The position numbers and the translations under genes are program-made. Source: a virus. From it: a stretch of DNA of 64,000 nt. The notes beneath the pieces are model-generated. The model saw only the letters and a program-made list of their open reading frames with translations. It searched no databases and had not been told where the DNA came from. The stretch is from positions 1 through 64,000 of IMG/VR virus record IMGVR_UViG_3300025168_000080. One strand, 5' to 3'. Position 1 is the stretch's first letter, and each line of letters begins with the position of its first letter. Of this stretch, positions 1 to 64,000 are shown in pieces.

Positions 1-970
1 TAGTACATATGTCGGATCAGTTACAGATGTTCGAAAAGAACAATTACCAAAAATCAATATTATTACCTTTGGAAGCCCTTGCCAAGACTTTAGTGTTGCT
101 GGAAATCGTAAAGGGATGGGAGGACAACGTTCAAGCCTTATCCTTGAAGCCATTAGACTCATTGATGAGTGCAGACCAAGAGTTTTTATCTGGGAAAATG
201 TTAAAGGAACATTCAGCTCTAACTCTGGCGAAGATTTTGCGTCAATCCTCCAAGCCTTTACCAACATTGGGGGCTATAGACTTGAATGGCAACTGTGTAA
301 TACAGCGTGGGTACTACCCCAAAATAGAGAGAGGGTGTACCTTGTCGGATATTCTACAAAAACAAAACGAGATTGGAAAGGAGTTTTTCCTATCCGAATC
401 AGCTCACCAACGGCTTCAAAAATATCAGAAGGAGACGCACAAATAAGTAATTTTTCTCCACGTGAGTTTGGTTTTAAAGATACATCTCCTGCTTTATTAT
501 CCAGAGATTATAAAGATCCAAAGATAGTTAAGGCTGCAGACTTTAGGAATGATGAAGGATTACGTATAAGAGAAAATGGTGATACACCTTGTTTATCAGC
601 TCGTAGACATAGCGAAAAAGATATTAGTACGATGCCACCATTAATTGTTTCAGGAGCATTACGTAGCTACCCTCGACAATCTAAATACGAAGAGAATAGA
701 ATTAAACGTTTAGAAACAAGGAAGGATGAAATTTCTAATGCAGTTACTACACATCCATTAGATAGTGTGGTAGTAGCAGAAAACGTTAGAAGATTAACGC
801 CTATTGAATGTGAAAGACTCCAGGGCTTTCCAGACAATTGGACTTCTATGGGTGATTATGATGGAGAAATAAAACCGATTAGTAATACGCAACGATACAA
901 AATGTGTGGTAATGCTGTTACAGTAAATATTGTTAGTGAAGTAGTTAAAAATTGTAAAGCTATTTTATGA
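1..970 (+). CDS. DNA (cytosine-5) methyltransferase, 5' end outside window
   Basis: Transfers a methyl group from S-adenosylmethionine to C5 of cytosine in DNA. The reading frame is open from base 2 without a start codon, so the gene begins upstream. Visible motifs are GSPCQDFS with the catalytic Cys at bases 80-82 (motif IV), WENVKG (motif VI) near base 195, QNRERVYLVGY (motif VIII) near base 320, a target-recognition stretch, then RLTPIECERLQGFPDNW and RYKMCGNAV (motifs IX-X) near the C-terminus. Motif I (SAM binding) must lie outside the window. It overlaps the following helicase by 4 bases, so the two are probably co-translated. It may protect phage DNA from host restriction; the target sequence cannot be told. 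An alternative overlapping frame at 9-446 is a shadow. Confidence 0.93.
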   Translation, partial: STYVGSVTDVRKEQLPKINIITFGSPCQDFSVAGNRKGMGGQRSSLILEAIRLIDECRPRVFIWENVKGTFSSNSGEDFASILQAFTNIGGYRLEWQLCNTAWVLPQNRERVYLVGYSTKTKRDWKGVFPIRISSPTASKISEGDAQISNFSPREFGFKDTSPALLSRDYKDPKIVKAADFRNDEGLRIRENGDTPCLSARRHSEKDISTMPPLIVSGALRSYPRQSKYEENRIKRLETRKDEISNAVTTHPLDSVVVAENVRRLTPIECERLQGFPDNWTSMGDYDGEIKPISNTQRYKMCGNAVTVNIVSEVVKNCKAIL

Positions 971-2196
971 TTTTAAGAGACTATCAAAAGGATATTGTAA
1001 ATAAAGGTTTACCTATACTCAATAAGAATAAATTTTTATATCTTGCCATGGAGGTTCGAACTGGCAAGACAGCTACGAGTTTGAGTATGGTGAGTTCTCT
1101 GCCAGTCACGGACTGTCTTTTTCTTACAAAGAAGAAAGCTATTTCCAGTATTCAGGATGATTATGATAAATTAAATCTTTCATATAATTTAACTGTAATA
1201 AATTATGAAAGTATTCATAAGTTGCCAAAAAATAAATGGCAATGTATTATCCTGGACGAAGCACACGGATTAGGGGCATTCCCAAAAGCCAGTAAAAGAG
1301 CTAAACAAGTTAAAACTTTAATTGTAAGTAATAAATCTTACGTAATACTTCTGTCTGGCACACCAACTCCAGAGTCTTACAGCCAAATGTATCATCAAGT
1401 TTATGGTATACCCTCTAATCCTTACTGTCAATATAAAAACTTCTATAGGTTTTCAGATCATTACGTAAATGTTAGAATTCGTCCGATAGGGGGTATTCAA
1501 ATACGTGATTATAGTAGAGGATCTGAAGATATAATTTATAAAATGAAACCTTATACTATTTCTTACACACAGAAAGAAGCAGGGTTTAAAGTTGAAACTA
1601 ATGAAGAAACTTTATACGTAGATACACCATCCAAAATTAAATCTATTATAAAAAAACTAACTACAGATTTAGTAGTTCAGGGTAAAGAAGAAGTGATATT
1701 AGCAGATACCGCAGTAAAACTTATGTCTAAAACTCATCAACTTTATTCTGGAACAGTAAAATTTGAAAGTGGCAAGTCTATGGTAATTGATACCTTTAAG
1801 GCAGAGTATATAAAAAACAAATTTAAAGGAAAAAAAATAGCAATTTTTTATAAGTTTACCGCTGAGTGGGAGGCATTAAAATTAATATTTAAAGATACTA
1901 TGTGTAACACTTTAGAGGAATTTAATAACACAGATAAAAACATAGCCCTTCAAATTGTTAGTGGACGTGAAGGTATTAGTTTACGTAAAGCTGAGGCTTT
2001 AGTATATTATAACATTGATTTTAGTGCCACAAGTTACTGGCAATCAAGAGATAGAATGACAACAAAAGATAGATTATATAATAAAGTCTATTGGATATTT
2101 TCTAAGAATGGAATTGAGGATAGTATATATAAATCTGTAGTAAAAAAGAAAGATTATACATTAAGACACTTCAAAAGAGATTTATCAAATTTGTAA
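967..2196 (+). CDS. SNF2-like superfamily 2 DNA helicase
   Basis: An ATP-dependent DNA translocase of 409 residues, short for the SNF2/Rad54 group and typical of phage versions. Motif Ia/I region EVRTGKT at residues 29-35 (Walker A), DEAH box at 97-100, LSGTP (motif III) at 129-133, SGREGISL (motif V) near 335, and QSRDRM (motif VI) at 359-364 are all visible. N-terminal LRDYQK is the Q-motif-like start of SNF2 proteins. The start codon overlaps the methyltransferase stop, and a small membrane protein begins 2 bases after its own stop. It probably acts in replication or recombination restart. The helicase class is secure, the exact role is not. Confidence 0.92.
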   Translation: MILRDYQKDIVNKGLPILNKNKFLYLAMEVRTGKTATSLSMVSSLPVTDCLFLTKKKAISSIQDDYDKLNLSYNLTVINYESIHKLPKNKWQCIILDEAHGLGAFPKASKRAKQVKTLIVSNKSYVILLSGTPTPESYSQMYHQVYGIPSNPYCQYKNFYRFSDHYVNVRIRPIGGIQIRDYSRGSEDIIYKMKPYTISYTQKEAGFKVETNEETLYVDTPSKIKSIIKKLTTDLVVQGKEEVILADTAVKLMSKTHQLYSGTVKFESGKSMVIDTFKAEYIKNKFKGKKIAIFYKFTAEWEALKLIFKDTMCNTLEEFNNTDKNIALQIVSGREGISLRKAEALVYYNIDFSATSYWQSRDRMTTKDRLYNKVYWIFSKNGIEDSIYKSVVKKKDYTLRHFKRDLSNL

Positions 2197-2197
2197 T

Positions 2198-2419
2198 ATG
2201 AAGTTTATAAAATTTTTATTAATTTGGATTAGCCAGAATTTAGCCATACCTTTTTGGGTAGTTGGTCATATTCATCTGTCATTTCACAACTTTCATGATG
2301 TGGTTGAAATATTGTCATCAATAGGAATGAATTTAATAGTGGCAATAGGATTTATATTAGATTACAGAAATGACAGAACAACAGATTCAAGCGAAAAGAA
2401 TAAAACAACTGGAAAGTGA
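2198..2419 (+). CDS. small membrane protein, unknown function
   Basis: A 73-residue protein not recognised. Two hydrophobic stretches (about residues 3-25 and 36-54) suggest two membrane passes or a hairpin, followed by a polar tail rich in Asp, Lys and Thr. It starts 2 bases after the helicase stop and overlaps the next gene by 50 bases in another frame, a compact arrangement typical of phage operons. It could be a superinfection or host-membrane factor, but nothing in the sequence shows which. Confidence 0.6.
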   Translation: MKFIKFLLIWISQNLAIPFWVVGHIHLSFHNFHDVVEILSSIGMNLIVAIGFILDYRNDRTTDSSEKNKTTGK

Positions 2420-2609
2420 AGGTTATTACGTTATTAAATTAGTTAAGACTAATAAAAATGGCATACCTGATTTAATAGCTATTCCACCAAACTGTAAAGT
2501 TTTATTTTCAGAAATTAAAAAACCTAATGGTATAGTTTCTGAACTTCAAAAATATAGAATAAAAGAATTAAAAAGTTATGGGTTCAAGACAGAAATATAT
2601 AAAGGATAG
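2370..2609 (+). CDS. VRR-NUC domain nuclease
   Basis: A 79-residue stand-alone VRR-NUC protein of the PD-(D/E)XK nuclease superfamily, which cuts branched or flapped DNA. The family signature is visible: GIPDLIAI (catalytic Asp) at about residues 31-38, FSEIKKPNG (catalytic Glu and Lys) at 46-54, then LQKYRIKELKSYGF, the Q/K helix that closes the fold. The length is usual for phage VRR-NUC proteins. It lies behind an SNF2-like helicase, a pairing seen in many phages, so a shared role in replication-fork or recombination-intermediate processing is likely. Confidence 0.9.
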   Translation: MTEQQIQAKRIKQLESEGYYVIKLVKTNKNGIPDLIAIPPNCKVLFSEIKKPNGIVSELQKYRIKELKSYGFKTEIYKG

Positions 2610-2970
2610 TGGATATGAAATGGAAGATGATTTTACTGATGCACTTCATAAAATGCCTCCTTTATTAGCTTTTAAAATTGGAAAATATATAGAAAACAAT
2701 TTAATCAATCCACCTATTAATAGTTTAGTTGCTTATGTAATAGCTGGAGTAGTTAAATATGAAGGTGAACCGTATTATTTTGTTGTAGAAATAATAAAAG
2801 ATGGTAATTTTCTACCTGTACTATCTAATTTACTTACTATTAGTTCTGACGAATATTTAGATTTTATTAACCTAAATCAATACATTAAACCAAATGGAAG
2901 AGATACAAAAATTAAGAGAAATAACCGCGAAGCACTTCTCAATACCAGACATACAAAATCCAACACGTAA
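2578..2970 (+). CDS. unknown protein, 130 residues
   Basis: Not recognised. The body reads as an alpha/beta protein: a helical start (DALHKMPPLLAFKIGKYI) followed by beta-rich sequence. It overlaps the VRR-NUC gene by 32 bases and the next gene by 77 bases. A second in-frame ATG at 2620, just after the VRR-NUC stop, is a plausible alternative start that would give a 116-residue protein. The last 25 or so residues, which overlap the next gene, are basic and low in complexity. Confidence 0.65.
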   Translation: MGSRQKYIKDSGYEMEDDFTDALHKMPPLLAFKIGKYIENNLINPPINSLVAYVIAGVVKYEGEPYYFVVEIIKDGNFLPVLSNLLTISSDEYLDFINLNQYIKPNGRDTKIKRNNREALLNTRHTKSNT

Positions 2971-3541
2971 GATAAAGTATGTAGAAGCCAGAGCTTTAAT
3001 GTATACCTTAATACGAAAATATTTAGGTTATACTTATTGGAAAATAGCTGATATGTTTAATCTGACACACGCAAGTATTCGACATGGTGTAGAAGAATTC
3101 CCTCATATGGTTGCTTATAATAAAGAATTAAAGGTAAAATATGATGATATACTCCATGAGTGGGTGGGTGGTGAACCTCAAGATTCTAATAATGAGCTAA
3201 ATTTATTACAAAAAAAGCTCAAAGATTTGGAAAATGAAAACAAATTGCTTAATTTGAGCTTTAAGGACTTAAAAAAAAGTGTAGAAAATATGGTTTCGGT
3301 TAAAGATGATTTAAATTATAACATTGACGATGTCACTAAAATATTTAATCATTCCTCCTGGACTGATAAAAAAAAGATTGACACCTTGTTGCAAATTGAT
3401 TGTAATCAATATTGTAATTTAGGTAGTACTTCAACTGACGATGAAAGAAATGAAGTAAAAAGAAATTCTAAAATTATATATAGAACAATCCGACAGATAA
3501 ATAGTTCAATTGGGAAGTTGTTACTAACATCAATGGATTAA
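2894..3541 (+). CDS. DnaA domain IV-like DNA-binding protein with coiled coil
   Basis: A 215-residue protein. Residues 32-69 resemble the C-terminal domain IV of the initiator DnaA: a helix ARALMYTLIRKYL, then the helix-turn-helix YWKIADMFNLTHASIRHGVEEF, matching the DnaA pattern IG..F..R.H..V.H. There is no AAA+ ATPase domain. Residues about 100-135 are heptad-like and Lys/Glu-rich (LLQKKLKDLENENKLL), so a coiled coil is likely. The rest is unassigned. It may recognise DnaA-box-like sites at a phage origin or act as a repressor. A second protein with the same domain lies at 59161-59457. Confidence 0.75.
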   Translation: MEEIQKLREITAKHFSIPDIQNPTRKIKYVEARALMYTLIRKYLGYTYWKIADMFNLTHASIRHGVEEFPHMVAYNKELKVKYDDILHEWVGGEPQDSNNELNLLQKKLKDLENENKLLNLSFKDLKKSVENMVSVKDDLNYNIDDVTKIFNHSSWTDKKKIDTLLQIDCNQYCNLGSTSTDDERNEVKRNSKIIYRTIRQINSSIGKLLLTSMD

Positions 3542-3544
3542 TTA

Positions 3545-3736
3545 ATGGCTCAAATTTCGAAAGATGATTACCAAGCTATTGGTCATATTAACTATGTAAC
3601 CAATCATCTTCACGACTCAGTAGATGAGCTTTACGAAGACTTAATGGATCGTGACAACGATAGTGCTAAAGAAAAAGCACAACTAATATGTAAACTTTGT
3701 GCAGAGATTATACAATCTCTGACGCATGAAATATAA
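3545..3736 (+). CDS. small acidic helical protein, unknown
   Basis: Sixty-three residues, not recognised. Predominantly acidic and helical (HLHDSVDELYEDLMDRDND), with a C-terminal helix containing two Cys. It starts 3 bases after the DnaA-IV-like gene and is followed 5 bases later by the next gene, so it belongs to the same plus-strand operon. The size and acidity would fit a small regulator or DNA mimic, but this is speculation. Confidence 0.6.
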   Translation: MAQISKDDYQAIGHINYVTNHLHDSVDELYEDLMDRDNDSAKEKAQLICKLCAEIIQSLTHEI

Positions 3737-3741
3737 ATGAA

Positions 3742-4062
3742 ATGAATAAATCAATTGCCGTAGAATTACAAGAATTTACAGAAACTATTGCTGAAAGATA
3801 TTCTAAAACAAATAGGGTTGGAAATGTAAATAACGAAACGTTTTCAGTAGAAGAAATTATTCCCACTTCTGATCACACTGCTTGTGTTAATTTTGTAAAG
3901 ACAGGAGGAAAAGTTGCCGTAGCTTTTTTTTATTACATAAATAAAGGAAGATCACAAGGATGGAAATATTTTTTTCCTACAGACTCTCATTTAAATGGCT
4001 TTCATGCTTTTTTATATTATAAATTAGAAGCTGAAAGAAGAAATTATACTAAAAACTTTTAA
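3742..4062 (+). CDS. unknown protein, 106 residues
   Basis: Not recognised. Alpha/beta composition with a hydrophobic strand (KVAVAFFYYI) and a basic, aromatic C-terminus. It is the last gene of the left plus-strand operon and overlaps the convergent minus-strand gene by 4 bases at the stop codons. A nearby ATG in the preceding gene's tail is out of frame, so 3742 is the natural start. Confidence 0.65.
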   Translation: MNKSIAVELQEFTETIAERYSKTNRVGNVNNETFSVEEIIPTSDHTACVNFVKTGGKVAVAFFYYINKGRSQGWKYFFPTDSHLNGFHAFLYYKLEAERRNYTKNF

Positions 4063-4069
4063 TAAAGTT
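4054..4069. terminator. weak hairpin between convergent operons
   Basis: Six-base stem AACTTT / AAAGTT with a 4-base loop spanning both convergent stop codons. There is no clear U-tract, so it is only a weak candidate for a bidirectional terminator. Confidence 0.3.
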
Positions 4070-4328
4070 GTATCATAAACTCTTTACTTATTTTTAATTC
4101 AGAACATTTTTCATAATCTTCGTGTTCTGCAAAAAAATCCATTAATATATCATAAGCATCATCTTCTAAGGGCACAACAGCTTTTGTTGGATTAAATATA
4201 AAGCCTGCACCCTCTTCTCTGTTTAGTATTGATTCATATGTTTCACGACCTGTTAATATCAAGTAGCTATTATACATACAAGTATATTCATCAAAGTCAT
4301 CCATACTAAACCCTTCTAACCTCATCAA
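4059..4328 (-). CDS. unknown protein, 89 residues, end of late operon
   Basis: Not recognised. An acidic, tyrosine-rich protein with no visible catalytic motif. Its start ATG overlaps the stop of the 2889-residue gene by 4 bases, so it is probably translated by coupling and made late with the internal virion proteins. It is the last gene of the long minus-strand transcription unit. Confidence 0.65.
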   Translation of the reverse strand: MMRLEGFSMDDFDEYTCMYNSYLILTGRETYESILNREEGAGFIFNPTKAVVPLEDDAYDILMDFFAEHEDYEKCSELKISKEFMIQLY

Positions 4329-7300
4329 TTAAATCTATCTTGTAACATTTGTTCTCTACGCTCTTTTTGTTGACGTTTTAACTCTTCTAATCTTTGATAA
4401 GATGGATTAGATTCTCTACGTTCTTTAAGTTTACGCTCTCTTTCCATTTGCTTTTTATAGATTTCTGGTCTGTATTTTTTTAACTCAGATCTGGTCAAAG
4501 GTTTAACTTTAGGTGGTCCTTTACGCTCTGTTTCACGGTCTTCATTACTTTTTATTGCAAAATCAGAAAACTGTAGTATACGTAAAATCATTTCTTCTGG
4601 ACTTGCGCCTCCAGCACCTAACTCTATTAGATTATTTACAAGTCTATCAACTTGAATTGCAGGTAAACCACCTAATCCAAGCATTGTATACAAAGCTTTT
4701 TTGTATTGTGCTTGAGCACCTGCTATTGATTTATCAATACTTGCTTGACTACGTAGTTTACCATTTTTATCAACTGGAGTTACGTTATATTGTCTTGCTT
4801 TAGCAAGTTGATCCAGTGCTTTTGCACTTTGCTCTAATATTGGAAGCGATGAAACTGCTCCAGCCCAAGGTTTTCCAGTAATTAAATCTGCTGTTCCATC
4901 TAATAATGAGCCTATTATAAATATAGCATTTAAGTTACCTAACACCCCAGCTCTTAGTAAATCATCTTTATCATCGTCATCCATTGTAGATAATAAACCA
5001 GGTAGCCCCGAAGCCACATATTGGAATATTACTGGAAGCATAGTATGATATACTGCAAGTGTTCTTAGGTTTTGATATACGGTTCCTTTACCTTCAGTTC
5101 CACCAGACAGAACCTTACGTTTTAAGTTTACCAATGCCACAAATTCCTTTCGCATATACTGTTTAATAGATGTTTGAAACATATTTAATGCTCTTTGAAA
5201 AGTACCACCTGTTTGAAATCTATCTTTATCTTGTAAATCACTTGACTGTTGTGCTCTTTTAGTATCTCTTTCAAATCTTTTTATAGCATAGTCAATAGCT
5301 TGTTTTTCAGTAGCTTTAGGGTTCGCTTTTTTAAAGTTATTTTTATAAATAATATAATTTGGGACACCACCAATAATAATAGCACCTTTATCACCTTGTT
5401 TAACTAAATACATCATAACACTAACAAGAGTGTTTAATTTTGACGATGGGACAAGACTTTCTACTTTGCTCGGAGCGTAAGTTTCTATCGTGTTTAAAAT
5501 TCTTTCTCCATATCTATCTTGTATATATACAGAATTAGATTGAATTTCTTTCCATGTGCTAATTAATTTTGGTGCATTCATAGTTGCTGTTGCAGTCCAT
5601 TTTCTAAATCCTATTTCTGGTGAAGCTGCATACGCGGGAAATGAAGTTAACTGCTTAATAAATATAGTTGGATTAATTGCTAACTTACCAATAACAAAAG
5701 CACTTGTCATACCATTTATCCAGTCTAATCCAGTTTCACTTTTGACACCACGGTTTGCAATTTTATCAATCATATCATTTACGTTAGTCATACCACCCTC
5801 ACCATATGCGTCCGTTATTGCTCGTCTTACTGAAACATTGTTAAACATTTTGCTTAAATCATTAATAGGTTCAGACATCGCTGCAAACCAGTTCATGTCA
5901 TTAACATAAGTTAATAGTGCATTCATCTGATCAACATCTGCTATAGATTTTGCGTTTTCCATTCTAATTTTTGTTGATGCAGGTGCAGCCATAGTTTTGT
6001 AGGAATTTTTATCTGCTAACAAATCTATAGCATCAGATTGTTCTAAACCATCTCGATAAATTCTACCTGCATAATATTGATTCCAAGGCATTGATGTTCT
6101 GTACACTTTTTTGTAAGCTTCATTATAGGTTTCGTACATAGCTGGAAAAAACTCTTCTACTTGCCAACGACCTAATTCTCGTACCTCATCGTTAAGTTTA
6201 GATTCCATCTCTTTCATAATTCTTTTGTACTGTTTCTCACCATACTTTGTTTTAAAAGAATTTTCATTAGCTGGATCTTTAAACTGATTTACTAAGTAAG
6301 ACATTTGATTTTGGCTTAATACTAAAGGAGTTGTACCATCCATACCTTCAAAAACAATACCTGTATCATACGCCTTACTATCTTTTTGCGCTTTACTTTG
6401 CCATTTTTTACCGTAAACTTCTTGTAATTTTAAATTAATCATTATAGTAGTTTCCATCTTACGTCTCTTGTAATCTAAAGTACCCTCATCAATTTTAAAT
6501 GTTGATATTTCTTGTAGTTTACCACCAAACAATTCCCCTGGTATTCTGGATAATGTGGATACTAAAGATGCTAAATCTAAGTTACCCATAAGAAAATCCT
6601 TTACACTTCTGTTAGCATTAGTAAATATTTTAGGTACTCGTTTTTTTAACCCTGCTCGTTTTGCGGCAGAAACAACTGCTTTCTCAGCAAGTATATCTTT
6701 TGCTTTTGGGTTTCTAATTTTACGTGGATTAGATTTTGACTCAGGAAGCAATTCATCAAACTCTGGGTTCTCTATATAAAGATTTAGTTTTTTACCAGTA
6801 ATTTCAAAATACGCAGTTTCAGCATCTTCTACATATTGCATATGTTTAATATATCGTTGCTGTTCTAATGCAGATTTACCAGTTTCAACTAATGCATTTA
6901 AATCTTCTATCACTGAAGCTAACTCAATTGTTTTATCTACTTCATAATCCATCATTAACTGTGCATTTATGAAGTTTAATACTATCTGTAAATTTGCTGC
7001 ATCGACTCTTTGCTCGTCTGTTTGAAATGACTCTTTTTCTATTTCAGATATTTCATTACCTAACTTTTGTTGAAGTGTAGTGATTATAGATCCGTCTGTT
7101 TTAGAGTTTATACCACCTATAAGATTTTTTATGTTTTCTAATCTTTTTGCTATTTCATCAGAAACTTTATATGCAATTTTTCTACCACCAGATATGTCAA
7201 CATACTTACCGTTTAAAATTGTGTTTATTTTCTTTGTAAGATTTTCGTTTGTTTTTTTATTTACAAACTCTAAAACCTCCTCTTTTATATTCTCAATGTT

Positions 7301-10300
7301 TTTACTATCAGCATCAGTAACTTTTTTAATAAGATTATTAACGTCTGTTATACTAAATACATCTGGTTCTAAAGCCATACGAATATAGTTTCGTAAATCT
7401 TTTTTTAATTTTTGTAATCCTTTTATACCTCTTTCACGTTCTCTAAGTATTTGTCTGGCTAATCTAATTCGACCAGCCGCATCACCACGCATAGGTCTAC
7501 CATTAAAAGCATTCATCATTTGTGAAAGCATTTGAGCTTGTTGATTAGTAAACTTGCCTTTATCAGATTCGTTTTTATATTCTTGAGTAGATTCTAAAAA
7601 ATCTAAAGTCTTGTTATCTATTTCAGATTGTGTCAGTTTATATAAACCCTTACCTTTTGCTTTAGCTTCATCTTGTAGTTTTTTTAATTTAGCTTTTGCT
7701 TTAGCTATTTGTTTATTAGTTTCATTAAATTTTAATTCTCCTTCAAGTTGGTCTATTTCATTTTGTGCTTTAATAATTTTTTTACCTATAGGAGTTATAT
7801 TATTGTCCAATAGTTTTTTTCTAAAGTTATATACTTTATTAAATAAAGTTATGCCTTTAGCCATACCACCTTCTATATTTCCAAAAGCAGATGGCACATT
7901 TTGTAAAACAAAATTCTGTACCTCAAGTATTGGTTTTATTTCAGAAACTTTTTTCCCTGCTTTACGCAAGTAAGTTATTATGGTGTTGTCTGTAAAATTA
8001 TTTTCACGAGCAATACGTACTACATCTACAATATTTTGGTTTTCGTCACCAATCTGTTGCATTGACTTTTTAGGACCTCTTACACGTGGGTTATATAACC
8101 TTGGCTTACCATTTCTTCCTATACCATCAGAAAGAAAATACCCAGTTAATTCACCTCTTCTAAAGCCTTCTCTAATTCTACCTTCAACAACTGTTAAACC
8201 TAAATTTCTGGCTGCAGTTCTAAGAGGCCCAATATTAATATTTACATCAAAAAATCCTTTAGAAGACATATTATATAAATCTCCTAATTTGTTAGCAGAT
8301 TCACGAGTTTTCTTAGCAATCTTAGGAGCTCCTTCTGTTTCTACATTTCCTGGAACTGGTGCCGTATATTGCCCACCCATTGCTGAACGTGCAGCTTGTG
8401 GTTTAGCTCTTTGTCCTATTGGTGTTTGATTGGCTGTTTTAGATTTTGGTTTTGATTTTGGGAAAACTTTTCTAATATCTGGTGCTTCATTAAATACCAT
8501 TATAGGTTTACCTTCTAATACAAATGGATATGATGGATGAAAGTTTGGTTCACCCTCTCTCACTTCTCTTATTTTTGCACCTTTTTCAAATTGTATTGCA
8601 GATACTATATCTCCATAACCAACTTCAGTAAGTGATGGATCGTTTACATAATCCAACACACCTACATCGCTCTTAGCTGTTTTATTAAGTGGTGGAATAC
8701 CAAATTTTTGTAAGGACTCTGCACTAAAAAACTGTTTTACAAAACTACCTCTTTCAACATAACTAAAACTATTATTACCCTCAAACGGCATTAATGTATT
8801 TAGTTCTTCTAAACTTGTTATTTGTGTTGGTAGCCCAAGCTTTTTTAATTTTGATGCCTGTTCACCTACTTTTAGTTTAGAGTTAACATACGTTAATAAT
8901 TCTTGCGGACTTGCTCCTTTATTTATTGCGTGTGCAATTTCAGCATTTAAATATTCAAACATTCTATAACTGCCAGCAATACCATCATTTTCTTGAGACA
9001 TCACTAATCCAATTCCATCACTGTTATCTATTCGTTGTTTTAATTGATTCGCACTTTTCTCATTTGTTGCTGCCCAACCAATTCCTGTTCCATAAGGATA
9101 TAAATAACCCCCAAAGAAGTCAAACTTTAATCCTGTAGGACTTTCTATTTCACCATAAGTTGCTTTATCTCCAGCAAATACAAATGCATTGGCTCCAGAC
9201 AAGTCGTTTATTGAACCACGTTTTATTTTATCTATATCTATACCACCTCTATTGATTTGATACTTAGATTTTTTAGTTTTTAAATTTATTTTAGGTGCAC
9301 CCTCTAAATCAATATTGTTTGGTATAACTCCTCCGTCATCTATTACAGTACCTTGTTCTAAATTTGTTAACCCTTCAATATCTTTGTCGGTAATAGTTTC
9401 ACCAGTGGCTATTTTACCTGCTAATCTGTTCAATAAGTCTATTACATCTTGTGATGATTGTCCTATTTCTATACCAAACTTTGTAGCTATACGTTCAAGA
9501 AACCTTCTAATAACTCCTTTATCTTTAGCGTTTAAGTTTTTATACTCGCCTGCTATTCTACCAAATATCTCAGCTAATTTTTCTTCATTCTTTTGATTTG
9601 ATTCGTAAGATGATGCAAAGTTTTCTAAATCAGTTTTTAACTTTTTACTTAATGAACCAGAACGTGATAGTGCTTGAATCATTTTTTTAGTTAAACCATT
9701 AATTGCTTTATCTCCAGCTTTTATAGAATTATACAGTATACCATGAAATATTTCATGCGCTACAAGTCTTTTAGTTGAGTCTTGTAAATTTATATGAATA
9801 GTATTATCATTAGCATTAAAAGTTCCTCTATCTATTGTACCTTCTGGTACTTGATAACCTAAATACTGTTCGTAAGATGCACGTGTGTTGTGCACTATAA
9901 TATTTAATTTTGGAAATCGTTTAGCTATAGATTTAGCAGCTCTTTTTGCTTGACGTAATACCAATTTTTGTAAAATAGTTTTAGGTGCACCGTCATCTGT
10001 AGTCACAAATAAATTAGACTCAATTTGTGTTCCTTCTAAATCAGTATTTTCATTAGTAGTATTTTCAACTAATACTTTTTTCTTTCCTTTTTTACCCTTA
10101 GTAATAGCCTCATTTATTTCAGTGTCTTCAGCCGCTTCTGGATCGAGCAAGGTTTCTAAATCGCTTACCTCTTGATCTATTTCCTCTTGGGTCTGTACCC
10201 TGTTTTCATTACTGTTTTCGCTTGTGGAGTCACCCTCTCTGGAAGGTTCTGGTTGGGATACATTGTCTCCCACTTCTTCGCTAACTGTGGTAGATTCTTC

Positions 10301-12994
10301 CTCAACCACCGTTTCTGTGCTTGGCTTCTTATTCGCATCGTTTTTATTATTTATATCGTCATCTTGTTCGGCATTAGCAACTGGATTTTTAGCAGCTTCA
10401 AAAGCGTTTCTACTTAAAGCTTCTAATTGAGTATCTATATCTGATATTTGTTGTAGTCTACCTTTAATAGTTGCAGGATCTTTTCCTGCAATTTCTGTTT
10501 CTAATCTTTGTTTACTAAGCAATAATCCTAATGCTATTTTTTTTTGTGCAGTATTATAATCAGATGGTATTCTACCATATACACCTTGTAGTTCATTTAA
10601 CTGATCATCTATATATTTTGCTTGTTTTTTTGTAAGTGCACCAAGATTAATTTTATTTTTTAAATCTATAATTGAAAAGTTAAAGGGATCACTATCTTTT
10701 GTTATTGCTTCAAATACCTCAAACATTCCATCGTCTAACTTTGTAAAGTCAGCAGATGATGCGGCATTAGACATAGCTCCAGGTGCACTTAACATAAAGC
10801 CACCTACCATTTCTAATGCACCTGCATTTAACAGTTGTAAGGTAAGAGCTGACATAGTTTCTGGAGTGTGAAACATTTTACTAACCTCATCACTTTTAGA
10901 TCCGTAGTTATTATACAATGTTTTAGCAATAATATCGGCAGCTTCTTGAGCTACACCTGTTTCAAATTCTGCCGCGCCTGCAGCAGCTAAGGTTGCTCCA
11001 CCTTTTGCTAAAGCTCCTTTAAATCCTGGTTGAACCGTTTGTCTTACAAGTTCTGGAAAAGTATACTTAGATAAATTTCGTTGAGTAGATTTACCTATTG
11101 CACCCACAAACACTTTATTCACAAAACCAGTTCCAAGTCTCATATTTCTAAAACCTATACGTTCTAATGTACCTACTGTTATAGCTAATGGTAAAGCCAC
11201 TGCCATTTTTTCATTCTCAGATATAGTATTAAAATTAGGGTTATTACGCATCTGTTCGTTTGTGTGGTCATAAGATGATGCTACTAATTGAGCAGTTCGT
11301 TGCCCTGCCGCAATTATTCTGCCAGATTTACCTGGGCCTGCCCATGCTATTAAGTCTGGAATAGTTTCCATAGCTCCTAAGTAGGCTGTTGCCCACCAAC
11401 TGTCTTTTTTTAATTGTTTAGAAAACTCTGGGGTTGTTTCTGCATCACCCCATAACTCTTCTGTTCCTTCTCGACCAAAATCTACCATACCCTTATTATT
11501 AGGATCAGACTTCCACGCTTGATAAACTGCATCTGAATAATTATATCCAGCACCAGGAGATTTCATAACTGCTCTTCCTTGTTTATCAAAATCAAACATA
11601 TTAAACTTTGCGTCTTTTTTTAAGATGTCTTTTGTAGCAGATGTCAACTCATTACGTTGTTCTTTTGTAAGTCGTGCTGTATAATCATCCCAATTTTTAA
11701 AACGTGATTTTTTAATTTGAATACCTTCTTTATCAGTGGAATTCTGTGGCTTTTCATACAAGGAAGGTAATCCATACTTTTGTTGTGCTAATCCAGCATA
11801 AATATCCCTAAATGCTTTTTCACCTGCAAGTCCAGTATCTGAAAACTCAACTGCCGCATCTATACCTAATCCTACTTCAGACGCAGTACGTCTTCCTATA
11901 GTTCTTAACATACCATCTACTGTAGCACCAAACAAAGTTCCTTGTTCAGCTTTCATAGCAAAATAATCACCAGTCAATGCATCTATCGATGCACCTTTTT
12001 GTTTTAATTGTAAATCTCGTGAGATGATATTTTGTTTTTGTTTTCCAACTGAAATAGACTTCTGTTGAAGTTCTTGAAATAACAATGCGTTTTCAGGTAA
12101 ATTCATTTCTTCTGAAGACATTCCACTAAAGTATTCTCTTAATCTTTGTACTTCGTTTTTTTCTGCAAGGTATTGTTGTATAGTAGTATTAAAAGCATTA
12201 GCTTCTATGTTTAATAACTTAGCAGACAAATCTATTTGATCTTGCCCTTGAATTTTTCTTTCTAAGGCTGAGTAGCCTTTTTCTTCTAACATTAAACGTC
12301 TACTCGCTGCTTTATTCTTAGCTAAAAAAACTTTTAACGCTTCTGCTTCTGATTTTTTATTAATACCAAAAATAGGATCAAGTTCAACCGATAGTTTTTC
12401 ACCATTAGCCGCAGTAACATTCATAGCATCATCAATACCTGTTTGTTCAAATGTAAAACCGTATTGGTTAAAGTTATAATTCATTAAAGGAACAACAGCC
12501 TCTTCTTGACGCTCAATCATTTCACCATCTATAAGTTTTATAGATTGCGCAAACGGATCTTTAGTTTCTTTGTTAAGTTGTGATTGAGTATCTGAATAAT
12601 CAATAAATGTTTCTTGATTTACCTCACTCCCATCAATAACAAAACTCTGTTGTACTTCTTCTACGTTTGGTTCTGGAGCAGGGGTTTCTACTCCTACTGG
12701 AGGTGCAACGATGGGTTCATCTGGAGAGTCCAAAGAACCATCTTCCGAATCTGATTCCATAACGTCCTGAAGACCACTCTGCAAAGATTCGGCAGGACTG
12801 GGTTTTTTTTTTACTCCAATTAAGGATTTATAAGCATCAAAATCTCCGCTATAACCGCCACTGGTAAATAATTCAAATGAATCATTTAAAGCGTCTGGAT
12901 TAGAGTTTATTAAAGTTTGAAACTCATCTATTGATCCGCTATAACCATTTGATGCAAACATGTTATAAGCATCTTGTAAAGCCTTTTCGTTCAT
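4325..12994 (-). CDS. giant internal virion or polyvalent protein with zincin motif
   Basis: A 2889-residue protein, by far the largest in the window. The N-terminus has two copies of a short repeat (about residues 5-30 and 36-61, each with NGYSG or GGYSG followed by DEF or DAYKSLI). A Ser/Glu/Asn-rich low-complexity linker follows near residues 880-950. AHEIFHG at about residues 1077-1083 is an HExxH zinc-metallopeptidase motif. Long helical, Lys/Asn-rich coiled regions fill the middle. The last 500 residues hold hydrophobic segments and the acidic stretch MDDDDKDDLL, resembling ejected internal virion proteins of marine podoviruses. It lies downstream of the neck, tail and internal-protein genes. 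In crAss-like phages such giants are virion cargo ejected into the host. I did not find RNA polymerase DxDxD motifs. Confidence 0.72.
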   Translation of the reverse strand: MNEKALQDAYNMFASNGYSGSIDEFQTLINSNPDALNDSFELFTSGGYSGDFDAYKSLIGVKKKPSPAESLQSGLQDVMESDSEDGSLDSPDEPIVAPPVGVETPAPEPNVEEVQQSFVIDGSEVNQETFIDYSDTQSQLNKETKDPFAQSIKLIDGEMIERQEEAVVPLMNYNFNQYGFTFEQTGIDDAMNVTAANGEKLSVELDPIFGINKKSEAEALKVFLAKNKAASRRLMLEEKGYSALERKIQGQDQIDLSAKLLNIEANAFNTTIQQYLAEKNEVQRLREYFSGMSSEEMNLPENALLFQELQQKSISVGKQKQNIISRDLQLKQKGASIDALTGDYFAMKAEQGTLFGATVDGMLRTIGRRTASEVGLGIDAAVEFSDTGLAGEKAFRDIYAGLAQQKYGLPSLYEKPQNSTDKEGIQIKKSRFKNWDDYTARLTKEQRNELTSATKDILKKDAKFNMFDFDKQGRAVMKSPGAGYNYSDAVYQAWKSDPNNKGMVDFGREGTEELWGDAETTPEFSKQLKKDSWWATAYLGAMETIPDLIAWAGPGKSGRIIAAGQRTAQLVASSYDHTNEQMRNNPNFNTISENEKMAVALPLAITVGTLERIGFRNMRLGTGFVNKVFVGAIGKSTQRNLSKYTFPELVRQTVQPGFKGALAKGGATLAAAGAAEFETGVAQEAADIIAKTLYNNYGSKSDEVSKMFHTPETMSALTLQLLNAGALEMVGGFMLSAPGAMSNAASSADFTKLDDGMFEVFEAITKDSDPFNFSIIDLKNKINLGALTKKQAKYIDDQLNELQGVYGRIPSDYNTAQKKIALGLLLSKQRLETEIAGKDPATIKGRLQQISDIDTQLEALSRNAFEAAKNPVANAEQDDDINNKNDANKKPSTETVVEEESTTVSEEVGDNVSQPEPSREGDSTSENSNENRVQTQEEIDQEVSDLETLLDPEAAEDTEINEAITKGKKGKKKVLVENTTNENTDLEGTQIESNLFVTTDDGAPKTILQKLVLRQAKRAAKSIAKRFPKLNIIVHNTRASYEQYLGYQVPEGTIDRGTFNANDNTIHINLQDSTKRLVAHEIFHGILYNSIKAGDKAINGLTKKMIQALSRSGSLSKKLKTDLENFASSYESNQKNEEKLAEIFGRIAGEYKNLNAKDKGVIRRFLERIATKFGIEIGQSSQDVIDLLNRLAGKIATGETITDKDIEGLTNLEQGTVIDDGGVIPNNIDLEGAPKINLKTKKSKYQINRGGIDIDKIKRGSINDLSGANAFVFAGDKATYGEIESPTGLKFDFFGGYLYPYGTGIGWAATNEKSANQLKQRIDNSDGIGLVMSQENDGIAGSYRMFEYLNAEIAHAINKGASPQELLTYVNSKLKVGEQASKLKKLGLPTQITSLEELNTLMPFEGNNSFSYVERGSFVKQFFSAESLQKFGIPPLNKTAKSDVGVLDYVNDPSLTEVGYGDIVSAIQFEKGAKIREVREGEPNFHPSYPFVLEGKPIMVFNEAPDIRKVFPKSKPKSKTANQTPIGQRAKPQAARSAMGGQYTAPVPGNVETEGAPKIAKKTRESANKLGDLYNMSSKGFFDVNINIGPLRTAARNLGLTVVEGRIREGFRRGELTGYFLSDGIGRNGKPRLYNPRVRGPKKSMQQIGDENQNIVDVVRIARENNFTDNTIITYLRKAGKKVSEIKPILEVQNFVLQNVPSAFGNIEGGMAKGITLFNKVYNFRKKLLDNNITPIGKKIIKAQNEIDQLEGELKFNETNKQIAKAKAKLKKLQDEAKAKGKGLYKLTQSEIDNKTLDFLESTQEYKNESDKGKFTNQQAQMLSQMMNAFNGRPMRGDAAGRIRLARQILRERERGIKGLQKLKKDLRNYIRMALEPDVFSITDVNNLIKKVTDADSKNIENIKEEVLEFVNKKTNENLTKKINTILNGKYVDISGGRKIAYKVSDEIAKRLENIKNLIGGINSKTDGSIITTLQQKLGNEISEIEKESFQTDEQRVDAANLQIVLNFINAQLMMDYEVDKTIELASVIEDLNALVETGKSALEQQRYIKHMQYVEDAETAYFEITGKKLNLYIENPEFDELLPESKSNPRKIRNPKAKDILAEKAVVSAAKRAGLKKRVPKIFTNANRSVKDFLMGNLDLASLVSTLSRIPGELFGGKLQEISTFKIDEGTLDYKRRKMETTIMINLKLQEVYGKKWQSKAQKDSKAYDTGIVFEGMDGTTPLVLSQNQMSYLVNQFKDPANENSFKTKYGEKQYKRIMKEMESKLNDEVRELGRWQVEEFFPAMYETYNEAYKKVYRTSMPWNQYYAGRIYRDGLEQSDAIDLLADKNSYKTMAAPASTKIRMENAKSIADVDQMNALLTYVNDMNWFAAMSEPINDLSKMFNNVSVRRAITDAYGEGGMTNVNDMIDKIANRGVKSETGLDWINGMTSAFVIGKLAINPTIFIKQLTSFPAYAASPEIGFRKWTATATMNAPKLISTWKEIQSNSVYIQDRYGERILNTIETYAPSKVESLVPSSKLNTLVSVMMYLVKQGDKGAIIIGGVPNYIIYKNNFKKANPKATEKQAIDYAIKRFERDTKRAQQSSDLQDKDRFQTGGTFQRALNMFQTSIKQYMRKEFVALVNLKRKVLSGGTEGKGTVYQNLRTLAVYHTMLPVIFQYVASGLPGLLSTMDDDDKDDLLRAGVLGNLNAIFIIGSLLDGTADLITGKPWAGAVSSLPILEQSAKALDQLAKARQYNVTPVDKNGKLRSQASIDKSIAGAQAQYKKALYTMLGLGGLPAIQVDRLVNNLIELGAGGASPEEMILRILQFSDFAIKSNEDRETERKGPPKVKPLTRSELKKYRPEIYKKQMERERKLKERRESNPSYQRLEELKRQQKERREQMLQDRFN

Positions 12995-13006
12995 AATTTT
13001 TTATTT

Positions 13007-15169
13007 TTAATCGCCATCATCTTCTGTTTCTGTGGTATTATATATTGATGTGTCAACAGATCCAGCCGATCCAACACCACCGAAGTTTTTATCTTTATTA
13101 GCTTGGTTGTAATTACTAATTACACTGTTAGCATATTCTTCAACCTTAGAAATTAAATTAGCTACATCACCATCATATCTAATCTCTCGATTAATTGTTT
13201 CATTAAGAACTGGATCAAATATTTTTACATTAATAGTTCCATCTTGTCCAAAAGTATCTTCATCTACAGTTATTTCAGCAGTTGCTTGATTGTTGTTTAT
13301 AGATATATTTCTAAAGGCATTTTTAAACATATCACCAACTATAACTCCAGCTTCCTCAGAATCTTCATTTTTTGCAGTAAGTTGAAGTTTTTGTGCCGCA
13401 GACATTTCGTCTAAACCAATAATGTCATTAGAAGCATTATAATTCTCTAATACTTCAAACTTTTCTACTGTACTTGTTAATTCATTACCCTTAAAATTAG
13501 GATTTTTAATTTGTTTAGCATTAGTACCACCGAATGGAGTTTCAGCTACTGGTTTTTTATTAGCATCTTGTGTTATAAAGTCTGGGTTATCTATTAAGTG
13601 AGGTGTAAACATATTTGGATCTTCCTCAATTGCTTGATCGTACCACGCATCAAACGATGTGTTCTGAGTAATACTGTTTGGTATTAAATCTCTAAATATT
13701 TCTTTAGCAATTTCTTTAGCGGGTCTTGGTTTAGTTAAGTCTGCTTGTCCATCTTTTTTAAAGTAATAAGAAATAAACGTATCGTCTTCCTTATTATTTT
13801 TAGTTCTTTCTATAGATATACCATTTGCTTGTCTGTCAATTTGATTAATCACAATACCCCTTGCTTCATTGAAAGTGTCAAGGTTAAGTTCTTTAATTGT
13901 ATCCTCCATATCAGAGGTAGCCGTAAGAGCATCAGCAGACATAATATTGTTAATACGTCTTGCATATCCTATTTCTTTTTCCTTCTGACGAGTTCTATCA
14001 CCTGCACCTGTGTCTTCATTAGGCTCATACGATTGACTTGTTATTTTTCTTGAACCACCTAATTGCATAGCTACATTTTCATCTATGTTAGCTTTAACTT
14101 GACTTTCAACAAATTCTTTATTACCAAATGTGGTTGATAAACCATTTGGATTTTCAGGATCAATAATAATCATATACTTTTTATCAACACCTGCATGTTT
14201 TTCTTCAAACTCTGCTGCACTTAAAACCACTTTAAAATCTGAATTCATTGTAGCCGCAGTTTGTCCTAATCCATTATCCCCTTGAGCAGTTACTTTTTGA
14301 TAAATAGTATCTTTAAGCCCATCTATGTCAGCTTTAAATCTTGGATCATTAGCCATTATAGTATAGTCTTCGGTAGTCATTACATATCTCCCCTGTCTAT
14401 CTCCTTGTTTACCAAATTTAACTTGATAAGAATTTGTAATTGTTCCTAATAAATCTTTTTCTTGCTTTACACTGTTTTGAATATCAAACTGATCTCTATC
14501 TTGTTCGTAACTCATGTTTGCTTTAAAACTATCTATTGAAGTAAATAACTCTGGGTTTTTCTTGAAGTTAGGAACGTTACCATTTTTATCTCGTTTATAA
14601 GAAAATGCTTGTCCAGATACACCATCTAAATACATACTATTTTGAGTTGACTTTCCAAAACCGTGAACACTTTCTCCGATAGTTACCTCATACGGAGATG
14701 CTAACATATTACCTGTAGCTTCACTTGTTGTATTAATTCTTTTTTTAGACTTATCAACATAAGCACCAAAAGTTTTAGTAACTCCATTCCATGTACTCAT
14801 TTGAGTTTTAACACGTTGAAGATATTTTTTGTATTGAGATGCAGTTGTTTTACCTGATTCTAATGCTTTATTATATGTCATTAAATTGTCTCTCGCTTGA
14901 GAAGCCATATCAATAACACCATCACTGAAAACACTATCTGAGTTGGTTTCAATGTTGCCTAATTGTTCTACTAAACTATCAGTATTATCATTGATGTCTT
15001 TTTTAATTCCATCCCTACGTTTCTGCTCAGTGTCTAATAATACACCAACATTATCAGCAATTTTACTATAATCAATTTGATTATTACTTTTAAAAAATGC
15101 TCGGTATTGTTTCGGATCAACTATTTGTTGGTTTATATTACCAAAGTCTACTCCACTTTTATCTGCCAT
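13007..15169 (-). CDS. probable internal virion or structural protein, 720 residues
   Basis: Not recognised by family. A largely soluble protein, rich in Asn, Asp and Lys, with an N-terminal helical third (residues 40-140, DTEQKRRDGIKKDIND and similar) and a mixed alpha/beta body. There is no signal peptide, no membrane segment and no catalytic motif. It sits between the small Gly/Ala-rich internal protein and the 2889-residue giant, with a 12-base gap to the latter, the position where podovirus-like phages encode internal core (cargo) proteins. The role as virion cargo is inferred from position only. Confidence 0.65.
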   Translation of the reverse strand: MADKSGVDFGNINQQIVDPKQYRAFFKSNNQIDYSKIADNVGVLLDTEQKRRDGIKKDINDNTDSLVEQLGNIETNSDSVFSDGVIDMASQARDNLMTYNKALESGKTTASQYKKYLQRVKTQMSTWNGVTKTFGAYVDKSKKRINTTSEATGNMLASPYEVTIGESVHGFGKSTQNSMYLDGVSGQAFSYKRDKNGNVPNFKKNPELFTSIDSFKANMSYEQDRDQFDIQNSVKQEKDLLGTITNSYQVKFGKQGDRQGRYVMTTEDYTIMANDPRFKADIDGLKDTIYQKVTAQGDNGLGQTAATMNSDFKVVLSAAEFEEKHAGVDKKYMIIIDPENPNGLSTTFGNKEFVESQVKANIDENVAMQLGGSRKITSQSYEPNEDTGAGDRTRQKEKEIGYARRINNIMSADALTATSDMEDTIKELNLDTFNEARGIVINQIDRQANGISIERTKNNKEDDTFISYYFKKDGQADLTKPRPAKEIAKEIFRDLIPNSITQNTSFDAWYDQAIEEDPNMFTPHLIDNPDFITQDANKKPVAETPFGGTNAKQIKNPNFKGNELTSTVEKFEVLENYNASNDIIGLDEMSAAQKLQLTAKNEDSEEAGVIVGDMFKNAFRNISINNNQATAEITVDEDTFGQDGTINVKIFDPVLNETINREIRYDGDVANLISKVEEYANSVISNYNQANKDKNFGGVGSAGSVDTSIYNTTETEDDGD

Positions 15170-15189
15170 ATTATATTACTTTAAACTTA

Positions 15190-15864
15190 CTAAAACATTT
15201 GAAATATTCCATTTCCCATATTAGATGATGACTCTTCTTCTTGAGCAGTGCCCATTCCTAATATTCCTAAATATTTTTCAAAAGCCTCATCATCCATTTT
15301 TTCACCACCAAACAGTGGTGCCGCCATACCAAGAGCTCCTACAAGAGCTTTACTACCAGCGTTAAATCCTTGTGCTTTAGCTTGAGCTGCTTGTTCTTTT
15401 AGCATAGCAGATTCTTCTAAAGCGTCTTGCCCTCCAGCTACATCCATTGAAATAGTCTGTTGTTTTATTTTTTCTTGAGAATCTGCTTTTAATTTATCTA
15501 ATTTAGTCATCGCAGTGCCCTCTGCAATTCTTGTACTTTCAGCCGCTTCATTACTCATACCCGCAACTTTACCAATACCTGCCACTAAACCTCTTTGCCC
15601 ACTACCTTGTAGTGAATCAACTAATTGTGTAGTAGTTTGTCGATTTTGACGATATTGCTCATTAAATGCGTCTAATGGTAATTTTAGTTTAGCATATATA
15701 TCTTTTTCTGCACGTTCTCGTGCTTCTCTCATAAGTTTTTCGCCACGTATTTGTGCGTCATTAGCTTTTCGTTTTGCTCCAGCCGCTTGTCCAAAAGACA
15801 TTAAACTTGAACCTGCTTGAGAAGCTATGCCAACTCCCGCAGCTATTGCTGTAAATCCTGCCAT
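15190..15864 (-). CDS. Gly/Ala-rich internal virion protein (gp14-like)
   Basis: A 224-residue protein with a hydrophobic Gly/Ala-rich N-terminus (residues 2-30), a long charged helix (KRKANDAQIRGEKLMREARE, residues 32-51), a Q/R/T-rich middle, and a second Gly/Ala-rich stretch near residues 165-185. This pattern is characteristic of the membrane-inserting internal proteins (T7 gp14-like) that form a conduit for DNA at infection. It lies next to an acetyltransferase-like gp13-type gene and the large internal proteins, as in many marine podoviruses. Family assignment is inferred from composition and order. Confidence 0.6.
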   Translation of the reverse strand: MAGFTAIAAGVGIASQAGSSLMSFGQAAGAKRKANDAQIRGEKLMREARERAEKDIYAKLKLPLDAFNEQYRQNRQTTTQLVDSLQGSGQRGLVAGIGKVAGMSNEAAESTRIAEGTAMTKLDKLKADSQEKIKQQTISMDVAGGQDALEESAMLKEQAAQAKAQGFNAGSKALVGALGMAAPLFGGEKMDDEAFEKYLGILGMGTAQEEESSSNMGNGIFQMF

Positions 15865-15865
15865 T

Positions 15866-16276
15866 TTATATTCTTTTAATTAATTCTGTATTGTATGCAT
15901 CTCCTTGAATGTAACCCATCTCTACATATGTATTAATAAGACTTTGGTTTTTAACAAGTGCATACATAATGTTTTTATTTAATTCTTTTGCTTTTATTTC
16001 AAGAGACGATATTAAAGTTTCTATTGCAATCTTTCGATTTTTTTTGTTTTTATATTCTAAATTAGAAACAACCCAATCAACCCAGGCTACATTAGAATTT
16101 GTAATGTATAAAAAACCTGCGACTACTGGAATATCGCCATCATAAATTATATAACCACCGAGACCATTCTCTGGTAAAAAATCTTTCGGAGGTGGTGTCC
16201 ATCTCCAATCTTTCCACCATTTACAAAGAACATCTTCATAATCTGTGGTTTTAAGTGGTTGTAAATTTAATTGCAT
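15866..16276 (-). CDS. GNAT-like acyltransferase fold protein
   Basis: A 136-residue protein reading as a small GNAT (N-acetyltransferase) domain: an N-terminal strand/helix, the central strand pair GGYIIYDGDIPVVAGFLYI (residues 41-59), a WVDWVVSNLEYKNK segment where the acetyl-CoA loop normally lies, and a C-terminal NTYVEMGYIQGD motif typical of the last GNAT strands. Similar proteins occur among tail and internal-protein genes of podoviruses. The catalytic activity and substrate are unknown, and the P-loop is poorly matched, so it may be structural only. A TAnnTTTG box lies immediately upstream. Confidence 0.65.
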   Translation of the reverse strand: MQLNLQPLKTTDYEDVLCKWWKDWRWTPPPKDFLPENGLGGYIIYDGDIPVVAGFLYITNSNVAWVDWVVSNLEYKNKKNRKIAIETLISSLEIKAKELNKNIMYALVKNQSLINTYVEMGYIQGDAYNTELIKRI

Positions 16277-16282
16277 TTACAA

Positions 16283-16290
16283 CAAAGATA
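16283..16290 (-). promoter_or_regulatory. Bacteroidetes-type -7 box (TATCTTTG)
   Basis: Reverse-strand TATCTTTG matches TAnnTTTG. It lies 6 bases from the start of the GNAT-like gene, implying a very short leader if used. No TTTG -33 box was seen. Confidence 0.4.
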
Positions 16291-16298
16291 ATAAAATT

Positions 16299-17102
16299 CT
16301 ATGGATAACTTTTCATCACACTACTACCGACTGAAAATAGTTCAACTGGAGTTATATCATTATTAGATAAAGTAAATTCTAAGTAATATCCTCGTGCACC
16401 ATGAGATTCGGCAACACTGTTTTTAATGTTAGTCATAAACTGTCCAGTTACTGGCACAGTAGATGTGGCAGCAGTAGTGTTAATTGTAATTGTAAAAGTA
16501 GGATCAATGTTAGATATTGATACAATTGTTCCTGCTTGAACTGGCGCATCAGATGTTGAGCCTGTTAAATTAGAAGCAAATAAAGTATCACCTATACTAA
16601 TTGTTTGACTGAATGCAGAAGAAAAAGTTACAATTACTGCGGCTGGAGCTGCAGCATTTACGTTTGTATTTACACCTATTCCTGTTGTTGAACGATCTCT
16701 ATAATTTATAGTACCATCATTATTTCTAATATATGTAAACCACTCTCCCTCTTTTTGAACAAAATAAGTTTCTAACATAGAACCTGGGCTACCGTCAGTT
16801 AAATCTGTATTTAGAGCTGTACACTCCCATGCTTGATTACTTTCGTATGTTAAAGTTTTAAATAATTTAACGTCAACGACTGGTCTTGGGGATAGTACAC
16901 TTGTAATAGTAGACGGAGCTTGATCTCCTGGAACTCCATAATATTCATTTCTATTAGGACTTGTGTTATGGCGATATAGATTGCCATTTTTAAATGTATA
17001 AAAATAACTATTCATTCCTATCATATAGTCTGGAAAGAAAGAATAAAAAGAAGGCCATCCTTCTGCTTTGTCACTATATGATAATGTATAATTTGTTGGC
17101 AT
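16299..17102 (-). CDS. virion/tail-associated beta-rich protein, 267 residues
   Basis: Not recognised. The N-terminus is aromatic (GWPSFYSFFPDYMIGM) with two short repeat-like segments, then a beta-rich Thr/Ser/Val region, including the strand run TIVSISNIDPTFTITINTT, and a C-terminal strand-rich end. There is no signal peptide. The composition resembles phage tail or decoration proteins. It lies in the late operon between the acetyltransferase-like gene and the domain-repeat protein at 17113-18402. Confidence 0.6.
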   Translation of the reverse strand: MPTNYTLSYSDKAEGWPSFYSFFPDYMIGMNSYFYTFKNGNLYRHNTSPNRNEYYGVPGDQAPSTITSVLSPRPVVDVKLFKTLTYESNQAWECTALNTDLTDGSPGSMLETYFVQKEGEWFTYIRNNDGTINYRDRSTTGIGVNTNVNAAAPAAVIVTFSSAFSQTISIGDTLFASNLTGSTSDAPVQAGTIVSISNIDPTFTITINTTAATSTVPVTGQFMTNIKNSVAESHGARGYYLEFTLSNNDITPVELFSVGSSVMKSYP

Positions 17103-17112
17103 AATTTAAATT

Positions 17113-18402
17113 TTATGTTGGAACGCAATTACCTTGACTTGCAACAACTCCATTTCCTCCATTAACTTGTATGAATGTTCTTTGAAAACCTGTAGTATAA
17201 AGATAATAAAAACCATCATTAAGAGTTACAGTACCTGCACTGTTTGAATATACAACATCTCCTGCAATTGGATAGGTTCCTGTTCCATTATGAAAATATA
17301 ATTGATCTGCTGCTGGTGTGCCAAATTGGTTACATATTACTGCTACTAAATTTGGATATAATACACTTGTTGAATAACTAATTAATCCACCACCACCACC
17401 ACCAGTACATGCTGCACTGCTTATTACTACTCCATTTCTAATACCTAATGCAGTACTATTGTTTACTATAATATATTGTAATGTATTAGTATCGTTTAGA
17501 TAAGTGCCACCATTTACATCGGTAAACACAAAATTTCCTATTTCAGGAATGATGTTAGTATCAACAGTATAAGGAATAGAAGTTCCAACTGCATTTCTTA
17601 CAAAGTAATAAGTTGCCGTGTTTGAAGCGCAAGTAATATTTGACTGTAATGTAGAACCTGAAAAAGAAGGTAATGCTGCTGGACAAGCTATTTGCCAATT
17701 AAACACTGTGCCACTCATAGGGGCAAAAAACTGAATATTAACAGTTGTAACAGCCGCTAAAGTTTTTGGAACTACCATTGTGAAAACAGGAGAACTTGTT
17801 GGTGTAGACGAATCAGTAGCAAAACCAACTTGATTGTTTACAACACTAAAGTCTCGTGATGTTCCTTGACTAACATAAGTATTAGAAGCAGCAGAAAAAA
17901 GATATTCTGGAACAGTTGTATAGCTACCAATTAACCCTGCATTTTGATTTCCTACATAAGTAGGAAGTCCAGTGTTTTGATTGTTTATACCTGCATAATC
18001 CACTTGTGTTCCTGCGGCATCAACTAAAGTAACACTGCTATGATTATATTTTGATGTAAGTCTATTATAGTTAACGCTGTTATAATTAACAATTATACCA
18101 TCAGGTACGGAAGATGTTAAATAACAATATATTACAGTAGCACCAGTGCTATTAGCTAAATTTACAGTAGCATCAAACCACCCATTAGCACTCACATTTG
18201 CAGAAACACCTGAACCACAATCTACAGCACAAGAACCACAAGGTTGAGCATTTAGTAAAACGCCATTAAGTTGTTGACGAACTGTTGATTCATTTGAATA
18301 AAATCCATCTGCGGCAAGTGTAGTTAGTGCAACATCTGTGTAAACAGCAGTTGCAAAGCTAAAACTTGTTCCGTCAAAATAATATATTCCTAATGTAGCC
18401 AT
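17113..18402 (-). CDS. tail-associated protein with repeated beta modules (paralogue of 36750-37952)
   Basis: A 429-residue protein built from modules. The N-terminal part contains a Cys-rich segment (CGSCAVDCGSG). A middle module has YYFVRNAVGT and IGNFVFTDVNGGTYLN. A six-Gly linker follows. The last module has HNGTGTYPIAGDVVYSNSAG and GFYYLYT, closing with NGVVASQGNC. The same modules, in the same order, occur in the protein at 36750-37952, and the last module also ends the 1617-residue protein. No known catalytic motif. It is likely an exposed virion protein; host-surface binding is an inference. Confidence 0.65.
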   Translation of the reverse strand: MATLGIYYFDGTSFSFATAVYTDVALTTLAADGFYSNESTVRQQLNGVLLNAQPCGSCAVDCGSGVSANVSANGWFDATVNLANSTGATVIYCYLTSSVPDGIIVNYNSVNYNRLTSKYNHSSVTLVDAAGTQVDYAGINNQNTGLPTYVGNQNAGLIGSYTTVPEYLFSAASNTYVSQGTSRDFSVVNNQVGFATDSSTPTSSPVFTMVVPKTLAAVTTVNIQFFAPMSGTVFNWQIACPAALPSFSGSTLQSNITCASNTATYYFVRNAVGTSIPYTVDTNIIPEIGNFVFTDVNGGTYLNDTNTLQYIIVNNSTALGIRNGVVISSAACTGGGGGGLISYSTSVLYPNLVAVICNQFGTPAADQLYFHNGTGTYPIAGDVVYSNSAGTVTLNDGFYYLYTTGFQRTFIQVNGGNGVVASQGNCVPT

Positions 18403-18411
18403 ATTTTTAAT

Positions 18412-21400
18412 TTAACAATTTGAAACATTTAATACTAATCCGTTAGTCCCTATTTGTATATATTGATTTGGAGATGTGGATATTTTATAAAACCCAACAG
18501 AAGCATAACCTACTGTCCCTAACAAATCATCAGCACAATTTGAACTTGTATATACTAAATCACCCGGTGCGGGTAATGCGCTTGAACCATTGTGGTAATT
18601 TGTATTTGTAATTGCTCTGGTACATGCTTCTATAGATGTATCAGCAAATGAACTTATACTAAATGCAGTACAAGTAAATGTACAATCACAACACGCTTCA
18701 GCAACGGCAGTTGCGTCATAACATAATTGTTGAGAAGTAATAGACCTTAAATCATATATAAGATAAAGATATTGATTCCCTATAGGTAAAGATAAACTAT
18801 TTACTGTAGCTTGTCTTAAATTAGGTGAAGGGGTTGTTACCTCTGAGTTTGCTATTGTTGTTGACGCAGCTAAAAGAGCTGCAACATCAGTAGCATTATT
18901 TTGATACAAAGTATTAGATGATAAATATTTAAAGTTATTAGAAGGATATATCCAATTATAAGTGTCAAAATTTATTTTGTTTAGTCTAATACTAAAGTTT
19001 ACACCATCATAAGGGAAAACACCTTGCGATCTAACGCCTGTTTGAGAAAAATACTCACTAAATACTGAAGAGTTAGTCCCTAATACAGCTAAGTCACTAT
19101 CTACTGGACTTACCGTTACACTATCTGCCCATTTATATTCTGGATGAATAGTTTGTGAATTATCATTACCACTGTTTATAACACATTTAATAATAGTGAT
19201 TGGTACTTTTGGTATACAGTCTGGAGTTATAGTAGCACTTACTGTTCCAGTAGGTGTTATTGTTATTATAGCCGTTTGTGGACTATTTGCAGTTTTGTTC
19301 CAAGTAAAAGAACCTGAACCAGTAACAACACCAGAAGTAGTGGTTACTCCATTCCAAAGAATAGATATAGTTGCATTTCCAGTTACGTTATAATTAATTG
19401 TCCCTTGTCCTACAATAGAACCAAAATTAAAAGTAAAGTTTTTTGCAGTAGTTATTGATGTTAAATTTAATTCTATTCCACAACCTAAAACTTGTTCTGG
19501 TATTGGTACATTAAAATTGTTAGTGCTTAATACGTATTCATCCATATAAGGATCAAAACCACCTAATTTTTGTGTGTTTAGTTGTTCTATAAAAGTGTCT
19601 CTAAACCAAGATCTCATTCCAGTGTCTGATATAACTGTTAAGTTACTTGATACTGCGTTACCAGCAGACGATAGGCGTAATACAGCTAAACGTTTAGTAT
19701 CTGTAAAATATAAATATTGTCCCCACTGAATAAAACTTTCTGGATTAAAACTAATACCATACTCTTCTATTCGTGCAATCTGTTTACCTAATACTAAAGG
19801 TGTAGAAACAATTGCTCCACCACCAACCGCATCACTTAATAAATCTTTTCCAGATTGTACAATACTTATTTTATCTTCTTGTAAACAAAGAACATCTGTT
19901 TCTCTTGCATTAAGAATCATTATAGGTCCAAAAGAAGTTTCAATATCTTTAAAATTAACTAATCCTAAATTAAATTCATTTAAATTGTTTACACCACTAT
20001 TAAAACTATATAAACCACTATATGTAATAGAAGCAAATCTATTTACTTCTTTAAAGTCTTGATTTGAAACTGCTAATGCTCTTTGTCCCATTACTACTGA
20101 ACGAGCTGCAATACGATCTAATATTTTAAAACTTTCTACTCCGTTTCCAAAAACATAGCTATCCATAAAGTCTAATGTAACAATAGCGTCTTGTGATGTG
20201 GTTTGGTTTTGTTCTCCAGTGTCAACATCACCACCTGATTGGTGTAGGTAATTTCCTGTAGCAGCATCTCTGACAATATCAAAAGATTCTGAAGCGTCAA
20301 AATATATATCTTCATTTGCATCTCGTGGTTGAGTTTCAAAAATTATTGTAGAATCGGCACGTTGTACAACTATATCCACAAAAGCAGTCATTTTTCTTCC
20401 ACCACCACCAAAAAATATCTCATCACTACAACCTTTACCACCACACCTAAATCCAAAATATAAAGGACTATCAGCTTGACCAGGAATAGCTTGAACAAAA
20501 TTAATATCAAACTTGAAGTTTTCACCTTGACATTCTATGTTATTCCCACGAGCTGCAACAAGATCATTATTTGGATCTGTTACTGAACCAACTGGTTGTA
20601 CAACAGTACTGTTATATCGTCCTTGTGGAGTTCCGTTAAATGGATTTACTCCCGCAAATTCATCTATATCAGCAACGTCAATATTTGTATCATTCCACCA
20701 ATCACGGAAGTCAGTATAGTCTTGTCCTGCTACAAAGTTTTTATCAAAAAGAACTCTACGTTCTGGACAGTTTAAAAAATTATTAGCACGTCTTCTAAAC
20801 CCAAATTTTATATCTATTATTGAACCACCAGGAATAGTATAATTCTGTGTTGCCTCAAGTATTGGTGGACTTACAGTAGTATTTGCTGCGGTATAATTAT
20901 ATAAAGGATATGTAACTGTATACAAAAAACTACACGTTGGGGCGTTTTCTGAACCTCTTGTAAATTCTCCGTAATCAATAATAGAATCTTCTTTTATAGA
21001 AGCATTAAAATTAGAAACTTTTAATTGCATATATAAACCAGCTAATTGTTCTGAATCTTCACCTAATTCATTTGCGTTATTTAAAAAATTACTGGATTGT
21101 GCTTCAATATCTAAAACAGTTGTTTCAACTAAAGAACTTAATGCTCCGTCCGCATCTTTTTTTACAATTAATCTATCTCCTATTTTTACCTTAGATTGAT
21201 TGTCACCATCTAATTTAAAATGTGTTACATTGTCAAACGGATTATTATAAAAGAAATTTGTATAAATAGTTTCATAAGCTGTTTTACTTGGTTTTACTAC
21301 AAATTTATATTTTTTTGCCCAAGAAGGTGCATAATTTTGAATTGTACTTTGTATTCTATTTTTAAATACACTATTTTCTGGTGGAATAAATACAGTATTA

Positions 21401-23265
21401 TATTCTGAAACTAAAACTGTTGAAGCTCGTGCGTATTCATCTAAATATACTATACCAGTTTCAAAATCTCTATTACTGTGCAATGTAGATTTGTCACTAA
21501 TTTCGGTAAAAATAGCAGTAGCTCTAAGTAATTGATAGTACTCATACATGTCTGTTGTTTGAGCATTATCAGTACTACGAAATTGCATTGCTAATAATTG
21601 TATAGAAAATGAATCTGAACCAGGTGTAGCAGAAATTTTTAAACCTTGTTGATTAGTACTATCAGTCACACTACTTAAAACTGATGTAAATGTACATTGG
21701 TTTTGAGGAGGATTAATTGCAGAGTTAAAAGCATCAGTTAATGAAAATCCACTTGCTGCTGTAGCTATAGGTTGAAAGTTTGTACCCTCAATAGTTCCTA
21801 TTTGATTTTCAAAATCTGCACTGGTTACTAAATCATATATACTTGAATAATCACTTGTTAAAGTAATTGTTGTATCTATACTTATATCTGGAGATTGAAA
21901 AGATGAATTTTCAGTATAACAAGTTGTTGTTGTTGTCCCGTTTATTAATGAGTGTTCAAATCGTAATTGAATAGTTAACTGTGCACCACGTACTAATTTA
22001 TCAGCTACATTAGTTAAATTAAAAGTTGCCGTAGAATTAGGTACGGTAGTAGTTACTGAAGGATTAATCGTGTAAGATACTCCATTAGAAAAAGTACCGG
22101 GAGGTAAATTTATTAAATTAATTAGTTCTGAAATTAAAGATGTATTGTAATCAACAGCTATATCTTGCCCATTTTCATTTGTAATATTAAAACCATCTGT
22201 ATAGTTTCCATACATTAGTCGGTTACCCATAATAGTTTGTGCTTGGGCAATTAAAGGTACATTGTCATATAAACGTAATAATTCATCAGAACCTAAAACA
22301 GTATATATTTTGCTGTTTGTAAAAACATATTCTTGTTGCTGATTGTTACCCCACCCATAATCAGATTTTTTAAATCTTTCAATTACATAAATACTATTTG
22401 TGTTTGAATCTTTATATAATAAATCTACTTCTTGCACTCGGCTACTACCTGTGCTAAAATTAATTCGTGCTCCATTAAAATTGTTTTCCATACCCGCATT
22501 ATCATAATTACGAGTGTCAAACCTAAAGTTACCTGGCTGAAATGCAGGATTAGAAAATAATGAAGTTGCACTATATTCACCATTACCATATCTATATCTA
22601 TAAGCAAAACTTATAAATCTGTCTTTTAAGTAGTTCTCACCACCTGCAGCAGTTATTAAAGTAAATGTAGGCGCTGTTAAAGGGGTATCTCCTCCTGTTA
22701 CAAGGTCCTCAAATCCTGGTGGTTTTAAAACAACCGAAAGATCTTCTTCTTGAATACCATCAACACCACCACTTGGAAATGAATAAAAATCATTCACGTT
22801 AATTCTTCTTGGTGGGTTTTTGTCATCTGTAAAGAATAATAAATTTTCTATTTTATTAACACCAGTTATTAAAAATTTTGGATCGAAATTTAAAACCGAT
22901 TGAGTAATAACGTGATATCTTAAAACAGAATTGTTAGTATTAAAAGAGACAATCAAATCAAGTTTTATATTACTAACTCCATATTCTGGATCATGTACAA
23001 ACCAATATAAAGTTTCTTCTGAACCATCTTCTAAAGCCCCTATACATGTAGCTGTTGTAGATAAATTTACACCATTAAAAGATAAAGTAGTTAATTGAGA
23101 ATTACCTCGTGAATTTTCTACCGCACCAATTTCAGTGGTTTCAGTAGAACCTAAGCGCACGTTCATAGCATCAATGTATTCACCCTCTGGGAGTAAACGC
23201 TCATCAATAGACTTGTTCATTCTTCCTTTTACAAAGGAAACGTAATCTAATTTAGTTTGTGCCAT
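18412..23265 (-). CDS. large tail/neck (muzzle or stabilisation-type) protein
   Basis: A 1617-residue virion protein. The N-terminus KGRMNKSIDERLLPEGEYI (residues 13-31) and the following NVRLGSTET segment are recognisable in podovirus tail-hub/stabilisation proteins, including crAss-like muzzle-type proteins. The body is beta-rich with recurring TDDKNPPRRINV and GNRLMYGNYTDGF blocks suggestive of a beta-propeller. The C-terminal 70 residues form the shared module (NYHNGSSALPAPGDLVY, Cys-bounded) also found in two other proteins here. It follows the two ring/adaptor genes in transcription order, which fits the tail nozzle. Confidence 0.75.
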   Translation of the reverse strand: MAQTKLDYVSFVKGRMNKSIDERLLPEGEYIDAMNVRLGSTETTEIGAVENSRGNSQLTTLSFNGVNLSTTATCIGALEDGSEETLYWFVHDPEYGVSNIKLDLIVSFNTNNSVLRYHVITQSVLNFDPKFLITGVNKIENLLFFTDDKNPPRRINVNDFYSFPSGGVDGIQEEDLSVVLKPPGFEDLVTGGDTPLTAPTFTLITAAGGENYLKDRFISFAYRYRYGNGEYSATSLFSNPAFQPGNFRFDTRNYDNAGMENNFNGARINFSTGSSRVQEVDLLYKDSNTNSIYVIERFKKSDYGWGNNQQQEYVFTNSKIYTVLGSDELLRLYDNVPLIAQAQTIMGNRLMYGNYTDGFNITNENGQDIAVDYNTSLISELINLINLPPGTFSNGVSYTINPSVTTTVPNSTATFNLTNVADKLVRGAQLTIQLRFEHSLINGTTTTTCYTENSSFQSPDISIDTTITLTSDYSSIYDLVTSADFENQIGTIEGTNFQPIATAASGFSLTDAFNSAINPPQNQCTFTSVLSSVTDSTNQQGLKISATPGSDSFSIQLLAMQFRSTDNAQTTDMYEYYQLLRATAIFTEISDKSTLHSNRDFETGIVYLDEYARASTVLVSEYNTVFIPPENSVFKNRIQSTIQNYAPSWAKKYKFVVKPSKTAYETIYTNFFYNNPFDNVTHFKLDGDNQSKVKIGDRLIVKKDADGALSSLVETTVLDIEAQSSNFLNNANELGEDSEQLAGLYMQLKVSNFNASIKEDSIIDYGEFTRGSENAPTCSFLYTVTYPLYNYTAANTTVSPPILEATQNYTIPGGSIIDIKFGFRRRANNFLNCPERRVLFDKNFVAGQDYTDFRDWWNDTNIDVADIDEFAGVNPFNGTPQGRYNSTVVQPVGSVTDPNNDLVAARGNNIECQGENFKFDINFVQAIPGQADSPLYFGFRCGGKGCSDEIFFGGGGRKMTAFVDIVVQRADSTIIFETQPRDANEDIYFDASESFDIVRDAATGNYLHQSGGDVDTGEQNQTTSQDAIVTLDFMDSYVFGNGVESFKILDRIAARSVVMGQRALAVSNQDFKEVNRFASITYSGLYSFNSGVNNLNEFNLGLVNFKDIETSFGPIMILNARETDVLCLQEDKISIVQSGKDLLSDAVGGGAIVSTPLVLGKQIARIEEYGISFNPESFIQWGQYLYFTDTKRLAVLRLSSAGNAVSSNLTVISDTGMRSWFRDTFIEQLNTQKLGGFDPYMDEYVLSTNNFNVPIPEQVLGCGIELNLTSITTAKNFTFNFGSIVGQGTINYNVTGNATISILWNGVTTTSGVVTGSGSFTWNKTANSPQTAIITITPTGTVSATITPDCIPKVPITIIKCVINSGNDNSQTIHPEYKWADSVTVSPVDSDLAVLGTNSSVFSEYFSQTGVRSQGVFPYDGVNFSIRLNKINFDTYNWIYPSNNFKYLSSNTLYQNNATDVAALLAASTTIANSEVTTPSPNLRQATVNSLSLPIGNQYLYLIYDLRSITSQQLCYDATAVAEACCDCTFTCTAFSISSFADTSIEACTRAITNTNYHNGSSALPAPGDLVYTSSNCADDLLGTVGYASVGFYKISTSPNQYIQIGTNGLVLNVSNC

Positions 23266-23266
23266 A

Positions 23267-24181
23267 TTATTTTATCCATTTATCCTGTCCTCGCATATTC
23301 ATTAAGAGTCTGCCAGGATGAATATTACTTAATCTTAGTTTGGCATTTCGCAACAAAGATGATTTATCTTTTCGTGCTCTATTTATTATATATTCTTGGA
23401 CTCCATATCGACCATTTAAAATAGAATAACGTATGTATGCGTAAATAAATTCTTCAAATAGTTTGTTTACGCTAACTTGAGAATCATTCCCGTTTTCCAT
23501 ACCATCCGAAACATATTCTAATACCATAGAATCAGCACCAGTAACAGTATCAAAATGAATAATTCCATTTTGTTTATCAATTTTAAAAGTAGGGTTTGCA
23601 TTTGCAGTTTCAGGATTTAACCCAAAACGAGCACCGACTGCAAAATCAAAATACCAACAACCATCAACACAAGTTCCTTCTTGTCCATTAAACAAACTAT
23701 TACGATTTAAATATATAGATCTTTGACCTCTACTTAAATCTACTTGAGATTCTTGTGGACTTAAAACATTACCATCTTGATCAAATAATAAATTAGAATT
23801 ATTATCTTGTAAGTATGCAGAAGAAAAATTAGTTTGAATGTTTTCTGTTAATGGAAATAATATACCATTTTTATATTGAGATATTCTAACCCAATTAACA
23901 TAATCAGATGGTAACACCATAGAGTTGGTGTGATTTAAGGTCAACTGTAATATTTTAATTTCTTTCATCGCATCATAATTCAATTCTTGAATTCCTCTTT
24001 TAGCGTGAAACAATACTTGATACCTATCTAAATTATTTACTAACTCATGGTTTCCTTGCATCATTAACATAAAATTATTTACTATGTCTTTTAAAGAAAC
24101 GTATTGATACGAACCTTGATTTGCATCTGTTGGATTTGTATCGTTATTTTGGTAGTACGTATATTGACTTATATATGCCAT
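23267..24181 (-). CDS. tail ring / tubular protein (crAss-like, T7 gp11-like position)
   Basis: A 304-residue structural protein. The segments HAKRGIQELNYDAMKEIKIL (residues 53-72), LNHTNSMVLPSDYVNWVRIS (77-96) and a C-terminal helix with RARKDKSSLLRNAKLRLSN are familiar from the conserved neck/ring proteins of crAss-like phages, corresponding by position to T7 gp11 tail-tube proteins. It starts 2 bases before the next upstream gene ends and abuts the 1617-residue tail protein. It likely forms the ring between portal adaptor and nozzle. Confidence 0.75.
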   Translation of the reverse strand: MAYISQYTYYQNNDTNPTDANQGSYQYVSLKDIVNNFMLMMQGNHELVNNLDRYQVLFHAKRGIQELNYDAMKEIKILQLTLNHTNSMVLPSDYVNWVRISQYKNGILFPLTENIQTNFSSAYLQDNNSNLLFDQDGNVLSPQESQVDLSRGQRSIYLNRNSLFNGQEGTCVDGCWYFDFAVGARFGLNPETANANPTFKIDKQNGIIHFDTVTGADSMVLEYVSDGMENGNDSQVSVNKLFEEFIYAYIRYSILNGRYGVQEYIINRARKDKSSLLRNAKLRLSNIHPGRLLMNMRGQDKWIK

Positions 24182-24183
24182 AA

Positions 24184-25194
24184 TTATCCTTGTATTGCGT
24201 TATCATTTTTTTCTTGTGCTGCACCAAATTGGTAAACATCACCCTCTCTTATTTCAACTCCAATGTACTGACATATTTTAGCTATTAACGCTGGTTCATC
24301 TGACAATGGTAATTCAAAGTCTTGATAATCAGCAGCAGAATCATTAAACAATGGTTCTCCTCCAACTAAATTTACAAAAGTCCATCTCGGTGTTAAAGGA
24401 TATCTTATGTATTGTACTTTTACTGCACCTTTTTGTCTTATTGTACTTGGATATACTGTAATAGTATTACCAAGACTTCCTGCTCCAGGATTAGTATTTG
24501 AACTTGCCCCACCTAAAACATATGCTGGGAATTGTGTTGTTGGTGCAGTTAAGTTTGAACTAATTAACTCAAATATTTTATTTTGATTTACTCTTTCTAC
24601 TTCAGTTATATTAACACCACTGTACACTATATAATTTTGTCCATTCGCCATTATGTCTGCGGATGTACTTATTGTAGTAGCACTATCTACGGCTGTAACA
24701 TAAGCTTGTGAAATTGGTGCAGAAGACGTATTAACTATTATACTGCCTATAGGTGGGTTCTGTAAAAATGTTGGATTAGCTGGGGAAGCTACAAAACCAC
24801 CTGTACTATCTATTAACTTATAACCTTGTTGCGCAGTAGTAGTACCAGCAAAAGTTGCTGTGGGATAATAAAATATTTTATTAACTAAATAATAATCATT
24901 AGGTAAACTATATAAATTTGCGTTATTTAAATTTGCAACTGATTGATCTAAAAATACTTCAGCTGAAAAACTATCTATAACTTCCTCTAATCCTTTTACA
25001 ATATTTGCATAACCAATACCAGACTGTCTTGCGTTTTCTTTTAAAATCCAACTGTTATACTGATAAAAATAATTTTCAAATATATCTAATTGTGCTTGTT
25101 CACAATAAAGATTAAAATCTTGTGGTGAGATATAGCCATAGTTATTTTTGTTAGCAATTGCTAATACTGTATCTCTAACTTCATTGATTGGCAT
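24184..25194 (-). CDS. neck/ring or head-tail adaptor protein (gp4-like position)
   Basis: A 336-residue protein. The N-terminal helical part (NEVRDTVLAIANKNNYGYIS then QDFNLYCEQAQLDIFENYF) resembles the crAss-like ring/adaptor proteins placed where P22 gp4 would be. A beta-rich insert (about residues 120-220) is followed by VKVQYIRYPLTPRWTF and the acidic FELPLSDEPALIAKICQYIG, a helix typical of these adaptors. It begins its own stretch of transcription: a terminator (25221-25252) and a TATCTTTG box (25210-25217) lie just upstream. Confidence 0.72.
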   Translation of the reverse strand: MPINEVRDTVLAIANKNNYGYISPQDFNLYCEQAQLDIFENYFYQYNSWILKENARQSGIGYANIVKGLEEVIDSFSAEVFLDQSVANLNNANLYSLPNDYYLVNKIFYYPTATFAGTTTAQQGYKLIDSTGGFVASPANPTFLQNPPIGSIIVNTSSAPISQAYVTAVDSATTISTSADIMANGQNYIVYSGVNITEVERVNQNKIFELISSNLTAPTTQFPAYVLGGASSNTNPGAGSLGNTITVYPSTIRQKGAVKVQYIRYPLTPRWTFVNLVGGEPLFNDSAADYQDFELPLSDEPALIAKICQYIGVEIREGDVYQFGAAQEKNDNAIQG

Positions 25195-25209
25195 AATAAT
25201 ATCTTTTTA

Positions 25210-25217
25210 CAAAGATA
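25210..25217 (-). promoter_or_regulatory. Bacteroidetes-type -7 box (TATCTTTG)
   Basis: Reverse-strand TATCTTTG, a match to TAnnTTTG, 15 bases before the start of the ring/adaptor gene and directly after a terminator. The position supports a fresh promoter for the neck-tail genes. Confidence 0.55.
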
Positions 25218-25220
25218 ATA

Positions 25221-25252
25221 AAAAAAAAAGAGGCTACTTTATTTGTAACCTC
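25221..25252 (-). terminator. rho-independent terminator after capsid-associated gene
   Basis: On the minus strand an 8-base stem GAGGTTAC / GTAGCCTC (one G-U) with a 7-base loop, followed by nine T. It ends the transcript carrying the 138-residue gene. Confidence 0.85.
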
Positions 25253-25279
25253 TTCTTAGTTAGTTAGTAATTTTAATTA

Positions 25280-25696
25280 CTATGATAATGCTCCTGCAGC
25301 TTTTACTCCTAATTCAATAGCAGTAATAGTCACCGCTACATAAGCAGAAGCAGCCGAAACTGGTAATCCTTGAGGCGTGTAAACAGGTTGTTGCCAAGAT
25401 AATTGTAAAGATTTCTCAACAGCATCATTTAACCAATTCTTCATTGAAGAAGAATTAGCTACAACAGCATCGTGAGTAATTTTGTACGCTTGTACAACAT
25501 TAGTTTGTGCTGTAACTGAAGCTGAACCATCACTTGCAATAGCATAACCTGCTTGTGCAGTTGAATTTCCAGCGTAAAAGATATTGACAACAGTGTCACT
25601 TTCTTGTTTGATTTCAACAATTCCAGCAACTGGAATTAAAATGTCACCTTTGTTTTGTCCAGTACCAGACTTAAATAATTTAATAAACTTTTCCAT
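25280..25696 (-). CDS. capsid-associated (auxiliary/decoration-type) protein
   Basis: A 138-residue protein not assigned to a family. It opens with a strand-rich half (ILIPVAGIVEIKQESDTVVN), then a helix (SSSMKNWLNDAVEKSLQLSW) and a small-residue C-terminus. It forms its own transcription unit: a TATCTTTG box upstream (25737-25744) and a strong terminator downstream (25221-25252), like the major capsid gene nearby. Separate strong regulation suggests an abundant virion component such as an auxiliary capsid protein. Confidence 0.6.
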   Translation of the reverse strand: MEKFIKLFKSGTGQNKGDILIPVAGIVEIKQESDTVVNIFYAGNSTAQAGYAIASDGSASVTAQTNVVQAYKITHDAVVANSSSMKNWLNDAVEKSLQLSWQQPVYTPQGLPVSAASAYVAVTITAIELGVKAAGALS

Positions 25697-25736
25697 AAGT
25701 AAAAATATTAATGGGTTAATGAGAAAATTCTCTCTG

Positions 25737-25744
25737 CAAAGATA
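25737..25744 (-). promoter_or_regulatory. Bacteroidetes-type -7 box (TATCTTTG)
   Basis: Reverse-strand TATCTTTG about 40 bases upstream of the 138-residue gene, just inside the end of the preceding 251-residue gene's downstream gap. It would give a leader of roughly 35 bases. Confidence 0.55.
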
Positions 25745-25748
25745 TAAA

Positions 25749-26504
25749 TTATTCTTTTTCTTTTTTAAGCTTATTTTTTAACAACTTATAAATTTCTATA
25801 CCTTCATCACTTTGAAAATGAGACGCTACAATAAAAAATGCATCTTCTCCAAATGGAACAGTTAAAAGTTTCTTTTTGTTTTTAGGCAAATTAAAATACA
25901 CTTCTTTGTTACCATTTCTAAATGTTAAAAATCCATTATCAAAAAATCGATACACATCATCTTGTAAAGCCAACATAGGATCATTTAATGTGTCTATAAA
26001 TTCTAAAGGATATTGTCTTGCATAAAGAAGTATGTCTCTTCTTAATTCAGTAGTTGTCATTTTATCAACATTTTTACCAAGCAATACTCTTGCTACAGAA
26101 ATAATTTGATCTATACTTAATTCTTTAGCAGCAATTAATGCATCTAATTCCATTTCCACTACTTCTAATTCTTCAGCAGCATCTTTGGCAGAATTTATTT
26201 CTTCAAAGACTTTGTCTCTTTGTGGGTGATAATATAAAAATTGTTGTAATATTTGGTTTTGTTTTGATACATATAAAACACCATCGTCAAAAGTAACGGG
26301 TTCTAAAATAGCATTTCCGTCTTGTTCATCCTCAAAAGGAGAGCGTTGGTTTTTAGCGTATCGTAAAGGTCTATTAACACCTTTTTCATCATCGAACCAC
26401 AATAAAGGGTATCGATTTGAGTGACGTGTAGGCAACATATAACATAATGGTGCAGTGTCTCTCTTTAATCTGTAGAACTTGTCTTCGTATTTTTCTTTTT
26501 TCAT
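25749..26504 (-). CDS. conserved structural-region protein, 251 residues
   Basis: Not assigned. Sequence blocks: TFDDGVLYVSKQNQILQQFL (residues 72-91) followed by YYHPQRDKVFEEI, an acidic helical middle (AAEELEVVEMELDALI), and a C-terminal part (PFGEDAFFIVASHFQSDEG) with a Lys-rich tail. The first block is reminiscent of small structural or assembly proteins encoded next to capsid genes of T4-like and crAss-like phages. It follows the capsid gene after a terminator, so it is probably transcribed at a lower level. Confidence 0.6.
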   Translation of the reverse strand: MKKEKYEDKFYRLKRDTAPLCYMLPTRHSNRYPLLWFDDEKGVNRPLRYAKNQRSPFEDEQDGNAILEPVTFDDGVLYVSKQNQILQQFLYYHPQRDKVFEEINSAKDAAEELEVVEMELDALIAAKELSIDQIISVARVLLGKNVDKMTTTELRRDILLYARQYPLEFIDTLNDPMLALQDDVYRFFDNGFLTFRNGNKEVYFNLPKNKKKLLTVPFGEDAFFIVASHFQSDEGIEIYKLLKNKLKKEKE

Positions 26505-26534
26505 TATAATATAATTTAATTTGATTTAAAAAAA

Positions 26535-26567
26535 ATAATAACTACCCTCGTCAATACAACGAGGGTA
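26535..26567 (-). terminator. terminator after major capsid gene
   Basis: A 9-base perfect stem TACCCTCGT / ACGAGGGTA with a 7-base loop, located 21 bases past the capsid stop on the minus strand and followed by an A/T run that includes eight T. Confidence 0.85.
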
Positions 26568-26587
26568 ACTATTACTACTATTTACTA

Positions 26588-28045
26588 TTAATCTTGAAAT
26601 ATAAAGAAGTTGTTTGCACCTAAAGTACATACAGCTCTTTCACTCAAGAAGTTAACTTCCATTGCATCAAGATCAGAAGTTCTTGCACCACCAGCAGAAC
26701 CAGTAATCCAAGTTTTGTAACGTCTGTCTTCAGTTTCAGAAGCTCTATATCTTACGTGTAAGAATGGTCTTTTAGCGTTCTTACCTAAGATTTGGTCATA
26801 TACAGTTGTTGAACCAGCTGGGACTAAAAGTCCATTTACTTTTCCACCAACAATACCACCTCTCATAGTAGGATCGTTTAAGTATTTCCAATCAGACTTG
26901 TAAAAGTCATAACCTCTTCTGAATCCTGTAAATCCAAGATTTAAAGCCATTTCTTCATCATTGTCAAATAAACCATATGATGTACCACCAGCTCCATAAG
27001 AGTTTTGAGCAGCTAACATATCGTCAATATCAAATGAGAAGTTTCTATTTAAGAAAATTACATTCTCTTCAATAGCACCTTGCTTGTCTAATCTTTGAAT
27101 TACATTATCAAAATCAGCTAATACTTGTGGATTTCCTCCACCGTATACATTACCTCTTTGTCCAACAACAAAAAAGATTCCATCAGAACCATTTAAGTTT
27201 GCCGCAGATAATCCAGCTCCAGTTCCTTGTAAAAAGTCACCAGCTCCAGAACCTGCTACTGCAGGAACAGCTTCAATCATTGCAGTCTCAAGATAGTCTT
27301 CAAAACGAAGTCTTGTTTCGTGCTCAGATTTTAAATACCATAAGTATCCAGAAGCTCCATTTTCAGTTGTAACTTCAATCCATCCAATTTGAGCCATGTC
27401 AGAACCAGAAACAGAATACTTGTCTTTGATTATAATTGGCTTGTTACTGAAAATAAAGTCATCAGCTTCTAAAGAACCTTGCATTCCAAGAGTTCCTTTG
27501 TTAAATTCAGAACCATATATAAAAATATCACACTCTGCATTTGGAGCAATTTGTTGCGTCAATTCATAGTATGCTATTTTTACAACATTAACTCCAAGAC
27601 CTCCAGCGGAAGGTGCTTCTTTAACAATACCTTTAACGCTCAAAGTAGAACCAGGAGTGTTATCAGATATCATTACAGTTTGTCCAACTCTAAGAGCTGC
27701 TAAACTACCACCACCCAATGCAGGGTTAAAGTTAGTAATGTTGTTTGGAATTGTCCAATCAGCTTCAATAGCAGTGCTTGCTGATGCTGTTGTACACTTA
27801 GTGTATTTAGTGTGTAATCTTCCTTGCTCTGCCCATTTGATAAGGTCGGAGTTAGAAGGCATTTCAGCTCCTACCATTCTAAGGAAGGAAGCTACAGATC
27901 GATTGCCATATCTTTCAAATTCTTTTTCATATGTATCAGGTAAATACTGATTCAAGAAATCAAAATTTGTAATATAATTGGTAGACAACGGTACTTGTTG
28001 ACTACTTGGTTGCAAATCAAAACCAGGGGCTACATTTACTGCCAT
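26588..28045 (-). CDS. major capsid protein (crAss-like HK97-fold)
   Basis: A 485-residue major capsid protein. The N-terminal block NYITNFDFLNQYLPDTYEKE (residues 23-42), then GNRSVASFLRMVGAEMPSNS and WAEQGRLHTKY, are familiar from major capsid proteins of crAss-like phages. The order scaffold-like gene, capsid, strong terminator fits an abundantly made shell protein. The fold is expected to be HK97; that cannot be shown from the sequence by eye. Upstream A/T-rich sequence (28046-28071) has no TAnnTTTG box, so it is probably transcribed together with the scaffold-like gene. Confidence 0.85.
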   Translation of the reverse strand: MAVNVAPGFDLQPSSQQVPLSTNYITNFDFLNQYLPDTYEKEFERYGNRSVASFLRMVGAEMPSNSDLIKWAEQGRLHTKYTKCTTASASTAIEADWTIPNNITNFNPALGGGSLAALRVGQTVMISDNTPGSTLSVKGIVKEAPSAGGLGVNVVKIAYYELTQQIAPNAECDIFIYGSEFNKGTLGMQGSLEADDFIFSNKPIIIKDKYSVSGSDMAQIGWIEVTTENGASGYLWYLKSEHETRLRFEDYLETAMIEAVPAVAGSGAGDFLQGTGAGLSAANLNGSDGIFFVVGQRGNVYGGGNPQVLADFDNVIQRLDKQGAIEENVIFLNRNFSFDIDDMLAAQNSYGAGGTSYGLFDNDEEMALNLGFTGFRRGYDFYKSDWKYLNDPTMRGGIVGGKVNGLLVPAGSTTVYDQILGKNAKRPFLHVRYRASETEDRRYKTWITGSAGGARTSDLDAMEVNFLSERAVCTLGANNFFIFQD

Positions 28046-28071
28046 AATTTTTAATTTTTAAATTTTGTTAA

Positions 28072-29190
28072 TTATTTATTTTTAATACTTCTAATTTTGA
28101 GTCCTCGTCCACTACTGTCGTTTTGTACTGCTCTAATTTGCAAACCATCTTTTGCATTCATTCTTGGAGCTTGTCTCACATCCATATTAATGTTTTTAGA
28201 TTTTCTACTAACATCATCTACGGTTTGAGATACTCCTAAATCATAAAAATGTTTTGCAAACTTATCAGGATTTAATGCAACTGAAATAGCTTTATGATAG
28301 GATTTAGCATCCTTTATTAAGCCATCATCACCTACAAATTTACCGACAAAATTACCAAAATCCTTTTGGACATTGTATAATTCATTTGCTTCTCCTGGTT
28401 TATAGGTAATATTATTATCCCCAACACTAAAATCAAAACCTTTGAAATCATTGTTAAAAACCTCTTGGCTTTTTTGGGAAAAATAATCTCGCCTTTTCTG
28501 GGAGATTTCTTTGGAAGATTTAGATTCCTCTATGTAACTCTTATAAGCATTAAGTTCTTTTTCTTGATTTTCAGATAACCCACCCCCACTTGACTCAAGA
28601 GGAATTTTATATTTATCTTTTTCTTCGTTAAAAAACTTTTTTGCTTTTGCAAGTTCTCGTTTTTTAGCTAACTTTTTCTTCTTAATATCTTTAGGTTCGT
28701 CTAAGTCTTCATCAAACCCAAACTTATCTTCTATGATATCTTGAATGTCTATTGCATCTAAACCTTCTTCTTGGTTTGCAATATAGTCAGCCAGTACAGC
28801 ATCTTCGTCCATAGTATCATAATCTCTTTGTAAATTATAGAAATCACTAATACCACGTCCAGTTTCTTGCTTGTACTTTAAATACATAGACACATCTTCA
28901 GGTAATGGTTCGTTTGCCTCTTTTTCCGCAAACAGTTCTTCAACTGAATTTATATCTTTGTTATATCTATCTTTAATATAAGAAAGAACGTGTTCGTCAT
29001 TTAACTCTGACGATGGAGTATTTTCTTCAGAGGTGTTATCCTCTTCTTTGTTAACTATAGTAGAATCAACTACATTAGTTTGGTTGTCTGCCTCTTGCAA
29101 CTGAGCCTCGTGTTCTTTTAAAAGTTGTTCTTCTATTTGAACTTTAGACTTTGTTTCGTTGCCTTCTACGGCTCTTACTTTTATTTCCAT
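28072..29190 (-). CDS. scaffold-like assembly protein
   Basis: A 372-residue, highly charged protein dominated by Glu, Asp and Lys, with long helical segments (KKKKLAKKRELAKAKKFF near residue 170), no cysteines seen, and a basic C-terminus (RGLKIRSIKNK) suited to bind capsid inner faces. It directly precedes the major capsid gene with a 26-base gap, the standard place for scaffolding proteins. The scaffold role is inferred from composition and position. A TAACTTTG box (29213-29220) lies 22 bases upstream. Confidence 0.7.
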   Translation of the reverse strand: MEIKVRAVEGNETKSKVQIEEQLLKEHEAQLQEADNQTNVVDSTIVNKEEDNTSEENTPSSELNDEHVLSYIKDRYNKDINSVEELFAEKEANEPLPEDVSMYLKYKQETGRGISDFYNLQRDYDTMDEDAVLADYIANQEEGLDAIDIQDIIEDKFGFDEDLDEPKDIKKKKLAKKRELAKAKKFFNEEKDKYKIPLESSGGGLSENQEKELNAYKSYIEESKSSKEISQKRRDYFSQKSQEVFNNDFKGFDFSVGDNNITYKPGEANELYNVQKDFGNFVGKFVGDDGLIKDAKSYHKAISVALNPDKFAKHFYDLGVSQTVDDVSRKSKNINMDVRQAPRMNAKDGLQIRAVQNDSSGRGLKIRSIKNK

Positions 29191-29212
29191 TAGATTAAAT
29201 TTTAATTTAGTA

Positions 29213-29220
29213 CAAAGTTA
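29213..29220 (-). promoter_or_regulatory. Bacteroidetes-type -7 box (TAACTTTG)
   Basis: Reverse-strand TAACTTTG matches TAnnTTTG, 22 bases before the scaffold-like start. It would drive scaffold and capsid, ended by the terminator at 26535-26567. Confidence 0.55.
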
Positions 29221-29240
29221 TACATTTATTTAGTTAATAT

Positions 29241-29780
29241 TTAAGCGTTATTTAAATAGTGTTTATATAAATCATTACCTAATTTAATACCTACATCAAT
29301 ATCAGATTGGTAATGAACATGAGCAACAAGTCTACTGTTACCAATATGTTTAGCTTCCTGCATAAACTCAGAAGTATATCTGGGGTATTTATCTGATAAA
29401 ACTTGTGCTATTAATTGCGATTGAGCTGCGTGTCCTGAAGGAAATGAAGGTGTTTTAGCACTCTCCATGTTATTGTATTTTATACTAATTCCTAAGTTTA
29501 AAGCTGCTTGATGTGGTCTTAGACGATTATGATAATCTTTAATTTTTTTTATTATTGATGCAGATTCTTTAATTAAAGAATAAACTAATTCACCTGGAAA
29601 CTCAACATTTCTTTTTTCTAAAATTCTTTCAAAGACACCATATATATTATCATATCGATTAGCATAATTATTATCTAACGGAACAGTATTAACTTTCATT
29701 ACCTCTTTAAGCTCTTTTATTGAACCAGGTGCTGAATATTTATAAGACTTGTATTTGTTTATAGAAAACTTATCAAACAT
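29241..29780 (-). CDS. PAP2-family phosphatase
   Basis: A 179-residue protein of the PAP2 (type 2 phosphatidic acid / class A acid phosphatase) superfamily. All three motifs are intact: KX6RP at residues 81-89, PSGH at 114-117 and SRX5HX3D at 149-160 (catalytic His156, general acid His117). No membrane segments or signal peptide are obvious, so it is a soluble version, unlike most lipid phosphatases. It lies between portal and scaffold genes. It may dephosphorylate a nucleotide, lipid or phosphorylated virion component; the substrate is unknown. Confidence 0.88.
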   Translation of the reverse strand: MFDKFSINKYKSYKYSAPGSIKELKEVMKVNTVPLDNNYANRYDNIYGVFERILEKRNVEFPGELVYSLIKESASIIKKIKDYHNRLRPHQAALNLGISIKYNNMESAKTPSFPSGHAAQSQLIAQVLSDKYPRYTSEFMQEAKHIGNSRLVAHVHYQSDIDVGIKLGNDLYKHYLNNA

Positions 29781-32215
29781 TATCTTGGATCAAATTCTGC
29801 CAAGTCAAAACCATCTAATGTGTCTTCGTTAGATTCAAAATTTATAGGAGGTAAATCTCTTTTTTTCTGTTGAATCATTTTAGATGTTTGCGTAGACTGT
29901 TGGCTAATTCTTTGAGACTTGCCATCTTCTTTTTCTTTTTCACGTGCATCTATTTGCGTTTGTTCCACACCTTTTAATTGCATATTAAAGTTAAATTCTT
30001 CTTGCATAAGAGCAAGTTTTAATTCTTTTTCTGCTGTAAGTTTAGCTACTTCATATTGATTTTTAGCTTGTTCAAGTTGCATTTTAGATTCTGTTTGCAT
30101 TTGAATTTTAGACATTTCTATTTGAGCTGTAGCTTGTTGTTGAGCCATAGCTTGTTGAGCTTGAGCTGCTTGTTGTTCTGCAATCTGTTGTTGCTCTAAC
30201 TCTTGTTTTTGTCTACGCTTAACTTTCAACAATTGGTTAGCCATTTTAAGATTATGTATTTCTCTTATATCTATAGCATCTTCTAAATTAATATCTTTTT
30301 GAGCTAAAGCCATTTGAATGTTTTGTTCAAGCATAGCTTTTTGTTCTTCATCTGGAGCTAATTCAAGAAAAATACCAAAATCATAAATATATAAATCTTT
30401 AATTTCATCTAAAATTCCAGTATTGTATTTTCCTATTTGCATAGCAAACTCATCTTTAAACTCTGCATACTTTAAAACATCAGCAGTTCTGATTGTTAAT
30501 GCTTCTGCTAACGTCCTTGTTATATATAAACTGGAATCTAAAATATGTCGTGTTGCTACGTTGGAATTTAAAGCTGCTAACTTTTGAACACCAACTAATG
30601 ATCTTGAATCTGGAGTTGAACCATCTCTGGCTTCATTTAAACCAGTTACAGTTCTAATCATATCTAAGTAATGATTATAGTTAGCTATAAGCATTTGTAG
30701 TTTAGAAGAACCACTATTTGAGGTTAATTGAGTAATAGGTACTTTAGCATTATTAAATTCACCATCACCTGTATAACTTCTACCTACAACACTACCCGTT
30801 TGAAAATATAAACGTAATGCATCTTCAGGATTATAAGCGTTACCAGTTCCTAAATCAACTTCATTCAATCCATCTGCATCTATAAACACACCATCTGGAA
30901 CTACACGAGAAACAACTTGTTGAATTTTTAAATGAGTTATTTGAATTAAATCTGCAAAAGGAATCATTCTTTTACATAAAGACTCCATCATACCCTTATA
31001 ACTTCTTGGTGCACATGCTACATAGTTTGGCATTGCAAATTGATTTGCTGACTTTGGTCTGACCATATTCTCCATCATCTTCCATTGCAAAACAATATTA
31101 GTCCCCATAACCATTACACCTTCATACCATACATCAATAGTTTTTTCTACTTTTTCAAATTTGCCTTCTTCCTGCATTTTTTGAGGAGGATTAAACTCAT
31201 CATCTTTTTGTACTGTTTTAAAAGTACCATCAGCCATTTGTTTCTTTTTGTATACAAAAGAATTTGTTGATTTGTAATTAAAGTATAATAATGTAGCAGT
31301 ATCTTTATAAAACATACTGTTTTCATAGTACTGAGCATTATTATAATAATTATACCACGACTGACTATATTTAGATATTTCTTCTAAATCTTCATTTGTT
31401 AAATCAGGATCAATTTTAATTAACTCCGTCATTGGAACAGTTTTAACTTCACCCCAATAAAAACAATCTTTAAAATATGGATCTTCTGTATAACTATACA
31501 CAACATTTACTGGATCAACATAATCTAATTTAACACCTTGTCCAAGTAGAAATTCATGTTTAGCAATACCAATACCTATAGTAGTAATATCATAGTCTAC
31601 TCTTTTTCTTATATCGTTATAATGATTTTCGTCAAACAAAGTATTTATAGCTACTTCACATGCTATTTCAACCGCTGGTTTATATTTTAAATTCATATAT
31701 AACTCCAGTTCTTCACTACTTCCAGGTAATTCTTCTTCAGGAGTATTAAATAAATCAATACCAAAATCTTGTGTCATTTGACTTAAAACTGGCTTGGCAA
31801 CCATATCAGCTTCAATCATATCTTGAAACTCATTTCTTTTTTCTGCTGACAAAACGTCTTGAGCATAGGCATTAACTTTAAACATCCTATCGGACATACC
31901 GTTAACCACAATATCAATAAACTTTGGAATTATAGGAACAGGAGTCCAATCTAAATTTAAATAACTTAAATCACCATCAATTGCTAATTCGTTTTTATAT
32001 TTAGCTATTGATTGTTCTCCACGTGCATATAGCCGTAGTTTATGGAACTCTGCCCATTGGCTATAGAACCGACAAGAATTGCCGTCTCTTCTAAACCATT
32101 CATACTGTATTGCTTGTCCTACTTGTAAACCATATTCATTTGTTTTCTTTTGAGAATCAGAAACAAATTGATCTGGAAATGCAGCAGCCTTTATATCTAT
32201 TTTTACTTTTTTCAT
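29780..32215 (-). CDS. portal protein (crAss-like)
   Basis: An 811-residue portal protein. The block YLNLDWTPVPIIPKFIDIVV (residues 83-102) then NGMSDR, a long segment with DPVNVVYSYTEDPYFKDC, and a Gln-rich helical tail (residues 665-760, repeats of QQQ, AQQAMAQQQATAQ) are typical of crAss-like portals; the Gln/Ala tail would form the barrel. It forms the dodecameric ring through which DNA enters the head. Its start overlaps the terminase stop by 4 bases, which couples the two, and a TAACTTTG-like box is embedded in the terminase 3' end. Confidence 0.87.
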   Translation of the reverse strand: MKKVKIDIKAAAFPDQFVSDSQKKTNEYGLQVGQAIQYEWFRRDGNSCRFYSQWAEFHKLRLYARGEQSIAKYKNELAIDGDLSYLNLDWTPVPIIPKFIDIVVNGMSDRMFKVNAYAQDVLSAEKRNEFQDMIEADMVAKPVLSQMTQDFGIDLFNTPEEELPGSSEELELYMNLKYKPAVEIACEVAINTLFDENHYNDIRKRVDYDITTIGIGIAKHEFLLGQGVKLDYVDPVNVVYSYTEDPYFKDCFYWGEVKTVPMTELIKIDPDLTNEDLEEISKYSQSWYNYYNNAQYYENSMFYKDTATLLYFNYKSTNSFVYKKKQMADGTFKTVQKDDEFNPPQKMQEEGKFEKVEKTIDVWYEGVMVMGTNIVLQWKMMENMVRPKSANQFAMPNYVACAPRSYKGMMESLCKRMIPFADLIQITHLKIQQVVSRVVPDGVFIDADGLNEVDLGTGNAYNPEDALRLYFQTGSVVGRSYTGDGEFNNAKVPITQLTSNSGSSKLQMLIANYNHYLDMIRTVTGLNEARDGSTPDSRSLVGVQKLAALNSNVATRHILDSSLYITRTLAEALTIRTADVLKYAEFKDEFAMQIGKYNTGILDEIKDLYIYDFGIFLELAPDEEQKAMLEQNIQMALAQKDINLEDAIDIREIHNLKMANQLLKVKRRQKQELEQQQIAEQQAAQAQQAMAQQQATAQIEMSKIQMQTESKMQLEQAKNQYEVAKLTAEKELKLALMQEEFNFNMQLKGVEQTQIDAREKEKEDGKSQRISQQSTQTSKMIQQKKRDLPPINFESNEDTLDGFDLAEFDPR

Positions 32216-34491
32216 TTATTAAGTAATTGACTTACTGAACTGTTGTTATTGTACCTTGCAAAGTTAATGCTAATTTTCGACTTTTCTTTTGTCGGTGTAT
32301 AGAGGTGTTTTTGATTAGCCATAATTGCTAAACCAGAACTAATAGAGGCATCATATTTAGTTCTGTTGTTAATATCAAATTTTGCCCAATCCTCTAAAGT
32401 TCTTTGAAAGTGCATTGAACCAACATCATCTCTTTCTCTAAAAATCCCTTCCATATCAAACCCAACATGTTTTTCTATATATGATTCTATAGCTGATGCA
32501 TGTGCTTGTTTAACATCTTGAGATGTATTAGGAATACCACCTAATTCTTTTTCAGTTTTAGATAGTTTATTAAATACTTTATCTGGTCTATTTAAAGAAA
32601 ACCCACGATACCCTCTATTTTTTAAATGATACAATAATCTTGGTTTATTATTTTCAACTAATATTGGCATTCCATAAAAAACACATGCCATTAATACTTC
32701 TTCAAAAAATATCTCAGCGGTTTGAGGTCTGGCAATATATTCTAAAATAAATTGGTTACTTGGCCATTCATCCATATTAAATTTTGTCATTCCGTGTAAA
32801 GAACCATTTGAACCTTTCCCTACAACAACACCAGATATATCATAAGAATCACATCCAAAACAACCAACATGTTCATTGCCAGGGTATTTCCTTCCGTTTC
32901 TGGTTATTACATTATTTTGATAATTCTTTGTTGGTAAGAAAGATACGAAAAATCTTCCTCTTTTATCTGGAGTCCATATTACCTTACTATCTTTTATTCC
33001 ATTAGCCCAACTAAAACGACCTTGAACTACATGTCGTTTCATTAACAATGATTCGTTGTAGTCTATTTGTTGATATATTTTAGTTAAATTAAATAATGAT
33101 TGTTTGCTTTCATCACGAAATGCGTGAGATTCACTTCTTGGAAATTGACGATAAAATTCATTTAAAGCATCTGGATCTTGAGTTAAAGATTCAACTTCAT
33201 TTTCCCAATAATTTATTGCTCCTTGAAATATTTTTTCGCCATCTATACCTTTAGTATATGTTAATGGATTATAAAATACAGGCATACCATATCTATCGAT
33301 AAATCCTTCCATATTCCATTCCATAGGAATAAATAAATTATATAGTCCACTTTTTGTTTGACCATTTTGATTTCGTTCTTGAGGATTTGAATCGTTATAT
33401 AACTTTTTAAAATTAGAACCACCTTTATCTAATGCATTTGATGTAGAACCCATCATGCATTTGCCTATAATCTTGCTACCTAAACGAAGACATGTTTTTG
33501 TAACTCGCCAGTTATTTAATATATTATCTGGTTTTTCCCACTTACCACTTTCATCGTGCAATAGTAATTGTAGTTTTTCACCATCATAAGAGTTATCTCC
33601 AGTATTTTTCCAGTCAATTGTAGTATCTAAACCTTCAAGTTCTGTGTCCTCTATTAAATACATATTTTTTTTAGTAATCTTAGATGCTGGAACTCTATAT
33701 GCTAATTCAGTTTTAGGTTTATCCATACCATCTTGTATGGGTTTAAAAAAGAAAGGATAGTTGTTAGAGATAGGAACTACTTTATCAGTAAACATTTTTT
33801 TTGCATCAGAACCAGATTTAGATAAAATTCCAACACGAGAATCTTTAGATATTGTAGCGGTATTAACACCTTCACAAGAACCCATAAATGAAAACCCAGA
33901 ACGTCTTATTTTTAGATAACACATTCCAAAACTTCTTTTATCTACTTTAGATGCTTCCCAATAAATATAAAAAATTCTATTTGCTTCTCTAAAATCTGGA
34001 TGACCAACATCTATTTTAGTCCATTGCAAATACATATAATGAGTCCCTGTAATGTAAGTAGGTTGTCCGTTATTTAAAAACCAATATCCTTGTTCTCTTT
34101 TATCAAATTCAGTTTCAATATATTCTACCCATTTTGATTTAAAATTAGGAGTAGTATTATGCCATTGAAATATGCTTTGAATTTTACTTAACTCTTTTGG
34201 AATATCAGATGCTGACCAAAATTGATCATCTTTTTTTTTAGTAGATTTTAATATAGGAGTTTTAGGTAAGGCTATTTTAAGACCATTTATTTCATAAATA
34301 TCTCCAATGGTTCCATTTTGTGAAATAACAACTATGTCGTATTTTTCATTATATCCAGGTTTCCAAGTGTAAGCTTTATTTTTAGTAGCAATTACATTTT
34401 GTGGAATAAAGTTTTTTAATACTACATATAGTTTATCTTGATCTTGATTCTGCAAACCCTTTTGGAGTTTTTGATTTTGTATCTGTGCCAT
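32212..34491 (-). CDS. terminase large subunit (crAss-like)
   Basis: A 759-residue packaging motor and nuclease. The block GYWFLNNGQPTYITGTHYMY (residues 135-154) is a crAss-like TerL hallmark. RRSGFSF at 196-202 stands where the terminase Walker A (RRxGKS/T) lies, with Phe at the usual Lys position. LLLHDES (about 307-313) reads as Walker B, and FGCDSYDISG (about 544-553) as the first acidic motif of the RNase H-like nuclease. It overlaps the small-terminase candidate by 59 bases upstream and the portal by 4 bases downstream. Whether the altered Walker A is normal for this clade cannot be settled here. Confidence 0.87.
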   Translation of the reverse strand: MAQIQNQKLQKGLQNQDQDKLYVVLKNFIPQNVIATKNKAYTWKPGYNEKYDIVVISQNGTIGDIYEINGLKIALPKTPILKSTKKKDDQFWSASDIPKELSKIQSIFQWHNTTPNFKSKWVEYIETEFDKREQGYWFLNNGQPTYITGTHYMYLQWTKIDVGHPDFREANRIFYIYWEASKVDKRSFGMCYLKIRRSGFSFMGSCEGVNTATISKDSRVGILSKSGSDAKKMFTDKVVPISNNYPFFFKPIQDGMDKPKTELAYRVPASKITKKNMYLIEDTELEGLDTTIDWKNTGDNSYDGEKLQLLLHDESGKWEKPDNILNNWRVTKTCLRLGSKIIGKCMMGSTSNALDKGGSNFKKLYNDSNPQERNQNGQTKSGLYNLFIPMEWNMEGFIDRYGMPVFYNPLTYTKGIDGEKIFQGAINYWENEVESLTQDPDALNEFYRQFPRSESHAFRDESKQSLFNLTKIYQQIDYNESLLMKRHVVQGRFSWANGIKDSKVIWTPDKRGRFFVSFLPTKNYQNNVITRNGRKYPGNEHVGCFGCDSYDISGVVVGKGSNGSLHGMTKFNMDEWPSNQFILEYIARPQTAEIFFEEVLMACVFYGMPILVENNKPRLLYHLKNRGYRGFSLNRPDKVFNKLSKTEKELGGIPNTSQDVKQAHASAIESYIEKHVGFDMEGIFRERDDVGSMHFQRTLEDWAKFDINNRTKYDASISSGLAIMANQKHLYTPTKEKSKISINFARYNNNSSVSQLLNK

Positions 34492-34705
34492 CTAATTCGG
34501 ATTTTTCGTCTTCTATTCGTTTTAGTATTTCAAAAGCATCAAAAATTGCTAATTTTTTTGTTGCAGCAGCATTTTTTAATCTATCAGCAGCTAACTCATC
34601 TTCTGGATCAGGCTTTATTATTTCTTCTTTAGCAACTTTAATAAGTTGACGTACGGCATTTTCTCCAGCTTTAATAATTTCTAATTTAATTTCTTTAATA
34701 TCCAT
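34433..34705 (-). CDS. small terminase candidate
   Basis: A 90-residue helical protein, Lys/Glu/Ala-rich, with two predicted long helices (residues 3-30 and 37-68) and a polar tail. It directly precedes and overlaps TerL by 59 bases, the usual place of the DNA-recognition subunit TerS. There is no HTH motif that I can recognise, so the assignment is positional. It could also be another small packaging-region protein. Confidence 0.5.
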   Translation of the reverse strand: MDIKEIKLEIIKAGENAVRQLIKVAKEEIIKPDPEDELAADRLKNAAATKKLAIFDAFEILKRIEDEKSELDGTDTKSKTPKGFAESRSR

Positions 34706-34706
34706 T

Positions 34707-35270
34707 TTATAAAACCATTGTTATGTTGTTAGTATACATTCTATAAACTATCTCATCTTCTATATTAAATTCATATTCTGAATCTGGTTGAAATGAAACT
34801 TCATCACCTACAGATAATCCTAACTTTTCAAGTTCTTTGTTTATGTATTTTATTTCACCCATCAAAGGCTCAACACTTCCAGATTTTTTTAAAAATGAAT
34901 CTTTTTTACATATTGGTTTTACAAAACAATATTTACTATATCCTCTCCAATCGCCATCTCTTTTATAAAGATAAAATTGATCTGGATCAACTAAAAATAA
35001 ATTTCCCATAAGAAAACTTTTACCACTTTTTCTTCTACCTTTCATATCGTTATAAAATTTAAAAACGTTATGATGAACAAGAAGTGTGTCTCCTTTTTTT
35101 ACTTCACCTTTATAACCCAAAGGAGTTTCTACAACAGTTGCAAAACGATTAGATGCTTTATGGTTTTCTTCAGAAGTGCTAATAATAAAGTCTATGCCAC
35201 CAATTTCTTTAGTATTTACATACCTTTTATTATCAATTGGAGTGACTAAAAATGAGTGTGGGGATTTCAT
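34707..35270 (-). CDS. GroES-like barrel protein in packaging cassette
   Basis: A 187-residue beta-rich protein. The sequence reads like a co-chaperonin barrel: a first strand with TPIDNKRYVN and KEIGGIDFI, then ATVVETPLG and KKGDTLLVHH (the G(D/E)xV turn of GroES), an insertion of about 50 residues, and the C-terminal GLSVGDEVSFQPDSEYEF followed by the last strand RMYTNNITMVL. GroES proteins are about 95 residues, so this is a longer version. It ends 2 bases before the small-terminase candidate. The relationship to GroES is inferred by eye; a separate clear GroES is at 51625-51882. Confidence 0.55.
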   Translation of the reverse strand: MKSPHSFLVTPIDNKRYVNTKEIGGIDFIISTSEENHKASNRFATVVETPLGYKGEVKKGDTLLVHHNVFKFYNDMKGRRKSGKSFLMGNLFLVDPDQFYLYKRDGDWRGYSKYCFVKPICKKDSFLKKSGSVEPLMGEIKYINKELEKLGLSVGDEVSFQPDSEYEFNIEDEIVYRMYTNNITMVL

Positions 35271-35488
35271 TAAAAATTTATATTATATTCAAGTGATATT
35301 GGCATTGTGGTTTTAAATTCTTTCCACAATAAAACCTCTTCGCTTTTTATAATCCAAATTTTATATGATGTGTTTTCTTGTTGTATTAAATGAATCTTAT
35401 AAGTGCCGCCTAAAACATCTTGCCCTACAATGTAATGCATTGCTCCAGACTTATAGTCTGCACCTATAGAAATTTTTCTTATGTCCAT
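35270..35488 (-). CDS. small conserved phage protein, 72 residues
   Basis: Not assigned. A small alpha/beta protein opening with DIRKISIGADYKSGAMHYIV (residues 2-21), a string I recall from small genes near packaging modules of crAss-like phages, though no function is known to me. It sits between the structural protein at 35493 and the GroES-like gene, abutting both. Confidence 0.6.
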   Translation of the reverse strand: MDIRKISIGADYKSGAMHYIVGQDVLGGTYKIHLIQQENTSYKIWIIKSEEVLLWKEFKTTMPISLEYNINF

Positions 35489-35492
35489 TTAA

Positions 35493-36020
35493 TTAAAATG
35501 ATGTTCCTACTGTAAGAACTCTGTAAAATACATTAAAATATAATACACCTGTTCCTTGCGTAGGATTAGAAACAGCAGTTAAAGTTAACGCAGTATTTTG
35601 AGCTATAACTTCATTCGACTGAGGTACTTCAGGTTTAAAAACTATATCTGTAGCTGAGTTAACACTTGAGTTTGATACTGAAGCAATAGATTCAGTACCT
35701 ATTGTTACTGGTAGTGCAGGAGTAAAATTATAAACTACTGAACCAGTATCTAAATAAACCATTATACTTATTACATCAATAACTTTCCCTACACCTGGTG
35801 CTGGAATTAAAATTGCTGGAGTACTTCCTAAAGCAAGTAAAGAGGCGCTATTAAGAGTAACATGTGCTACCAACGTATCTATTCCAAATAAATTTTGAAC
35901 ATCTCCTAAAGTGCATGTTTTTGTTATTAAATTATCTGACTTGTCAGTTAATATTAAATAATCTGATGATACAGGAGTTCCTATATTTGGATACGCAGAT
36001 GTGTTACTTATTCTCGCCAT
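35493..36020 (-). CDS. virion-associated protein with N-terminal adaptor domain, 175 residues
   Basis: Residues 1-50 (start MARIS, then DYLILTDKSDNLITKTCTLG and DVQNLFG) match in pattern the N-terminus of the 247-residue protein at 45985-46728 (MARIS, then DDKWIGSDSQNNFQTKNFTAGDV), so both probably share an attachment domain. The rest is beta-rich. This arrangement is usual for virion surface or fibre proteins that hook on through the common N-terminus. It overlaps the coiled-coil gene by 17 bases. Confidence 0.6.
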   Translation of the reverse strand: MARISNTSAYPNIGTPVSSDYLILTDKSDNLITKTCTLGDVQNLFGIDTLVAHVTLNSASLLALGSTPAILIPAPGVGKVIDVISIMVYLDTGSVVYNFTPALPVTIGTESIASVSNSSVNSATDIVFKPEVPQSNEVIAQNTALTLTAVSNPTQGTGVLYFNVFYRVLTVGTSF

Positions 36021-36282
36021 CTTTTTCTTCTTTTTCTGGGTGTGTTACCTTGCCTGTAGCTAAATCTATAACAGCATTATCACCGTACTCTTCAATTAGT
36101 TTTTTCTCTAAATCTGCAAACTCAACTTGTATAACTTCTAAATCTTTTAAAGATTTATTTTTGTTAATTTCTGCATCAGCTATTTGAACTTTAGTAGCTA
36201 AAAATTTTCCATTTAACTCCTTAACTTGTTTTAACTGATCTTCTGTTAATTTTTTTTCGCTAATAATTTTTGCGTCTTCCAT
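36004..36282 (-). CDS. short coiled-coil protein
   Basis: Ninety-two residues, Lys/Glu-rich, reading as one long helix (heptads through residues 10-60: KKLTEDQLKQVKELNGKFL). No catalytic motif. Unassigned. It overlaps the downstream virion-associated gene by 17 bases in another frame. A role in assembly or as a fibre-associated chaperone would fit but is unproven. Confidence 0.6.
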   Translation of the reverse strand: MEDAKIISEKKLTEDQLKQVKELNGKFLATKVQIADAEINKNKSLKDLEVIQVEFADLEKKLIEEYGDNAVIDLATGKVTHPEKEEKDGENK

Positions 36283-36319
36283 TTTATTATATTTAATTTA
36301 TTAATATTTAAACAAATAT

Positions 36320-36342
36320 ACAAAAAAGATTTTATAATCTTT
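36320..36342 (-). terminator. weak A/T terminator-like hairpin
   Basis: AAAGATT / AATCTTT, 7-base stem with a 4-base loop, then extra T on the minus strand. It lies 5 bases past the stop of the 119-residue gene. A/T-only stem, so weak. Confidence 0.4.
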
Positions 36343-36346
36343 AATG

Positions 36347-36706
36347 TTATTCCTCTATTGGAGGAGCTGGATTTTGCCAAGTGAAATATAAATCCTCATT
36401 TACTGGTGTAATTTGAGATTGTATGTTTGCAGCTATAGACGATTGCATTGCTGGAACATCTAAAGAACCTTCTAACCACCCAATAACTACAGCTTCAAAA
36501 GCTTCAGTATCTTCGTAAGGTACAAAAGGATCACCAGCTACATACGTGTAACTTTGCGTTCCAATATTAGTGTTAGAGTAAATAATTCCCCCAGATTCTT
36601 CAGAACCTGTGTATCTGTAATGTACTGTGTAGATTACATTGTCTTGCCCATCTGCTTGAATGTGAGCGTTCATTTGTGGGATGTCCCATTTGTAAATAAC
36701 TGCCAT
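36347..36706 (-). CDS. DUF7936-like phage protein, 119 residues
   Basis: Reads as the small conserved virion-region protein of cyanophages and other marine phages: an N-terminal IYKWDIPQMNAHIQADGQDN, a paired-strand VIYTVHYRYTGS, the block GDPFVPYEDTEAF followed by VIGWLEG, and a C-terminal Gln/Pro-rich end. The family has no known function. A near-match -7 box (TAACTTTA, 36719-36726) and a weak downstream hairpin frame it as a short unit. Confidence 0.65.
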   Translation of the reverse strand: MAVIYKWDIPQMNAHIQADGQDNVIYTVHYRYTGSEESGGIIYSNTNIGTQSYTYVAGDPFVPYEDTEAFEAVVIGWLEGSLDVPAMQSSIAANIQSQITPVNEDLYFTWQNPAPPIEE

Positions 36707-36749
36707 TTGTTTTTTTTTGTAAAGTTAGTATTTATTTATTTAATTATTT

Positions 36750-37952
36750 TTAACATATGAACACTTGACCAACTACTCCATTAGCGTCAACCCTGTAACG
36801 TGTAGATCCAGCTCTGTAGTGACCAATACTTAAAAATGTTGTACCTGCTGAATCTGAATAAACAACATCATTTGCAACTGGGAATGTACCAGATCCATCA
36901 TGATAATATGTTTGATTTATAGTTGCAGTACATGCATTTTCTGGTCTTGCTGATAAAGAACTTGCATATGAAGTTAAACAAGCAGAGCATCCAGTGCTTA
37001 TAGAATCAACGACTCCATTAACAACATATATAGCTGTATTAGAAGTAATTCTATAATATCCGTTTGTTAAAACACTCGCACCATTTGAGTCTGAAAAAAC
37101 AAAATTACCAACTTGCGGTAAAGTATTTGTGTCAACCACAAAACTACCTCCTGCATTTCTGGCGAAATAATATGTTCTATCTTGCGCTGCACAACAAGAT
37201 CCTTGGAAAGTACTATTAACACCATTTGTTGTAAAAGAAGGTAATGTTGCAGGACATAATACTTTAACATTCCAAGCCGTACCAGAACAAGGTCCTACTA
37301 CTTTTAAAGTTCCAGTTGTAGGTGTTAAACTTGGTTTAGGAATTACTAACGTATAATATATGTTTCCATTTGTTCCATTTAAGTTTGTATTAGTGGTTAC
37401 CACACTTGTCGATCCACCATTCAAACCAAAAGAACTACCATTCCATACCGAAGTAGGTAATGTTTTTGGACTTTGAGATGCTAAAGTAGATGCTGTACAA
37501 CCTGTTCTATCATCATCACCTACAATATTTAAGTTATTACCTGTTCCAGCTGCATATCCATACGTATTTGAAGTTAAATCATTATATGTTGTACCATTAA
37601 ACTCATAAGCAACCCCATCTGGCACACCTTGTGGGTAAAAATATACTACAATAGCACCTGTTGGGTTTCCACTTGTTATGGTTGCCTCAAAGTATCCAGT
37701 ACCACTACCTGCAGATAATGTGCCGCCACAAGGTATGTCTGGAGACGTAAATGATTTGCCATAAAATTCAGAGTAAGCGTGGGGAGCGTTTTGATCCACT
37801 GGCGTAGGAGTAGCATCGTCATATCTTTTTACTAAAGAATCATCTTGAGGTGTACTACTACTTCCTGATAACGGAGCGTTGGTAGTACTTACTGTTGCAG
37901 ACTCTGTATTTATCATACTTGCTGATATGGTTCCTGAACTTGGTAATCCCAT
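36750..37952 (-). CDS. tail-associated protein with repeated beta modules (paralogue of 17113-18402)
   Basis: A 400-residue protein. The N-terminus (LPSSGTISASMINTE) resembles collar or fibre-associated proteins. Modules follow: GYFEATITSGNPTGAIVVYF with VPDGVAYEFNGTTYNDL, then YYFARNAGGSFVVDTNTLPQ with NFVFSDSNGASVL, then YYHDGSGTFPVANDVVYSDS with a Cys at each end. Order and spacing mirror the 17113-18402 protein, so the two are paralogues. It immediately precedes (2-base spacing) the giant fibre gene in reverse order of transcription, suggesting association with the fibre. Confidence 0.65.
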   Translation of the reverse strand: MGLPSSGTISASMINTESATVSTTNAPLSGSSSTPQDDSLVKRYDDATPTPVDQNAPHAYSEFYGKSFTSPDIPCGGTLSAGSGTGYFEATITSGNPTGAIVVYFYPQGVPDGVAYEFNGTTYNDLTSNTYGYAAGTGNNLNIVGDDDRTGCTASTLASQSPKTLPTSVWNGSSFGLNGGSTSVVTTNTNLNGTNGNIYYTLVIPKPSLTPTTGTLKVVGPCSGTAWNVKVLCPATLPSFTTNGVNSTFQGSCCAAQDRTYYFARNAGGSFVVDTNTLPQVGNFVFSDSNGASVLTNGYYRITSNTAIYVVNGVVDSISTGCSACLTSYASSLSARPENACTATINQTYYHDGSGTFPVANDVVYSDSAGTTFLSIGHYRAGSTRYRVDANGVVGQVFIC

Positions 37953-40900
37953 TATTTTATCTTCTTTTTAAGATCTTCTATTTCCGCTTTTAATTCTTTT
38001 ATGGCTTCTATTAGTAATCCAGATATGTTACCGTAAGCAACAGACTTCATACCCTCATCGTCTTCTTTTACAACTTCTGGAATAACTTTTTCTATTTCTT
38101 GAGCTATAACTCCAATAGACTTTTCATTATCACCTATTTTATTAAACTCTACACCTCTTAATTTACTTACTTTTTCAAGTGAATTATCAATAGTTTTAAT
38201 ATTTTCTTTTACTCTAATATCTGAATAAGCTATAATATCTCCTGTAGCTCTAATAGTTCCACCGACATCAAGCTTATAACTTGGTCCAGTAACATTAATT
38301 CCTACATTACCACTATTAAGAATAACCATTGTTTGACTTCCAACTGTATTTGTTCCATTAAAGAACTTAATACTATCACCTGCAAGTCTTAAAGTTTCTA
38401 AATTATTATTGTTGTTTTTTGCACTTAAACTTACTGCACTTTCTTCATAACTTGAGGTTAAAAATCTACTGCTTGTGTGAGTTACTACAAAAGGACCTGT
38501 AACACTGCTACTTGCCGTTTCAGTAGGTCCAATATTTACATTTCCACTTGAAAGTATTTGCATTACTTTTGTAGAACTTGAACCTGTGTAAAATGCAATT
38601 GAAGTGGTTGTTATAAGACTTATTTGATTTGGTGTACCAAGTCGCGTACTACCATTTACAGTAATATAAGCGGTTGAATCACTATTTAATAAATTTAAAC
38701 TACCTGCAGTTGTTCCACCTTTTATATTTGAGGTTGCAGTTGGTAAAACTAAATTACCTGTAGAATCTATACGCATTCTTTCTGTATCTACACCATTGTT
38801 TGTTCTTGTGTGAAATGTTAATTTTCCACCAAAATCTCCATCTGTAGTATTGTCTTTTCCACCCCTAACAGAAGCCATATCAGTTACACTACCGCCAGAA
38901 GTATATTTTCCATTAAAAACAATACCATTATTTATACCTGAGTCGTAAGCAGCGGTATTGCTAAGCTTTATAGAATAAATTGTTGCATCACTAATGTCTA
39001 ATTTAGCTCCAGGTCCAGTCGTTCCGATCCCAACGTTGCCAGGAATTGTTACATCACCATTATGGCCAACAACCATTCTTGAAGCAGAGTTAAGACGATC
39101 ATAAATTTGGTAATCTGTACCAGCACCTATATTGCAACCAGTTTCCCATTGATTATTTCCATCTGCTTTATACCATGTGCTACAATTTTGCCCACTTGTT
39201 GTAGATTCAATTGTTAATACGGAATTTGCGCCACTAACATGGAATACTGAGGTAGGAGAAGTTGTCCCGACCCCGACGTCGCCGCCGTGTAGAATAGTAA
39301 CAGCTACTCCACCTGCTGTACTTGTTCCATTATCATTAAGGGGTTTTATTGTATATTTAGTATCGTCTACACTTGTAGCAAAAACCCTTTGATTAGCAGT
39401 TGCTCCATTGTCAGATAATACAATTCCTGCAAAAGAATCTCCTTCAATTATCATTTGTCCTCTATCAGTGCCACCGTCTATGTGTAGCCTTGTAAAACCA
39501 TAAGATGCACTATGTAAAGTTCCAGGACTTGTCGTCCCAATACCAACATTTCCAGTTTGCTTTATTACCATTTGCATTCTTGACGTGATAGCTCCACCTG
39601 CTATTCCGCTTGCAGTAGAACATAAAAAAGAATGCTCACCTACCTGTTGTTGATATAGATTAGCATAACCTGGATCTGAAGTAGTACCATTTATAAACTG
39701 GGCACCTGATGTTGAAAATTTCCAATTAGTAGTAACACACGTAAAAGAATCTTGACCAACTCCGTCTGTATGGCCTTGAATTGCGCTTTGTTCACCTATT
39801 CTTAATTGAGCAACATAAGTAACCATTCCAGTCTCTGGCGTAATACCAAGACCAATATTTTGATTAGCTACATCTTGTTTTAAAACACTATTACCTAAGG
39901 TATCACCATCTGGCGTCCACATAGGAATAGTTCTTAATGTACCTGATCCACCTGGTACACCTGGTATATCACCACCTAAAACTTTAACTACATTACCAGA
40001 AGCGTCGGTACCTAACATGTAAGTTGGAGTACCTGTGTTGTTTGTGGAATTGTAAGCATTGAATTTAATTGCGCCAGTACTACCAATATTTAAAACTTCT
40101 ATACCTGCAATTGCATCATCTAACATTCTAATAGCAAAAGTAGGCTCTCCATCTCCTGTACCCTCTCTTTTACCACCAAGAGCAACTCCATAATTATTAG
40201 TTGTTGAAGTACCAAAAAACATATTTGTAAAACCGCCATCGTCTGTAGTTGCGGATGGGTGTAATCTTAAAAAACAATCTCTATCAAATTGAGTTGTAAC
40301 TTGTGATCTTTGAACTTCTAACTTTCCTGTAGGCCCAGTTGTCCCAATCCCGACGTTACTTCCTGGTAACAATAATAAATCAGAAGTTGCATTTATTTTT
40401 AAATCAATACCAGTTGTTTGTATACTTCCCATAGTAGACTCGCTGCCAGCAGAACCATACTTAAAGTTCATAAATCCAACACCTGAAGTATTTACTGTAA
40501 TATCACCACCTGTTACATCAAGTTTAGAATCAGGATCATCCGTCCCGATACCTACGTTGCCAGAACTCTCTATAACCATTCTTTTTACTCCTGCTGTTGT
40601 TCCATTAGGAGCAGTCATAAAGTAAATTTCTCCACCATCAGCACCTGTGGCGACTTGCTCTAAATGTATAGAAGCTAAATAACCCCTATTACTTTTTCCT
40701 GTTAATCTACCACCTGCTGTTGCTACATCTAATTTTTGATGTGAGAAAATTTGACCTGCTTCATCAACCTCGATTGTTCCTGCTGTTGTACCAATAGTAA
40801 TTGCATCATTTGTACCACCTATTGATTCACATTTAAAAGCCCAAGCTTCATTTCCTGTATGATTTATATTAAAAAATGTACTATTGTCAGTAACATTAAA

Positions 40901-43900
40901 ACTTTGTACAAATGATGTAGCAGTTGATGTAATATTTCCTGTTGTAGTTATAGCACCTGAGTCTATTGTTCCTGCAAAAGTTGCGTTAGCGCCTGTTAAA
41001 GTTAAAGTATCACTTGTTCCTAAAGATGCACTATTAGATATTCTAAATGAATTATCAGTACCATCTTTTCCAATAGTCCATTGTGTTGTGTTTGTACCGC
41101 TGCCATTGTCTGTTCCAAATTCTAACTCAGCATCACTACTTGCTGATATTAACATACTCGTAGCACCGTTTGACCTTAGTAATTTAAAGCCTAATGCGTC
41201 GCCAGTTACCTGAGTTACTTGACCATTAAACACATGGTCATCTGTAGTTGCGTTACCTAAAGTAGCATTTCCATTAACGTTAAGATTTCCTGAAAAAGTT
41301 GCGGTACCTGCATCGGTTAAATGCATTCCAGTAACAGCTGGAGATGCTGTATTTTGAAAATACCAACCATTTGATTGAAATACTGTTGCTCCTTCCCCGG
41401 TTTCTCTCAAATATGTATTTTCTCCAGCAGCATGCCAAATTTTAAAATCTCCGCCACCACCAAACTCTAATTTTTTATCATCAAGTAGTACCACAGCACC
41501 TGCAAAAGTTGTGTTATTACCACTAACTGTTATTGGTGCATTACCTAAAGTTTCTGAATCTGTAACAGAACTTGGTCCTTCCCATAAAGCTACAGTTTGC
41601 CCTGTACCTGCGCCTGATAGTACAGATGAGTTATCTACTTTTTGCCATTCACCAGAACCAACATCATCATTCCATATTACCCAATCACCAACACTCCAAG
41701 TGTTAGGCTCTGTGCCTGCTCCATTAGGTGTTGCGCTACCTGCTTCACTACAGATATAGTAGTATCCAGATGTTTGTGTTACACCACTTAAATCAGGGGC
41801 TCCATATATTGGGGAAAATATGTATGCGCTTGCTGTTGCACTTATTGCTGTGTCTAATTCGTAAACTGTAGAAGAAGTAACGGATGCTACTTTTACAGTA
41901 CCTGTTATTCCAGCTCCTGTAACTACAGCTCCAACCAAAGTAGGTGTATTACCAGCAGCATCAAGTATAGCTGCAGAAACTGTTAATGTCGTACTGGAAG
42001 AAGTTGTCCCTGTTGATGTAGCGGATATACCTGCCTGCCAGGTTCCTCTATATATTGTAGCTCCAGTAATTAAACCGTCTACATAACCTTTTGTTGTTAG
42101 AGTAGATGATGCGTTTCCAGTAGATGTAGCTGTTGTTGCAAATGCCTGTGTTCCAAAAGTTGCGTTTTGAAGATTATCAAAACCTAATACATCTGTAAAA
42201 GTTCCACTAATTCTTTTTTGAAGTTTAAATGAACCCGCACCAGTGTTAACTACTTGTCTATATGTATTGTCTGTTTGACTATCATCAGCTCCAATATATA
42301 ATTGTCCTGCGTCAACAAACATATTATCTCTTGAGGTAACCGTGAGAGCACTTGTGTTTCCCGCAAAATTTGCGTCGTTATTTGCTCCTATTGTTATTGC
42401 AGTGCCATCATTAGTTATTATTTTAAAAGTATCATTGGATATTGTTCCTAAGTAAACATCTGAATTATTAGATTGATATGCACCAAAAACCGATGTACCT
42501 CTTGTGCTTCTAATTATATTACCACCTGTTGGAGCAATATCTACCATATAACCATTAGCAGGTGTTATTCCACCAATACCAATAGCACCTGCAAAAGTTG
42601 CATTTGAAGAAGTGTCTAAAGTTAAAACCTCTGTGTTGTTAGTACCAAATCTTAAAGCTTGACCATCTTGTGTACCAATACCAAAAGCTGCTCCTGTGCT
42701 TTGTATTATACTTGAGCCTGCCCCTAATCCAAACCTTGCATTAGCAGAAGATCCTACATAAATATTTTGTGTACCATCAGTAACCCTGTAGTTTTGTGCT
42801 GAAGTTCCTACTATTGAGACATTGCCTGCAAAAGTTGTATCTCCTGAATTTAATATTTCAAAAACATCTAATCCATTTCTACCAATTCTAAATTTACCTG
42901 ATGCACCTATGTTTTCTATAAACCAAGTGCTATTACTATAAGTAGTATCAGAAGTTCCAAAATATATAGCTGGTCTACCTGCGCCAAAACTTCCTATTTT
43001 AACTTCATCAACTGAACTACTTGCAGCAGATGTGGCAGCTAAATTACTAAACGTAACCCCTAAGTCTGTTGTTTCAAACTTTTTAGAATTGTCGTAATAT
43101 AATTCAACTGCTGCGTTTTGAGCAGCTCTAATAATGCTTTCTGTACCACTGGCAGATCTAACTATAAAATTAGGCGCATCAATTCTTAAATCTGAACCTG
43201 AACTAACAATATGACTTGCGGTTCCATCGTGAAATAATTGCATATCTCCACCACTTCCAAACTTTAATCTATCATCTGTAGATCCGCTTGAATCTAAAAA
43301 AGTAACAACAGCTCCTGCAGTCATTGTACCACCAGCAAGTGGTAAGAAAGGTCCGTTCCAAGTTCCTCCCTCTGCTGTAATATTTCCAGATGCATCTGAT
43401 ACCAAAGTACCTGCCCCGTAAGTGTTGAATTTAATAGCACCGTCTGAAGCAATACGCATTTTTTCTGCTGCGTTAGTCCAAAATCTCATAGAATTATCAC
43501 TATGTTGGTACCTTAAACGACCAACATCAGCATCACTTCCATCTCCAAAAACTACTTGACCATTATCATCTGTTCCAGATATTATTGACATACCTGAATT
43601 ATTAGTGTTGGAAATTGTAAAAGGGTGTGAACCACTTAGAGTAGGTATTGTGGTTGAACCACCTGACACGTGTAGTACACTACCAGGAGTAATCGTACCA
43701 ATCCCAACTTTGCCTGAGCTATCAATGACCATTCTTGCTGTACCACCTGCGCTAACGTCGTTAAATGTTAAATAACCACCATCAGTCTCAATTTTATAAT
43801 ATCTTTCACTATTTTGAATACCTAAATTAATAGGTTCACTGCCAGTAGTAGAAAGATGTAGTTTAGCAGTAGGATTAGTCTCCCCGATACCGACGTTGCC

Positions 43901-44203
43901 TGAACTATCAATACGCATTCTTTCAGAACCTTGAGTAAACCACCTGTGATAGTTAGCACCTAATGCGTCTTTAACAATTTGATAATCTGTTGAAACAAAA
44001 GCGCCATCTGAACTTCTTCTTGTATCAAAAGTTAAATTATTACCACCTGAGATTGTTGTAATATTGTATGTATTAGTAGCATCGGTATCTTCTATATAAA
44101 TTGAAGGTGACGTGCTTGATAAGTGAAGCAAACCCGAGGGCGTAGTCGTCCCAATACCTACCTTACCATCTACTGAAAATCCACTTAACCATGTAAAAGC
44201 CAT
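37952..44203 (-). CDS. long tail fibre with S74 intramolecular chaperone
   Basis: A 2083-residue trimeric-type fibre. It is built of many short repeats of the form GNVGIGTTSP or SNVGIGTTGP followed by a strand and a Ser/Thr/Gly-rich spacer (at least nine clear copies). The last 95 residues are a Peptidase_S74-type chaperone: SDIRVKENIKTIDNSLEKVS, then GVIAQEIEKVIPEVV, and a terminal coiled coil (LIEAIKELKAEIEDLKKKIK). In this family the domain folds the trimer and then cleaves itself off. It probably carries the receptor-binding role. Copies of the repeat are embedded as relatively GC-rich islands. Confidence 0.9.
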   Translation of the reverse strand: MAFTWLSGFSVDGKVGIGTTTPSGLLHLSSTSPSIYIEDTDATNTYNITTISGGNNLTFDTRRSSDGAFVSTDYQIVKDALGANYHRWFTQGSERMRIDSSGNVGIGETNPTAKLHLSTTGSEPINLGIQNSERYYKIETDGGYLTFNDVSAGGTARMVIDSSGKVGIGTITPGSVLHVSGGSTTIPTLSGSHPFTISNTNNSGMSIISGTDDNGQVVFGDGSDADVGRLRYQHSDNSMRFWTNAAEKMRIASDGAIKFNTYGAGTLVSDASGNITAEGGTWNGPFLPLAGGTMTAGAVVTFLDSSGSTDDRLKFGSGGDMQLFHDGTASHIVSSGSDLRIDAPNFIVRSASGTESIIRAAQNAAVELYYDNSKKFETTDLGVTFSNLAATSAASSSVDEVKIGSFGAGRPAIYFGTSDTTYSNSTWFIENIGASGKFRIGRNGLDVFEILNSGDTTFAGNVSIVGTSAQNYRVTDGTQNIYVGSSANARFGLGAGSSIIQSTGAAFGIGTQDGQALRFGTNNTEVLTLDTSSNATFAGAIGIGGITPANGYMVDIAPTGGNIIRSTRGTSVFGAYQSNNSDVYLGTISNDTFKIITNDGTAITIGANNDANFAGNTSALTVTSRDNMFVDAGQLYIGADDSQTDNTYRQVVNTGAGSFKLQKRISGTFTDVLGFDNLQNATFGTQAFATTATSTGNASSTLTTKGYVDGLITGATIYRGTWQAGISATSTGTTSSSTTLTVSAAILDAAGNTPTLVGAVVTGAGITGTVKVASVTSSTVYELDTAISATASAYIFSPIYGAPDLSGVTQTSGYYYICSEAGSATPNGAGTEPNTWSVGDWVIWNDDVGSGEWQKVDNSSVLSGAGTGQTVALWEGPSSVTDSETLGNAPITVSGNNTTFAGAVVLLDDKKLEFGGGGDFKIWHAAGENTYLRETGEGATVFQSNGWYFQNTASPAVTGMHLTDAGTATFSGNLNVNGNATLGNATTDDHVFNGQVTQVTGDALGFKLLRSNGATSMLISASSDAELEFGTDNGSGTNTTQWTIGKDGTDNSFRISNSASLGTSDTLTLTGANATFAGTIDSGAITTTGNITSTATSFVQSFNVTDNSTFFNINHTGNEAWAFKCESIGGTNDAITIGTTAGTIEVDEAGQIFSHQKLDVATAGGRLTGKSNRGYLASIHLEQVATGADGGEIYFMTAPNGTTAGVKRMVIESSGNVGIGTDDPDSKLDVTGGDITVNTSGVGFMNFKYGSAGSESTMGSIQTTGIDLKINATSDLLLLPGSNVGIGTTGPTGKLEVQRSQVTTQFDRDCFLRLHPSATTDDGGFTNMFFGTSTTNNYGVALGGKREGTGDGEPTFAIRMLDDAIAGIEVLNIGSTGAIKFNAYNSTNNTGTPTYMLGTDASGNVVKVLGGDIPGVPGGSGTLRTIPMWTPDGDTLGNSVLKQDVANQNIGLGITPETGMVTYVAQLRIGEQSAIQGHTDGVGQDSFTCVTTNWKFSTSGAQFINGTTSDPGYANLYQQQVGEHSFLCSTASGIAGGAITSRMQMVIKQTGNVGIGTTSPGTLHSASYGFTRLHIDGGTDRGQMIIEGDSFAGIVLSDNGATANQRVFATSVDDTKYTIKPLNDNGTSTAGGVAVTILHGGDVGVGTTSPTSVFHVSGANSVLTIESTTSGQNCSTWYKADGNNQWETGCNIGAGTDYQIYDRLNSASRMVVGHNGDVTIPGNVGIGTTGPGAKLDISDATIYSIKLSNTAAYDSGINNGIVFNGKYTSGGSVTDMASVRGGKDNTTDGDFGGKLTFHTRTNNGVDTERMRIDSTGNLVLPTATSNIKGGTTAGSLNLLNSDSTAYITVNGSTRLGTPNQISLITTTSIAFYTGSSSTKVMQILSSGNVNIGPTETASSSVTGPFVVTHTSSRFLTSSYEESAVSLSAKNNNNNLETLRLAGDSIKFFNGTNTVGSQTMVILNSGNVGINVTGPSYKLDVGGTIRATGDIIAYSDIRVKENIKTIDNSLEKVSKLRGVEFNKIGDNEKSIGVIAQEIEKVIPEVVKEDDEGMKSVAYGNISGLLIEAIKELKAEIEDLKKKIK

Positions 44204-44218
44204 AAAATTTTATTTAAA

Positions 44219-45973
44219 TTATACAGCTTTAGAGACCATTACTCTCACTCCATTGGTTGCTATAGCTGTAGTTGTTGTTATTGTTATGTTATTAGCATCT
44301 GTTCTTATAACTTCTGCATAAACTGTATCATAAGTTGTATTATCATACATTTGAATAATAACATCCCTTGTATTTAGAGCGTGATTTACAACATAAGTAG
44401 TTGCTGAGTTATCCCCAATATTATCTGCATATGTTAAGTTAGCATCTACACATGTAGAAACTGCCGCACAGAAATCAGTTACCTGAGATGCTGTAATAGC
44501 AATTGCTTGTTCTGATGCCGCTGTTGCAACACCAAACTTGTCAAATGTTATAGTAGGTGTTTCACTTGCCGATCCATAAGTACCAGTAGTACTATTATCT
44601 ATTAATTGTATATAACCATTTACCGTTGCAGTAAAACTTGCAGAGTCAAAACCAGCTACACCTTTTTGTGCGCCTGCATCTGTTGCTCCAACACCAGCTA
44701 TATTTTGATCAGCAATTACTGTTGTATAATCTGATTCAGGTGGAGTAGAATTTGCTAAAATTGCTGTGTTAGCAAAAATTAAATCTCCTACTTCAAGCAC
44801 CGTAGTGTAAAAAGCACTACCTGCTACAGTAACTACAAAGAAATCTCCTTGATCTAAAGCAATGTTACTTGCTCCATCTAAAGAACCGTTACCAGCCCCT
44901 AAGTCTGTTGTTAAACCCGTGGTTGCATTATATCCTCCTTTAAATAGTCCAACACCACTAACTGCACTTTGAAGCTGACCGAAGTTAACCGCATCATTAG
45001 CACCTGATCCATTTGCAAGATTAATAATTTTATTACTACCCATTGAAGATTCTGCGCCCGCAGTAAATCCTCCAGTTAATGTAGAAGCTCCTGAGACACC
45101 TAATGTAGTTCCAACACTTACAGATCCTGCAAGGCTTATACTATCATCAAGATTTACTGTAAGAGTATCTGTTGCACTTGCAACAGTATTTATATTAGTT
45201 CCACCAGCAAATTCTGCTGTATTAGTATCTGTTATAGATTGATCAGGACCACTATCTCCAGACAATGTCCAACTACTCATAGTACCAGTTCCACCAGTAT
45301 ATGCTATTGTAACAGTTCCATTTCCGTTATTAGTAGTGGTCATATTTGCACCAGCCGCTAAAGTTAATGTTCCTGAGTTTACAATTGTAGAGTCAGTGCC
45401 AGTTGTAGATGCTACTGTTATACTATCAAAAGGTTTTACGTTTGTAATAGTTAAAGTGTCTGTTGCAGATGCTACAGTTGTAATACCATTACCTTGTAAA
45501 AAGCTAACAGTGTTAGAATCAGTTATTGTTTGCGATGTACCACTTGAGCCAGCTAATGTCCAAGAAGTCATTGTACCACCACCACTATTTGAAGCAGCCG
45601 TAATTCTACCTTGAGCATCTACTGTAATATCAGCTGATGTATAACTTCCAGCAACAACTGATGTATCGTCAAGATTTATAGTTATTGTAGATTTGTTACC
45701 TGCAGTAGCAATTACCGAAGAAAGAGCTGTACCACCAGCAATATCAACTTCTTGACCGTTTGCAATTACATCATCAGTTCCTGTATCGGCTCCTAATGTC
45801 CATGAAGTCATAGTTCCAGCGCCAATATCAGATCTTATCTGTGTTTTGGTTCTGGTTTTAAGTAATCCACTTTCAGAAACAACTATACCTGTGTACGTTG
45901 AGTCTGCATCGGCTGCTAATGTACCCGAAATGGATCCATCTACCGTAATTGCTTTTAAAAATCTTATTGCCAT
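44219..45973 (-). CDS. repeat-rich tail fibre protein
   Basis: A 584-residue fibre-like protein with four or more copies of a short repeat around GTMTSWTLxxDxG (seen near residues 52, 133 and 229, in variants), each followed by Thr/Ser/Ala-rich strands. The C-terminus has a small globular end: VNHALNTRDVIIQMYDNTTY, a strand pattern found at the tips of many phage fibres. It lies between the S74 fibre and an adaptor-containing protein, so it is probably a second fibre subunit of the same tail. Confidence 0.75.
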   Translation of the reverse strand: MAIRFLKAITVDGSISGTLAADADSTYTGIVVSESGLLKTRTKTQIRSDIGAGTMTSWTLGADTGTDDVIANGQEVDIAGGTALSSVIATAGNKSTITINLDDTSVVAGSYTSADITVDAQGRITAASNSGGGTMTSWTLAGSSGTSQTITDSNTVSFLQGNGITTVASATDTLTITNVKPFDSITVASTTGTDSTIVNSGTLTLAAGANMTTTNNGNGTVTIAYTGGTGTMSSWTLSGDSGPDQSITDTNTAEFAGGTNINTVASATDTLTVNLDDSISLAGSVSVGTTLGVSGASTLTGGFTAGAESSMGSNKIINLANGSGANDAVNFGQLQSAVSGVGLFKGGYNATTGLTTDLGAGNGSLDGASNIALDQGDFFVVTVAGSAFYTTVLEVGDLIFANTAILANSTPPESDYTTVIADQNIAGVGATDAGAQKGVAGFDSASFTATVNGYIQLIDNSTTGTYGSASETPTITFDKFGVATAASEQAIAITASQVTDFCAAVSTCVDANLTYADNIGDNSATTYVVNHALNTRDVIIQMYDNTTYDTVYAEVIRTDANNITITTTTAIATNGVRVMVSKAV

Positions 45974-45984
45974 GTTTTTTTATT

Positions 45985-46728
45985 TTAATTAAATATTGCT
46001 ACACCCGTGAAATTATTTGTAAAATCTAATTTTACTTGGTTTAAGTTTATATACGTTGTTTGACACTCTACAATTTCTAATGGTATAGTTGGAGTTCCCA
46101 AACTTACAGTTACAGACGCAAATTTATTAAGGTTGTGAGTTACTATATAGCTATCAGAACCAGTCAATTGTGCGCTAACTGCATTCTTGTCTCCTGCGTT
46201 TCCCGCGTACTGAAGCAAAGATATAAAATAATCTTTATCATCACTCAAGCCACCATTACCATTCGCATAAGTTAACCCAATATTATAAAAAGTATTTTCC
46301 CCAGCTTTTTGTGAAGAGGAATTCCATTTATAAATAGCCCACTGAGTTATATCATCACACTGAGTAATTAAAACGTCTGAAGATAAAAGAGGACTTGTGT
46401 ACCATGTAGATACATTTATTGAAAGTCCACCTTGATTTAATGCGTATTGACTTAAGACAAATTGACTTATACCACTAAATGGAACAGTAAGTGCACCACC
46501 GTTTGTAAAAGTTATAGATTCATCTGGTCTAATTATTGCACCACCAGGACTTACATTACTATATTTATATCTAAATAATTGGGATTCTGATGCTGTAGTA
46601 TTAATAAATTTAGCAACATCACCTGCAGTAAAGTTTTTTGTTTGAAAGTTGTTTTGAGAATCTGAACCAATCCATTTATCATCAGCGACAATATTTTGAT
46701 CTGTTACGTATGTTGAAATTCTTGCCAT
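45985..46728 (-). CDS. tail/fibre-associated protein with adaptor N-terminus, 247 residues
   Basis: The N-terminus (MARIS, DDKWIGSDSQNNFQTKNFTA then GDVAKFI) shares its pattern with the 175-residue protein at 35493-36020. The C-terminus carries YIVTHNLNKFASVTVSLGTP, similar to the tip motif of the preceding fibre gene (VNHALNTRDVIIQ). It is therefore probably a short fibre built of a common attachment domain and a common end domain. The middle is beta-rich without other motifs. Confidence 0.65.
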   Translation of the reverse strand: MARISTYVTDQNIVADDKWIGSDSQNNFQTKNFTAGDVAKFINTTASESQLFRYKYSNVSPGGAIIRPDESITFTNGGALTVPFSGISQFVLSQYALNQGGLSINVSTWYTSPLLSSDVLITQCDDITQWAIYKWNSSSQKAGENTFYNIGLTYANGNGGLSDDKDYFISLLQYAGNAGDKNAVSAQLTGSDSYIVTHNLNKFASVTVSLGTPTIPLEIVECQTTYINLNQVKLDFTNNFTGVAIFN

Positions 46729-46734
46729 TAAACT

Positions 46735-47139
46735 TTATTTTTTTATTGATTTACCTTTTTCGTAACTACGACCTCCAAAGTATGCCGCTGTAATTGTAAT
46801 AAGAAGCATTTTTAAGAGTTCTTTCCATTCATCATCAACTGCAAAGTTAATAAATCCTGAGTCAATAAAGATAAGCAACACTGTAGAAACAAATAAAAAT
46901 ATAAGAGTTAGTGGTCGAACTGATTTTGACAATTTATTATCACTTGCCATATCTGACTTCCATCTTTCAGTTACATTTTTTTGTTGCTCTGCTTCTGCCT
47001 GAATAAAAATCTCAGTCATTTCTTTTTCAAACTGAGCTTTTTCATCTTTTGTTCTAACAAACTTATCTACTATATTACTAAGCTTTCCAGCAACACCTTC
47101 AGCTGCACCACCAAATATTTTTGTTAAAATCTCTTTCAT
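46735..47139 (-). CDS. holin-like protein (3TM gene-transfer-agent holin type)
   Basis: A 134-residue membrane protein. An amphipathic N-terminal half (residues 1-70, charged and helical) is followed by a conserved SVRPLTLIFLFVSTVLLIF (residues 73-91) and a second hydrophobic helix, LLKMLLITITAAYFGG, ending in GRSYEKGKSIKK. This resembles the holin_3TM family found in gene transfer agents and many phages. It neighbours a lipoprotein and the M15 endolysin, which supports a lysis role. Another, smaller candidate holin lies at 48984-49151. Confidence 0.7.
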   Translation of the reverse strand: MKEILTKIFGGAAEGVAGKLSNIVDKFVRTKDEKAQFEKEMTEIFIQAEAEQQKNVTERWKSDMASDNKLSKSVRPLTLIFLFVSTVLLIFIDSGFINFAVDDEWKELLKMLLITITAAYFGGRSYEKGKSIKK

Positions 47140-47480
47140 TTTCCTTTTTTTACTATAATAGGCTTAGATATTGGTGTTGGTAATATTATAGGTTTAATCG
47201 GTGTTGGTCTAACCACAGGTGGCGTTGGTATTATTACAGGTCTTGTTGGTCGAATAATAAATTGAGGACTTAAAGGTATATAATTATAATATGGTACAGA
47301 ATTTCTGTACTGATAAGTATTATATACTCTTGGTCTAAGTGAATTAATATCTATAAGTACTGTATCACCAGCATGTGTAACTCCTAATACTTTAACAAAG
47401 TGAAATGGCTCGTGAGTTGTTGCACAACTTGTAATAATAATAATAGATAGTATTGCAAATAACAAGAGTATATATTTCAT
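47136..47480 (-). CDS. proline-rich lipoprotein (outer-membrane spanin candidate)
   Basis: A 114-residue protein with a clear lipoprotein signal: hydrophobic residues 3-16, then TSC with the lipidated Cys at 19. The mature part is short, polar, then Pro-rich (a run of PTRPVIIPTPPVVRPTPIKP near residues 77-96). Rz1-type outer-membrane spanins are small proline-rich lipoproteins beside holin and endolysin genes, so this is a candidate spanin subunit. The start ATG overlaps the holin gene by 4 bases. No inner-membrane partner is identified. Confidence 0.65.
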   Translation of the reverse strand: MKYILLLFAILSIIIITSCATTHEPFHFVKVLGVTHAGDTVLIDINSLRPRVYNTYQYRNSVPYYNYIPLSPQFIIRPTRPVIIPTPPVVRPTPIKPIILPTPISKPIIVKKGK

Positions 47481-47483
47481 AAT

Positions 47484-47738
47484 TTATTTTTTAGATTTTT
47501 TTCCAACACATTTCCATCTCTTACGAGATAAATTATTTGGAGTGTTAGGATCATTTTGTTTTTTCTTAGATAGTCTTTTTTTTATTCCAAAACTTCTTGC
47601 ACAATATGAATCTCCTTTAGACGTTCCAGGCTTTACCCTTGGGCCACCACCTTTTGCTTTACCAGCTTGTCCGTAACTAACTCTTTTTCCTGAAGATGTT
47701 ACTTTTACTTTAGCTTTCCCTTTTCTTGGTTTTGCCAT
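47484..47738 (-). CDS. small basic DUF6321-like phage protein
   Basis: Eighty-four residues, strongly basic. SYCARSFGIKKRL (residues 45-57) and NTPNNLSRKRWKCVGKK (about 65-81) match a small conserved protein of marine phages; two Cys suggest metal or disulfide use. It lies between the lipoprotein and a zincin-like protein in the lysis and small-protein block. The function is unknown in the family. Confidence 0.65.
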   Translation of the reverse strand: MAKPRKGKAKVKVTSSGKRVSYGQAGKAKGGGPRVKPGTSKGDSYCARSFGIKKRLSKKKQNDPNTPNNLSRKRWKCVGKKSKK

Positions 47739-47761
47739 TATTTAATTTATATTGTCTTATG

Positions 47762-48100
47762 TTAGTCGTGTTGTTCCCAAGGTAAACTTCTGTCGTAAGT
47801 ATTTATTTCACTTGAGGGTATTACGTTGATAGGTGATTTAGCGTCTTTTCTATAATAATAATTATTATGATCAAAACGTAAAATACCTTTTTGTATTTGT
47901 TCTAAATGATGTGTTTCGTGCGTAACTGCTTTTCTTTTTTGTGAAGGAGTTGCACTGTTATTAATTTCAATTACTCCGTTAGGATTTATTTGTCCTAAAA
48001 CTTTTTTCGGTAATTTAACTTCATTTACAATTCTATCTCCATTAGAAAATTCTGCATTATGACCAAACACTTCATATATGTTGTTTAGTTTAAAAGACAT
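47762..48100 (-). CDS. zincin-like metallopeptidase-type protein
   Basis: A 112-residue protein with VTHETHHLEQIQKG at residues 59-72, where H61-E62-T63-H64-H65 is an HExxH zinc site. No signal peptide, no third zinc ligand that I can place with confidence. It abuts the Lys-rich gene upstream by 1 base. It might process a virion protein or aid lysis. Enzyme activity is inferred from one motif only, and it may be catalytically incomplete. Confidence 0.6.
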   Translation of the reverse strand: MSFKLNNIYEVFGHNAEFSNGDRIVNEVKLPKKVLGQINPNGVIEINNSATPSQKRKAVTHETHHLEQIQKGILRFDHNNYYYRKDAKSPINVIPSSEINTYDRSLPWEQHD

Positions 48101-48307
48101 TTATTTTTTTTTCTTCATTGACAACATAGGTTTCTTCATTGCCATTTTAGGTTTTTTGTTTTTCATTATTTTAGCCTGTACTTTTGAAGGTAAAGAATCA
48201 AATCCCTCATTTAATTTAGGTTTTTTAACACCAGCCATTTTAGGTTTTGAATAATACAATTTTGGCTTTTCAATTGCGCTTAACATTTTTGGTTTTTTTG
48301 ACATCAT
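48101..48307 (-). CDS. Lys/Met/Pro-rich basic protein
   Basis: A 68-residue protein of repeated KPKM and KKPKL units (at least six), ending in KKKK. This composition suggests nucleic-acid or polyanion binding, for example in the packaged head, but the family is unknown. Two in-frame ATGs stand at the start (48307 and 48304); its first ATG overlaps the stop of the next gene (TGATG), so the genes are translationally coupled. Confidence 0.6.
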   Translation of the reverse strand: MMSKKPKMLSAIEKPKLYYSKPKMAGVKKPKLNEGFDSLPSKVQAKIMKNKKPKMAMKKPMLSMKKKK

Positions 48308-48423
48308 TTTTTTTTCTTTTTAGGGACACAGTTAGGAACTTTTTTTCCGTTTTTTGTTTTTAAACCGTATGCTATAAATCCTCTCCAGCAAGGGTTTTTC
48401 ATTTTCTTCTTTTTCTTTGCCAT
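48304..48423 (-). CDS. 39-residue basic protein with VPNCVP motif
   Basis: A very short gene: MAKKKKKMKNPCWRGF, then IAYGLKTKNGKKVPNCVP and a Lys-only tail, 39 residues. The CW...NGKKVPNCVP pattern recurs in small marine-phage proteins. Two Cys are retained. The stop codon overlaps the start of the 68-residue gene. Short but in a convincing frame, with a clean start and the shared motif. A possible TAAATTTG box is 5 bases upstream. Confidence 0.65.
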   Translation of the reverse strand: MAKKKKKMKNPCWRGFIAYGLKTKNGKKVPNCVPKKKKK

Positions 48424-48461
48424 AATACAAATTTACAAAAATTAATTATTGAACTTTTAAG

Positions 48462-48923
48462 CTAAATAATCTTATATTTAGTTTTACCTTTTTCTTTATA
48501 AGCTTTTAAGCATTTATTTCTATTATCTTCCTTAGAAACATATGATACATGTATCCAATTAGGATTCATGTCCGTACCAAATTCCCAAATTAAATTATCA
48601 AAAGATAAATTTTCTTTAATCCAATGATACATATCGGCATTAGATTTGTTTCCGTAAACATCATCTAAGTCCATAGCTTGTCCTTTTAAATGTTGACTTG
48701 TAGAGCTACTACCACCTAATGCTTCATTAAGAGAAACAGATCGAAACATACTTGTAATTTTAATAGGACCTCCAACAAATTCTCTTAATGGTTCGAAAAT
48801 TTCTTGTGCTATTAATTTCATATTTTCTACTTGAGTAGGATTTGGAGTATTATCAATTCCTTTTCTTTTTGCCGTATTTGAATGAATAGCTTCGGCATAA
48901 GTTATGTGTTTGCTTATTTTCAT
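48462..48923 (-). CDS. endolysin, M15 peptidase
   Basis: A 153-residue D-Ala-type peptidase (Peptidase_M15_3). SQHLKGQAMDL at residues 76-86 supplies His78 and Asp85 and WIHVSY at 123-128 supplies His125, together the zinc-binding triad. The N-terminal HITYAEA and the SMFRS segment also match the family. It cleaves the stem peptide of murein, releasing virions. There is no signal peptide, so it needs a holin. A perfect terminator (48935-48960) lies 12 bases before its start, separating it from the small membrane gene. Confidence 0.88.
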   Translation of the reverse strand: MKISKHITYAEAIHSNTAKRKGIDNTPNPTQVENMKLIAQEIFEPLREFVGGPIKITSMFRSVSLNEALGGSSSTSQHLKGQAMDLDDVYGNKSNADMYHWIKENLSFDNLIWEFGTDMNPNWIHVSYVSKEDNRNKCLKAYKEKGKTKYKII

Positions 48924-48934
48924 AATATTTTATA

Positions 48935-48960
48935 TAAAAAAAGCAGTCGATTGACTGCTT
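48935..48960 (-). terminator. strong rho-independent terminator
   Basis: On the minus strand an 8-base perfect stem AAGCAGTC / GACTGCTT with a 4-base loop, followed by six T. It follows the 55-residue holin-like gene and precedes the endolysin gene. Confidence 0.9.
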
Positions 48961-48983
48961 ATAATAAATTTATTTATTTAAAA

Positions 48984-49151
48984 TTATTTGTCATTTTTTT
49001 TTTCATTATAGTTTATCCATATTCTTTGAGCTGTATAAACTATAGAAGCTGTCAATAAAATTAACTTTAATATCATTTCTATTTCCGTAAAAGAAATTAA
49101 TAGGCTTACCGTGTTAATGGCGTAAATCTTTAAGTCTTGCACAGTCATCAT
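48984..49151 (-). CDS. small membrane protein, holin-like
   Basis: A 55-residue protein with two hydrophobic segments, about residues 11-22 (AINTVSLLISF) and 26-47 (MILKLILLTASIVYTAQRIW), separated by acidic residues and followed by a charged tail. The pattern resembles small class II-like holins in marine phages. Two in-frame ATGs (49151 and 49148) stand at the start. A strong terminator follows, and the endolysin gene is next. It could act with the 134-residue holin-like protein. Not recognised as a known family member with certainty. Confidence 0.65.
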   Translation of the reverse strand: MMTVQDLKIYAINTVSLLISFTEIEMILKLILLTASIVYTAQRIWINYNEKKNDK

Positions 49152-49216
49152 TTTTTTATAAGTGTATATGTAACATCTAAATCTATTAAAAAACTATTTG
49201 TTTGTGTCCATTCCAT
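49148..49216 (-). CDS. possible 22-residue leader peptide
   Basis: ATG at 49216 opens a 22-codon frame that ends at a TGA overlapping the ATGs of the holin-like gene. It starts 2 bases after the stop of the 264-residue gene. It may only be a coupling leader. Too short to support otherwise. Confidence 0.3.
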   Translation of the reverse strand: MEWTQTNSFLIDLDVTYTLIKK

Positions 49217-49217
49217 A

Positions 49218-50012
49218 TTACCAAATTGCTATTAGTCTGTCAGCGGTTGTTCCTGAAGCCATTACCTGTACAACTTGTATAGGTAAATAAGTTCCAACTT
49301 GACAATTGAAAAAAGTTATTATGTCTCCTGAAATTGTTCTAACAGTTACATTATAGAACTGTGTAGCTACAGTAGTTGCCGCAGTTGAATCACCTATATA
49401 GATTAAACAACCTTGATTATTTGAAGTAGTTGCTACTCCACCATTTAATCCTCCATATGCAGGATAATTAGAACCACCTTCAGCTTGTGAATAAATTCTA
49501 AAGTTGTCATTATATGTTGTATTGCTTCCAAATATATTTGCACTTAGTGTTAATTCATCTGAATTTACAACAGCAGTTACAGTTGCAATACTTAAATTAT
49601 CAGTATTTAACACTACATCTCCACTTTTTACTCCTTTTGTAAGAAAATTAATTTCATCATCTACAAGTGCATTTTGTCTAACTATTAAATAGTTTTCTGG
49701 AGTTGCTTGAAATATATTACTGCCAAATGCTAATTGTGTTGCAGAGTCTACTGCTGTTACTGGAGCATTAGCTGGAGTTGTGGTATTATAAACCACATCA
49801 CCAACAACCACTGGTAGTGGTGGAGTTGTTCCAGTCCATGAAGACAAAGAGTCAATAAGTTTATTAGTAGCTATTGCTGAATTAACTCCAGAGTCAACCT
49901 TGTTTCCTACTCCAGTCGCTGCTAAAAATCCAGGATTTGGAATTGGAATTGTGTCACTTGGCACTACTATAAGTGCTTGACCTGTGTTTACTGTAATTTT
50001 TGGGTATGCCAT
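49218..50012 (-). CDS. head fibre or capsid-decoration-like protein
   Basis: A 264-residue, Ser/Thr/Val/Asn-rich beta protein with two similar strand-rich blocks (around residues 60-100 and 120-165) and a C-terminal block GCLIYIGDSTAATTVATQFY then VTVRTISGDIITFFNCQVGT, ending LPIQVVQVMASGTTADRLIA. This end is typical of small phage surface proteins (head fibres, decoration proteins). It stands as its own gene among the small proteins. The virion role is inferred by composition. Confidence 0.6.
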   Translation of the reverse strand: MAYPKITVNTGQALIVVPSDTIPIPNPGFLAATGVGNKVDSGVNSAIATNKLIDSLSSWTGTTPPLPVVVGDVVYNTTTPANAPVTAVDSATQLAFGSNIFQATPENYLIVRQNALVDDEINFLTKGVKSGDVVLNTDNLSIATVTAVVNSDELTLSANIFGSNTTYNDNFRIYSQAEGGSNYPAYGGLNGGVATTSNNQGCLIYIGDSTAATTVATQFYNVTVRTISGDIITFFNCQVGTYLPIQVVQVMASGTTADRLIAIW

Positions 50013-50042
50013 TTATTTTTTTTTGAGGGTTAAAAATCTCTT

Positions 50043-50198
50043 TTATTTATTATAAGGAAAAACACGGTTTAGGGTGTCTTTTCTGTCGTTACATCCACAT
50101 CCTGTTCCTACTTTTTCTGCTATTTTAGTTACTACTGTTTTAATACCTGTAGCCTTGGTAAATTTTTCTATACTATCGCCCAATCCTCTTGATTTCAT
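50043..50198 (-). CDS. small conserved phage protein with CGC motif (51 residues)
   Basis: KSRGLGDSIEKFTKATGIKT (residues 2-21) followed by a Lys-rich stretch, GCGCNDRK and LNRVFPYNK. This sequence pattern (GLGD...KATGIK...CGC...LN..FPY) occurs in small proteins of Bacteroidetes and other phages that are often encoded near head or lysis genes; function unknown. The start ATG at 50198 and stop at 50043 are clean. Two Cys in CGC suggest a metal site. Confidence 0.7.
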   Translation of the reverse strand: MKSRGLGDSIEKFTKATGIKTVVTKIAEKVGTGCGCNDRKDTLNRVFPYNK

Positions 50199-50202
50199 TT
50201 AA

Positions 50203-50343
50203 TTATTTTTTACAAGAACATAGTTGATTAGGGCAACTTTCAACTTTAAAAATTAATTTTGCCATTATTGAATTATGAAAACAACAGTATTTACACCATT
50301 GTTTTGAAATCCACAATCCTATTTTTACAAACAACTTGCCCAT
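50203..50343 (-). CDS. Cys-rich 46-residue protein
   Basis: ATG at 50343 opens a 46-residue frame with six Cys (WCKYCCFHNS, then ESCPNQLCSC), spaced like a small zinc-binding or disulfide-rich protein. It lies in the run of small genes, 5 bases upstream of the GLGD protein. An internal Met could be the true start (20 residues). Unassigned. Confidence 0.5.
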   Translation of the reverse strand: MGKLFVKIGLWISKQWCKYCCFHNSIMAKLIFKVESCPNQLCSCKK

Positions 50344-50348
50344 TTTAT

Positions 50349-50516
50349 TTATTTATTTATTGGTGGTGGTACTCTATCTATTTTTCTTGGTTTATGAGGT
50401 ACGTATTGAATTGTATTTCCTACTGTAACCTCTACCGTAGTTTTAGAATTGTTAACCACTGTTTCTTTTGTTGTTGCCTTTTTTTTAGGCGCAACTTTTT
50501 TTTTAGTTTTTGCCAT
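50349..50516 (-). CDS. small basic protein, 55 residues
   Basis: MAKTKKKVAPKKKATTKE, then a Thr/Val strand region and a Pro-rich basic end (HKPRKIDRVPPPINK). Unassigned. Part of the run of small basic genes; could bind nucleic acid. The stop lies 5 bases before the start of the Cys-rich gene. Confidence 0.55.
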   Translation of the reverse strand: MAKTKKKVAPKKKATTKETVVNNSKTTVEVTVGNTIQYVPHKPRKIDRVPPPINK

Positions 50517-50533
50517 TTGATTTTATTTGATTA

Positions 50534-50713
50534 CTATCTTTTACAACCGAAGTTGTTGGCATAGTTAGCCATTGATACTACCTTTTTAGTGTGCTTGTTT
50601 TTGTTTTTCATAACTGAAGAAGCAGCACTACAAGCATCTTTAAATCCATTATCCTTAGCCCATTTTGTAAATGCACCTTGACGGGATTTTTTTATTTTAG
50701 GAAACGCTGCCAT
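50534..50713 (-). CDS. small conserved phage protein, 59 residues
   Basis: MAAFPKIKKSRQGAFTKWAK, then DACSAASSVMKNKNKHTKKV and ANYANNFGCKR. The pattern (FTKWAKDNG...KV..MANYANNFG) resembles a small recurrent phage protein of unknown function. The start ATG overlaps the stop of the gene upstream (TAATG), a coupled pair. Confidence 0.65.
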   Translation of the reverse strand: MAAFPKIKKSRQGAFTKWAKDNGFKDACSAASSVMKNKNKHTKKVVSMANYANNFGCKR

Positions 50714-50916
50714 TAAAATTTATGCGTTTTCCAACTTGACTTATGTCTGTACGACATGCTTGAGTCAGCTCCGTAAGAGTGACCATACATTTTTTTAGAC
50801 ATAGCTTTTGATTCATCTCTTCTATCTTTTAAAGATTGAGACTTCTTTCCGTTTCTTGAACCCAATGACTCATCGAGTCTTGAATTATATCCTTGTGATT
50901 TCATTGGTTTTTTCAT
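50713..50916 (-). CDS. Ser/Lys/Arg-rich 67-residue protein
   Basis: MKKPMKSQGYNSRLDESLGS, then a long Arg/Lys/Ser segment and a His-rich end (YRHKSSWKTHKF). Polar and basic throughout, likely disordered. A TATATTTG box lies 17 bases upstream of the start at 50934-50941. Confidence 0.6.
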   Translation of the reverse strand: MKKPMKSQGYNSRLDESLGSRNGKKSQSLKDRRDESKAMSKKMYGHSYGADSSMSYRHKSSWKTHKF

Positions 50917-50933
50917 AATACTACAAATATAAA

Positions 50934-50941
50934 TAAATTAA
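50934..50941 (-). promoter_or_regulatory. Bacteroidetes-type -7 box (TATATTTG)
   Basis: Reverse-strand TATATTTG, matching TAnnTTTG, 17 bases before the Ser/Lys/Arg-rich gene. Confidence 0.5.
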
Positions 50942-51118
50942 TTAATTATTTTTAGAGCTATTGACAATATTACTATAACCAACAGCGTTTCTGTTACCAG
51001 TATTAAAGCTTCCAGCTTGTTTTGCTAATTTTTTTTGAGCTCGGCTTTTTTTTCTTGAAGCCTTATTTGCTTTTCGTTTAGCTTTTATTTCTTTTAATTT
51101 AATTTTAATGCTTTCCAT
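50942..51118 (-). CDS. strongly basic 58-residue protein
   Basis: ATG at 51118 opens MESIKIKLKEIKAKRKANKA, continuing with KKKSRAQKK-like basic residues and an Asn/Ser-rich end. Unassigned, likely nucleic-acid binding by composition. Its upstream region carries TATCTTTG at 51161-51168, a possible promoter for the small-gene run. Confidence 0.55.
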   Translation of the reverse strand: MESIKIKLKEIKAKRKANKASRKKSRAQKKLAKQAGSFNTGNRNAVGYSNIVNSSKNN

Positions 51119-51160
51119 TTTGGAGCTTTTATTTTTTTTAAATACCTTGTGGTATTAGTA

Positions 51161-51168
51161 CAAAGATA
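51161..51168 (-). promoter_or_regulatory. Bacteroidetes-type -7 box (TATCTTTG)
   Basis: Reverse-strand TATCTTTG in the intergenic gap between the plus-strand gene and the small minus-strand genes; it would drive transcription leftwards. Confidence 0.5.
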
Positions 51169-51182
51169 ATTAATTTAATTCA

Positions 51183-51656
51183 ATGAAATTTAAAGGTCTA
51201 AATATTCAAAAAGCAAGGAACCGTGTTATGCCAGATAACGATTACCTTAAGTACTGGAGGGTTATAAGATATTGGGTTAAAGCAACTTATGATGTTGGTA
51301 CTCCAGATTTAGAAATGCTTTTATTTTTATATAGCGAACAAATATTCAACAAATCTAAATTTGCAGAATTTAATGAACTTATGTCTTGGGATGAAAAAAG
51401 ATTCAGAATGCTTTTACGAGACGGTTGGATTCATGTTTGGAGAAAACGTAATGGTAAAGAAGCTACCTTGTACGAATTAACTTACAAAGCTAAACGTATG
51501 ATTAATAACGTTTATAAAAAATTAAATGGTGAAGAGATACCTGAAGTTACTAATCCTTTGTTTAGACACGATGCGTCTTATATGGATAAAGTTTTTAAGA
51601 ATTATATAAAGAAATTAAATAAGACTATAAAACAACAACAACATCCCTCTCGGTAA
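51183..51656 (+). CDS. winged-helix-like DNA-binding protein, lone plus-strand gene
   Basis: A 157-residue basic protein. Segments MLLFLYSEQIFNKSKFAEFN (residues 45-64), then MSWDEKRFRMLLRDGWIHVW and TLYELTYKAKRMINNVYKKL, read as a MarR-like winged helix: helix-turn-helix, wing, helix. It is the only plus-strand gene amid the minus-strand late genes, convergent with and overlapping GroES by 32 bases. A transcriptional switch of the late operon is an attractive guess. No protein family is assigned with certainty. Confidence 0.6.
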   Translation: MKFKGLNIQKARNRVMPDNDYLKYWRVIRYWVKATYDVGTPDLEMLLFLYSEQIFNKSKFAEFNELMSWDEKRFRMLLRDGWIHVWRKRNGKEATLYELTYKAKRMINNVYKKLNGEEIPEVTNPLFRHDASYMDKVFKNYIKKLNKTIKQQQHPSR

Positions 51657-51882
51657 TTACTGTATAAGTTTCATTTTTAATAAACATAGTGTGCCCAGCT
51701 GATTTATCAAAAAATATAATGTCATTTGTTTTAATACATTCAACTTGTGTTCCTGCTTCAACAACTTTAGCTTTATGATAACGGTAAGAATCTACGTCAT
51801 CGGCAGATAAAATTAATCCTGAATCAGTTTTCTTTTCTTCGTTTATTTTTCTAATAATAATGTATTTACCTATTGGCTTCAT
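51625..51882 (-). CDS. groES: GroES-like co-chaperonin
   Basis: An 85-residue barrel. KPIGKYIIIRKINEEKKTDS (residues 2-21), a mobile-loop-like GLILSADDVD, KAKVVEAGTQ, and C-terminal TNDIIFFDKSAGHTMF, then a final strand, align with GroES order (N-terminal strand, mobile loop, G(x)V strand, DxV turn). It is shorter than bacterial GroES (about 97). It is encoded 5 bases downstream of a small unknown gene that follows GroEL, so all three form one unit. It would cap the phage GroEL or redirect the host chaperonin. Confidence 0.85.
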   Translation of the reverse strand: MKPIGKYIIIRKINEEKKTDSGLILSADDVDSYRYHKAKVVEAGTQVECIKTNDIIFFDKSAGHTMFIKNETYTVITERDVVVVL

Positions 51883-51887
51883 ATTAT

Positions 51888-52094
51888 TTATTGTTTACGA
51901 ATTTTATTGTATCTAATATTTGGGAAAGGTTTTGTATTATCATCTATATTAAATTTAGTAATTACTTGACCTTCTAAATCAATAAGAGTATAACCTTGTC
52001 TTGCTAATAGAGTTATAGCCTTATGTATTTTCTGTGCTTCTACTCTATAGTTTTCAAAAATTTCATTTTCAAAAGCGTGTGGTATATGTCCCAT
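51888..52094 (-). CDS. unknown 68-residue protein between GroES and GroEL
   Basis: Not recognised. A helix-rich start (ENEIFENYRVEAQKIHKAIT) then an alpha/beta GYTLIDLEGQVI and a basic Asn/Lys tail. It sits between the two chaperonin genes, with gaps of 3-5 bases, and so may act with them, perhaps as a substrate adaptor. It has no GroES-like features. Confidence 0.55.
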   Translation of the reverse strand: MGHIPHAFENEIFENYRVEAQKIHKAITLLARQGYTLIDLEGQVITKFNIDDNTKPFPNIRYNKIRKQ

Positions 52095-52097
52095 AAT

Positions 52098-53720
52098 TTA
52101 ACTTGTTTTAATTCTTGCGTGTGTAACAATAGCGTTTGTGCTTAAAATTGTAGTAGCAACAGATACTGCATTAGTCAATGCATTTTTAGTAACCTTACAA
52201 GGATCGATAATTCCTAACTCATACATATCACCATACTTCTCATTTTTAACATCATATCCGAAGTGTGCGCTCTTGTCTTCTAATTCATCACAAATATTTC
52301 CAGCTTCAATCCCAGCGTTTTCTAATATCTGATAGAATGGTTCTTGTATAGCTTGAGCTAATATAATAGTAGCAACATCATCCTCATTATAAAAATCTGA
52401 AGGAATCTGTGATAATTTATCTATCATATAGTCTCCAATATTATACAAAGCTAATCCTCCTCCTGGAATTGTACCACTTTCAAGTGCAGACTTGACTGCA
52501 CATACCGAGTCATCGACTCGGTCAAATTTTTCATTCTGCTCTACATCTGAATCACCACCTACATAAATACATCCAATTGCACCACTAAGATTAGCAACAC
52601 GTTCGTCTATAAATTTACGTTCACTTAAGTTACTGGTGTTTTGTTGTTGTTCTTTAAGTTCAGATATTCGTTGTTGTATTTCTTCAGTTAGTTGGTTATG
52701 CTTTATAATTACAGATGATTGTTTACCTACTATAATTTTATCAACGTGTCCAAGATCAGAAGTTTTTATTAAACTTAAATCATCACCAGTCTTTTCAGAA
52801 TAGTAAGTTGCTCCAATAGACACGGCAATGTCTTGCATTAACTCGTGTTGTTTAAATCCAAAGTTTGGTGGAACTATATTACAAAACTTTAATCCATTAC
52901 GAACAACGTTAGCTGCAAGTGTGTTGACAACATTTGTGGATAAATTACCTATGATTAAAAATTTCTGATTGTTTTGTATAATTGGTTTTAGAATATTTTC
53001 TATTTGCAATATATTACTTACATCAGTATCACACACTAAAACTTTTACGTCTTCCAGGATACACTCATCTTTTCTTTGGTTATTAATAAATAACGTTGAG
53101 GTATACCCACGATCAATTCTAATTCCATTTGTAACTTCCGCATATGTTTCTGAAGTCATTGATTTTTCTACAGTAACAATTCCGTTAGGACCTACCTTGT
53201 TGTAAGCCTGTGCAATTATAGAACCAATTTCTGAATCATTGTTTGCAGATATTGTTGCTACATCTAATAATCTTTTCTTACTTACTTTTTTAGAAAGTAT
53301 ATCTAATTTTTTATTTACTTCTTTTGATTTAGATAGTATGTGTTTTACAACCTCAATGGTATTGCTTTTATGTTTCTCTATTAACTCAGTGCCTCTGTTT
53401 ATTAAACACTCAGTTAAAACAATTGCAGTAGTTGTTCCATCACCAGCTGTGTTTGCAGTTCTATTAGCTGCGTCCTTCATCATTTGTATAGAAAGGTTCT
53501 CAATTGGATTATCTAAAAATACGCTCTTAGCTACAGTAACTCCATCTTTTGTAATAGTCATTCCTCCTACATGTTCTGGGGATTCTATTAAAACGGTTTT
53601 ACCGCGTGGGCCTAACGTACTCTTAACTGCTTTTGAAATTTTTGTGATTCCTGAAATAAGTTTATTTCGTGCTTCAGAATCAAATGATAAGTCTTTAGGT
53701 ATGTAACCTTGTGTGCTCAT
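52098..53720 (-). CDS. groEL: phage GroEL (Hsp60 chaperonin)
   Basis: A 540-residue chaperonin, near the usual 540-550. Nucleotide-binding signature GDGTTT at residues 93-98 with LGPRGKTV (36-43); RVDD with catalytic Asp at 403/404; PGGGLALYN (about 421-429); and YGDMYELGIIDPCKVTKNAL near the C-terminus. It lacks the usual GGM tail, ending HARIKTS. The middle (apical) domain is divergent, as in other phage GroELs. It is first in the late minus-strand block, with TATATTTG and repeated sites upstream. It likely folds capsid or fibre proteins with the phage GroES. Confidence 0.95.
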   Translation of the reverse strand: MSTQGYIPKDLSFDSEARNKLISGITKISKAVKSTLGPRGKTVLIESPEHVGGMTITKDGVTVAKSVFLDNPIENLSIQMMKDAANRTANTAGDGTTTAIVLTECLINRGTELIEKHKSNTIEVVKHILSKSKEVNKKLDILSKKVSKKRLLDVATISANNDSEIGSIIAQAYNKVGPNGIVTVEKSMTSETYAEVTNGIRIDRGYTSTLFINNQRKDECILEDVKVLVCDTDVSNILQIENILKPIIQNNQKFLIIGNLSTNVVNTLAANVVRNGLKFCNIVPPNFGFKQHELMQDIAVSIGATYYSEKTGDDLSLIKTSDLGHVDKIIVGKQSSVIIKHNQLTEEIQQRISELKEQQQNTSNLSERKFIDERVANLSGAIGCIYVGGDSDVEQNEKFDRVDDSVCAVKSALESGTIPGGGLALYNIGDYMIDKLSQIPSDFYNEDDVATIILAQAIQEPFYQILENAGIEAGNICDELEDKSAHFGYDVKNEKYGDMYELGIIDPCKVTKNALTNAVSVATTILSTNAIVTHARIKTS

Positions 53721-53750
53721 AAGAATTAAATTTAATTAAATTTGTTAGAA

Positions 53751-53758
53751 CAAATATA
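53751..53758 (-). promoter_or_regulatory. Bacteroidetes-type -7 box for groEL (TATATTTG)
   Basis: Reverse-strand TATATTTG, matching TAnnTTTG, 31 bases before the GroEL start. No convincing TTTG -33 box was found; nearby repeats may supply an activator site. Confidence 0.55.
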
Positions 53759-53779
53759 GTATAATTTTATTAAAGTAAG

Positions 53780-53891
53780 TTATGTTGATTATGTTAAAGT
53801 TTTTACTTCTACTTACTACTATAGTAATCTATTCTTTTTTTTATTTTTTTATTTCTACAATTTGATTCTTTTTTTAACATAACTAACATAA
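53780..53891. repeat. inverted copies of a 17-base motif, groEL control region
   Basis: TTATGTTGATTATGTTA at 53780-53796 and, in inverted orientation, TAACATAACTAACATAA at 53875-53891 (two mismatches), flanking a T-rich tract. The spacing suits cooperative protein binding or a looped operator. The second copy recurs exactly at 61769-61785. Confidence 0.7.
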
Positions 53892-53922
53892 TAAATATAA
53901 ATAACTAATAATCAATAAGTTA
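53819..53922. promoter_or_regulatory. duplicated control segment, copy 1
   Basis: CTATAGTA at 53819, TAACATAACTAACATAA at 53875 (56 bases on) and AATCAATAAGTTA at 53910 (35 bases further). The segment 61713-61816 holds the same three blocks at the same spacings, so the two are duplicates. It probably binds a phage regulator or initiator. Confidence 0.7.
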
Positions 53923-53925
53923 AAC

Positions 53926-53978
53926 TATGTTGATTTAATGTTATACTATGTCAATGTACTTTATATATGTTGGTTTAA
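53926..53978. repeat. TATGTTGATTTAA-type direct repeats
   Basis: TATGTTGATTTAA at 53926-53938 and TATGTTGGTTTAA at 53966-53978 differ at one base. An 11-base part recurs inverted at 61824-61834. They may be binding sites of the same regulator as the neighbouring motif. Confidence 0.6.
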
Positions 53979-53979
53979 C

Positions 53980-54009
53980 AAAAAAGAGACTTTGTTTTAC
54001 GAAAGCCTC
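53980..54009 (-). terminator. terminator after the 63-residue minus gene
   Basis: Minus-strand stem GAGGCTTT / AAAGTCTC (one G-U) with an 8-base loop, followed by six T. It ends the short transcript of 54040-54231. Confidence 0.75.
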
Positions 54010-54039
54010 CCTTTATCAAAACAGAACAATTGGGAAATT

Positions 54040-54231
54040 TTAATATTCAAAAATATTTTTACTGCCATCCATACGCATCTTAGCTCTTTCAATACCATCT
54101 GCTATAGAGTCAATCTTATATTGTTTTTTCATTTGCTTTTTATATAAAGCTGCTTCAGCTATACCCGAAAGTCCATCAGGACGATTGTTTATTAGCCTAC
54201 CATTTTTTACTGTTAATCCAGAATAATCCAT
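54040..54231 (-). CDS. unknown 63-residue protein, own promoter and terminator
   Basis: Not recognised. Helical, with LSGIAEAALYKKQMKKQYKI and basic residues, and a NIFEY C-terminus. It has its own TATATTTG box (54249-54256) and a terminator (53980-54009), a monocistronic unit inside the control region. That layout suits an early regulator, but the sequence lacks a recognisable DNA-binding motif. Confidence 0.6.
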   Translation of the reverse strand: MDYSGLTVKNGRLINNRPDGLSGIAEAALYKKQMKKQYKIDSIADGIERAKMRMDGSKNIFEY

Positions 54232-54248
54232 ATCTATTTTATTTATTA

Positions 54249-54256
54249 CAAATATA
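54249..54256 (-). promoter_or_regulatory. Bacteroidetes-type -7 box (TATATTTG)
   Basis: Reverse-strand TATATTTG within ACTATATTTGT, the same 11-base string as upstream of GroEL, 18 bases before the 63-residue gene. Confidence 0.55.
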
Positions 54257-54748
54257 GTAAAAATTTTTTAGAACGTCAGACATACGGAACCTTAGTGTTA
54301 TTATATGATATGCGCAACGTACCCCCCATTGGGAAAGTCAAATGTTTTTCTCTCGAAGGGACATTTCCTTTTTTTTTTCTGCAACTTTTTCAGAATTCTA
54401 TGTGCCACTACCCTTGCCTCCACCTATACTTATGTGTACACTACATAGCCTACCATCATGACTATGATTAGATACAGATAACGGACGTATTGTAGCCTTC
54501 CCTTGTTCCACCTTCCCCTAAACAGAGAGAAGAGAGACAGAGAGCCTTCCCTTAGCACCCCAACGGACACTTAAACTAATAAACATTTGCACCCCAAAAG
54601 CTGCGAGTTGCGTTTAGTCTAAGTAACTGTATCCCAGGAACTTACAAATAGAATTAGAACAATAAAAGAAATCAAATAGAAAGGACGTTTGTGTATGTAA
54701 AGAATTAGTATTATATTAGAGTATTATTAATATTTAAATAGAATTATT
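54257..54748. other. non-coding control region with direct repeats
   Basis: About 490 bases with no supported gene between divergent transcription units, richer in C and G than its surroundings. Direct repeats: AGCCTTCCCTT (54494-54504 and 54543-54553), AACGGAC (54480-54486 and 54562-54568) and GCACCCCAA (54555-54563 and 54589-54597). It also has one purine-rich segment, AGAGAGAAGAGAGACAGAGAG-like (about 54525-54545). A replication origin or packaging site would fit but is not shown. Confidence 0.6.
54688..54719 (+). promoter_or_regulatory. candidate promoter of the right-hand early operon
   Basis: TTTG at 54688-54691, a 20-base spacer, then TATATTAG at 54712-54719, one mismatch from TAnnTTTG. 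The spacing fits the Bacteroidetes -33/-7 arrangement. It lies 29 bases before the first gene of the operon. Confidence 0.65.
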
Positions 54749-55120
54749 ATGAACACTAAAAACAGTACAATTATGAACAATTCAACAACAGAAGCAAAGC
54801 ATGTTTCTACACCATCGGACTACTCACAATGTAAGTCAGATGCAATTATTAAGTTTACTTATTTCGCTAACAACTTCCACCACAATTTCATTGAAGAGGT
54901 ATGGGGAACACACGCTTTAGGACAACACTTAAGAGATAAGTGGGATACGCTTGGACATCAATTGATGGCATTCAAAACGGCATCACAACACATCAAGGAT
55001 GGCAACTACTACGGACATGCTTTGAGTGGAACTACGAACTTCTACAAGTTCTATATGATGCTTGATAGCTACAACAAAGAGTTGCTTAACAATTACATTT
55101 CAAACAATTATAATCACTAA
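54749..55120 (+). CDS. unknown 123-residue protein, first early gene
   Basis: Not recognised. A polar, aromatic, His-rich protein (FTYFANNFHHNFIEEVWGTH, residues 36-55), otherwise helical. No signal or membrane segment. It is the first gene of the right-hand plus-strand operon, behind the 54688-54719 promoter. First early genes often take over host functions; no motif says how. Confidence 0.65.
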   Translation: MNTKNSTIMNNSTTEAKHVSTPSDYSQCKSDAIIKFTYFANNFHHNFIEEVWGTHALGQHLRDKWDTLGHQLMAFKTASQHIKDGNYYGHALSGTTNFYKFYMMLDSYNKELLNNYISNNYNH

Positions 55121-55139
55121 TATTAAAACACACACAATT

Positions 55140-55373
55140 ATGAGTAAATTAATCGTAGTAAACGGTAGTGAAGATGGGATACAAGGAGTATTCACAAACA
55201 AGAAGTTAGCATTTGAATGTGCAAGGAGTTATGCAGAATCTGGAGCAGAGAATTGTCTAAAGGGTATGACATATGCAAAGTTTTGCAAAGAGATGACTGC
55301 AAATATGTATTGTCAAGTTGGTGAGGGCTATGGGGTTGCATATTGTACATCTTACTTTAAAAACGAGTGGTAA
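55140..55373 (+). CDS. unknown 77-residue protein
   Basis: An unassigned Cys-containing protein (five Cys) of alpha/beta make-up (KLIVVNGSEDGIQGVFTNKK at residues 3-22). The start at 55140 is chosen because it follows the ACACAATTATG context shared by neighbouring starts; an upstream in-frame ATG at 55062 would overlap the previous gene. The hammerhead ribozyme begins 3 bases after its stop. Confidence 0.65.
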   Translation: MSKLIVVNGSEDGIQGVFTNKKLAFECARSYAESGAENCLKGMTYAKFCKEMTANMYCQVGEGYGVAYCTSYFKNEW

Positions 55374-55376
55374 GTT

Positions 55377-55425
55377 AGTTAACTGATGAGTCCATAAGGA
55401 CGAAATGCCGAGAGGCATCTTAACT
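55377..55425 (+). ncRNA. type I hammerhead ribozyme
   Basis: A complete self-cleaving RNA. CTGATGA core at 55383-55389, stem II GTCC/GGAC (55390-55393 with 55398-55401), GAAA at 55402-55405, and stem III TGCC/GGCA (55406-55409 with 55414-55417) with a GAGA tetraloop. Stem I is open-ended: AGTTAA (55377-55382) with TTAACT (55420-55425), so it is type I. U16.1-C17 at 55418-55419 gives predicted cleavage between 55419 and 55420. All canonical core bases are present. It lies between two early genes and would split the operon mRNA. Confidence 0.95.
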
Positions 55426-55442
55426 TAAAAAAATACACAATT

Positions 55443-56111
55443 ATGAACACAGTAAAACAAAAATCAACAGTAAAACACAAAACATTCTCTATTCTTGTAG
55501 ATAAGATGAACAAAAGATGGAAATCAGATGGACGTCCTCAAGATAACCACACACACTATGAACACAAAACCTTCACACGTCAAGACATACACAAGGCAAT
55601 ATGGGTTGCTCAAGGCAATGACATAGAGACTTACGTGGTTCGTCAAGGTAACTACGGTACGTCAATCAAGTCTTGGATAGATGACGAAGGACTACTTGAG
55701 CGTATCGGTAGAGGAGTCTATCATCTAAGCGACAATGGTTATAAGTTTGGTAATCGTTCATATGAAGAAGGGGTTAAACTCATCCGTAGTATCAATGAAG
55801 ATAAAATAGAGGAAAGACGTAAAGCAGTTGAAGAGCGAAACAATCTACCACACTTTAAACATGCAAAGGAATTCCAACACTTAGTTGGGTTGTCTATAGT
55901 TAAGGTTAGATACTGTACACCAGAAGAAAGAGATAGTTTAGGATGGTATAACCAACCAATTATATTACATATGTCGGATGGTTCTTTAATGTTTCCACAA
56001 ACAGATGATGAAGGGAATGATGGTGGTGCATTAGCGTTATTTAACGACAGAGGTAATTCAGATTGTGCTTACACCATTAGTGAATTAGATTATAAATATG
56101 GTGATGTATAA
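55443..56111 (+). CDS. unknown protein with winged-helix-like N-terminus, 222 residues
   Basis: The N-terminal half reads as a winged helix (IHKAIWVAQG then SWIDDEGLLERIGRGVYHLS, about residues 50-95). A helical linker follows, then a domain with LSIVKVRYCTPEERDSLGWY and PQTDDEGNDGGALALF, a recurring small phage domain of unknown function. It follows the hammerhead (downstream of the predicted cleavage site), starting with the ACACAATTATG context. Unassigned; DNA binding is inferred. Confidence 0.6.
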   Translation: MNTVKQKSTVKHKTFSILVDKMNKRWKSDGRPQDNHTHYEHKTFTRQDIHKAIWVAQGNDIETYVVRQGNYGTSIKSWIDDEGLLERIGRGVYHLSDNGYKFGNRSYEEGVKLIRSINEDKIEERRKAVEERNNLPHFKHAKEFQHLVGLSIVKVRYCTPEERDSLGWYNQPIILHMSDGSLMFPQTDDEGNDGGALALFNDRGNSDCAYTISELDYKYGDV

Positions 56112-56117
56112 TACAAC

Positions 56118-56159
56118 GGTATGCATGGTGCATTGGGGAGTTCGATTCTCCCCATACCA
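56118..56159 (+). ncRNA. tRNA-like T-arm/acceptor element
   Basis: GGGAG-TTCGATT-CTCCC (56136-56152) is a canonical TpsiC arm: 5-base stem and 7-base loop with TTCGA. GGTATG (56118-56123) pairs with CATACC (56153-56158) as a 6-base acceptor-like stem. Only 12 bases join the parts, so there is no D or anticodon arm and no encoded CCA. An alternative hairpin ATGCA-TGG-TGCAT also forms. It is not an intact tRNA gene. It could be a remnant or a site for tRNA-processing enzymes. Confidence 0.45.
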
Positions 56160-56192
56160 CGACAATAATGTCAAACAATTAAATACGCAATT

Positions 56193-56597
56193 ATGAAAAA
56201 TTCAGTAGAGTCCTTTGATGACTTAAACTTCAACAAACACAAAGCGTGTAAAGGCGTTCAAGCGTTTCACGAGTTCCCTAACGGCAACACAATCTCAGTA
56301 GTAGGTGGTGAGGGCTTATATGGTGATGGTGTAGTCTCATTTGAGGTTATGACTAACATTGAATCAATGAACGGTGAATCTGGTGTCTTAGGATGGCAAT
56401 CACGAGTACAAGTAAGTGAGATTATGAATTCACTTCGTTATAGAGGAGGGCTAACACCCAAAGCTGCGTTTGATCTTTTAGAACAAGCGATTGACAATCT
56501 ACTAAGATTAGAACAATTAGGTGAGTCAAATGCACACTTCCAAAGTGCTAAATACACACACACACAAATCAAAAAAGCAATTAAAAACTTAAGATAA
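56193..56597 (+). CDS. unknown protein, 134 residues
   Basis: Not assigned. A strand-rich first part (FPNGNTISVVGGEGLYGDGV, then VSFEVMT) and a helical end (AFDLLEQAIDNLLRLEQLGE). The GGEGLYGDG..TFEV-type pattern recurs in small proteins of crAss-like and other phages. Start follows the ACGCAATTATG context at 56185-56195. Confidence 0.65.
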   Translation: MKNSVESFDDLNFNKHKACKGVQAFHEFPNGNTISVVGGEGLYGDGVVSFEVMTNIESMNGESGVLGWQSRVQVSEIMNSLRYRGGLTPKAAFDLLEQAIDNLLRLEQLGESNAHFQSAKYTHTQIKKAIKNLR

Positions 56598-56602
56598 TAA
56601 TT

Positions 56603-57019
56603 ATGGAAAACACATTTAAACACAGACAAACACAGTTGACAAAAGAGTCAACACTAATGGAAGCATTTCAATATAATCTTGACTGTTATGACGATGAAGT
56701 CATTGACAAAGAAGATTTTATCAATGCTATGGAACAGTGGATATCACATCTCACACTACCAAATCTTAAACGAGAAATTGACGTTGTAATAGATAAAGTA
56801 AAAGAAGAGATAATAGACGTGTTCAGTGACGATGATGTTCTGCCTAAAAACTGGGTAGAAATGCAAAAACACATTGATACAAATGAGTTCTTTGCAGACT
56901 ACTTAACAGACTTGAGTTTTGACTGTGCAACAGTCATTACAAATAAAGTTGATGAGTGGTTGAGAGAACAACGAAATCAAATAAATAGTATTAACAATTG
57001 GAAACAAAAAGATAATTAA
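56603..57019 (+). CDS. unknown acidic protein, 138 residues
   Basis: An acidic, helical protein (NLDCYDDEVIDKEDFINAME at residues 25-44, then DVVIDKVKEEIIDVFSDDDV). No motif or membrane segment. It starts 5 bases after the preceding gene and is followed 2 bases later by the next. Unassigned early gene. Confidence 0.6.
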   Translation: MENTFKHRQTQLTKESTLMEAFQYNLDCYDDEVIDKEDFINAMEQWISHLTLPNLKREIDVVIDKVKEEIIDVFSDDDVLPKNWVEMQKHIDTNEFFADYLTDLSFDCATVITNKVDEWLREQRNQINSINNWKQKDN

Positions 57020-57021
57020 TT

Positions 57022-57243
57022 ATGGAAATTGAAAATTCAAGAGTATTAGAATGTGTATGTGATATTGCATCAATGATTACACACGAAAAATTTGGTGCAA
57101 GAGCCACCAAAGAAATACAGGATGGACTAAGTGAGTCCCAATGTATAGTATGGACAGATGATGCACAAGAGTGCTACAACGATATGTTTGATTATATCGA
57201 AACCATAATAATTAATAAATTAAAACTTAAAATAAAACCATAA
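57022..57243 (+). CDS. unknown 73-residue protein
   Basis: Helical and acidic (ASMITHEKFGARATKEIQDG) with WTDDAQECYNDMFDYIETII. Unassigned. Tight spacing (2 bases on each side) shows it belongs to the operon. Confidence 0.55.
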   Translation: MEIENSRVLECVCDIASMITHEKFGARATKEIQDGLSESQCIVWTDDAQECYNDMFDYIETIIINKLKLKIKP

Positions 57244-57245
57244 TT

Positions 57246-57437
57246 ATGCCTAAAAAATCAAGACAAGAATTGGAAGATGAATTTATGAATGAATTCACTC
57301 CATCAAATTTAATTGAGAAAATCTCGTTAACATTTGGCGACAGACACGAACACATAAGTTCTGACTTTATGCCTATGAAAGAACACATGAAAAAATGTGA
57401 AGAAATAATAATCAAATCAATTAATAAAAAACAGTAA
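57246..57437 (+). CDS. unknown 63-residue protein
   Basis: Charged and helical (KSRQELEDEFMNEFTPSNLI), with a His-rich middle and a Lys-rich end. Unassigned. A member of the closely packed early operon. Confidence 0.55.
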   Translation: MPKKSRQELEDEFMNEFTPSNLIEKISLTFGDRHEHISSDFMPMKEHMKKCEEIIIKSINKKQ

Positions 57438-57439
57438 CT

Positions 57440-57685
57440 ATGAAAAAGTACAGAAAAGTAAACGGATGGAATTTCGAATTTGTAAGTCAAAATGATGGTG
57501 ACGACGAATTCTACCAATGTAGAGGTGACGTTATGTATGATGACGAACACGACGAGATTCCAGAACCTTCCTTATGGGAGGCATCAAATATATTACAAAA
57601 ACAATTAAACCAAGAAGGATACAACTGCGAAGCAAACCACTCAGAAAAGGGTTGGGTAGAAGTAACTATATATTCTAAAAAATAA
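57440..57685 (+). CDS. unknown 81-residue protein
   Basis: Alpha/beta, acidic in the middle (YDDEHDEIPEPSLWEASNIL), with a strand-rich end (GWVEVTIYSKK). Unassigned. Follows the previous gene by 2 bases. Confidence 0.55.
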   Translation: MKKYRKVNGWNFEFVSQNDGDDEFYQCRGDVMYDDEHDEIPEPSLWEASNILQKQLNQEGYNCEANHSEKGWVEVTIYSKK

Positions 57686-57689
57686 AACT

Positions 57690-57986
57690 ATGAAAGATTT
57701 AAAAAGAATTAAAGCAATAGCAAAGGATATTATATCCGATAGAGAGTGGGTAAACGATAGTCACTCTGAATCAGAACACAAAGGTGTTGTATACGGTTTA
57801 GAATCGTTATTATGGCGTCTTGAAACAACTGATGATACCATTGAAAAAGATTCAGTAGAAGAAATGGTAAAAGAAATTAGATTTTATCTACTATGTTTTT
57901 CAGACGGTTCGATGAGAGGTGATAATTTAGCTAATGCTATTACAGAAGTAATTAATCACTATAACTTAGAAGACTTAAACTTATGA
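57690..57986 (+). CDS. unknown 98-residue protein
   Basis: Helical and polar (IAKDIISDREWVNDSHSESE, then a long LRLETTDDTIEKDSVEEMVK-like stretch). No motif recognised. Its stop overlaps the start of the methyltransferase by 4 bases, so the two are likely translated together; a role linked to modification is possible. Confidence 0.6.
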   Translation: MKDLKRIKAIAKDIISDREWVNDSHSESEHKGVVYGLESLLWRLETTDDTIEKDSVEEMVKEIRFYLLCFSDGSMRGDNLANAITEVINHYNLEDLNL

Positions 57987-58651
57987 ATATATTAGAACTA
58001 TTTAGTGGTAGTCGTAGTATCGGCAAAGTAGGAACGGATAGAGGACACAATGTGTTCTCTTCCGATTTCACTGATTTCCCTAACACAAACTATGTTGTGG
58101 ACATATTAGAATTTGATGTAAGCAAGGTACCATTTGTTCCAGATATTATATGGGCAAGTCCACCATGTGAATCATTTAGTGTAGCGTCCATTGGGCGACA
58201 TTGGGTGAAGGGTAAGGTGTTTACACCAAAGACTGAAAACGCTCAATTAGGCATCAAGATACTAATGAAAACAATGGAAATTATTGAACACTTTCAAAGT
58301 GTTAATAGTAAACTTATTTGGTATGTAGAGAACCCACGTGGAAAAATGAGAAAGTCACCTCATTGGGCAAACGTAAAACATAAATTAAATGGTGTTACGT
58401 ATTGTCAGTATGGTGATGATAGGATGAAACCTACTGACATATGGAATAATAACCCTATGTGGGTACCACGTCCTATGTGTAAGAACGGTATGCCGTGTCA
58501 TACATCTGCACCTCGAGGATCTTCGACTGGCACTCAAGGACGCTCATCGTATTACGATAGAAGTAAAGTCCCTTCTGAACTATGTGAGGAAGTAATCAAA
58601 GCAAGTGAAATTATGAATATAATATTATACAAAAACTATGAAAATAATTAA
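57983..58651 (+). CDS. DNA C5-cytosine methyltransferase-like protein
   Basis: A 222-residue modification enzyme. ELFSGSRSIG (residues 5-14) is the SAM-binding motif I, ASPPCESFS (58-66) carries the catalytic Cys62 (motif IV), and VENPRGKMR (115-123) is motif VI. It is short and lacks an evident long target-recognition domain, so specificity is unclear; it belongs to a compact phage-type C5 family. A second cytosine methyltransferase begins the window. It could modify phage DNA against restriction, or supply another pyrimidine modification. Confidence 0.85.
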   Translation: MNILELFSGSRSIGKVGTDRGHNVFSSDFTDFPNTNYVVDILEFDVSKVPFVPDIIWASPPCESFSVASIGRHWVKGKVFTPKTENAQLGIKILMKTMEIIEHFQSVNSKLIWYVENPRGKMRKSPHWANVKHKLNGVTYCQYGDDRMKPTDIWNNNPMWVPRPMCKNGMPCHTSAPRGSSTGTQGRSSYYDRSKVPSELCEEVIKASEIMNIILYKNYENN

Positions 58652-58835
58652 AGAAAGCAAAGCAAAGCTGCCACAATACAAGGTGCAGTATTGGTACTTA
58701 GTTTTTTGTGGTGATGACGATATGGGCTACGATTTTGATGTTGTCCAGGTTAGTGCTATCAGTCCAAAACAAGCCATACTCAAAGCAAAGCAAAGCGCAC
58801 CACGAGGTGCAAAAAAGTTTGAAGTAATAAAATAG
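58638..58835 (+). CDS. unknown 65-residue protein
   Basis: A small alpha/beta protein with YKVQYWYLVFCGDDDMGYDF (residues 13-32) and a Lys-rich tail ending APRGAKKFEVI. It overlaps the methyltransferase by 14 bases. Unassigned. The structured RNA at 58890-58937 follows its stop. Confidence 0.55.
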   Translation: MKIIKESKAKLPQYKVQYWYLVFCGDDDMGYDFDVVQVSAISPKQAILKAKQSAPRGAKKFEVIK

Positions 58836-58889
58836 ATTTGGAATTGTAATGGAAAAAAGTTATCTTGCCACTGTTTATTTTTGTTACGG

Positions 58890-58937
58890 TAAACCTGGGA
58901 CAACCAAGGATTGAGAGTGAATCCGTCCCAGAGTTTA
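58890..58937 (+). ncRNA. unassigned three-stem structured RNA
   Basis: Outer stem TAAAC/GTTTA (58890-58894 with 58933-58937), inner stem CTGGGAC/GTCCCAG (58895-58901 with 58925-58931), a 6-base 5' bulge AACCAA (58902-58907), and a top stem GGATT/AATCC (58908-58912 with 58920-58924) with a 7-base loop. No U-tract follows, so it is not a terminator. It matches no ribozyme or riboswitch that I can name. It lies in a 132-base intergenic gap ahead of a small membrane protein. Confidence 0.55.
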
Positions 58938-58967
58938 TCTATTTAATTAACTCTAAAAAATTATACA

Positions 58968-59147
58968 ATGATTGAAACAAAAAAATATAAGCGATACGAA
59001 AAAGTGAATAAAGAATTAAGTCAAAGACAGTTTAGAAGTAGACAAGGTCGTAGTGATAAAAAGTATTCAAGAGACATGCAAATGTCATTTATATGTTATA
59101 TAGGCTTTATATTACTTTTTGCAATTCTTTTAATTTCTAAAATATAA
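58968..59147 (+). CDS. 59-residue basic protein with C-terminal membrane anchor
   Basis: ATG at 58968 opens IETKKYKRYEKVNKELSQRQ then FRSRQGRSDKKYSRDMQMSF, and a hydrophobic C-terminal segment ICYIGFILLFAILLISKI. The design is a basic cytoplasmic part and a single membrane anchor. Unassigned. It follows the structured RNA by 30 bases. Confidence 0.6.
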   Translation: MIETKKYKRYEKVNKELSQRQFRSRQGRSDKKYSRDMQMSFICYIGFILLFAILLISKI

Positions 59148-59160
59148 AATACAACTAAAA

Positions 59161-59457
59161 ATGAAAAAACCAATATTTGAGCAGTATGCAACACAAGTTG
59201 CAAAACATTTCCATTTAAGTATGGATAGTTTGTTTGAGAAAAGCAAACGAAGAAATCAAGTAGATGCTCGACAAGTTTTATATTTATTATGTATGGAACG
59301 ACCTATACAACTTATACTTATAAAACAATATTTAGAAGACCACGGTTATGTGGTTCCTATGTCAACAATATCCCACGGTTATGAACGAGCAAAGAAATTA
59401 GTTGAAAGCGATGAGGATTATGCTCACGTAGTTAATGAGATAAAAAACAATGTATAA
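59161..59457 (+). CDS. DnaA domain IV-like DNA-binding protein
   Basis: A 98-residue protein resembling DnaA domain IV on its own: KSKRRNQVDARQVLYLLCME (residues 28-47), then IKQYLEDHGYVVPMSTISHG with YERAKKLVESD. This matches the pattern of the DnaA helices and the helix-turn-helix ending in a conserved His-like position. No AAA+ domain. With 2894-3541 it forms a pair of DnaA-IV-like proteins in one phage. It may recognise origin sites; it overlaps the next gene by 8 bases. Confidence 0.75.
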   Translation: MKKPIFEQYATQVAKHFHLSMDSLFEKSKRRNQVDARQVLYLLCMERPIQLILIKQYLEDHGYVVPMSTISHGYERAKKLVESDEDYAHVVNEIKNNV

Positions 59458-59857
59458 CCCATCCGACATATGGTTTCAAGCCTTAGATGATGAACAGTCA
59501 CATAAGCAAATTGCTAAAAAAGTTACAGTTATATTAGGCAAGTCTGTTAGGCTTCAAAAATTTGAAAACTCATATCATATAGAGTTTTATAACTTAAACA
59601 AGGGTGGTGATTACTATAAATTATTAGATGAGCAAGAGTTGCAATTGTTTTTAGACCACGGTTGGAAAGCTGGACAAATTCACCTTGTCATATTGAACTG
59701 TATATTTAAATTAAATCTAATAGAACAAAAAATTAAAACTGAGGTGAATACACGTAAAAATGATAAACACATTCAGAATCTTAAAACAAGACGAGAAGGT
59801 ATGCTCGTGAAATATACCAAGAATCAACGTAAATTAAATAAACTTAAATTAAATTAA
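59450..59857 (+). CDS. unknown basic protein, 135 residues
   Basis: Alpha/beta start (SDIWFQALDDEQSHKQIAKK, residues 5-24, then GKSVRLQKFENSYHIEFYNL) and a very basic helical end (RREGMLVKYTKNQRKLNKLK). It overlaps the DnaA-IV-like gene by 8 bases, so the two may work together. Nucleic-acid binding is a guess. Confidence 0.6.
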   Translation: MYNPSDIWFQALDDEQSHKQIAKKVTVILGKSVRLQKFENSYHIEFYNLNKGGDYYKLLDEQELQLFLDHGWKAGQIHLVILNCIFKLNLIEQKIKTEVNTRKNDKHIQNLKTRREGMLVKYTKNQRKLNKLKLN

Positions 59858-59858
59858 A

Positions 59859-60461
59859 ATGAACAAAACAGAAAATTATTTTGAAGCATTAGCCAAGGTT
59901 AATGTCAAAGACAAAGTAGAAAAAAAAGGTAATTTCAATTACTTATCGTGGGCCAATGCTTGGGCATTGATTAAACTTAAACATCCTAATGCACAAAGAA
60001 AAGTGTATGAAGATCAAGCAAGTGGATTAAACTTTTTTACTGATGGGCGTACTGCTTATGTAAAGGTAGGTATAATAGTAAACGAGATAGAACATATTGA
60101 TTATTTACCTATAATGGACTTCAGAAACAATTCTATCTTAATAGATAAAATTTCATCTATGGACGTTAATACTGCAATTCAAAGATCTACTGCTAAAGCA
60201 ATAGCTATGCACGGTCTTGGATTATCACTATGGGTAGGTGAAGATATTATTAACCAAACTACTAAGACAACTCCTGTAGTTAAACAAGCTGTGACTTATA
60301 CTTTAAACGTAGGTGACGATAATTGGGATAAAGTCTTAAAATATGTGGTTGCCAATAAAACTATTGGTTTAGAAAAAATAGTTAAAAACTTATCAGTCAA
60401 GTATAAAATCTCTGCTACAGTAAAAAAAGAGATATCTAAATTATTGACTGATGCCAAGTAG
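59859..60461 (+). CDS. DUF1071-type single-strand annealing protein
   Basis: A 200-residue phage recombinase of the Rad52/Erf-like superfamily (Sak, DUF1071). KGNFNYLSWANAWALIKLKH (residues 23-42) and the C-terminal block IQRSTAKAIAMHGLGLSLWV with GED are the family signature. It anneals complementary single strands in recombination. It is followed, with an 11-base overlap, by a RecE-like nuclease, making a two-component recombination unit with the SSB-like protein downstream. Confidence 0.87.
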   Translation: MNKTENYFEALAKVNVKDKVEKKGNFNYLSWANAWALIKLKHPNAQRKVYEDQASGLNFFTDGRTAYVKVGIIVNEIEHIDYLPIMDFRNNSILIDKISSMDVNTAIQRSTAKAIAMHGLGLSLWVGEDIINQTTKTTPVVKQAVTYTLNVGDDNWDKVLKYVVANKTIGLEKIVKNLSVKYKISATVKKEISKLLTDAK

Positions 60462-61197
60462 TTTAGATACAAGAATAGACATTATAGAGAAACTTCGTGA
60501 TGACAAGGAGTATTACGGAAGCTATGGTAAACAGTTTTTGTCTAATTCAGATATAATTAAACTTCTTAAAGATCCTACTCAATTTAGAGTTAGACAGGCA
60601 CCAACCAAACCAATGGTTGTAGGCTCGTATTTTCATACTGCAATGTTAGAGCGTGATAAGATAGACAACTTCAAAATAGTTGACGTTTCTTCCAGAACGA
60701 CTAAAGCATATAAAGATGTATGTCCACCAGGAGAAATACTACTTCTTAAAAAGGAAGAGGAAGAGGTATTAGGATGGGTAAATAAAATGACAAGTAATCT
60801 TGAAATGCACGAGTATATTTATGCAGACAACAATCAATTTGAAGTTCCTGAAGTAGATTCTATTATGGGTAATATGTGGAAGGGTAAAGCTGACATAATA
60901 CACGATGATTTTATCATTGATATTAAAACTTCAGGAGATATTGATAAGTTTATGTACAGTGCAAAAACTTACAATTACGACAGTCAAGCCTACATATACC
61001 AACGCATGTTTGGTAAGCCAATGGTGTTTTTTGTTATATGCAAAACCACTGGGCGTTTAGGTATATTTGATTGTTCTAATGAATTTATAATGTCTGGCCA
61101 ACGAAAAGTTGAAGAGGCAACAGAAATTTATAACAAATATTTTAGCGATGAAGCAACTGAAGATATTAATGTATTTATTCATAGACAAACTTTATAA
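60451..61197 (+). CDS. RecE-like PD-(D/E)XK exonuclease
   Basis: A 248-residue nuclease. GSYFHTAMLERD (about residues 56-67) is the N-terminal helix with active-site His, WKGKADIIHDDFIIDIKTSG (143-162) holds the catalytic core (Asp148, Asp157, Lys159), and YNYDSQAYIYQRMFG (172-186) carries the QxxxY motif. It chews double-strand ends to expose single strands for the annealing protein encoded just upstream, with which it overlaps by 11 bases. Confidence 0.88.
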   Translation: MPSSLDTRIDIIEKLRDDKEYYGSYGKQFLSNSDIIKLLKDPTQFRVRQAPTKPMVVGSYFHTAMLERDKIDNFKIVDVSSRTTKAYKDVCPPGEILLLKKEEEEVLGWVNKMTSNLEMHEYIYADNNQFEVPEVDSIMGNMWKGKADIIHDDFIIDIKTSGDIDKFMYSAKTYNYDSQAYIYQRMFGKPMVFFVICKTTGRLGIFDCSNEFIMSGQRKVEEATEIYNKYFSDEATEDINVFIHRQTL

Positions 61198-61330
61198 AAG
61201 TTTTAATACTACGGATAAAAGTAAAGCATGGGTGGAAGTTCCAACCACCTGTGATTGTAGACGTGATAAGGATGATATTATTATAGCTATAATAGAACAT
61301 TTGGAATTAATAATTAAAATTAAAAAGTAA
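61169..61330 (+). CDS. unknown 53-residue protein
   Basis: A small protein (YLFIDKLYKSFNTTDKSKAW then CDCRRDKDDIIIAIIEHLEL) starting at the ATG at 61169; a longer frame starts at 61109, but it would overlap the nuclease gene by 89 bases instead of 29. Its stop overlaps the SSB-like start by 1 base. Unassigned. Confidence 0.5.
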   Translation: MYLFIDKLYKSFNTTDKSKAWVEVPTTCDCRRDKDDIIIAIIEHLELIIKIKK

Positions 61331-61623
61331 TGAGTGAAAAAAAGAAGTACATTAAAGTGGGTAATGGGGTAGAAAAATTTGACGGGAATCTTATAGAGGT
61401 TTCGTTATGTCTTTCTGACATACCACAAGAACACCGTTTTCAGTATGAAAAAAAATGGTACACTAAATTAAAAGTAAACAAAAACATTGATGGTCCAAGT
61501 GAATATGGGAAAACACATTACGTGACTATTAATGAATGGAAACCAGAAACTAAAGCTGTTGAGCCTGGTACAGTTGTACAAGAGCCAACTGCTATAGAGC
61601 CAAGTGGAGATCTTCCATTTTAG
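61330..61623 (+). CDS. SSB-like protein with acidic C-terminal tip
   Basis: A 97-residue protein. VGNGVEKFDGNLIEVSLCLS (residues 11-30) then HRFQYEKKWYTKLKVNKN and KTHYVTINEW read as a small OB-fold-type domain. The end, EPSGDLPF, has the DLPF-like tip of SSBs that recruits partner proteins. It follows the SSAP and nuclease genes and is followed by a strong terminator, so it is the third part of a recombination/replication module. SSB assignment is inferred from these features. Confidence 0.65.
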   Translation: MSEKKKYIKVGNGVEKFDGNLIEVSLCLSDIPQEHRFQYEKKWYTKLKVNKNIDGPSEYGKTHYVTINEWKPETKAVEPGTVVQEPTAIEPSGDLPF

Positions 61624-61640
61624 TTAGTAGATTAGAAAAT

Positions 61641-61668
61641 AAAGGGGGCATACGTCTCCTTTTTTTTT
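61641..61668 (+). terminator. rho-independent terminator after the recombination operon
   Basis: AAAGGGG / CTCCTTT, a 7-base stem (one G-U) with an 8-base loop, followed by six more T. It lies 18 bases after the SSB-like stop. Confidence 0.8.
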
Positions 61669-61698
61669 CTTTTTCGTATGTCAGTTATGACTAAGTAG

Positions 61699-61714
61699 AG
61701 ACTGTAAACAGTCT
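61699..61714. promoter_or_regulatory. palindrome in primase control region
   Basis: AGACTGT-AA-ACAGTCT, a perfect 7-base inverted repeat with a 2-base centre, an operator-like site between the terminator and the duplicated control segment. Confidence 0.55.
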
Positions 61715-61816
61715 ATAGTAAAAAACATTCTTTCTTTTTATTTTTATATATATAATACTACTTTTTTATAACATAACTAACATAAATAGAATAAAGTATT
61801 AAAAATCAAATAGTTA
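61713..61816. promoter_or_regulatory. duplicated control segment, copy 2, upstream of primase
   Basis: CTATAGTA at 61713, TAACATAACTAACATAA at 61769 (56 bases on) and AATCAAATAGTTA at 61804 (35 bases further), matching copy 1 at 53819 with the same spacings. An inverted TTAAATCAACA follows at 61824-61834, just before the primase start. Confidence 0.7.
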
Positions 61817-61838
61817 CATTAAATTAAATCAACACAGA

Positions 61839-64000
61839 ATGAACATAACAATATTTAAGGATATAAAAGACACAAGTCAACCCTTTTATCGTCCTGCCGA
61901 TTTTATATTACAAAGAATAAAAGATGGCTCAAGCAAAGAACTTGTTAAAAAAATAAGAGCTGCTAAGGATAAAGAGAATAAAAACAAATTAAAACAAGGT
62001 CTGCCTGCTATATGTTTCAGTGGTACGTTTACAAAGAGAAACGACAACTCTTTAAATCAACATAGTGGCTTAATATGTTTAGATTTTGATGGTTATCCAT
62101 CTAATAAGGAAATGCTACAAGAAAAAGAGCGACTGACTAAAGCTAAATTTACTTATAGTGTTTTTATATCTCCAAGTGGTAAAGGATTAAAAGCATTAAT
62201 TAAAATACCTGCTACTCCTGAACTACATAAATCTTACTTCCAAAGTTTACAAAAGTATTTCGACTCCGACTATTTTGACACTACAAGTAAAAACATATCC
62301 AGAGTGTGTTATGAATCTTATGATCCATTAATTTATATAAATGAAACTTCAAGTATATGGGACAAAATAGAAGATGAAGAGTATACTGAAGTAATCAAGC
62401 AGGTAGATTTACCTACAATTCCTGTTACTGATGAGAATAAAATTGTAAAAATTCTTGTAAAGTGGTGGGAGAAAAAATACCCAATGAATGAGGGTCAAAG
62501 AAATCACCATGCTTATATATTAGCCGCGGCTTTTAATGATTTTGGAGTTACACAAACCTTGGCAGAATATATATTAGGAAGTTATGAGTCCAGGAACTTT
62601 ACAAAGCATGAAATTAAAAAAACTATACAGTCTGCATATATACAGAAACAAAACTTTGGCACAAAGTATTATGAAGATCAAGATAAAGTAAATCAAATAA
62701 GACATAAACTAAAACGTGGTGTTTCTAAAAAGGAAATAAGAACAGAACTTAAAAACTTTAATATCGATGAAGTTTCTATTGACAATGTTATTAATAGAAT
62801 TGAAGAAGAACAATCTAACCATAAGTTTTGGACTAAAAACGACAAAGGGACTATTAAAATAGTTCATATACTTTTCAAACATTTTTTAGAAGAGAATGGG
62901 TTTTACAAATTTAATCCTGAAGGCAGTAAGAACTATGTGTTTGTAAGGGTTACTAATAATTTAATCGATCATACATCTGAAAAAGAAATTAAAGATTTTA
63001 TCTTAAACTATCTTTTAGATGTTGATGATTTATCTATATATAATTATTTTGCAGAAAACACACGATATTTTAGAGAAGAGTTTCTTACACTTTTAAATTC
63101 TATAGATGTATACTTTATAGAAGACGATAAAGACACTGCTTATCTGTACTATAAAAACGGAGCTGTAAAGGTTACACACGAGGGTATATTACTTATTGAT
63201 TACCTTGATATTGGTGGTTACGTTTGGAAAGATCACGTAATCGATAGAGTGTTTATAGAGTGTCAACAAAAAGGTTGTGACTATAGGTCTTTTATTACCA
63301 ACATATGTGGTCAAAGTGAAAGCAGAGTTAAAAGTATGATGTCTACGATTGGATATTTGCTACATGCATATAAAAACTTAGCTTACTGCCCAGCTACAAT
63401 ATTAAATGATGAGGTTATTTCAGACAATCCAGAGGGTGGTACAGGAAAGGGTTTGTTTATTAATGGTATAGCTAAAATGAAAAAAGTAGTTGTTATAGAT
63501 GGTAAGTCATTTAATTTCGACAAGTCTTTTGCTTATCAATTAGTAAGCGCAGACACGCAAATACTTTGTTTTGATGATGTAAGTAAGTCATTTAATTTCG
63601 AACGATTGTTTTCTGTAGTGACTGAAGGGTTAAGCCTGGAAAAAAAGAATAAAGATGCAATTAAGATACCATTTAGTAAATCTCCAAAAGTAGCTATTAC
63701 AACTAACTATGCTATTAAAGGTAAAGGTTCATCATTTGAAAGAAGAAAATGGGAATTAGAATTAGCACAATATTATACAAAAGATTTTACACCATTAAAA
63801 GAGTTTAAGAAAATGATGTTTGCTGAGTGGGATGACGATGAGTGGTGTCAGTTTGATAACTACATGATTGAGTGTTTACAATTGTATTTAAAGTTTGGGT
63901 TAATCAAAAGTGACTTTGTTAATTTAAAAGTAAGAAAGCTTTCAGCTGAAACATGTCACGAATTTATAGAATGGTGTGGTGTTGTAGGTGGATCGATAAA
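61839..64000 (+). CDS. primase-helicase (VirE-N/BT4734-like and SF3 helicase), 3' end outside window
   Basis: At least 720 residues, still open at the window end. The N-terminal part (KELVKKIRAAKDKENKNKL at residues 34-52, then GLPAICFSGTF and HSGLICLDFDG, about 55-90) matches the VirE_N/BT4734-like domain of Bacteroidetes primases. A helical linker region follows. Near residues 530-600 stand NPEGGTGKGLF (Walker A) and QILCFDDV (Walker B) of an SF3 helicase, as in P4-type primase-helicases. It would prime and unwind at the phage origin. The start at 61839 follows a duplicated control segment. Confidence 0.87.
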   Translation, partial: MNITIFKDIKDTSQPFYRPADFILQRIKDGSSKELVKKIRAAKDKENKNKLKQGLPAICFSGTFTKRNDNSLNQHSGLICLDFDGYPSNKEMLQEKERLTKAKFTYSVFISPSGKGLKALIKIPATPELHKSYFQSLQKYFDSDYFDTTSKNISRVCYESYDPLIYINETSSIWDKIEDEEYTEVIKQVDLPTIPVTDENKIVKILVKWWEKKYPMNEGQRNHHAYILAAAFNDFGVTQTLAEYILGSYESRNFTKHEIKKTIQSAYIQKQNFGTKYYEDQDKVNQIRHKLKRGVSKKEIRTELKNFNIDEVSIDNVINRIEEEQSNHKFWTKNDKGTIKIVHILFKHFLEENGFYKFNPEGSKNYVFVRVTNNLIDHTSEKEIKDFILNYLLDVDDLSIYNYFAENTRYFREEFLTLLNSIDVYFIEDDKDTAYLYYKNGAVKVTHEGILLIDYLDIGGYVWKDHVIDRVFIECQQKGCDYRSFITNICGQSESRVKSMMSTIGYLLHAYKNLAYCPATILNDEVISDNPEGGTGKGLFINGIAKMKKVVVIDGKSFNFDKSFAYQLVSADTQILCFDDVSKSFNFERLFSVVTEGLSLEKKNKDAIKIPFSKSPKVAITTNYAIKGKGSSFERRKWELELAQYYTKDFTPLKEFKKMMFAEWDDDEWCQFDNYMIECLQLYLKFGLIKSDFVNLKVRKLSAETCHEFIEWCGVVGGSI

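What the first reader, a model, noticed from the sequence alone, without database searches (positions are those of the whole stretch)
55377..55425. Complete type I hammerhead ribozyme inside a phage early operon
Every canonical core nucleotide (CTGATGA, GAAA, U-C before the site) and three stems are visible, with stem I open, so it is a full type I hammerhead. It sits between two protein-coding genes on the coding strand and would cut the polycistronic mRNA between 55419 and 55420. This suggests operon mRNA processing by a ribozyme. Hammerheads are known from phages and metagenomes, but this placement, 3 bases after one stop and 18 bases before the next start, merits study.
Basis: partly seen in the sequence, partly recalled or inferred. 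Interest (0 to 1): 0.85.

Follow-up and report, generated by a model that had tools for sequence, protein, structure and literature searches.

The report
Self-cutting RNA between phage genes
A virus of Bacteroidota-type bacteria carries a small self-cutting RNA (a hammerhead ribozyme) between two of its genes; this is a new case of a known but unexplained phage feature, and relatives of this phage suggest it is one of several interchangeable RNA signals that mark where the long messenger is cut into single-gene pieces.

Summary
A complete type I hammerhead lies at window 55377-55425 (+), with predicted cleavage between 55419 and 55420. It is 3 nt after the stop of a 77-aa gene and 17 nt before the next ATG. 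It misses Rfam's gathering cut-off. A covariance model trained on other phages' hammerheads finds it as the only hit in the window (56.4 bits, E about 1e-12). The homologous ribozyme after a closely related copy (about 90% at the protein level) of the same gene, with two compensatory pairs in stem III, passes Rfam's type I threshold. Shuffled windows gave no full hammerhead.

New here: (1) the ribozyme marks gene-swap joints; (2) in related phages one gene's 3' boundary carries a type III hammerhead in most, but a tRNA-like minihelix in others; (3) in the window the gene after the hammerhead ends in such a minihelix (56118-56158), so it is bracketed by two different cutting signals; (4) cultured Flavobacterium phages hold natural compensated and uncompensated stem II alleles, making function testable. 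Cleavage itself is not shown here.

The parts
54749..55120 (+). gene of 123 aa upstream of the HHR-bearing cassette
   Evidence: ORF; in relative L137 a gene with a similar end directly precedes the homologue of the downstream 222-aa gene, with neither the 77-aa gene nor the ribozyme between
55140..55373 (+). 77-aa gene whose stop codon lies 3 nt before the ribozyme
   Evidence: ORF from ATG; about 90% identical homologues in L110 and L136, both followed by the same ribozyme
55377..55425 (+). type I hammerhead ribozyme (stem I open)
   Evidence: sequence, independent covariance model 56.4 bits, homologues above Rfam RF00163 threshold
55377..55382 (+). stem I, 5' strand AGUUAA
   Evidence: pairs with 55420-55425
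55383..55389 (+). catalytic core CUGAUGA
55390..55401 (+). stem-loop II GUCC-AUAA-GGAC
55402..55404 (+). core GAA (G12 A13 A14)
55405..55418 (+). stem-loop III AUGCC-GAGA-GGCAU including A15.1-U16.1
   Evidence: two compensatory pairs in homologue L110
55419..55420 (+). predicted cleavage site, after C17 (55419 | 55420)
   Evidence: position fixed by the hammerhead consensus; not tested
55420..55442 (+). predicted 23-nt leader of the downstream mRNA after cleavage
   Evidence: predicted nearly unstructured
55443..56111 (+). 222-aa gene immediately downstream of the cut
   Evidence: ORF; 77% homologue in L137
56118..56158 (+). tRNA-like minihelix (acceptor GGUAUG/CAUACC, AUGGU linker, T-arm GGGAG-UUCGAUU-CUCCC), 6 nt after the stop of the 222-aa gene; predicted RNase P-type processing site
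   Evidence: 4 of 6 acceptor pairs changed on both sides in L060 and L110 with linker and T-loop conserved
56193..56597 (+). 134-aa gene after the tRNA-like element
   Evidence: ORF

Best explanation
The element is a functional type I hammerhead ribozyme in the sense strand of a replication-region operon of a Bacteroidota-type podovirus. Once RNA polymerase has passed it and the ribosome finishing the 77-aa gene has left, it folds and cuts the polycistronic RNA after C55419. The upstream mRNA then ends in the stable stem-loop III with a 2',3'-cyclic phosphate. The downstream mRNA starts with a 5'-OH and a 23-nt open leader directly before the 222-aa gene. It is one of a set of interchangeable gene-boundary processing signals in these phages. 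Here the other boundary of the 222-aa gene carries a tRNA-like minihelix that host RNase P would be expected to cut. Shown: structure, position, conservation, compensatory change, exchange of element type. Inferred: cleavage in the cell, effect on translation or stability of each piece, RNase P cutting, ribosome gating.
For: All core nucleotides and three stems; independent covariance model 56.4 bits, E 8.6e-13; two compensatory stem III changes and a Rfam pass in homologue L110. In viral contigs found by stem II and core alone, 105 of 115 also have stems I and III, against 1.3% with shuffled flanks. Placement: of 79 distinct type I cases with an upstream gene of at least 60 codons, 66 have its stop within -13 to +4 nt of the core, often inside stem I or the core; median leader to the next ATG is 25 nt; both conditions in 52 of 119 against 2.6% at random (this null covers type I and III positions together). 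After one conserved phage gene, 51 of 79 protein-recruited relatives have a canonical type III hammerhead and 7 a U-U stem II variant; controls after other genes 80 of 1141. Cultured Elemovirus isolates carry a compensatory double change in stem II. Cellulophaga phage phi19:3 has a hammerhead in the same layout and a Pistol ribozyme in the same operon. Self-cleavage of phage hammerheads from A. tumefaciens is shown in vitro and in E. coli in Perreault et al. 2011 (PMC3088659).
Against: No RNA data: cleavage of this copy is untested. It scores below Rfam's gathering threshold. An alternative stem I register is predicted to be 2.3 kcal/mol more stable. No tertiary loop-loop contact was identified. 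The relative L137 lacks it before the same downstream gene, so it is not essential for that gene. Three Elemovirus isolates carry an uncompensated stem II, so loss of the fold may be tolerated.
Confidence: 0.74

Rival explanations
1. DNA-level joint: the short conserved ribozyme sequence mainly persists as a homology patch where phages swap early genes; cleavage is incidental.
For: L110 equals L105 in the leader before the gene (82%), the ribozyme (98%) and the gene after it (97%), but has the window-type 77-aa gene between them; window and L136 share gene and ribozyme, with homology ending right after stem I. More homologous pairs share only the upstream gene (100) than only the downstream gene (29) (pairs are not independent).
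Against: Stems vary with compensatory change while the core is kept; elements lie in the sense direction between genes; the same boundary can hold hammerheads of other sequence or a tRNA-like element with no shared sequence. A recombination patch would conserve sequence, not fold.
Confidence: 0.1
2. Ribosome-gated switch: translation termination of the upstream gene blocks folding, so the ribozyme cuts only poorly translated messengers and works as expression control rather than constitutive processing.
For: In many type I cases the stop codon is inside stem I or the core (17 at the UAA next to the core and 15 at UGA in the core, of 79), so a terminating ribosome would cover the 5' half.
Against: The overlap may only reflect compact genomes and the stop codons contained in the motif; in the window itself the stop is 3 nt outside. 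No data on rate or translation dependence.
Confidence: 0.08
3. Inactive relic or chance resemblance.
For: Below Rfam gathering; alternative stem I register.
Against: No complete hammerhead in 60 shuffled windows; identical copy in L136 and compensated copy in L110 at the same site.
Confidence: 0.06
4. Part of a circular-RNA or retrozyme-like element.
For: Hammerheads in eukaryotic repeats and viroids serve this purpose (PMC4918200, abstract).
Against: One hammerhead only in the window; no tandem copy to release a circle.
Confidence: 0.02

Closest known systems
Bacterial and phage hammerheads of Perreault et al. 2011 (PLoS Comput Biol, PMC3088659)
   Same: type I hammerhead, sense orientation, between phage genes, sometimes clustered; proposed operon-to-single-gene processing; HHphage of HF1/HF2 lies 13 nt before an early gene
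   Different: different phage lineage (Bacteroidota-type podovirus with GroEL); homologous-site evidence, gene swapping at the ribozyme and exchange with tRNA-like elements were not found in the passages of that paper read here
Rfam RF00163 Hammerhead_1
   Same: same core and topology; homologues L110, L105 and L060 pass its threshold (35.9 against 34 bits)
   Different: the window copy itself does not pass (4-nt loop II, A+U-rich 6-bp stem I)
Pistol (RF02679) and twister-P3 (RF03154) ribozymes of phages
   Same: self-cleaving RNAs at gene boundaries in related phages (phi19:3; L193)
   Different: unrelated folds
mascRNA/menRNA (RF01684) and the tRNA-like domain of tmRNA (for the 56118-56158 element and its kin)
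   Same: acceptor plus T-arm, T-loop UUCRANY, no anticodon arm; mascRNA is released by RNase P (own knowledge)
   Different: only sub-threshold Rfam similarity (27.1 bits against 42.5 for L169; 10.6 against 47 for tmRNA in the window); phage DNA, between protein genes

Membership tests
Hammerhead ribozyme, type I | core C3UGANGA and G12AA present | tested here: met
   55383-55389 and 55402-55404
Hammerhead ribozyme, type I | A15.1-U16.1 pair and H17 before the cut | tested here: met
   A55405-U55418, C55419
Hammerhead ribozyme, type I | G10.1-C11.1 and three helices, II and III closed, I open | tested here: met
Hammerhead ribozyme, type I | score above Rfam gathering cut-off | tested here: not met
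   a curation threshold rather than a biochemical feature. Homologues L110, L105 and L060 meet it; independent model R1 56.4 bits
Hammerhead ribozyme, type I | compensatory change in stems among homologues at the same site | tested here: met
   two stem III pairs, window against L110
Hammerhead ribozyme, type I | tertiary contact between stem I and loop II, or pseudoknot | tested here: inconclusive
   none obvious in the window copy by inspection; not modelled
Hammerhead ribozyme, type I | self-cleavage giving 2',3'-cyclic phosphate and 5'-OH | not testable with these tools
   needs in vitro transcription or RNA end mapping
RNase P-type tRNA-like element (56118-56158) | acceptor stem of 6-7 bp stacked on T-arm with UUCRANY loop | tested here: met
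RNase P-type tRNA-like element (56118-56158) | cut by RNase P at the acceptor 5' end | not testable with these tools
   needs biochemistry or RNA ends

The most novel reading that the evidence does not exclude
These phages cut their polycistronic messengers at gene boundaries with a toolkit of exchangeable cis elements (type I and III hammerheads, Pistol, twister, and anticodon-less tRNA-like minihelices that recruit host RNase P), kept as part of swappable gene cassettes. In the window one gene is bracketed by two different kinds: a hammerhead before it and a tRNA-like element after it.
Probability: 0.42. Interest if true: 0.82.

Novelty: new member of a known kind. Interest (0 to 1): 0.6.

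Why it matters
What hammerheads do in phages has been an open question for over a decade (stated as such in PMC6155905). If different RNA structures replace one another at the same gene boundary, the conserved function must be making RNA ends there, not any one ribozyme. The comparison also points to cultured systems where this can be tested at once: Elemovirus on Flavobacterium sp. BAL314, with natural stem II alleles, and phi19:3 on Cellulophaga baltica.

Tried and rejected
Rfam alone: misses the window copy and most other obvious phage hammerheads. The first consensus-pattern scan of IMG/VR is selected for hammerheads, so prevalence was taken only from protein-recruited loci. Seven relatives recruited by the ssDNA-annealing protein and L137 showed no hammerhead: presence is patchy. 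Bacteroidota-type promoter and terminator scans around the element gave nothing above chance. A retrozyme or circular-RNA reading was dropped because only one copy is present. First pair count on the tRNA-like alignment used a mis-registered structure and was redone; MAFFT still misplaces the acceptor because linker length varies, so acceptor pairing rests on the per-sequence finder. Chance matches of the tRNA-like pattern in IMG/VR are probably numerous: only 42 of 120 have the full fold, against 0.75% with shuffled flanks. No Flavobacterium or Cellulophaga phage ribozyme study was found in the paper library.

Full report
Observation. The sequence at 55377-55425 is a complete type I hammerhead: stem I AGUUAA/UUAACU, CUGAUGA, stem II GUCC-AUAA-GGAC, GAA, stem III AUGCC-GAGA-GGCAU with the A15.1-U16.1 pair, C17, and the cut between 55419 and 55420. 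It starts 3 nt after the TAA of a 77-aa gene and ends 17 nt before the ATG of a 222-aa gene. The whole record is a virus of 64,614 bases with terminase, portal, GroEL, an ssDNA-annealing protein, an exonuclease VIII-like protein and a helicase. Its terminase is 71% identical to an uncultured podovirus from Manatee Spring and 44% to cultured Flavobacterium Elemovirus phages.

Is it more than chance? Sixty shuffled windows gave no complete hammerhead with stems of at least 4 bp; the window has one. Rfam's gathering thresholds are not met. Rfam is a poor judge for this group: in eight loci holding many obvious phage hammerheads only three passed. One of these is L110, the homologous ribozyme behind a copy of the same 77-aa gene. 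A covariance model built from 39 other phage type I hammerheads, without the window or its close relatives, finds the window copy as its only hit (56.4 bits, E 8.6e-13). One caution: the predicted best fold pairs stem I in a shifted register, 2.3 kcal/mol better than the canonical one. L110 destroys the shifted register and keeps the canonical stem.

Generality of the placement. Of 115 distinct sites, 105 complete the hammerhead, against 1.3% with shuffled flanks. Several loci hold three to nine hammerheads in a row. For 79 distinct type I cases with an upstream gene of at least 60 codons, 66 have the gene's stop within -13 to +4 nt of the core, and the median distance from cut to next ATG is 25 nt. 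The motif contains UAA and UGA triplets, so part of the exact overlap is expected once the two elements touch; the closeness is not.

The site in relatives. The 77-aa gene has two further relatives, L110 and L136; both carry the ribozyme at the same spot. In L136 the ribozyme is identical but the next gene is unrelated, and several more type I hammerheads follow between the next genes. L110 matches L105 before the gene (82%), in the ribozyme (98%) and after it (97%), but has the 77-aa gene where L105 has a SprT-like gene (Pfam match below cut-off). In L137 the homologue of the 222-aa gene follows another gene directly, with no ribozyme. The ribozyme therefore sits at joints of exchangeable gene cassettes. 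In pairs of loci that share only one neighbouring gene, it is more often the upstream one (100 against 29 pairs; pairs are not independent).

Exchange of element type. I took a gene of about 290 aa that is followed by a type III hammerhead in several related phages and recruited 80 loci by protein only. Fifty-one of 79 with a readable stop have a canonical type III hammerhead 16-61 nt after the stop, and 7 more have one with a U-U first pair in stem II. Perreault et al. report that this mismatch can support activity. At 85% protein identity the 79 fall into 58 clusters: 35 canonical, 5 U-U, 7 tRNA-like, 11 other. Several of the 'other' look by eye like further hammerhead variants. Controls after other genes in these loci: 80 of 1141 have a hammerhead in the same distance range. 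Eight loci (7 clusters) lack a hammerhead and instead have a T-arm motif after the stop, most with an acceptor-like stem. A structural search for acceptor plus T-arm found 12 such elements in these loci, one of them in L212 overlapping an Rfam tRNA, and none after shuffling. A narrower version found 10 in the sense strand and 0 antisense. They share the layout of the hammerheads: usually 1-21 nt after a stop, then a 19-42 nt leader to an ATG, often behind a GUGUCUU-AAGACAC hairpin that also precedes many type III hammerheads.

The window's next boundary. The window has one such element at 56118-56158, 6 nt after the stop of the 222-aa gene. In L060 and L110 the corresponding element keeps the linker and T-arm almost unchanged, while 4 of 6 acceptor pairs are changed on both sides and still pair. 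The nearest named families are mascRNA (27.1 bits for L169, below its threshold) and the tRNA-like part of tmRNA (10.6 bits in the window). The predicted action is cutting by host RNase P. So the 222-aa gene would be released by a hammerhead cut at one end and an RNase P cut at the other. This is inference from structure.

Cultured relatives. The Elemovirus hammerhead site is present in all 68 records found. In a 381-bp stretch of nine sampled isolates, four of the variable positions are the two stem II pairs: GACU/AGUC in 6-9C, GGUU/AACC in five sampled isolates, and an uncompensated GACU/AACC in 13-5B, 10-3D and 6-3D. The double change argues for selection on the fold; the hybrid argues that its loss can be tolerated, and supplies a natural mutant. 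A short antisense ORF is annotated over this ribozyme in most records. Cellulophaga phage phi19:3 has a hammerhead 85% identical to the window's over 55 nt, in the same layout, and a Pistol ribozyme above threshold at the gp046-gp045 junction of the same gene block.

Mechanism. Most likely the ribozyme folds after the last ribosome leaves the 77-aa gene, cuts after C55419, and leaves the upstream mRNA with a hairpin and cyclic phosphate at its 3' end and the downstream mRNA with a 5'-OH and a short open leader. Both ends would be poor substrates for common decay routes (general knowledge; not tested). The rivals are a DNA recombination joint, a ribosome-gated switch, an inactive relic and a circular-RNA element.

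Known or new. Phage hammerheads that flank genes, operon processing as their suggested role, and a hammerhead just before an early gene's start codon are all in Perreault et al. 2011. Their role was still called open in 2017 (PMC6155905), and the phage link of Pistol is known (PMC4604425). The window's element is therefore a new member of a known kind. The exchange with tRNA-like elements and the bracketing of one gene by two kinds of signal were not found in the literature I could search, which is limited to an open-access library.

Noticed in passing
window 56118-56158: Anticodon-less tRNA-like minihelix right after the stop of the gene downstream of the hammerhead; 4 of 6 acceptor pairs compensated in L060 and L110.
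   Followed up: partly
L232-L351 (IMG/VR pattern hits): tRNA-like minihelices (acceptor + AUGGU linker + T-arm) are widespread in viral contigs: 42 of 120 pattern hits have the full fold (0.75% with shuffled flanks), most just before an ATG.
   Followed up: partly
L144-L222, 16-61 nt after the stop of a ~290-aa gene: Type III hammerhead, U-U stem II variant, tRNA-like element or other structure in the same place after one conserved phage gene.
   Followed up: partly
L122:4380-4447 (Cellulophaga phage phi19:3, NC_021789.1 20369-20436, minus strand): Unannotated Pistol ribozyme above Rfam threshold at the gp046-gp045 junction; the phage also encodes an annotated RNA ligase family protein (gp003).
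   Followed up: partly
L193:2886-2963: twister-P3 ribozyme (61.8 bits) just upstream of the ~290-aa gene.
   Followed up: no
NC_055854.1 16302-16363 (minus strand): Elemovirus type I hammerhead with natural compensated and uncompensated stem II alleles among isolates of one host; a short antisense ORF is annotated over it.
   Followed up: yes
NC_055854.1 about 18098-18152 (minus strand): Type III hammerhead at the start of the leftward gene block in Elemovirus; the stretch is at least 99% identical in all 68 records.
   Followed up: partly
L032:579-627, L090:2177-2225, L108:5351-5399, L021:5277-5325: Hammerheads inside phage tRNA arrays, a few nt after a tRNA in two cases, with the shared sequence CTGTCTCTGATGAGTCC.
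   Followed up: no
L106, L117, L093, L082: Contigs with five to nine hammerheads in one gene block.
   Followed up: no
L144-L217, between stop and type III hammerhead: Conserved hairpin GTGTCTTNAAAGACAC before many type III hammerheads and some tRNA-like elements; it would give the upstream mRNA a 3' hairpin after the cut.
   Followed up: no
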